NCBI GenBank assembly: GCA_016748015.1
Contig: JAAOMT010000040.1
Coordinates: forward strand, 750,754 to 814,753
Direction: 5' to 3'
Length of the DNA stretch: 64,000 nucleotides
From: Geosiphon pyriformis
Taxonomy: Eukaryota > Glomeromycota > Glomeromycetes > Archaeosporales > Geosiphonaceae
Shown here piece by piece: positions 1 through 64,000 of the stretch (positions are counted from its first letter, which is position 1; the number at the start of each line of letters is the position of its first letter). A model generated the notes under the pieces. It had not been told where the DNA came from. It did not search any database and worked only from the letters and a program-made list of their open reading frames with translations. A program made the translations under genes and the position numbers.

Positions 1-1757
1 TTAATCAAAAATTTTATATTTGAAGGTTACTTTAAAATTAAAATTTTCAATTAACACAAATAATAATTGGGTTACCCATATTTAATAATATGTTAAAAAG
101 GTTAATAAAAATTACAATAATAAGATGTTAAAATAAAATAATAGTAGTGAAATATATTTTTATAAGATTATTAAACAAAAATTATCATTTTGTCAATAAT
201 AATAATAATAATAATAATAATGTTTATTGTAATCCCGATATTCCTGTCTCTGCCGGTTACACATGATTCATAAATAGGTTGTTATTATCTGCTCCCAAAA
301 ACCAAGCTTCAAAAGTATACGGGAATATCTTAAATTGTAATACTTTATGTGATCTGTAAAGTTTCGTGCGAGCCCGTGAAATTTAATTTTTTGACAGGCG
401 GCACAAGAAGATCCCGGGGCTAATCATCTTTGCAAATCTGAGATGGTTCAGTTGATTTGTTGGTGGTACACTTGGTCAAAATCATTTACCCCTGATTCCT
501 GCATGTGATAATAAAAATAAAAATGGCAAGGTATATGTGGGCTTGCCCTACACTCGGTAAGGGTGTTTTTTGACAGCTTCATATGCTTTCCACATTTGAT
601 CCTTTTGACCATTTTTATAAAGTTTATCGGATACGTGTTGCCTTTGGTTCAATGCATCACTATATAAATAATTATACTCCATTTTTCATTTTGAGTAAAC
701 TTGTGCTCAGGCCTAATTACCACTTGTAAATCATCCCTTTTGCCAAAAAACGCCTATTCTGCATTTTCATAAAATTATTTCGTCCATAAACCTTCCTTTT
801 CTTTTTATGATGATCTTCTTTAAATGTTTCCGATGCCTGCTAGGGTGTAAACATCTGATTCTAGCCAACTCGTACCTATTGAATTCCCATATCAAAACAC
901 GTTAAATTGAGAATCATCTTCCCTATTGTAATCAATAACGTCTGTGCTGCTGCTGCTTCCTTAGGCTACCTTCGTATCAAAAATTTATAATTTCCCAAAA
1001 ATTGTCTGATTCTTGAATGGTCACAATCTACTAGTTTTTATACAGGTTGCTTGTAAAGTTTATTATTTTTTTCGATGGTTTTACATTAATTGCTTATATT
1101 CAAAAAGGAGGTTTCATATTTCGCGAAATATGTGACAACATAATAATAATAATAATAATAATAGAGTAACATTAGTATATACTAAGAAACAATTTAAAGA
1201 AAAATTTGGGAGATTCAAAAGTGCATTTTTTAAGGAAATATTTTATATTAGTTCTGAGAAAAAGAATTAGAGTTGGGCTAATTTTAATGTTCGGGACTAT
1301 TTTTAGGTAAGATGGTCGCAGATCAGACCGATTTTAACGTTAATGCTTTTCACGAAAAAAAAACGAACCAAACAGGTCAAAACACCTAACATTTTTGTAA
1401 TCTTTTTAGAAGAATAATATCTCGCATTGAAATTTTATTTTTTAGAAAAGAATAAACGAGAAAAAAAACGAAAAATTTAAAATCAAAAACGCGTATTTAC
1501 AAAAATATCTAGCGAAAAAAAATCTACAAGAAAAAAAATCAAGGGTCTTAAAAGAGAAAAAACATTTGTAGCAAATTAAATTTTAAATCAAAAATTAAAA
1601 GTTCTGAGGATTTTCGTCTTTTTTTAATTTGGAAAGGGATGAAATTATATTATATCAAACTGAATGCATATGAATCATCATCATTACAAACTAAACGAAA
1701 TAAAATAAAATATTTTGGCCAAAGGGATGAACAGAGAAAATAAAGCAATCTTTTCAT
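1..1757. other. Intergenic region, no gene recognised
   Basis: AT-rich DNA with a less AT-rich part at about 230-1,020. No reading frame with recognisable protein motifs was found on either strand. Short (ATA)n microsatellites lie at 195-221 and 1,139-1,163. The part next to 1,758 is the downstream flank of the zinc-finger gene. Confidence 0.6.
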
Positions 1758-2717
1758 TCACCACAACCCAGGATTAATGCGAGATACATCTTCTTGTCGA
1801 TATGAACAATCAAATGGAGAAATTGGAGGTGGTAATGTACGATCGCATGAGTCAAGCACGTCACGTAGGCTTTGATGGGAGTGTAATGCTTTTTTGGATA
1901 GTGAATTTACCCATGAATGAGATTCAGAGTGAAGGCGAGGAGCGTATGGTTTCTTACATTCAATAGGTTCAAGACGTTCGCGAATTTGTTGATCTTGGGG
2001 TTTGGGGATTATTTCATCATGATTGATTTTTTGAGCAGGGCTCGCAGAATCAGGAATAGTGGCTAACATTGGTATCTGTTCATCTGACGAATATCCGCGC
2101 AAGGTCGGTGAACCATGCTCAGATTCATCAGAATTGACTCCACTATTACCAGGATGAGAAGATTCTGAGGCTGGACTTTTCGGAGCTATTTCTGGATTAT
2201 TGTTGTTAATGTTTCCAGCAGCATCTCTTCTTAGTTTCTTTAATGTGCATGCGGCAATGTGTCTGGCTAAAAAACCAGAGCGCGTAAAAGATTTCGTGCA
2301 ACCACTGACAGGACAGTGTTGTGATATATTTGGTGATTCTTGTAAGATATATGTTATTGCGTGATATGCTGGTTGATTTTTAATGTAGATTGTGGTATTG
2401 CGAAACATCACCATAGGATTTTTACCCCTGCGTTGAGGATCTTTTCTTTTGAATTGTTTTTCGTGAATCTTTTTGTGACGCGTCAATTCATCAGAGCGCG
2501 AGAAGCATTTTTCGCATGCTGGACATTTATGAGGTTTTTCACCTGTATGTATTTTCAAATGACGTGTTAGATGCTCTAGTCGAACAAAATTTTTTTGGCA
2601 CATTCGACATTTGTAAGGTCTTTTGCCTTCGTCATTAAGTGAATCAACATAAAGATCGGAAAACAAGGTTGGTTGAGGCTCCGATTCTTGAGGAATCTTG
2701 TGAAGAGTTTTTGCCAT
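1758..2717 (-). CDS. C2H2 zinc-finger protein, CreA/Mig1-like
   Basis: Single-exon gene of 319 codons read on the minus strand, ATG at 2,717. Two adjacent C2H2 fingers occupy residues 37-57 (C37, C40, H53, H57) and 65-85 (C65, C68, H81, H85), joined by a canonical TGEKP linker. Their helices contain RLEHLTRH and SRSDELTRH, the signature of fungal CreA/Mig1 carbon-catabolite repressors that bind GC-box promoters. A third, atypical C2HC finger lies at about 135-157 (C135, C140, H153, C157). The rest is Ser/Pro/Asn-rich and probably disordered. Finger 2 has CX2C rather than the CX4C usual in CreA, so it may belong to a wider Mig1/Egr-like group. A nuclear transcription factor is very likely; glucose repression as its role is inference. 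Confidence 0.85.
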
Positions 2718-5700
2718 GAATTTTTATTTTAAGGTATTAGCTCGTTGCTTTAGAAATGTTGTGCTTTTCAGTTTTTACTTTCAACTTTGATAAAGTTAAG
2801 AGAAGAGAGAGAAATAAAAGGATTGAGCTATACGTCGCAGTCGTAGGAACTTTGTATTTTTAGTCGTGTCCCGTTTTCCCAAGGAAAGTGAATTGATGAG
2901 GTGTTTTGAAAGGGAAAGGGAAGATTAAGAAACGTAAAATTATGTATTGGCTTTAGAGCGCGGATAGAAAGTTATTGGAAATCTTATATTTATACTAGAG
3001 CCTCGTGAATTATGATTTCAGCGGTATTGTCCTAAATTTGGCACAAGATTTTCTGACGATGTGGCAGGTGAGACACATTATCTTGCCTCTGTTTCGCCAT
3101 CGCATTTAGAGGAAATAAACGGGAACTGTGGGAATAGAAAACTAAATTTTCGAAATATCAATTATTATCATGCGTGGTAGTAAAGGGGTAAAAAAGTAAA
3201 CTCAATTTTTTTTCATTCTTCAATTATCCTGATTATGCTAATCAACTTATTAATAAAAATCATCAGCCTCTTATGAAACTTGTGTGCATTGACTTACATT
3301 AAAAAATAGTAAGTCAGGCGTCGAATGATCAAACGAGACTGTTCCCAATGCTCACAAGAAAAGGATAAAATTGGTAAGGAAATATGTAAATCTTGGGTGG
3401 GGAGAATATGTGCAACGGAAAAAACTGACCTGGTCCTGTCAAAAAATTTGCCTTTTCATTTTTGTCTCTTACGCTGCAGTAACACGCAGCCAAATTGCAT
3501 GTTTTCCATGTGATGATTCATGCGGTGTCAGCAAAATACGAGGCAACACGAAACTCAATTGCTCTCTTTGACATTTTTTTTATTGTCCTTAAACTAATAT
3601 TTTTCTTATTTTCAACCTTGTATTGTCATTCAACTGCCCAAGCGCATTCTCACCATTGTTGTTGGTATTCTTGTCTTTAATTCGAAAGCTTCTATCCGTT
3701 GTACGAATAAACAGCGATTTAACCAGCTTTTTAGCACATGTAAAATAAATAATGACATGTAGATAAAACGCGTCAGTATATGTCGAATTGTTCAATTCAT
3801 ACTAGAACCGGTTTCTTTTCTATACCTGTGTATCATTAAAACGCCGATGCGAAGGAATACTGAAAACAATGGTCATGGGAGATAGTTGATCTGAGCGATA
3901 TAGCGATAACAAATACATGGTCAACAAATTTATTTTATATTATATATATATATATTGTATTAGGTAGGTATAGATTGTTCGTTTTAAAAAAAAAATCATT
4001 TAAAATTTCAACTCTAATCTTTCATCATTAAACATATTATCCCGCTTAACCAGCCTCTTTCTTGTTTTTTACAGATATTTCTGCCACGTTTTCTTCTTAT
4101 CGTGATACCGTCTTTTTTCACCATTATTAACTCATAAAACCTGCCTTTTTTAATCATCGAAATCAATCAAAGGTGATACAGGAAAAAAAACGACAGACTT
4201 CCATCCAACAACAAATAATTATCTAGAAGAAAGAAAAACCAAGAAGGGACAGAAAAGACTCGAAGGTTTGCCTTTTAAATATCTAAGGGAGAAAATCGGC
4301 AAATGCGGAAAGGCACCTGGTTTCCAATTAAATATTGTATCATCTTGCCTGCATCAATTTTATGCAATTTCACCTGAATTTTATAAAAACGACTATGTAC
4401 ATTGGGTTCTACCTTATTATTGATCACATGCTGATTCAGTGCTAACGCCGGTAAAAATCCTTTCAACAGCTGATATCAGGTGATTTTATGAAACCATGCG
4501 CAAAATGCGAGCAAATTTGATCGCGAGAATTATTCCGTCCACGCTACCTGCCACGCTTCCAAAAGAATTACCAATTTAATATTTCAATTTTAGCGAATTA
4601 TTTAACTGCAACTTAACGATATTAGGTTTATAATTTGAACATGACATTTTAAATTTTCAAAGCATCCATTGTCAGAATTAATAATACAGAATCAAGTTTT
4701 CTGTATTGATGATCCAACAACATATTTTAGGTTAGAAATAATTGGTAAATTTACGAGCTTTTCCAATCTCAAAAGAAATGAAATCTTTTTTTTTATACGT
4801 GAATTTTGGAATTGCATAAAAATTTATTATAAAATTTCTAATAAATTTGTATCAAACTTTTTAATTATGTAATTTACTTTGATTGTATTTCACTTGATAC
4901 TTATATTTTGACAAATTATTATTACTTTTTATCAATGTGTGATGTTTAGGGCAAAATGGTATTTGATTTAATTAATTCTAAATTTGCGCTTTATTAAAAA
5001 TTAAAAGTTGATAAGATAAATAAATTTTTTAGAACTTGCTTAAATGGCTTAATTTAATTCAAAAAGAACAAATAATGTTTTTAAAACAAAGTTTGAACTA
5101 AATAAAACAAGCTCACTTATTTGGTAGAAAATTGTATTAAAAAAACTATTGTGAGTTAAATATTTCAAAAAAACTCATGTGTATTTTTGAACTTATTTAC
5201 TTTATATTCTTGTAAACTTATAAATCAATAAAATAAATCACAGATTTAATTTATAAAAAAGCCATAATCAAAGATAAAATGAAAAAAAAAGAGTTTAATA
5301 ATTGAAAACCACAAATTTTATTTAAACTTATATTAAAATAATTAAAAAATGTGTAAAACAAAAACTTTTATTTATGGGATTAATTTCAATAAAAAATTAT
5401 TATAAATATTTTAATATTAATATGAGTATTGAAAGATATCTGTATTATAAGTTTAATTTACTAAAAATTTTATTTTTACATGAAACAATCTGGCTGTGTT
5501 TACAATCAAATATATTATTCTTATTTATGCTTCAATAGTTATAATGACTCTTAAAAAAAATCACAAACTATAGCATTTATTTTAATTATATGATTATACA
5601 AGTCCTAACAAAAACAGTTACTTTCAAATTGATTGCTTTTTAAGTTAATATTATGTAAACTAAATGTAAAACTTTTTCAAAGAACATAAATATTCAATGG

Positions 5701-5753
5701 AGGGAAATTAATTTTTCTTATAATGAACTTCAAATTATAAATTTAAAAGTATC
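2718..5753. other. Intergenic region upstream of the zinc-finger gene
   Basis: About 3 kb without a convincing gene. The first 0.6 kb is the presumptive promoter and 5' UTR of the minus-strand zinc-finger gene. Short open frames at 3,325-3,795 overlap each other in several frames and show no motif, so they are not called. From about 4,600 the sequence is very AT-rich. Confidence 0.55.
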
Positions 5754-7084
5754 TTATCCCAAAATTCTTGAAAATTTGTTATATTCTGGACAAATTCCCA
5801 TTTCTTGACCAAAATATGGTCCGAAATGTGAAAGATTGCTTGAAAATTGACCCTTCTTTTGAGTTTGTGCATTGCAATGCTTTTCGTAAATTTTGTTTAT
5901 AAAAAAATTTCAATAGAATCCAAATAAAAGCAAAAAATAACTTAATCAAGTGGCATTATTATAAAAATAAGGTATGTTTTTGAAAATATTTTACCTCATT
6001 TTCCACAAACACATACTGAAATCTACCACGACTTGAAACACGATCTCCACTGCACTCAAAGATTTCAGTCTGTCTAAAACCTAGTTTATGAAAACAATCA
6101 CAGTTTACGGAAGGTCGAATCCAAAATTCCTTTTCATAATGCCACCATCCTTTATTCGAAGGAGGAAATTGAGGTAGAAAATCATTGTCATATGTGAATC
6201 GAAAAACTTTATGCATCAGAATTTCGTTGACATGTTCAGAAAATTGGCGGTTTCCTATTCGGGGCTGACCAAATGTGTATACTGTAACATCTTTAGATTG
6301 GTGAAATTTTTTGATTAAAAGTGCCGCCAGTATTGCGTAACCTGTATTTATATAAAAATTGGTAAATACCTATAAGTAATTTATGAAAACCTTTTTTGAA
6401 GAATAATATCCTGTTGCTCATATTAATAATTGACTTGCCTCCTCCTAGACCATGCCCAGCTAAATGGAATTTGTTAAATTTATTCAGAAAATAAGCAATC
6501 TTTTCCAATAAATTAACTTCAATTTTTTGAAATGTTTCAAAAATCTCAAGGTGAATTTTTGACTTCTTGAGAGGATCATAATAAAGCAATGAATTTTCTT
6601 GGCTTTTCCATCTCTCAAAGCTGAGTTTTGTTCCTCTAAAATATAAAATTACTGCGTATTCATTGTTAATCTCCAATCCTTTTGAAATATTAAAAGTAGA
6701 TTTAAAGAATACTATTAGACTTAAATTCATTTTTTGAAAAGGTTTGTAAATTTGTTAAGTTTAATTCCTTTTTACCGTAGATCCCATCCGAATCATTTTC
6801 TTCAAGGCAGTAAGCTTTGTTAGCGTAATATGCAAAACTTTGAAAGCTAAAAAGTAGTCTCTCGTCAGTCACCAATTTTTTCAACAAATAACCATCTTCA
6901 TTTATATTTCTTTTAATTTTTCTCTTGGTTTCCCTGTTCGCTAATATTTCCATTTTGACTTCTATGAATGAATTTTTTATTATTCGAATGATTATTGTTG
7001 TTGTTGGTAAAATATTTATCACAATGAAAGAAAAGATTGTCAGAAGAGTTATTAAAAAATTTTTGCTCTTTTGTACTTGATCAT
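5754..7084 (-). CDS. Class 3 lipase-like protein A, nucleophile Ser replaced by Gly; broken or mis-assembled start
   Basis: Four exons on the minus strand: about 7,084-6,776, 6,678-6,439, 6,341-5,995 and 5,879-5,754. Phases agree and match the paralogue at 8,034-9,616; exon 3 is 347 bp in both. The alpha/beta-hydrolase core is clear: the beta-strand ending YFRGT, a nucleophile elbow GHGLGG where active class 3 lipases have GHSLGG, the block TFGQPRIGN, the acid-residue region YDNDFLPQFPP, and the C-terminal His motif HFGPYFGQ. Asp and His of the triad are kept and Ser is Gly. Intron 2 uses a GC donor (AG|GCAAGT). The hydrophobic N-terminus is out of frame with the likely ATG at 7,084 by one base at a six-T run (7,054-7,059); an in-frame ATG at 6,953 is the alternative start. 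Probably secreted or membrane-anchored, with non-canonical or no lipase activity. Confidence 0.75.
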
Positions 7085-8033
7085 TGCTCAGGTCAAAAAT
7101 GTGGAATATTTTAGTTTTTTTTCATGTAATTAAAAGAAATAAAAATTAGAAAGTTTATGCATCATTTGTATTTAAGTGACTAATATTAAGATAGTTTTAG
7201 AAGTCATTGGAAATTTTATAGGCAAAGATGGGTTAGTGAAAAACTCTTAAATATTATATATATTAATCTGTTTTTAAAAGAAAGTAAAAATAAATTTGTT
7301 TTTATCGATAAAATAAATCTTGGGCTTATCTTGAATGTAAAGCGTTGTTGTTTCCATATCTCATTCAAAAACAAGCAATCTTAAGGTCTTATCTAATGAA
7401 GATCTTTTTAAAGTTTATATTGAACACATTCATAAGGTCACCAAGGCTCCTCACTTAGTCAAAACTGACTTTTCCAATTCCACTACTATTCTTGCAAATT
7501 CTTAAAACTTCAATTAAGTTTGGAATACTCAAAGAAAATCTTAAAATAACGTGCAGACTTGTTTGTTACTTGTATGATCTCGGTTAAACTGAATGTCTAT
7601 AACATAATAAAAAAAATCCTATACGTGCCTTGCAACTATATTGAGGCTTCAAACCTTTAAAGCTTTGTCTGATATTGTGTGCTGACATAAGCTAGGCTGA
7701 CTGAGAAAATTTTGTACTTACTCCTTTGTAATCACAAATTAAGCATCCCGAACCCTCGGTAAAAGGATTTACGAAATTCGAATAGGGAATGATTAGAGAA
7801 CAATGGTTTCTTGCATACGGAAAAAGCCTAACTTTTTAAATTCTCAATGTAAAATTATACCTCCCGCGTTATATCACAATTTATAGGGGAATTACTCATA
7901 AAAGTTGTTTCTCAATTCTTAAATATCTCGATATAGTTTATTTGAAAAAGTTTTGAATTCTTTAATTATATATAGGTCTAAGAGTAAATAAATAATAAAT
8001 AATTCATATAAATTAAAATAATAATAATAGGAT
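7085..8033. other. Intergenic region between the two lipase-like genes
   Basis: Upstream region of lipase-like gene A and downstream flank of gene B. No open frame with motifs was seen. Confidence 0.5.
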
Positions 8034-8158
8034 TCAAAGTAATTCCGGACATTGTCCCATTAATTGTCCAAAATAAGGGCCATAATGAATGAATTCTACT
8101 TCAGTCTTGGTTCTTTTGTTACATTCCTACAAAAAATTTGCTTGAAGTTAATTACTGT

Positions 8159-8200
<42 letters not shown>

Positions 8201-9616
8201 AACATAATTTTTTGAGATCAGATAAAATTAATTACTATATTTTCAACAAAAACATCTCGAAATCGTTCTGTTGGCCCAATTTCTTCACCTCTGCATCTGT
8301 AAACCTGAGTGATATTATTAGATTTCCTGCCAAAGCAATCACAATTATTTTCATTGGTGATCCAATATTCAGTTTCATAATGCCACCAACCATAACTGGA
8401 TCGTGGAAAACGAGACACAAAATCATCCTTGTATGTGATTCGAAATATTCGGTTCGGTAAAATTTTATTGACATGTCTGGCGAAATGACCGTTTCCGATG
8501 CGTGGTTGGCCAAAAGAATAAATTTTAATCTTTGATCGTGGCATGAACTTTTTGATCAGAAGTGCTGTGAACAATGCAAAGCCTAAATAAAAAATCAATT
8601 TTAAAATCAGGATCTTTTGTCTCTATTACGTCTTTTAAATTTTCATTTGAAATAAAAATTACCTCCTCCCACCCCATGTCCAACTAATTGAAATTTACGA
8701 GAGGGTGTTAAATATTTTTGAATCATTTCATAAATATCGATTTCTGATTTCTCAAAATCTTCCAAAATTTTCCTAGCAACTTTGGAATTTTCTATTCCGT
8801 TATAGGCAATCCAATTATCATTTTGTGCGTTCCATTCTCTCAGAGAAAGCTCTTTGCCTCGAAAATAAAAAATAATTGCATCTGATTCATTTGTAATATC
8901 GACTTTCCCTATACATGTGTTAATTTTGTGTTTGAAAGGAGAATCGATTGGCGAAAAATTATTTTTGAGGAGTTTAGTTTTTTCAAAAAAAAAAACTAGC
9001 AAATACCAAAAACTACTTTTCCGTTGTCAGGATAACAATAAGCCTTGTTTGCATAATAGGCCATTTGGGCAAATTCTGCCAAAAGGTCCTTGTTTAATAC
9101 AAGTCTTTTATTTGGACCTTTTTCTAAAGGAAAAGAATTTTCTGAAAGGTCATCATTATCAAAAAAATGATTACGCTTTCTCAGGAAAAGCTTTTTTGAT
9201 ACCGATTGAGCCACTCTCTCACTTTGTTGTTTTCGTGAAATCCTTGAATTTTTTTCCGCGGTCTTAAATACTGTTTTGTCTTTTTTCTTCCCTAAAGACA
9301 AACGCACCATCTGAGATGTTATGTTTATGTGATCAATTCCTTTCCTCAATAATGAAAAAGAATTAAAGTCTTTTAAAAATGTCTTTGAGAAATCTTCTTT
9401 GTTCACACTTTGCTTTATGTGAGTTTTTTGATAGTCTGAGCCAAGTTCATATAATTTTCTTAATCGATCTATCATTTTTCCATTAATTATTAGAGTTATT
9501 AACCATCCTTCCCCTCCTTCTCTCGCTACAATGAAGAGCAAACCAATTGATACCACGAGTAAGAACAACCTTGACCCAATTTTTCTCGATTTCTTCCACG
9601 TCACATTATGTACCAT
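8034..9616 (-). CDS. Class 3 lipase-like protein B, nucleophile Ser replaced by Gly
   Basis: Four exons on the minus strand: 9,616-9,007, 8,908-8,663, 8,582-8,236 and 8,126-8,034, giving 431 codons. All introns are GT-AG and all phases close. The N-terminus (ATG at 9,616) has a basic start followed by a hydrophobic segment at about residues 16-30, a signal peptide or anchor. A long basic, Ser-rich spacer precedes MAYYANKAYC, the usual start of the fungal class 3 lipase domain. The core shows IIFYFRGKEL, elbow GHGVGG (Gly where the catalytic Ser belongs), SFGQPRIGN, acid region YKDDFVSRFP, GWWHYETEYWI, and the terminal His motif HYGPYFGQLMGQCPE. Fold assignment is strong. Loss of the nucleophile suggests a non-canonical or non-enzymatic role. 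It is a tandem paralogue of gene A in the same orientation. Confidence 0.85.
8159..8197. repeat. (TAA)n microsatellite
   Basis: Uninterrupted trinucleotide TAA run lying in intron 3 of lipase-like gene B. Confidence 0.9.
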
Positions 9617-12229
9617 TTTGTCGTCGGGCAGAAATCATGTTCTGGTTTTAACAGTGAAAAAGTACTCTCTTCAAGGATCTCTATATTTGTATATATTTTC
9701 TTTTTGAAAGATATACTGTACATCGTGGGATTTCAATGAGTATTGATAAGATCAGTTTATTTTGACTATATTTAGTATGTTTTTATGAAATATTTTGAAA
9801 ATCATGTAAAGCCTTCACATGTTTGCAATATTTTACTAATTTATTTTTTGAGATTTTAGTCCTTACAAATTAAAAACTAGCCGAAATTTTTTTTAGGAAA
9901 TTAGAATTAAAAAGGATATATTTATTGTATGAACAACACACATTTTAATTTTTGTTGCCAATTATCAGTTCAAGTTATCTATTTCAAGTTTGATTGTTAA
10001 AATTTTTTTAATTCATCATAATCAGTAATATCCTTTCAGTTAATCACTCTTGTAATTAATCACCTTTCTGGTTTATAACTCTTTTAATTAATCAACATTA
10101 TCTTCCAATTAATTGTCCTTACATTTTATTATCCTTCTAGTTAACCATTGATTATTTTTAAATTAATCAATTTCATTCTTTAATTATTTATTTTTCAATT
10201 AATCACTTTTTTAGTTCCTTATTTTAGACATTATCTCTTATATTGCATCATAATTTATTATACAATTCTTTTAAAATTAGCAAAGATTTTAACCTGATCA
10301 AAACTAATTATTGTATATTCAACATATGTAAAGTTTATTTAGAAATACAATATATCTATTTATTTCAATAAACTGCTCAATAGTACATAATATATTTATA
10401 TAAACACAAGTAAAATCAAAAAGATATACATAATATTTTATGTTGAAATAGAGTAATAAATCACTTTAGATGATATAGTCTTTATTAAAATTTTGGTGGC
10501 AAGCAGTTCCATTTTTTTTTACAAACGTTTATAATATGTTTGAAACATAATAACCAAAAATAGCAATTATATAAAGACCAAAATTATTTATATTTGAATT
10601 AGTTTAAAAGACTTTTTAATAATCAAATTTTTTATTTACAACAATATTTTTCAAAACATGAAATTATTAACTTAAGATTTAATTGGAAATACAGAGACTT
10701 TATAGTTTTCTGAAGGCATATAAAAAAACTAATTATGTTATTTTAGGTAGGAATTTGTAAAATATCCATATTTTCGCATTTAATAAATGGTTAAATGTGG
10801 ACAACCTGCATTTAGTGAAAAGACGTTTGAGCATTCATGATCTTGAATAGTTATTGACACAGAAGAATATACAAATAAAATTCGTGGATTCTACAGCGAT
10901 ATTCACCATAATCTGAGTGAATAAAAATGTTTTGCTGCTCCCAATGCAAAACAGAGCTTGATAGAATATCAATTTTGCTGTCTTACTAAAAACAAGTCAG
11001 ATTAGACTAAAATGACTTACAGAACTTGTATATCACCTGATTTAGGATTTAATTAATATAAAGTTTTATTAGGAATAATAAGTTCTAATTTACCTTATAC
11101 AACCAAAGTGCTTTTTTGAAATCTCGTTTTATATCCCAAATTACTTTCCAATACCCCAAAAGATAATATCATCTGAACTTTATGCCATAAAAAACCTAGC
11201 ACGCCGCCAATCCTTTTTGCTCCCAGTCAAGGCATCGTAATTATTACCTTAAGTAGTACTTTGAAAAGATAACATAATTTTATGTTCAAAAAAGGGGCCT
11301 AAACATGAAAGACCCAATTTTTTGATCCTTTTAGAAATTGTATAAAAACTTGAATAATGTTTTAAATATTTTTAAAAATATCCTAGAATCCAAGATACTA
11401 ATTCATCGGCTTTTGACATGTGAGCTAATCTATGGAAAGAAAATTTTGAAATCTTGTTTCAGTCTTGAGGGCATATCGAAAGGCTAAAAGGTTCAATGAA
11501 AAACTGATTTTGCAAATATGACCCAAATTCTATGTCAAAATTAAAAATCTGGAAATAAAAAAATATTATTAATAGTAAACAAATATAAGAAATTAAAAAA
11601 ATTAATATTGGTTTATAGATTTTAAATTCAATTTAAGTATGCACACTTTATAATTTTAATTACTTATTAATAAAAAAAATTATGTAAAAAGTTATACATG
11701 TAAATAAATTACTTTTTTAGTTATCAATATATATTCAAAATTTAAATCAGTTCTAAATTTAGATTAAATTAAATGATTGATCCTATGTTATTTACAATAA
11801 TAAGAAAATTTTATTCTTAATTTGTATTATATTGCTGGTATAAAATTGTGTATATTGCATGTATATAAATTTTAGATAGTTTTTTATTAAATTGAGTAAT
11901 CAGCGGTAAATTTAATTTTTTTTTAGAATGGTATATAAAATATTTATATTACAATCATATGATATTGATATTTTTAATAGGCCCTAATCAAAAATAAAGA
12001 TTTCCTTTTAATTTATAACAAATTTTACAAGTATAACATATTAATTCATTGATTTTAATTTTTGTATTTGAATAAAAAATTATACATTTAAAGGTTAGCG
12101 TTATCTGTGCTCAAAGTAGAATATCATAAATTATAATAAGATCGATCTCCAAATTTGATTATCTCTGTACCGATAAATTTTCCGGGTTAGTTTACATAAA
12201 CAAACTGTGTTAAACGCGTCTTCGTCATA
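9617..12229. other. Intergenic AT-rich region
   Basis: Promoter side of lipase-like gene B, then about 2.4 kb of very AT-rich DNA without a supported gene. A degenerate tandem array lies inside it at about 10,020-10,215. Confidence 0.5.
10020..10215. repeat. Degenerate tandem array of TTAATTAATCA-like motifs
   Basis: The motif TTAATCA or AATTAATCA recurs about seven times with spacings of roughly 16-30 bases, separated by pyrimidine-rich stretches. This looks like a decayed short tandem repeat rather than coding sequence. Confidence 0.45.
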
Positions 12230-12673
12230 TTAAACCCGTCTTCGTTATCTAGGTAAGAACTATACCAGTAAAGCACAACCCTACTGGCGTATTGGCCATT
12301 TGCTCCTGCGTCAGATGGTTGGAAGCAACATCTGAATCCCCTTTGGTGCGTACGTGCGTGCTCAAAGGCTGATTTCGCCATGTTTTCCTACTGGCGTATT
12401 GGCCATTTGCTCCTGCGTCAGATGGTTGGAAGCAATCTGCTGAACACCCTTTGGTGCATGCATGTCCAAAGGCTGTTTCTCTTCATTAAGTTGGTCTTGT
12501 CTATTATTATACACACAGGAACTTAACGACTGACTTATCTCTTTTCAGAATGTATGCTTCTATTATTGAAGAATATCTCAATACTACCAAATACACTCTT
12601 TGGTCAATTCTATCTATTTTACAATACATAGAATCCAACCATGGTTTATCCATTGATAATGTGAGCATCCTCG
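12230..12673 (+). repeat. Left arm of a 0.4 kb inverted repeat
   Basis: This segment recurs in reverse complement at 13,817-14,236. It holds two tandem units with a 107-bp period (units starting at 12,281 and 12,388), each beginning CTACTGGCGTATTGGCC and carrying GCGTCAGATGGTTGGAAG. Beyond them come a probable 5' UTR and the first about 125 bases of the coding region starting at 12,550. The arms are similar but diverged. Confidence 0.85.
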
Positions 12674-13648
12674 AAGATGAGATCTATGCTAGACTTCATC
12701 ACCACCAGCAGCGACCAAATATGCAACAAAGGGCCATTAATAAATTAAAAACCCTATTAAATGATCAGCATCAGTGGTTTAATACAATAGAAGTTGAAAG
12801 TTTTATGGATGAACTTCAAAAGAAAGAAGAAAAAGAAAGTGATGATGAAAATGCAAGTGATATCGCTTCAGAAAGTGATATCATTCACTCTGACGTGGAA
12901 GAAAAAATGCACGAGCTGGTAAGTTAAATAGGTTTTTATGTTGTTACTCTTTATTTGTGTAGAAAATCATTTAAATAACTAACGTCTTTACTGTTTTTTA
13001 AAATAGAATTATCCAGAAGAACTTGAAGAATCTACAAATAAGAGAGAGGATGAGTCAGATGAAAAATGGATTCTTTCAACAGGAAAAGATGTTTATGAAG
13101 TTTTAAACGAGTTTAAATCAAAAATTCCACCGACAAATGCTTATCTCTAGTAATTATTAAATGATTATTCTGTTTCATAAAGGATATAATTGCTAATATT
13201 CTAATTTTTATTTATCAGTCCAGCATACTTTGGGATTCTTGATTTGTCTGGAGAAGAACCAGAAGTCATGGAATTGTTTACTGCTGAAGAATGGGCTGAA
13301 ATGAAGACAGACTTTGACAAAACAGTAGTCCTCAAAGAAATGGACACAACGGAAGAAGCATTACTCTATGATTTGTTTGATAAAATTGAGCAGGTAAATA
13401 TGTTTCTTTTGGATTTTTTTTGCGAAATCGTGGTTAATATTAATTCTATCTAGGTATTGGAAAAAAAAAATCAAAGGACATCGTCACGGATATCGAGGAG
13501 TGTATTATTAAGGTTTTAATTTTGAAAATTGATTCATTTGGATTTATTTATTTTCAAATCGAAATTTATCTATTTAATTTCGAAATTTATTTATTTCATT
13601 TCGAACTTCTTTTAATTTCAAAACTATTTTAATTTTAGGGACATCTGA
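12550..13648 (+). CDS. Hypothetical protein, five exons, flanked by an inverted repeat
   Basis: Exons 12,550-12,918, 13,007-13,149, 13,219-13,393, 13,454-13,512 and 13,639-13,648 join in phase with GT-AG introns to give about 251 codons; the last two junctions are less certain. The N-terminus is helical (IIEEYLNTTKY ... SILQYIES). The middle is acidic and Glu/Asp/Ser-rich, and the later part contains KWILSTGKDVYEVLNEF and LDLSGEEPEVMELFTAEEWAEM. This layout resembles uncharacterised proteins I associate with Glomeromycotina genomes, a memory-based impression only. A polypyrimidine tract and CAG just before the ATG suggest a 5' UTR intron. The first exon is partly duplicated in inverted orientation downstream, so the gene may travel with a foldback element. 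Function unknown. Confidence 0.6.
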
Positions 13649-13816
13649 AGATAAATGTAATCCGACGAGTGATTCAAACATAGTACGTATCTTTATTTAA
13701 TTTTTTTTTTGCATTACGATTTAATATAAGCGTTCACACAAAATGCTATGTAGTGTCTACAATTTGGATCGATTAAAGCCACCTATGTCAGAAAGTTCTT
13801 TCTCAATAACTTTACC

Positions 13817-14236
13817 AGGATGCTCACATTATCAATAGATAAACCATGCTTGGATTCTATGTATTGTAAAATAGATAGAATTGACCATCGATTGTATTTG
13901 GTAGTATTGAGATATTCTTCAATAATAGAATCATACATTCTGAAAAGAAATAAGTCATTCATTAAGTTGCTGTGTGTATAATAATAGACAAGACCAACTT
14001 GATTGAGAATCAGCCTTTGGACATGCATGTACCAAAGGGATTCAGCAGATTGCTTCCAACCATCTGACGCAGGAGCAAATGGCCAGTACGCCAGTAGGAA
14101 AACATGGCAAAATCAGCCTTTGGGCACGCACGTATGCACCAAAAGGGATCCAGATTTTGCTTCCAACCACCTGACGCAGGAGCAAAGGCCAATACGCCAA
14201 TATGAAAAAATACCTAGATAATGAAGATGGGTTTAA
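13817..14236 (-). repeat. Right arm of the inverted repeat, with truncated exon copy
   Basis: Reverse complement of the left arm. It contains a truncated copy of exon 1 of the gene at 12,550 (reading IIEEYLNTTKYNRWSILSI on the minus strand) and two copies of the tandem unit. The copy ends at GCATCCTG followed by GTAAAG, a splice-donor-like sequence, where the left arm continues as coding sequence. About 1.1 kb separates the arms. Confidence 0.8.
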
Positions 14237-14424
14237 CAGTCAGTTGAAAATCATTTTTTTTTGATTGATTAAGCTTTTTATATAGCATACCGTCAGAAAT
14301 TCGATATCTTTGGGCTAACTAATAAATAAAGTCCAACGTGAAAAACTCTAAATAAAACACCGATACCACCTATTAACACTTTAATATTTAATGAGCATCA
14401 TTTATTCATTTTACAATGTTGATG

Positions 14425-14755
14425 TTAAATAATTTTGAAATTTTCCCGTTTGTGTCCATATAGCCTAAACACCACAATCCGTTGTAGCTGAACATAACTA
14501 ATTAAATCATTCAATTTTACATCGAATTGATTAGCATCCCATTTACAAATGCCATATACTTCACATTCAGTGAGAAAAGAACAAGGATAAGGCAAAACAA
14601 TTTCTTGGTTTTGATTTTCGAGGATAACCTTTTGAAGGCGAAATAGGGATTGTAAGACTGGTTGCAAAGGATTAACTGTGCTTTGGAGGCTGCTATTCTT
14701 TTTCAGCTGCAGTTTGAGGCTTTTTATGGAGTTTGGAATCTCTGTTATTAACAGT
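14425..14755 (-). pseudogene. Fragment of an F-box/LRR-like protein
   Basis: An open frame of about 110 codons with no upstream ATG in frame. It reads as leucine-rich-repeat-like text: IPNSIKSLKLQLKKN, LQSLFRLQKVILENQNQ, ISYVQLQRIVVFRLYG. The pattern resembles the C-terminal LRR part of F-box proteins abundant in Glomeromycotina. The N-terminal F-box is absent, so this is taken as a truncated remnant. Assignment is by pattern only. Confidence 0.35.
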
Positions 14756-14885
14756 GTTTGAATTCATTGATTTCATTTTTACTGAATCAAAAGAAAGTGT
14801 AGAACAATTTTATATTTTGCAAATTTCAGTGAGAAGTTGTATACGGTAAATATCCTTTTGAAAGAAGCTTATTTATTACTTTTAT

Positions 14886-14963
14886 GTTATAACCGATCGA
14901 TTTTCGATCAGCGCCACTGTGGCTTCTTCAATGGCCACATTGGATGATCGGTCTCTGTTATAA
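14886..14963. repeat. GC-richer imperfect palindrome
   Basis: A 78-base island richer in GC than its surroundings. The arms TTATAACCGATC and GATCGGT...TTATAA are complementary, and an inner pair GCCACTGTGGC / GGCCACATTGG continues the symmetry. It could be a small foldback element or a structured transcript. Confidence 0.5.
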
Positions 14964-17090
14964 TTTTCCAAAAACTATTGAGGAAAATATTTACAAAATT
15001 TAGAAACCAAATAAATTTTATCGATTAACAAACTCTGATTATAAATATTACCCATATTTAAGTCTCTATAATTAATTTATTTGATATTTAGTAATTATAT
15101 AATTTCTAAATATTTTATTTATACATGGATCAAATTGCTTTTGAAAAAAGATTTTTTTTTCTATTTTTTAAGAGACTTGATCAGTTTTTATAAATCTATG
15201 GTATATATAAAAGAGTTTTAAGTCTTGATTTTCTTGGTAATAATATCTTTAAATATAATATGTCATATTTGAACAAACTAAAATCTTTTAAATTATATTG
15301 ATATTAATATTCATAATTTTTTTATAACTTTTTTGTTGAAAAACTTCTTTTTCTATTTTTTAAAAAAACTACAAAAAACAATAGTTGCAGAAAGTCTTGA
15401 GCCAAATCATACTTATTTTCATCAAATGATGGGTGATCGTAAAAGTAAAATTAAATAAATTAAGCAATTATATTTCGGACAGTGAATAAAGAGAGTTTGA
15501 TAGTGAGATAATTAATTTTCCCGATCCATTTTTATGCCTATACTGGTTATTCTATAAATAAGTAATGAGTATAATTTAGGTCGTCAGATAAATAAAAAAT
15601 TCAACTCCGTTGAAGTAATATTCACCATCTGAATGTTTGGATAATTATGAGAAGAATTTTTATGAAGTTTATTATTTGAACAACTCGAATTAGAAAGTGA
15701 TCTAGTAGATTTTTTTAAAATTGCAATTGTTTCTTGTGTAAATATTAAATTTCTTGAAAATTTTTTTTTTTTTATATAGTTTTGCAGCAACTATGAGACA
15801 CGTCAATTCAAGCTTCTCATTTCATTATGATCCTTATTTTGGTAAAATCATAGGATATTGTTGTCCAGAATCATATCTCTGCTTTTCATTCATTTGTAAA
15901 TTGCTTAACTCAATTACATAGAGTAAAGTTAGAAAAATTTTTAGTATATTGTATGATTAAGCAGTTAATTTCGCAAAGATGTTTCCAAATACCATAAATA
16001 AATTTGAAAATATTTATAATTCCAGTGTTCAATTAGCCAGTTAATCAAGCATTTAAATTTTGTTTAAGATGAACAAACTCTTTTAAAATAATTTTGCTTC
16101 TTCCTAATTTAACGATTATTTTTTATCCACTAGCTTTTTAATCACAAAAAGAAAGTAGAGATCAAATTAAAATTGTAAGAATAATTTAATATTTTTGTTA
16201 AAGTTCTTAAATTTACAGGAAATTGCACAAAAATTATTATGAAATAATAAAATAAAATAAAACTTGAAACAGAATAATTTTGAAAAATTTAAATATAATT
16301 GTAGATCCAAAATTGAATATTCGCAAGCCTTTACAAAAAATTAGAAATTGTCTTGATACACTTTATGCTTTAAATCCCAGATTTTGAAATTTGAAAAAAA
16401 TTTCATTTCCAACTTAATGAAAAAGAAATTAAGAAGTATAGAAATTTCATTTGTGGTCTTAAACATAAGCTAAATAATCTTTAATGCATTGATCCCATAG
16501 AGGCTGATTTTTTTAATTATGACCATAGTTGCAACTAGAACTTCAATTCTTTTTGAAATAATGGTAATAACTTGACATACTAATATTGTATTTTTTTTCC
16601 AATGGTAAAATATTTTGTAATTTAAATACACTAAATTTTCTTTTTAATGTTTCAAATCATACTGAGAATATTGAGCGAAGTTTAGCTATTAAAATGTCAC
16701 TCAAAGCTTTATTTAATATCAAGAACCAATTAAAAAGTTCAATTTCCCTTATCACTTTTCTTTTGGGACTAAACTATATCTTGTTGAAAAAGCGCTGGAG
16801 GCTCCTAAAGAAGTTGAAATAAGAAAAAAGCAAAATTCTAATGTTCTTTCAATTCGCACCGATCATATAATTAATTGGACAATCGCTGTTATACAAGAAA
16901 AAATATTTTACCCATCCCAAATTTTAAAAGCCAGATAATTTTTTTCCCAAACCAGATATTTCACAGCCTGTTAATTTATCTAGTCTCAATAAGAGTTTTG
17001 ACACTAAAAGAAAATTTATATCAAAAAGAATTTCCCAAGAGAGAAAAACTCTCATAGGTCAATCCCAGTACGATATTCTGAAATTTTATA
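14964..17090. other. Intergenic AT-rich region left of the DNA transposon
   Basis: Very AT-rich. Short frames at 15,584, 16,586 and 16,875 show no motif and are not called. The region ends at the TA dinucleotide (17,089-17,090) that is the target duplication of the transposon. Confidence 0.5.
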
Positions 17091-17117
17091 TGGTGCAAAC
17101 CATTTATAGTCATCAAA
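17091..17117 (+). repeat. Left terminal inverted repeat
   Basis: Matches the reverse complement of 22,777-22,803 at 26 of 27 bases (one G/A difference). The same sequence starts the second copy at 51,495. Confidence 0.9.
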
Positions 17118-17429
17118 CAATTTATATAATTTTAAATTGTATCTAGTCTTCCAATTTTAATAATATTAAAAAACTAAACTGTAAATATGATAGATTAAGT
17201 TCTTCTCTTTCACATTTACAGTTTAATTTTTTGAATTATATTATATTTTATAAAGTTATTAAAGTTTAAAATTAGCCACTTCTATTATTAATCTTTAATT
17301 TTCGGATGCCGATCAATCAGATTTTAGCCAATAAGCAATCATTAAAGTCACGTTACCACGTAATAAATCATCAAAGTATTATCATTTTCAGAAAGGTTTT
17401 CAATAAATATTATTCTAATCATTAGATGA

Positions 17430-20300
17430 TCACTTTTTTATAAAAATATAATATCTCTCGGCCTGCATGTCTTCTGCTGGTGACATGGCACCATTAATCA
17501 TAAATATTCCATTTACACCACTATTATATTCGGTTATCATTATCAAGACAAAAACCCAAATATCAATATTGTTTATATCAGGTGCCAAAACAATCATAAA
17601 AGTACTATAAATAATTGTCAAAGAATTTGGGAATGTCATTTGCACTTTATTTGTAATCTTGTGTTTTTCTTGATAAACATTGGAAACAACCAGCTATGGT
17701 GCTGGAAGCAGCAGATTTGAAGCAAGAATTAGAATAATTGTAATATAATTGGCTGTTAACTTAAGAGTAATACTGTGAACAAAATATTTACTATTAAGAA
17801 ACATTGTAAAAGATCAATTACTCATCTTAACTATTATATCTTGAAACAAGAGTGCAGCTCAAAATTTATGAAAAAAATTAATACAATTAATTTTTTAATA
17901 AATAAACTCTGCAGTAAATTATAGATGACTTAACATTATATATTATAATGTTTAAAGCATGCATCTTAGAGTGAGCAATACTATTTGATGACTTGGTAGA
18001 TGTCTCTAATTTCTTTTTATTCATGGTTAAAAAAGTCTGCCAAATGCTTTTGTAAACACTATAATTGTTGACTTTCATGTAATTCTTAGGTTTTTTTGTA
18101 TAGTAAGTTCAATATCTGTCTTGTTATCTAATATTTAATCAATAATTTGCATTCTATCAAAGTTGGTTTCTTTTTCTATGTATTTGTTTTCATTATGTAA
18201 ATACATTAGTTCAGACAGATATGAAGTTTTTTCTGAAAATCTTAAAACAAAGCTTTCAAAATAAATTAAGGAAACTGAATAGAATAATGTTGTAGTTGAA
18301 AACAATTGATCATATAACTTGACTATTAAATTAGACAAAATATATGGCTGGCTAATATTTGTATCATCCGAAACTTTGATTTTCAACTTTATTTTTCTAA
18401 ATGTTTATTTTATATATGCTAATTTTCAAAGACATTTGTTAGTTTTTGTTGTTGTATAGTGGCATATAATAATAGAAATATAAATAGAAAAAAAATTTGT
18501 TTATTTTGAGTTTTTAATGTATTATCAATTGATTTTTGATTAAGAATATACTGCATAAAAGAAATCAAAACAGATTCTGTTAAAAAACTTTCTATAATTT
18601 ATGGTGTTAAATAGTATATTATGTGTACTAATATAACTTCAGATACAAAGAGAAGTATTTTTCTAATTGTTAATAGTAGTAAAAAATTTCAATACCACTA
18701 CATATGAAGATTTATATACATGAATATTATTGTTATTAAATTCTTCAAGATATCCTATAAATAGATTCTATGGAATTAAACTTACAGTAATTACATAATA
18801 ATTTTAAAACAAATGTTATATCTTAAACATAATATAACATTTTTCTACAATATCTTGCATCATATATTTTTCAATAACTGATGTTTTGAACACTTTTTTT
18901 TTGTAAAATTTTAGGAATAGATTGTGTTTTATCTGGTAAAAGAAATAATTAAAAGCTTAAAAATGTAAAACATAAGAGTAGCATTTATGATTAAAAATTA
19001 ATTTAATTAGATCTGAAAAAAAAAGAATCTGCAAACCATTTTTGCAATCTATAAAAGATAAAAAACAGTAAGCAACTTTGAAAATTTTGACCAGCATCAT
19101 TTTTATTATAATGTAAATACTTATTTTGAATTTACAAATAACTTTTCAATGATTATAATATTGTATTTCAAAGAATTACTTGGATCTAAAAGATATATGA
19201 AATTCTCTGTAATAAAAGTTTCTGGTTAAATTTAATATTTGAATGATGAATTATACCAAAAAAAATATAATAACTAAAATACTTATTATATATTCGACCA
19301 AATTATGATCTAATTTTAGAATTGGTTTCTAAGCTGTAAAAAAAATTTCAATTGTTGAATATTTTAACAACTTATTAAAATATTATATATAATAGCTTAT
19401 AATAGTATTCAAGAAACTTATATTAGTTAGTGTTAATTTAGGGGAATTAGGTTGGAATTGAATAATCTTTGGCTTTACCTTGATTAAAAAAACTGAAATT
19501 GTCTTAAAGCTTATAACTTTGAATAACTCTTTTTTATTAATGTTATATATTTTCTAATAAGTTTGTTTTAATGCAAAAAATGTATGAAATGTATTAGTTT
19601 AAATAGATAAAACCCAGATTTTTTTGTAAAGGTCTAATAAACTTCTCACTTGTAAGAATTTGGCATCTTTGAAAATACATAAATTATCATTAAAATACAT
19701 GGCATTTTTAAAATCAATTGTAAATTCTGATTAAATTCATAAATAAATAATATTCTTTTCGAATTTTTTATTAATATAATATAGAAAACATATGTCAAGT
19801 GTTAAGTGACTGATAAGAAAGAAATGCATAGTACCAATTTCGATCATGTTTAAGGATTTTGGTTCTTTGATTACATTATAATATTTTGGATATTTTTCTT
19901 TGGATAATAAATTCATAAATAATTTGGCATATTATCAACTACTGAATATGAAAATAAGAGATCACAACTAGACTGTAATACTAAAAATTGAAATCTATCT
20001 CAAATATTCTTATTTACTATCTTTTTGATCAATATTATTTGCAATAAATCTTTCATTAGCTCTGAGAAATTGGCTTCAATTTGAAAATTAGATTTCTTTT
20101 GAGTTAGTTATTTAATTGTCAATGTTAGATTTTTTTGCCCAAATTTTTTGTCATAAGTCAAAGAGGTTTTTGTGATAACTATTTTTATTAATGTTACCTG
20201 AATTTTCAGTTCAGATGATCTTCTCAATCCCAATAAAAAATTTCTTTTGATTATTGCTGAAGGTGCTTTCTTTGATTGCTTTTTATCCAAAACTACAAAA
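17430..20300 (-). pseudogene. Unidentified transposon ORF, opposite strand to the transposase
   Basis: Minus-strand coding remnants run from about 20,300 (reads KKAPSAIIKRNFLLGLRRSS) through 18,386-18,135 to a C-terminal block ending at 17,430. That block contains NNIDIWVFV, ITEYNSGVNGIF and QAERYYIFIKK. The C-terminal block is also found at 51,850-52,115 in the second copy with many synonymous or conservative changes, so it was under coding constraint. The parts in between are broken by stops and probably by introns; exact exons are not resolved. I do not recognise the family. The orientation, divergent from the transposase, suggests a second element-encoded protein. Confidence 0.5.
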
Positions 20301-20476
20301 CAGAAATTAAAGTTTAAATTAAAACCAAAGAGATTTAAAAAATAGATATATATCTAAGTTAAAAACGCCATTTTTATTGTAATACAATTTTGTTGTATAA
20401 CATTACATGGTTTAAATTCTTTAATTCTGTTCAAGCACCAATTACACACTAGATTAATATCACATTACATAAAAAA

Positions 20477-22619
20477 ATGCCACTTCATTTTAAAGAAAAA
20501 AGAAAAGCTAAAAATCAAGTTAGAAATATAAAAAAATCATATAAAAAAACACATTATACCACTTTAATAAATAATTATAATATTAAAGTAAACAAATTTA
20601 ACAGATTAAATGTTAGTAATAAAAAGTGAAGTGACAATAATAACAGTAGATGGGATAATACAGAAAATATAGAAGCTGTAATTAGAATAAATATAAAATT
20701 AAAAAAACTTAGTTTAGTATGAAAAAACAACAATCATTTAGAAAAAAAGAAGCAAGACTTTTACATAACAAAAAAATACCAAAGTTAATCTATTATAATA
20801 AATATGGACCAAATGATTTATTCACCAAAGTAGCAGTTGAAACTAAAAAAATTATTACTTTTTTTAATATTAGTAATACTCAAACTACAGGCTTACAATG
20901 GCCCAAATTTAATAAATCTTCAAGTAATTCAGAAAGTAAGGTTGATCTATATGCTAGTTAAATAAAAAAAGGGCAAAAGTTAAAAGAATATTTAAAAAAA
21001 CAACATGTTCAGTTAATTGTTATCAAATATAATCAAAAAAGAGCTATTTTTGAATATTTTACTTTGTTAAATAATAATAATGAACATGAAAAAATTAATG
21101 CCAATTTGAAAATTACCCAGAAGATTTTTATTGATGGTAATATATGAAAAGCATGAAAAATTCGATATTTAGCAAAGTATTAGTTGCTTAATAATAAGCT
21201 TTCAACATTAAAATATAGAAAACATCAAAAAACAATTAAAATAATTGATGATAAAAACATTGTAAAAAGATGTTATATTTGGATTAAAAACCAAACTTTA
21301 ATGTTACTCCAGTCATATTTAAAAAATTTATTGAGCATGAATTGTTTTTTAATATTGGAATAATGAAGAAAAAAAATATTAGTCTTATAACTGTAGTAAG
21401 ATGGCTTAAAATTCTTGGTTATTTATTTCAACAATATCATCAAGGCTTATATTATGATAAACATAAAAAAAATGATATCTTATAATCTCGAAAAGAATTT
21501 TAAAAAAAAATATATGAGCATAAAAAGTATATGTCAAAGTATGAAGATAAATTTATGAATTGAATACATCCTAACTTACTTAATAGAAAAAAAAAGTTTT
21601 TATAGTTCATAATAAATGCATTTTTTATTCAAATAATATTAAATATGGCATATAAGCTAAGCATAAAAATTTGCCACTAAGAAAAAAAGAAAATAAAAGA
21701 TCAATTATAATCAATGAATTTTTAATTGAAATTAATAGATATTTACATTTACAACAAAATAATATAAAAAACTATTTTAATATACCAAAAAAGACACAAT
21801 GCTATTTATAACCTAGTGTAAATTAAGATAATTATTGGACAGCAGACCATCTTTTTAAACAAATTAAATATAAAACAATTCCAATTTTTGAGAAATTATA
21901 TCTAGATTATATAACCATATTTGCTTTTGATAATAGTTCTAATCATGTAGTATTTAGTAAAGATGCTTTAATTGTAAGCAAAATAAATTTAAGTCTAGGT
22001 AAAAAGCAATTATTAATGCAAAATACTTTTTTTGGATTAGATAATCAATTACAATTAATGATCTTTCTGGAAACATATTCAGATGAAAAACTTTAAAGAT
22101 TGCCTAAAAGAATTAAACAAGTATTAATAGAATAAAAAAAATGGTCATTAAAAAGATTAATATTAGAATGCAAAAAATGCAAAAAAAAAATCAAAAATTC
22201 TTTGAAAGTTTTTTGTTGTGCATATTAAGTAATATCTTTGGAATCCAATTTTTTGTTCAAAAAAATACAATTGAAGAATTAATCAAAAGTATAGGACATA
22301 AGTGCATTTTTTTCCAAAATGTCATTGCAAATTAAATTTTATTGAAAGATATTGGGGAGCTGTTAAAAGAATTGCATGTAACAAATACAATTATTCATGG
22401 AAAAAATTACAAAGAACAGTGTCTGAAAGTCTTGAATCAGTATTTTTAATGACTATCAGACGATTTTCAAGAAAATTTTGGTGTTATATAGAGCTTTATA
22501 GAAAAAATCTTAGTGGAAAATTCGTAGAATATGTTATAAAAAAGTATAAATCTCATAGAAGAATTCCAGATAATATTCTTGAAGAATTAGACAAATTAAA
22601 TAATATTCAAACTTTGTAA
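20477..22619 (+). pseudogene. DDE transposase remnant
   Basis: Starts with an ATG at 20,477 (MPLHFKEKRKAKNQ) and continues through many frameshifts and stops to 22,619. Clear landmarks are an FDNSSNH block near 21,930 holding the second acidic residue, and near 22,330-22,560 the block LNFIERYWGAVKR followed by KKYKSHRRIPDNI. NFIExxWxxxK is the third-acid motif of the Tc1/mariner-IS630 DDE/DDD fold, and the tail resembles a transposase family common in fungal genomes (recalled, not searched). Located between the divergent promoter gap and the right TIR. Inactive. Confidence 0.8.
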
Positions 22620-22776
22620 TATTGTATTTGGTTTTATATTATATAAAATTTAATAAAATTTTATTTTTTATTATAAATAATATATTAAAAACACATGTAT
22701 ATTAACCAATAAAATTTAATTATATAAATAAAAACACGTGAAGATCATCATTTAAAATTTCGGACTGATCTACATT

Positions 22777-22803
22777 TTTGATGATTATAAATGGTTTGCA
22801 CCA
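22777..22803 (-). repeat. Right terminal inverted repeat
   Basis: Ends in GGTTTGCACCA followed by TA; complementary to 17,091-17,117. Confidence 0.9.
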
Positions 22804-24888
22804 TATACATTTCATTGCTACTTTCTTTAAAAATTTTATAAAATGATATTAGTTTACACTTTTTATATTTTTAACTTTCGAACCTCACTAAAACCAGCAG
22901 CATTTAAATTTTTAAGTTTGATTTTGAATATATGTCTAATCAAGCAATATTAATAACATTTTGGTTTTTTAATTTTCAAATAAATATGTGCAATATCCAA
23001 TTAAAATGAACTAAATCCTTCTGAAAGGTGAACATTTAAAATACTGTTGCATTAAAACATTAATGCAGAACGTTTATGCGGTAAAATATTAAAAAGATCG
23101 ACAGCCATTTTTTAGGTTTGTAAATTAATAATTTCGGACTTTGAAGATTTCAAATGTCAAAGTGAATTGCTGCTAAAGAATTGAAAATGTTTACATTTCC
23201 AATTAAAACTACTTGCAATCTCCTTGGTTCTATATTAATTGGCTTCAATATGAAACTTTACATCAATAAAGCTCTTTGATATGGACGTTAAAATCAAAAG
23301 GTTTTTTTTTTTGCTTCGAAGCTGACTATTATTATGCTGTTTCAGCATGTCTTCATTATAAATTCAAAACATGATCGATTTAGCAAGTTTTAATTAGTCC
23401 AATTGCTTTAAGGTTGAGTTTTAATTTATTTTGGATAATAAAGATTTGGAAAATACACTTTTCTCAGTTATTATAAACCACTTTAAATATTCTTTTTTCC
23501 CATCTAATTATTAAATAGTATAACTAGAAATTAAATTAAAATATTTTTTCCAAATAAATAAACAGTTTAGCGATTATTTGAAAAATAAAAACTTTTTAAG
23601 GTTTTTGACTATTTACAATAGACATTACAAGGATCTTTATTGGGAGAAAATCCTTAATTTGAGGCTTTCCTGTTGCAAATTCTCATAATAATATGAATAT
23701 ACCCAGCAATTTTATACATTTCTCTCTTAAAAATTCTATTGAATTAATTCATATATTCCCTTTTTTCCTTGCTGCTATCGTTTTATTGTTTACAAATTGA
23801 CATAATCTAAGGTCATCAACTCTTATTTTATGTTTAGTATATTCTACGTGATTGTCAGCTAAATTTTTGAATGAATAGTTTCTTCTTAAACAAATATTAT
23901 CCATAGAACAAAGATTTATCTGCATGGTATATCTGCATTTAGCATAACCTATTTGTATTGCTTTCTGAAACAACATATCAATTATCCAAAACCTCAAGCT
24001 ATTGATTTTGTGAACAACTATATATTTAGTCTTTTTTCAATCGAAATATATTTTGACCTTACTCGAATTCTTAAAATGAGGAGTATCCCAATTTTATACT
24101 ATCAAACAGATTTCTATTTGCAAAAGAAATCGGAAAAAATAAAATAAATTCTAATCATAAAACGTGTGTTACTGCTTCCAAAATTTTATTTTTATTCACT
24201 AAAAGAAACAAAAACTGAAATGGGTTATTTAATTTTATCTTTGAAAAGTCTATTTTCAAAAAAAGGAGATTATAATTGCCTCTATAGCAAACCTATTCGT
24301 GAAATCTAGCTTCACTTTATAATTTTAATTTTGAGATAACATAAAAAAAAAAAAAAAAAAGAAAATTCTAAAAGATCTTTTTTTTATTTCTCTAAAGCGA
24401 GAAATTGAATAACTGGACTTTGAACTTCATATACGCTTTTTGCTCGTAACTAATCAAACAATATAATATAAAAATATGACTATCACTTATTTATCGAAGG
24501 TTGATACCAACCTTCTCAATTTTCAAAATTTTTAACATTGAAGAGATAGTTAAAAAATTTCATACTTCTTCATAATTGATTAGTGGTTAAATATATAACT
24601 AATTATTCTTACAATCGAAATTTTGACCCATTGATTTTTCGTTTGGATGAGTGAATTCCAACTTGACAATTTTTTGAAAAATCAAAAAGTTTAAAAAATT
24701 TCAAAATCATAATATCATATTAGGGTTTGCGAGAAAAACAGATTGCCAGTTAGGAAACTAAAAAGTCTCACTAAGTTTCATAGCCTATACTAAATTAACT
24801 TATGATAATTTACATATCTGCTCTAGTAAAACATATTAGCTCTAGGAGCTTTAATTTTAATAAACACTATATATTCTAAAAAATAATA
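22804..24888. other. Intergenic AT-rich region
   Basis: Two kilobases between the transposon and the kelch gene with no supported coding frame. A poly-A run lies near 24,344-24,360. The last part is the 3' flank of the kelch gene. Confidence 0.5.
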
Positions 24889-47713: not shown

Positions 47714-50194
47714 TCAAATATCAGCATAATCTAGATCTGGAAAAACACGTTTAAATCAAAAATATTCTTCACCATTAAACATGATAAATGAAAATCTTAC
47801 CATTCATTGAGAATGTAGAGATTGAGATTGAGATTAATTGACTTTTATATCTTGTTGCATCATGTTGAGCATCTTTTATCCCTTCGGAATCAAGTCTTTT
47901 CTCACGGACGGGTTCATTTAAGTTACTGTTATAGCGAGCAGCAATAACTCTTTGTTGAAGTTCTTCTGCATTATCACGACAAGACGGATTATATTGCCAA
48001 TTTTTTTCAATTATTTCCTGAATACATTGAGGTGTATGTTTCTTGATTGTAGGACGCTTTCCCTTAATCACATCAAGTAGCACGTGAATAGGATCTATAT
48101 TATTCAAAGGTCTTTCTCCCGATATAATTTCACATGAAATGATAGCAAAGCTGTATATATCGCTATACTTAGTATGAGAACCCCCTTTGCAAATTTCGGG
48201 TGCAAGATACTCAAGAACACCATAAGTGTTTCCAGACTGTGTAGCGTCATCTGCAGGACGACAGAGTCCAAGATCAGAAATAGCAACTTTTAAGGGGTTT
48301 GTTTTCATAACAAGGATATATCCAGGATGCAAGTCCCCATGCACCAGTTTTGATTCATGTATAAATCTTAGGCCACCAGCGATTTGAAAAAGAATACGAA
48401 GAAACATGTCCCAAGTAAGAATATCTTCGTTTAACTTGAGAAAAGCTCTGAGGTCCCCGTGTTCCGCAAATGGTAAAACCATAACAAACCCATTGGTTGT
48501 AATATCTTTGGTTATTCCATAGCATTCAAGGATATATTTGCAAGATGCACTTGTAAGATGCGCAATAAACTATTTCAATGAATTTTTTGGTTTTAGAGGA
48601 TAAATAGAGACAATAAATATCACATAGATTACTTAAAAAGCAATACCTCATCTGAATTGATATATTCTATATTTTGGCTGTCTTTAATATATTTCAAAGC
48701 AACCTTTGTAACCCCAGTTCGTTCATACTTTTTAATTTTCTTGTCCCAAAATAGAATTCTGCCTCTCTTCCATATACCTTCTTTAACAATACCAAATCTT
48801 CCCGCTCCTACCTGATCTAAACATATAATCTCGTCGGGAGAAATCCATTCCAGGCAGCCTCTGCAGTTTTTCAGAATTACGCTGTGTATATAATATATAC
48901 TGATCAATATTATCATTTCCACTATTCCATGTTTGCCAAATCTTTGAAAACCGTGATGATTCACAAGATTCACACCAAAGTGGATCCTTTAATGCTTCAT
49001 AGCATTCTAGACATTTCGGCAATCCGACTTTAAGGATATCCTCACTTTTATCTGTATCACAAAAATGTACACATTGGAGATCCATTAATGATTATGCCCA
49101 AGTTGCCACATTTAAAGCACTTGAATTCATCTGAAAGCTGGTCAAAGAAAGCTTCAAAATCTAAAAATTCCCCTTTCAAATTATCTGGGTATTTAAAGCC
49201 TCGATTTTGAAATCGTAAAATGGTATATTCCAGATTTTCTTGATCCTCTAATGTAAGGTTATGAACATTTAAATCAGGAAAAGCATTTCGATAATAGAAG
49301 TTATTTGCTCCCACTGCTTTTAAATAGATTTCAAATGCTTTTTCTAGTTTTTTTGTGGTTCCCCATTCATTTTGATAACTGCCTCTTCTGTTTTCAAATA
49401 GAATTGAAATGTTTCTTCTAGATTTCTCACTATTTCCCATCCATTTCGATAATACGTTCCAATACTGGTTTGTGGGCTCGGATTCCCCACTTTTTCCTTG
49501 TCTTTAGTTGTTTCCAATCGATTTCGATTATATGCTCTAAGACCAATTTGTCCAAGTAAACTTCCTGCCTCTGCAGCTTTTGAATAAAGTTCAAATGCTT
49601 TTTCTGAATTTTACATCGTTCCTTCTCCATTATCATAACAAATTCCAAGATTATATTGTGCATTTAAATGTCCCGCGTCTGCTGCTTTTGAATAGAGTTT
49701 AAATGTTTTTTCTAAATTTTTTGTCGTTCCTTCGCCATTAGCATAAAAAAGGGCAAGATTGTATTGTGCATCTAAATGTCCCGCCTCTGCAGCTTTTGAA
49801 TAGAGTTCAAATGCTTGTTCTGAATCTTGAGAAGCACCGATTCCATTATCATAACAATAAGCTAAGAAAAATTGTCCAAAAGAATCTTCTGCATTCGCTG
49901 CTTTCTGAAATTCTAAAAAGCTTTTGTTAAATTAGGAATAGTTCCAATCCCATGTTCTAAAGAAAAGCCGAGCAAAATATAGTCTATCGAACGTTTCGAA
50001 CTTTTATTATTCAAGCAATTGAATAAGTCTTCAGGTGTTTTCTGATTGCGCACAAGATATTTTTTCATCAAGCTAGCAACTTTTGAATATTCATTAGCTG
50101 GGAAAATGGACAAATTTTCTTTGATAACAATCAATCCTCCTTCAAGCCAGTCGAGGGATGAAGTTGCGTCTTCAATTGATGAAGCTGAGGACAT
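47714..50194 (-). pseudogene. Sel1-repeat / Cys-rich / protein kinase gene with frameshifts
   Basis: From ATG at 50,194 the minus strand encodes an N-terminal region and then several Sel1 repeats (AFELYSKAAEAGHLDAQYNL type, about 49,900-49,300). A Cys-rich segment follows (FKCFKCGNLG ... MCTF, LPKCLECYEAL, WCESCESS), then a kinase domain with GAGRFGIV loop, VALKYI lysine, HGDLHPGYIL catalytic loop, SDLGLCRP and YLAPEI. The kinase is split by an intron (48,646-48,570), and a last exon lies at 47,736-47,714. The frame breaks at 49,915-49,919, near 49,380, at 49,061-49,065 and at 48,867-48,871, mostly at T or A runs, and TAA replaces a codon at 49,611. The catalytic-loop Asn is Tyr. Sel1-kinase fusions are expanded in Glomeromycotina. 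Either a young pseudogene or partly an assembly artefact. Confidence 0.78.
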
Positions 50195-51494
50195 AATTTG
50201 AATATTTTGTATCGTAAAGAAGGATTTCTAAGGAGTTCGTCTTGCTAATAAATAAGGTTTCAATTTATAATCAGATTCTCGAAGAAGCTAGATCTGAAAC
50301 GTTATTTAAAAAAGGTAGATATGAAAACAGAAGCTTAAAATCAATTAATTGCCGCATTTTCATGTTAATTTATTGAAGAGCAATTTCTAATTAATGCTTT
50401 AATTAAGTTGGTTTGTTCGACTCGTTGAAATGTAAGATAAAATTTACTCAAGGGGTAACCTATAATTCCTGTAAAAGTGATACACTTTTTTTTTGACCTC
50501 ATATTAAAAATAATTTTTAGAGGCGGCTGGATTATGCATTTTGAAATTAATTGAAACCAAGCAATCACCAATCAAAAGTTTTAAGTTTGATCTCTATTTG
50601 TTTAAGCAAGCGATTAGTTAAGACTAGGCTTTTTCTTTAATTAAGAAATCTATTCACAACATCAAAAATTGGTTCCTGCTGTATTATAAATTCTAATCTT
50701 ATATAATTTTCAAATATGTTTCACACTCATAAAAATTAGATTCTTCGGATTGCAATTTTAAGATCCTTGTGGTTAACATTTGATTTTTCCGTTGATAAAA
50801 TCTAGAATCAGACATAATTTTGAAAATATGGGTAAGACGAATTAGCAAGTTTTTCAGAAAATAATTAAATTGAATTATGTATTAGTTTTTACGAACAAAC
50901 ACTTTTCTTTTTTTCTTTTTTTTTTATTAAATCAAATATCCTGCAATCTTTGTAATCGAATAAAAAACCGATAAAAATGGCTATTATAGTCTTTTGTAGT
51001 TTGAGTTAGGAATATATTTAATTTCTTCCGAGACAATTTCTATTTGTTTAAGCAATCTCAATAAGTTTTCATAATCCCAAAGAAGTTTTCTTGCATCAAA
51101 TGGATTTTGTTTATTCTAAAATTTTTATGAATTGTTAAGCAGAAAATTTTGTAATGTAAAAGTAATTTATCAATGAATTCTTAAAAGCAGTTTCTACAGT
51201 AAACATCAATTAGTGTGTATTTTTCAACGCTCCTCGAAAATGGGCAATTGATTTTCATTTAAATTGGAAATGATAATAAGATAATGAGAAGCTTATTTAT
51301 TGTAATCTTTTACAGCTCGTCCTAGAAGTATTTTCAATTACTTTACAGACAATCTCAATTCGTTCAAGCAATCTTAATAGGGAATTTAACCTCATGAATT
51401 AAACGTTGATTTACAAGACTTTCTTTCACATTCTCGCTTTTAAGAATTACTCTTTTTGGAATTTTATTTAAAAAGATTATAGATTTAAATACAC
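50195..51494. other. Intergenic region
   Basis: Upstream of the Sel1-kinase gene, ending at the TA (51,493-51,494) that borders the transposon copy. No gene recognised. Confidence 0.5.
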
Positions 51495-52115
51495 TATGGT
51501 GCAAACCATTTATAGTCATCAAACAATTTATATAATTTTAAATTGTATCTAGTCTTCCAATTTTAATAATATTAAAAAACTAAACTGTAAATATGATAGA
51601 TTAAGTTCTTCTCTTTCACATTTACAGTTTAATTTTTTGAATTATATTATATTTTATAAAGCTATTAAAGTTTAAAATTAGCCACTTCTATTATTAATCT
51701 TTAATTTTCGGATGCCGATCAATCAGATTTTAGCCAATCAGCAATCATCAAGGTCACGTTACCACGTGATAATCATCAAAGTATTATCATTTTCAGAAAG
51801 ACTTTTAATTAATATTAATCTAATCTTTAAATGATTACTTTTTTATAAAGATATAATATCTCTCGGCCTGCGTATCTGGTAACACGGCACCATTAACAAT
51901 GAATATTTTATTTACACCACCACTATATTCAGTTGTTATTATTGGGACAAAAATCCAAATATCAATATTATTTATATTAAGTGTTAAAAGAATTGTAAAA
52001 GTACTATGAGTAATAAGATCAAGATATGAGATCTGGTTTGAATATCCTGTTAGTGTTGTTTGGAATTGTATATTGTTATAATTTACTGATCTGAATGGTA
52101 TATTAATAAGTTGTG
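51495..52115. mobile_element. Truncated second copy of the TIR transposon left end
   Basis: Starts with the same TGGTGCAAACCATTTATAG TIR preceded by TA and follows 17,091-17,600 closely, with scattered substitutions. On the minus strand it retains the C-terminal block of the unidentified ORF (FQTTLTGYSNQISYLDLI, NNIDIWIFVPIITTEYSGG, QAERYYIFIK), better preserved than in copy 1 and extending further upstream. Similarity fades at about 52,115 and no matching right TIR was found before 63 kb. Confidence 0.85.
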
Positions 52116-53500
52116 CTTAATTTTCATTAATGTTTTGCCATTTTTAATTATATTCAATATCTCAAAATCTGAAATTATTATATACTAGAGCTTAATATTG
52201 AGGTGTTGTCTATGCTATTGCTTGTAAAAACTAATAATAAGTTGAAAATAGTTAAGATAAATACTATAATTATAAATATTATGACAAAAAATATTAGAAT
52301 TTCATGGTTTAAAAATATTTTGGTTGTAATTAATATTGATTTTTTCAGTTTTAATTGGCTAGTTTTTTTTTGCAATCTCTTATAATATGTCTGAATTTTT
52401 GACAATAATAATAATTGTGAAAATTTAATTTTTAAGATTGTTTTTGTTGTTGTCAATTCTGCTGTTATTAATAATTGCTAAAGTTATTTTTATATTGTGA
52501 TGATTAATAAATTTTAGAGTTTTCTGTTAAAAATATTTTAATTGAGTAAGCTTGGCATTAATATTTGATGTTTTATTTATGGTTAAGTTAACAGTTTGAA
52601 TATAATTAACTTCTTGTTTTATTGATTTAAAGTTATAAGTAAGTATTATAGTCTCTTATAAGCTATTAGGATAACAGAGTTTAATAAATTAAAGAATACT
52701 GTTTTTTAGTCTTTTGATAAATTGTTTAAGAGTTTGTTTTAGTATATAATAGTCTTTTTTGATTGCCTAAATTTGGTAAAAGATTTGATTAAATTGTTTA
52801 AGATAAGTGGTTATCATTTTATAATTCTTTTGTTTTATTATACTAAACTGATTTTGTATTTTAATAAGCATATTAAGATTACAGAAATATTATAAAAAAG
52901 CAAGTTTAAAAGCAGCAAAGTTGGCTGGTTTTTCTTTAAAAGTTTGGTATCATGAATTTGTGATTCTTGTTAAGAAGAATAGTAGGACTTAGATTGTTTT
53001 GGCTTTATCTTAATTATTGGTTCTAATTGCTTTTTTAGCTTTTACAATTTAAATATATGTATTTTTTTCTTTATTAAAGAATTTTTTCAGTTTAACAATA
53101 TCTTTGTAAGTTATAATCTGAATAATAAGAATTGATTTAATTATTAACAAAAAAATATTGACAAATATATGTCTGGTTGTTTTGCTGAGTTTACAGTATT
53201 ATAAGTGATTATTTAAAATATTAAAACAAATAACAAACTTATAATTTGGTGCTTAATAGCTAAAAATATTGGTAACTTCTGAAGATTTTGAAGTCTAAAA
53301 GTTTTGGTTAGGTCTTTTGTATAATAAATAAAGATTTAATTGATGATTTTTTTTATGAATTTTTTTCTTCAGTATAGTAACTGGTTTATTTTAGCAGTTA
53401 TGCCTTTTTAATAAATTATTTTTAATATTTCTACTCTTGTTTTCAGGTTTTTTATCAAATTATTTTTAATATTAAATACTCAGTGCTTAATTTTTTTAAT
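52116..53500 (-). mobile_element. Retrotransposon gag-like remnant with a CCHC knuckle
   Basis: At 52,413-52,372 the minus strand reads NYYCQKFRHIIRDCKKK, a CX2CX4HX4C nucleic-acid-binding knuckle whose first Cys is now Tyr. The surrounding sequence is stop-ridden and AT-rich, so limits are approximate. Likely the gag part of an LTR element; the matching pol is not directly downstream. Confidence 0.4.
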
Positions 53501-55839
53501 TAATTAGTAAACAACAAAAAATCAAAACAAAAAAAAATCAAAAAAATCAAAAAAAAAATCAGAAATTAGTATTCTGTTAATAGTTATAATTAAGAGCTAT
53601 TGGTTCAATATAATTAAGTATTGGATTTTATTAACATAGAGTGTTGATAATATAGATAGATTAATATTTTTTTAATCGAATAATAATAACATAAATTGAA
53701 TAATAATTATATATTTTATTGATATTAATATGATTTTACTTTAATTTATAAAAAACTATCTTTTAAAAAGAGAAGTATTTTTTTTTGACTTTTTTTTTTT
53801 TGCTTCTAATATTTTTGCTATATATACATAATTTATGTTAGACAAAATTTTTTAAAATTTTTTAATTCTTTTAAAAAAAATTCTGGAATTTTAGAATTCC
53901 TTTTTTTACTATATCTATTTCTAATTTTTATAAGTAAAATTTTTTTTTAATATTAAATTCTGTCAAAATCTTCTAAATTTTCTAAATCTTCTAAATTTTC
54001 TAAATCTTTTTTTTAAATTAGCTCTATAACTTTTTTTTTAAAAATTATTTGGACAATATTGGTTTGCAATTTTTTAAATTAGGCATTAGTAATTTTTTCT
54101 AATTGGTTGATGATTATTATGTTTATTGTTAAGTATAGCAATATTTTTGAGCAGTCTTGAAATTTTGCTTGTAATTAGTATATTGTTTGTATCTATATAA
54201 ATAAATTGTTTTTTCCTATAAATTGTTTAAGTTATTATAATATTATTATATTAAATATTTATTTTGTTTTATCTATATATAAGTTTTAAATATGAAGTTT
54301 TTATTCCAAGTGGTAATAGCAAAAGTTTTTTGAAAATTGTTGTGTTTACTATTTTTAATTTTTTTTTATTAACTTCTTATATAGTACTGTTGTCTTTAAT
54401 GTTTTTATGAATATTTTTACTTTTGCTATTATATTTTCTATTAAATTTTTATGTTTTATATATATCTTATATTGTATTTCATATTAAAGTTTTAGTTTTT
54501 TTTAGTATTTTTATATTGATTAATTTATTGATTAATTGTAATTTCTATGTTTAATTATTGATATTTGATTAATTAGAATAGTTGTTAAATTAATAAATAA
54601 ATATTGTTAGTAATTTCTATTTTTTATTTGCATTTGTTATATGTATTGGTTTTTTATATACTGTTCTTGTAAATTAATTTGATGTTTTTGTGTAAATAAT
54701 TATAATTGGTTTTAGATTTTATGGAATTTTATCTAATTAGACTAATATTTGTTATATTTCTAATTGTGAAATATTACTAATAGATGATAATATTATATTG
54801 TAATATGGTTTTAGTTAATTTTTATATGCTGTTTTAACTAAAATTTTGTTGTTCTATCTTAATTTATAAGCTTTATTTTCTAGAATTTTTTAATGTAAAA
54901 TAGTTTGTTTTATTTAAGATCAAATTTTTTACTCCATTGTTTTTTCATTCTATTGTTTTTTTACTTCATTGTTTTTTCACTTTGATATAATGTAAAAGTA
55001 CTTTGTTTTTAATCTTAAATTCGACTGGTTTATCTAATAGCTGGTTATCATTGTTACTTATAAAAAAGAACATATAAGAAAATAGTAGAAAAAACAGATA
55101 GACCAATAGAAAAATAGTAGTTAAAACATAAGCATATTGTTTAAGAAATTATAACACATTGTTCAAGAATGTGAATGATCTTATAGAACCCAAATTATGT
55201 ATATATAGCAAGAGTGTTAAAAGCAAAAAAAACAGAATTAATACCAAGATCTCCTTATTTAGGCATCTTAGTTAAAATTATTAATATTAATAAATAATTA
55301 TTTATCATCTAAATTATTCTTTTCACTATTAATATTTCATGTTAATAGTATTCAATATTTGATTACACTAAAACAATAGCTTTTGATTATGGCTATTGAC
55401 AGAATACTAACTTTTTTTGTCTTGGCTTATTTCTTATTTTATTTATTTATTTTTTATTCTCTCTTCTTTTGTTGTTGATTTACTAATTGATTTAAAAGAA
55501 TTAATGTACAGAGTACTGACATTAGAATATAACACTTGTAAAAAACCCAAAAATGAGGATAGACACTTGAAATTAAAGATAACTTACCAAAAGATTGCCA
55601 GCCACTATGCCAAGAAAAAAATTGACAGAATTACAATTCTGAGAGGTAACTGAAAACAACTATTAAATTTTTGTCTATTATACAAAAGACTCAACCAAAA
55701 TTTTCAAATTGACCAAAATTTTCAGATACCAAAATTTTCAGATAATACCAATTATATCAGTTATTAAATACTAAATTATGAGTTTGTTATTTGATTTAAG
55801 ACCCAAATAATCACTTGTAATATTATGTCATTTTTTTTG
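53501..55839. other. AT-rich tract inside the transposon graveyard
   Basis: No motif could be read with confidence. Poly-A and poly-T runs are dense (for example 53,510-53,575), and CG dinucleotides are nearly absent. Probably more decayed retroelement sequence. Confidence 0.4.
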
Positions 55840-57310
55840 TTTTGTTTATAACTTTTGTATATTATCAGCTGCTTTTTATCTTGTATTTTTTAAAGTTTTT
55901 ATTAAGTCATATATTTTTTTCAGCAATGTTTTTTGAAAGTTGGCTTCTGTTATTGGTTTAGTTAGATATGTATTGATATTTATTTCAATTGATATTGTAG
56001 CTGTTCTATTATAAATTAATTCAAATAGTGTTGTTTGTATAATATTTTGCTTTATTATCTAATAAGCAAATAATACTGATAGTATGAACAAATTTCATTT
56101 ATCTTGATTTTTTTGGCTGATTTTGGCTATTGTTTTACATAATATTCTGTTGAACTTTTTAATTAAGCCAATTGTTTATAGATAATATAATGATAATAAT
56201 AGTCTCTTAATTTTAAATCTTTGATTTAATTTTGTTAATATTCTGTTTACAAAGTAAGTTTTTTGGTCTGATAACAATTTTTTTGGACATCTATGTTAAC
56301 AAATTAAATTTTGGTATACAAATTTGGTTACAAATTTTGTATCTGCTTTTTGAATTGTTTTAGCTTCTGGCTATTTTGTAAGATAGTTTATAGCTACTGC
56401 TATATATCAGTTGTCTTTACTGATTAATATTAAGGATCTAATTAAGTCAATTCTAATTTGATTAAATAGTTGTTATACTTTGATTGGTTTTAATAGTTTA
56501 CTGGATTTTATTTTTTCTTTTCTTTGACAAACATTACAACTTTAAATATATTAGATAATATTTGAATATATTGATAGCTAATAGTATTTTTTTTTGGTTT
56601 TTTTTATAATTGCTTCTTTATGAAAATGTTCTGTAATTGGATCTAAGTACAAGTTGAACAATATTGTTTTTTTCTCTGGTTCTGTAATTACTCTGAATAA
56701 CTGGTCTAGATTTTTTTTGTTTTTTTAATATAATATATTTTGATAAATAATAAAATATTTTAATTGTTGTTTTATGTTGTTTTGTTCTTTTTGAAATAAT
56801 TTTTTCTTAAACTGTTGAGTATCAATATAATATTAAAGTTGTTAATATTTTTGTGTGTTTATTTTTTGTTATATTTTTGGGTTGAAATATTTAGATTTGT
56901 TTTATTTATAACAAACTATTAGCATTTCCGTTTTTTTTTCTTTTTATAATATATAATATAATTAAATAGTAATAGTTCTATTTTCTATCTTACATAATAA
57001 TTATCTTCAAATTTTTGTTTTTGGATTAATGTTAATCCTTTGTAATTATTATATATATCAAATTTTTGACTTAAATATTTTTTCTATTTAATAACAGCTC
57101 AATAAATAGCTATGTATTCTAATACTGAAGTTTTATAGTTCTTTTTGGCTGGACTTAAACTTTAGTTAATATATGCTCTAAATATTCTTATTCATCAATT
57201 TTTTTTTGTGACAATACAGCTCTCAATGTTTGATTGAATATATTGGTAGTAATTATGAATGACTTGTTATAATCTGGATAAATTAATACAAAAGCTTATT
57301 ATGCTATCTA
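55840..57310 (-). mobile_element. Ty3/gypsy pol remnant: RNase H and integrase
   Basis: On the minus strand, RNase H text lies at about 57,310-57,010 (AVLSQ, then SLSPAKKNYKTSVLEYIAIY). Integrase text at 56,460-55,850 includes SKDNxYIAVAINYLTK, CPKKLLSDQKTYFVN, GLIKKFNRILCKTIAKISQ and FELIYNR. Order RNase H then integrase is that of Ty3/gypsy pol. Stops sit where Trp, Gln or Arg codons are expected (TGG to TGA/TAG, CAA to TAA). The integrase catalytic Glu position reads Lys and an RNase H Asp position reads Asn. No intact LTRs were recognised. Confidence 0.75.
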
Positions 57311-57505
57311 ATAATATTTTTTTGTTTGGCTGTACTGTTTAATTTCTTAATATTGCATATGGCAATTTTCTAGTTAAATCTGTCATTAAAAAAAATTTTG
57401 TTGAAAAATCTAAAACAGTATTTATTTAATCTAATCTAACTAATACTAAGCTAATTATATTTTTAAGTACAGCCAATTTTAATTCCAAATCACCAATTTT
57501 GATTA

Positions 57506-58274
57506 TTAAATTTTAGAACTGTTTAGACTTAAATCTAAAATATCAGATACTATCAGAAAAGAAAATATAGATAAAATTTGTGATTTATCCATAATTATAC
57601 TCAAATTTAAACTGGAATTCAAAGCTAAAAATAAAGCTAAAGCAAAAAGTAGAGAGACAAAAGTCAGAAAAACCAATTTTATGCCATTTATTCTGTACAA
57701 AACACCAAAAATTTGGTTAGTTAACAATTTTAATAAGTGTCCAAAAAAAGTTAAATAAGTTCCAATAGACAAAACATTTTATTAAGAAAAAAAATCTTAA
57801 CAATATGCAAAATGCTAAAGAAAGATAAACCAGAATCAGAATTAAATAAGACATTATTAGAAACCAAAGATAATGTCCATAACTTGCCATTAAAAGCAGT
57901 AAAATGAAAGATAAAAATATTTTTCTTGGTATACAATTTAACCAGCTGCAAATAATTCTCATTTGAAACAAACTTTTAAATACTTTTAAAAACAAAAAAA
58001 TAAAGACATCAAAAGCATTACACTTTAAAGCAAAATGTCCAAAGTGCTTATATTTTTTATATTTAATTAAATCCAATTTGGTCCAAGAGAATTTTACATT
58101 ATTTAAAATTGGCTCTGTGCAAAATACAGAATTTAAATCATCATCTGTCTTAAATTTAACTACAGTACAATAAACCCTATTGCCAGTTTTAAATAACTGA
58201 TTAATAATATAAATTTTTTTATCAGTTTTTTTCAAAAAAATGCTAAAATCATGTACAATTATACTTATAAACAA
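57506..58274 (-). mobile_element. Retroelement ORF1/gag-like remnant with a mutated zinc knuckle
   Basis: The minus strand reads VYCTVVKFKTDDDLNSVFC, NNVKFSWTKLDLIKYKKYKH and FGHFALKCN. The last blocks form a CCHC knuckle in which the first two Cys are Tyr. The text resembles, from memory, ORF1-type proteins of non-LTR elements annotated in Rhizophagus genomes. Downstream it degenerates into hydrophobic runs expected from C-to-T change (Ser/Pro to Phe/Leu). Inactive. Confidence 0.55.
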
Positions 58275-59733
58275 AGTAAATAAAAGTGTTTTAAAACAAT
58301 TTTTTAATATTCAAACATCTTAATTTTCTATAGTTTTTGTTATATATACAAAGTTTTTATTAATTAAGAATAACTAATTAAATATTAATTGATCAGCTTA
58401 ATTTGATTTAGCAAATTCTATTATAGTTTTTTATTAAAGTTTAATAAGTTGCAATTTAATAAACACAATTTGATTATACTCAGATATTACAATAATAATT
58501 ATTTTTTTAAGTGTATTTATGAGAATTTTTTTAATTACTACAGTCTAATCTAACTTAATTCTTTGTTTTTTGACATTGTTATTTATAATAATTCCTTTTT
58601 TTTTGGTAAATAATACAGCTTTTTTCATGTTTTTTTTGAAATAAACATAGATTTAATAATTTTTTTAAATTTTGAGAGGATAATAATTTTTCCAAAACCA
58701 TTAATTAATAAAATTTTTTTCTAATTGTTTAAGTTTTTGCTGTTGCCAATTTATTTTTTACAGCCAAAAAATTAATGTTCAATATAAAATATTTCTTGAC
58801 AGATACTTCTACTTGAGTTTTAATATTTTAAAATTAATTCATTTTTTATTTAAAAGCACTGAAAAACAAAAGAAAAGCACAACTTTATTATTATTTAAAC
58901 TGTATTCTAATATTCTAATAGAGAAGCCAATTATTCTACTAGTATTAATTTTTTTAGTTTTAAAAGTATTTATGTTTAAGTTAAAATAACTCTTATTTTT
59001 ACTGTCAGTTTTATATTTAGCACTATTATTAACAAAAAAAACTATTAGCATCTTTTTATTAGTATTCATTTTATTAAACTGTTTAATCATTTGCTTAACT
59101 TCTCCAAATTTTAAATCTGTCTTATCTTTTAAATGTTTAATATTTTCCAAAGACATTTTTTATTACTAAGCAAAACACTTACTAATTAAATCTAAAGCCA
59201 GAACTTTTATTGACTTTTTTTTAATTTAACTTTTTATCTTAATTTTAATAATAATAAAAATAAAACTATTTATAATTTTATATTATTTTACTATATTTTT
59301 TTGTTTAATAAAATTGTTTATATTATATATATTATACATAATCACTTTTCTAATTAAGTTAATTATTAAAATAATAAGTTATAAAATTTAAAAATAAAAT
59401 AAATTGTTTATTTTTAATATTAAATTTATATTTAAACTTTTAATATCTAATTTTATTTTTTTTAAATTAAGTAATTTTTTATTATAATTAAATTTTTAAT
59501 ATTTAATTTAATTTTTTTTATATCAAATAATTTCTTATTATTAACAGTTTTTATTAATAAATATATTTAAATTTTTATTTATTATTATATTATTTAATTT
59601 TTTTTTATTATAAATTTAATGAATATGGTCCAACCACTATCTAGAAATTAGAACCAAACTAAGTAATCCAAGGCTAAATATGGTTTACATATTTACTACA
59701 TATAACCAGCTATTTAAGCCAGTTCAGGCTATA

Positions 59734-61686
59734 CTATGTTAATACACCAGAAGAAAACTTACCCAAAGAAGACATCTTTTGAATAATCTTAAATAATATA
59801 ACACTATTATTAACCAAACCAATCAACCACTCAGCTGTTTTAAAAGCATCAGCTTTTACAGCAGCAGATTCATGTTTCCAAAGAGATATCAAATTAGAAA
59901 ACATATTATTATTAAAAGATAACAAACTTACATGAAAGCCAGACATATCAACATTTTCAAACCCATACTCAGCTTTCAAAACAACCACTTTCCACTCTAA
60001 CTTACTAACAACTCTGTTAAAAGTACTCATGTAAACCAAAACTTTATTAATTCTAAGACCAAAAGCAAAACTTAAAACCAGATCACAATTAATAAATTGT
60101 TCAAAAACTTTGATCATAAAGCCAACAGACTTAACAATAGATTCAACCAAAACAGAAAGCTTGGCCAAATCAGATTTCAGAGATGTCAATTAAGAAAATA
60201 CCAAAAAATTTTCAACAGCCACAGAAAAAGCAGAAGCCACCAAAAGAGAAAACTCAGAAAGAACAGGGGGAACAAATGCTTTTACATAAGACAAAGAACT
60301 AATAAAATGTGATTTAAACATCTTGAGAGCTTTAGAAGAGAGAGGTAGAGCAATTTTACAGTCCATAGCCAAGTGGCCTATCTCTTAATACTGAAAACAA
60401 TGTTAACAACCAGAGGTTTTCTATTAGATATGGTATTTTTTTAGTGTATTAGTTTTTAGTATTGTAGCATTCAAATCAATCTGAGAATCAAATGTAACCA
60501 AAGCAAACCAAAAACAATAACTAAACTCAGGAGAATAGAAAATAAAACATGTCTGACCACCAACTTAAGAAATCATATCACTAATTTTAAAAACTGTATA
60601 GCCAAAGGGAAAATTGACCAACTTGGCCTTAAATCTATTATAAGACAGAATAGTTTCATTTTGATTTACCAAAAAAAAAATTCTAATACTATCCTTGCTT
60701 ACTAAAACTGACCAGTAATTGAGAGCAGATATAACAGCATTCAAATTTTTAAAGTAAACAACAACATATTACCAAATACCAGCAGATTTTGACTAAATAT
60801 AATAAATTTCACCAAAGACATCAAGAGTCATCTTAATGTTAGCAGCAGATATACCCAAAGACACATCACACAATGTAATAGCAGCAAAAGAAGAGTCAAA
60901 CTCAGAAATCACTAAAAACTTGACAATTTTAAAAATAGTACTAAGTACCAAAGAGGAGACCACTTACCCAGTAAATCTTTGATAACTAGTAATAATTTCT
61001 CAAGCACTATTAGTGACAGCACCAGAAACCAAAAAAGAAGATAAATCAGTTTCTATCTGATTAGTCCAGTTTTCAAGAACAAAGTAACCCAATAGAAGAT
61101 GGTTGTTTTGCTTCCAGAACTGGTGAAAATTTGCCAGAAGACATCATATTAGGCAACACAATTAGTAATTGATTTTGGTCTATCTTGAAAGATGTACTGG
61201 ATAATACAGTAAAAATTTCACCTAAAATATCAATTGGAACCACAAAGAGATTCGATGTAACAATAATAGAAACAAGTAACTGCTCTTATTTTTCTGAACT
61301 TTTGGTTTTTTTGATCATTTTTTTTGAAAATAAAGATACTAGCAATACCAAATATTGAAGCTATAAAAAAGAATACCAGCTTGTTAACTGATTATTTATT
61401 AAACACTTTTGAGCTCTTAGTAAAAATAAAGGCAATACTGAGACTAACTTAAATATATCTCTTTGAAGAAACTTTGACTGATAAAAAACCAGTTAAAGAT
61501 AAAGAAATTGCTTTAATAGTTATCAAAGACAGCTTTTTATGATTAATTAGGTAAAGAAAAAACTTCTAAAACGTTTTGTTTAGTTGTTTTTATTACAGAA
61601 AGAGCTCTTTTGGTTGAAATTTTATTAGATATCTCAGAAAAAATATCAATTGCAGCTTTTTTACTTTTTGCTTTGGTCATGGTCAT
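59734..61686 (-). mobile_element. Retroelement ORF1-like remnant, longer copy
   Basis: From ATG at about 61,686 (MTKAKSKKAAIDIFSE on the minus strand) a broken frame continues with NQNETILSYNRFKAKLVNFP, FKISDMIS and VGGQTCFI. At 60,400-60,355 there is a knuckle HCFQY-EIGHLAMDCK whose second Cys is Tyr, then about 180 codons with few stops (60,372-59,734). This is the same general family as the remnant at 57,506-58,274. The weakly interrupted 3' part contains AVKADAFKTAEWLIGLVNN. Likely RNA-binding ORF1 of a non-LTR retrotransposon; no reverse transcriptase was seen. Confidence 0.55.
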
Positions 61687-63259
61687 AAAATTAAGAAAAC
61701 AAAAAATATTTATTTAATTAATTTTATTAAAAAAATTTATTAATAATTTATATTTAAAATAAAATTAGAAAACTATTAGTTAAAAGTATTTAATTTTTTT
61801 ATTAACTTATTTATTTGTTTTATAAAATTAATAAACTGTATTTTAAATTAATAAACAATAATTTTATACTTATTAAAATTGATAAAAAACATAAACAAAA
61901 ATCATGTTAAATATAAATTTGCATAATTTTTTAGTTTAAATTATATATTTTAATATTATAAAACAAAATTTAATTAATTATACAAATTTTTTTATTATAT
62001 AATATTAAAAAACTAAAAAAATCATAAATAATTATATTTATTAACAAAAAATAATATAGATTTCTTAATAATATTATTATAATTAGCAAAATTTTTTGTT
62101 ATAAACCAATAGATTTTAATTTAATTTACAATTTATATATGTATTTATGTATTTTAAATTAGTATTTATTATAATATTTATATTTATTAACAAATTTTTT
62201 TGTTTTACTTAAACTTAATTTTAAATATAAATATAGATTAAATAATTTTTTTAAATTTTAAAAAAATAAAAACTTTACAAATTTATCTATTTAATAACAA
62301 ATTTTTTTTATTGTTAATAAATTAATATTTAATACATAAAACTTTAGAAATTAAACATAATTTTTTTTTATAAAAACTAAAATAAAATCTTTTATTTTTT
62401 TAAACATAAAAAAAGATATTAAAAATATTATTATTATTTAAAATACCAAAATTAGATTATTTAATAGGCTTTTTAACAAAAAAACTAATTTAAGTGTTTT
62501 AAAAAATTATATTATTTATTGTTTATTAACATAATTAATTTTTTAATATAATATTTTTTTATGTTTTTAATATTTGATTCTTTATTAATACTATTATAAA
62601 AACTGTTAACTTTATTTTTTCAAAACACATATTTAAGATTTTTGTTATATTTATGTTTAATATACCAATAGAAAAATTCAATATTTAATATTTTAATATT
62701 AAGTTTTCTAGTTTTTTTGTTTATTTTATTAAAAACATACTTAGAAATATTTTTTTACACTTTAGCAAATTTTTTTTATTATATTAATAACAAAAATATT
62801 TATTATATTCAGCTTAATGAACAAAAATATATTAAAAAAAATAGCAAAAAAAAACCAAAAAAAAACTTTTTTTTGCTCTTTTTATGGTCAAAAGATTAAT
62901 AAAAAAAAGACTTTTATTAACTTATTATTAATTCAAAAGCTTTTTATCAAATTTTATTATTGTTATTAATTTTAATATTAAATTATTTTAAATTGGACAA
63001 GTTAAAAATAATAAATTTTTTTATTCATATTTTTTAAACAAATATATATTGAAAATTAATGTTTTTCTAACTGGATCTTTCGTTGTTGTCAATCAAAAAT
63101 ACTTGGGTAATTTTTCTTTGCTTATTTTTTTACAGATTATCTAAATTCTGCTGAAAATCTTATCCTTACGTCATTAATTTTGGACCAAATTTTTGGATAT
63201 ATTTAAGATTAACTAAACTGAAATAAACAAATCAAACGCATTCTTTTGTTACAAACAAA
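61687..63259. other. AT-rich intergenic tract
   Basis: Extremely AT-rich with long homopolymers and almost no CG up to about 63,060. The composition becomes more ordinary after 63,080. No gene seen. Confidence 0.5.
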
Positions 63260-63584
63260 ATGAAGTTGAAAAAGAGCTTTCGGAACACCTTAGTAGAAGC
63301 AGGTAATCCAGAGCGGAGGTTTATTTCTGCTTAAAGTGTCAGCTTACTTCACCTTGTTCACTCAAATGGCAGAGTATTGGACGAAAGTTGAAAAACCATC
63401 ACTACTCACGTACCTCACGTACCTGAAAGAGCATCAAGTATCAACTAAAACCCTACGGAAGAGAAGATCTTACAATCAATATGTTACCGAGATAAACACA
63501 ATATTGCAGTTTGAAAAAAACAAGAGTCGTCTGAAAATAGCAACAAGAGCGCTAAAAAAATTTATGGAAAGTCTGGTTTTTTAG
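63260..63584 (+). CDS. Doubtful small gene
   Basis: An ATG at 63,260 opens a 24-codon frame (MKLKKSFRNTLVEAG...). A following frame to 63,584 reads AEYWTKVEKPSLLTYLTYL, RRSYNQYVTEINTIL and IATRALKKFMESL. The two would join in phase if the 34 bases GTAATC...TTAAAG were removed, but that is shorter than every other intron here. Composition is gene-like. No family recognised. Confidence 0.25.
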
Positions 63585-63671
63585 AAGGCGGCATTTCTCG
63601 TCCGACCACTTAAGAGCTATGGCAAATGTTACGTCTGCTTGTAATGGTGCACCATCAGCTAGTATGCTGGT

Positions 63672-64000
63672 TTACACTGACATACGAAAGTCCTCGTTTG
63701 ACTCCTGATGGCCATCAAACAAGAGATCCATTACATAGGCTCTTCCCAAGAATCCTAGGAATATAAAATGAAATAATTAATGTAGAAAGAAAACAATATC
63801 ATTTTTTTATTTCCAAAAAGGATGCTACTTACCAATTATTTGAAACCCACAAATAATCATATCATTCACGCCATCCTCAATGGATTTATCCAAAGCATTC
63901 TTCATTGTTTTTCCAAGAGAGATCAAATCTTTATCGATTAATACATCCCTGGTGTTAGGTGGTTTTACCTCTCCAATAAGCAATTCAATATATTTTCTAG
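63672..64000 (-). CDS. Hypothetical protein, C-terminal part, runs off the right edge
   Basis: Minus-strand exon from beyond 64,000 to 63,833, GT-AG intron, then last exon 63,754-63,672 in phase. It reads RKYIELLIGEVKPPNTRDVL, LISLGKTMKNALDKSIEDG, VNDMIICGFQIIG and FLGRAYVMDLLFDG, ending at TAA. The text resembles uncharacterised proteins frequent in Glomeromycot­ina genomes (recalled, not searched). The 5' part is outside the window. Confidence 0.6.

Follow-up and report, generated by a model that had tools for sequence, protein, structure and literature searches.

A transposon copy of 5.7 kb with terminal inverted repeats (TIRs) occupies positions 17091-22803 of the window (the whole 64,000-nucleotide stretch of DNA that was analyzed). 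It is very probably the dead copy of a TA-inserting element which carried, beside its own transposase gene, a captured polybromo/RSC-type gene as a passenger that was broken before the family spread, and which was later hypermutated from C to T. The two genes read away from each other across a central gap, as laid out here in window positions.

17089-17090, no strand: left TA target-site duplication, from the sequence
17091-17117, plus strand: left terminal inverted repeat, 27 bp, from an inverted-repeat scan
17127-17274: subterminal imperfect palindrome of ~148 bp (element 37-184), from self-reverse matches and a hairpin
17430-17849, minus strand: last exon of the captured gene, coding for the RSC4 Ig-like domain up to the stop codon (PF22994 at E=1.7e-4, narrowly short of the cut-off; ~65% amino acid identity to the host gene C379)
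18186-18577, minus strand: linker exon region of the captured gene, resembling the C379 linker by eye
18648-18755, minus strand: BAH exon 4
18828-18929, minus strand: BAH exon 3, with a 1-nt deletion at its end in copies keeping the segment and a 15-nt deletion there in the window copy
19012-19047, minus strand: BAH exon 2 (part)
19124-19207, minus strand: BAH exon 1 (PF01426 on the joined exons)
19422-19553, minus strand: exon after the bromodomain
19650-19744, minus strand: exon for the C-terminal part of the bromodomain; two 1-nt deletions in it are common to essentially all copies
19839-19931, minus strand: bromodomain N-terminal exon (PF00439, E=2.4e-6 alone)
20021-20293, minus strand: exon upstream of the bromodomain
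20294-20476, no strand: central gap of about 180 bp separating the two divergent genes
20477-22619, plus strand: transposase pseudogene, DDE_3-like, ancestral frame of 716 codons, D-(105)-D-(133)-E
22777-22803, minus strand: right terminal inverted repeat, from an inverted-repeat scan
22804-22805, no strand: right TA target-site duplication, from the sequence

The ends are those proposed in an earlier sequence-only reading of this DNA, namely 27-bp TIRs (TGGTGCAAACCATTTATARTCATCAAA), equal at 26/27 bases, between TA duplications. Across the family, TA lies directly outside the TIR at 43/43 readable element ends (27 loci) while the outer flanks differ, and the insertion site is plain in one short copy, which reads GGATA-element-TAGGTC. 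The rightward remnant of a DDE transposase and a leftward ORF across the central gap had likewise been recognized, and both were recovered here, the latter as an intron-containing gene (about 20293-17430) that can now be given an identity (polybromo/RSC type); the block at 17430-17645 proved to be the terminal part of its last exon. The subterminal palindrome is present in many copies, short derivatives included, and may be a transposase-binding or structural feature. A second, partial copy lies within the window at 51497-52010, where TA and the left TIR (element 1-521) are followed by unrelated, very AT-rich DNA.

DNA searches of the 124.7-Mb genome (406 contigs) with the left, middle and right parts of the element, in each of which 40 candidates were scored, returned almost exclusively matches of ~81-95% identity. 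Because the family recurs genome-wide, the element is not a chance arrangement. It comprises dozens of long copies and about 20 complete 1.25-kb short derivatives, the best five of which are mutually 99% identical; full copies measure ~5.7 kb, and all full-length copies retain the whole leftward-gene region. Differences among the copies relative to a plain majority consensus amounted to about 15 transitions per transversion, and a transition-corrected consensus was therefore built from a multiple alignment, with C chosen over T and G over A wherever at least 20% of copies have it, and indels decided by majority. This C/G-favoring rule makes exact consensus residues uncertain and leaves indels unaffected. 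The correction is supported by the 1.25-kb copy L064, left out of consensus building, which agreed at 98% over its first 574 bp, as against 92% with the window copy.

With copies collected and a consensus built, as the sequence-only reading had advised, both ORFs were tested for coding frame and domains; the transposase came out in one frame and the leftward gene frame-broken. In the corrected consensus the transposase forms a single 716-codon frame with no frame lesions; the three stops left in it all lie at codons that transitions account for. Its sole Pfam match was DDE_3 (PF13358; E=5e-5, 23.5 bits, below the cut-off of 28.6), confined to the surroundings of the final catalytic residue, and no PDB chain matched; the triad was read from motifs as D381 (VVHDE), D487 (FAFDNSS) and E621 (HCELNFIE), with spacings of 105 and 133 residues. 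Programmed frameshifting at an A-run of the transposase was considered and discarded, as the apparent shifts reflected gap placement in a first consensus and were gone in the multiple alignment. Ciliate and euplotid genetic codes, tried on account of the many in-frame TAA and TAG codons, were also rejected, since the standard code leaves other genes of the window open and the stops derive from C-to-T change. A more distant relative of the transposase (33% identity) is found at C119:36777-37826, on a contig with no bromodomain match.

The leftward gene is identified by its sequence matches as the C-terminal half of a polybromo/RSC1-RSC2-RSC4-type gene. It follows the domain order of these genes (bromodomain, BAH, RSC4 Ig-like), and its joined exons matched the Pfam bromodomain (PF00439, E=4.5e-12) and BAH (PF01426, E=1.5e-18) families, with polybromo-1 (1e-88), RSC2 (1e-27) and Rsc1 (3e-25) as best PDB matches. 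One close host gene of this type was found in the genome, on the minus strand of contig C379 at about 295.6-301.8 kb and read from three overlapping loci; it has introns and encodes two successive bromodomains followed by BAH and the Ig-like end. Collinearity of the captured piece with the second half of C379, together with matching intron positions where both are readable, shows that this piece was taken up as genomic DNA. Another host gene with bromodomain and BAH (C324:798899-802024) is only ~34% identical to the C379 BAH.

Over 319 aligned codons from chosen conserved stretches, captured gene and C379 share 74% amino acid identity, and their differences fall at codon positions 1/2/3 in numbers of 49/42/160. 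Synonymous sites are saturated (pS 0.74) and pN is 0.14, with a 95% interval for pN/pS of 0.15-0.23, the choice of conserved stretches having lowered pN. Such strong constraint implies that the captured gene was constrained for most of the time since its split from C379; it would have been working, perhaps in another species, until shortly before it was captured or lost. Two histories fit the constraint: the gene may have been captured recently, from a distant relative or from a paralogue that has since disappeared, or it may have served for long within the element.

Its shared lesions show that the captured gene was already frame-broken in the ancestor from which the sampled copies descend; it is not a conserved functional partner. 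In the bromodomain exon, one 1-nt deletion was present in 28/28 copies and another in 25/26, while the 1-nt deletion at the end of BAH exon 3 occurred in all copies retaining that segment (13/13); the linker probably holds a fourth lesion, a frame change. An ancestral stop in the RSC4 Ig exon was rejected as a further candidate, the codon probably being a mutated CGA, with scorable copies reading TGA, CAA or TAA. In a translated genome search, C379 spanned the bromodomain exon in one frame, whereas element matches broke within it, and no intact captured gene was found in the genome, where about 30 long copies were read, several only in part, so that an intact one could lie outside the stretches read. 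A captured-gene frame was reported inside a 1253-codon open frame in a left-end element fragment at C344:579722-580274, which could be a fusion with a neighboring gene. Shared frame lesions in the captured gene, set against a transposase with none in 716 codons, point to a passenger. The conserved opposite-strand partner envisaged in the sequence-only reading is hence a real second gene, divergent and inside the same TIRs, but a broken captured one; that it defines a subfamily does not hold for the sampled copies, given the shared deletions and its partial to almost complete loss in shorter forms.

That loss has proceeded through a small set of deletions.

Window 17932-18858 (element 842-1768): absent from the 4.8-kb form
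Window 17668-19103 (element 578-2013): absent from the 4.3-kb form; the junction also occurs in the 1.25-kb derivatives
Window 19655-22663 (element 2565-5573): second deletion of the 1.25-kb derivatives, which takes out the transposase gene entirely

These forms come close to copies without the minus-strand ORF between the same TIRs, which the sequence-only reading had named as evidence against a conserved partner: BAH and linker exons are partly missing from the 4.8- and 4.3-kb forms, and the 1.25-kb forms have lost the captured gene almost whole. None of the fetched copies bears a transposase while completely lacking the leftward gene. Transversions and C-to-T changes are both generally less numerous in 4.8-kb copies than in full-length ones, so that this partial loss of the captured gene seems to belong to later lineages.

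In our preferred reading, the ancestral element inserted at TA, presumably by cut and paste, and carried its 716-aa DDE transposase on the right and, in the opposite direction on the left, the captured C-terminal half with its introns (second bromodomain, BAH and RSC4 Ig-like). The captured gene was frameshifted before the sampled copies spread, carried on as a passenger and progressively deleted, giving the 5.7-, 4.8-, 4.3- and 1.25-kb forms. As the 1.25-kb forms lack a transposase, they must presumably have been moved in trans. After insertion, copies were hypermutated from C to T on both strands.

It is unlikely that the bromodomain-BAH-Ig gene was instead a long-functional accessory, which for instance directed integration to acetylated chromatin or interfered with RSC, and was broken only in the lineage that spread here. 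Its strongly constrained divergence from the host homologue and the retention of the whole region in all full-length copies speak for such a role, and TET/JBP genes are known as accessories of fungal DNA transposons (PMC12730594); however, a donor genome could just as well have imposed the constraint before the capture, the first half of the host gene is missing from the fragment, at least three frame lesions are shared, and variants with parts deleted still multiplied. We give an equally small chance to a transposon lineage that long carried a working RSC-derived chromatin reader aiding its integration or activity in host chromatin, of which only remains would be seen here. Hardly credible, and contradicted by the copies, is the possibility, named in the sequence-only reading as one that would refute it, that the leftward gene is an independent nested insertion and the locus two unrelated elements: two coding regions of different origin do lie inside one TIR pair, but neither TIRs nor target duplications turned up in the interior, the arrangement is common to the long copies, and the leftward gene is of host type, without a mobility gene.

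The origin of the captured segment is a separate matter, compatible with the passenger reading. It may have come from another fungus, the whole element having arrived by horizontal transfer, since synonymous differences between the captured gene and C379, the only host gene of its kind found, have reached saturation and the search of this genome gave no closer donor. We regard this as possible but doubtful, as the same facts would follow if the capture were old or if a paralogue had been lost afterwards.

The mutational record of the passenger-bearing family was assessed by comparing the window copy, L009-L037 and L064-L070. In long copies, about 15-50% of C and G had been changed relative to the corrected consensus by C-to-T on both strands, compared with ~0.5% for the reverse change and 0.15-1.1% for transversions; the absolute C-to-T rates are somewhat inflated by the consensus rule, of which the ~15:1 transition excess is independent. 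Context had a limited influence, with C-to-T proportions of 0.57 at CpG versus 0.30-0.39, and of 0.41-0.45 after a pyrimidine versus 0.25-0.28. Over the same 1.1 kb, the changed proportion was 3-8% in 5/7 short copies, 16-20% in the other two and 15-51% in long copies, with similar transversions; the contrast might reflect a length threshold for duplicated DNA, as in RIP, or a difference in age. The pattern resembles RIP in that repeated copies changed massively from C to T on both strands while transversions stayed few; it differs in its only weak context preference (CpG and YC), and a RIP-like process is the putative cause. DNA methylase genes (PF00145) are present in the genome, as a family-level match only. 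Low GC, the standard code and genes of kelch, kinase and zinc-finger type suggest that the fungus may belong to the Glomeromycotina. In Gigaspora margarita and in Mucoromycotina, RIP signatures are reported to be missing (PMC8647823).

Among known systems, the element shares TA target duplication, short TIRs and, below the Pfam cut-off, a C-terminal DDE_3-like motif (ELNFIE) with Tc1/mariner (IS630-Tc1-mariner) transposons, whose D2-E(D) spacing is usually about 30-45 residues. Its transposase is ~2x the usual size, and with a D2-E spacing of 133 residues it does not conform to canonical Tc1/mariner; nor is the transposase its sole gene, a second, captured one lying on the other strand. The Tc1/mariner type suggested in the sequence-only reading therefore stands as regards TA target and TIRs, but not as regards DDE spacing and the sole-gene rule. 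As in Pack-TYPE elements and transduplication, an intron-containing host-type gene segment lies between TIRs and was multiplied by transposition; Pack-TYPE elements have been described from plants as non-autonomous (PMC8903248), whereas the long copies here carry their own transposase gene and only the 1.25-kb forms lack one. In type of cargo the element resembles fungal TIR transposons with a chromatin- or DNA-modification gene beside the transposase, including the PHISTA group, which also has TA duplications, but here the accessory is a broken polybromo/RSC fragment and the transposase is DDE_3-like. Fungal Helitrons also capture and multiply pieces of host genes (PMC4289320), though the present element has TIRs and a TA duplication and is not of the rolling-circle type. 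With polybromo-1 and yeast RSC1, RSC2 and RSC4, subunits of SWI/SNF-RSC, the passenger shares the bromodomain-BAH order and the RSC4 Ig-like end, but it is a C-terminal half only, frame-broken and inside a transposon. A literature search, which was not exhaustive, found no report of polybromo/RSC gene capture by a TA-target TIR transposon.

The family provides a clear case of a multi-domain chromatin-remodeller gene, introns included, captured by a fungal TA-targeting TIR transposon, and its deletion forms show the manner in which such cargo is shed. RIP-like hypermutation is moreover preserved in its copies, in a fungus that probably belongs to the Glomeromycotina, a group believed to lack RIP.
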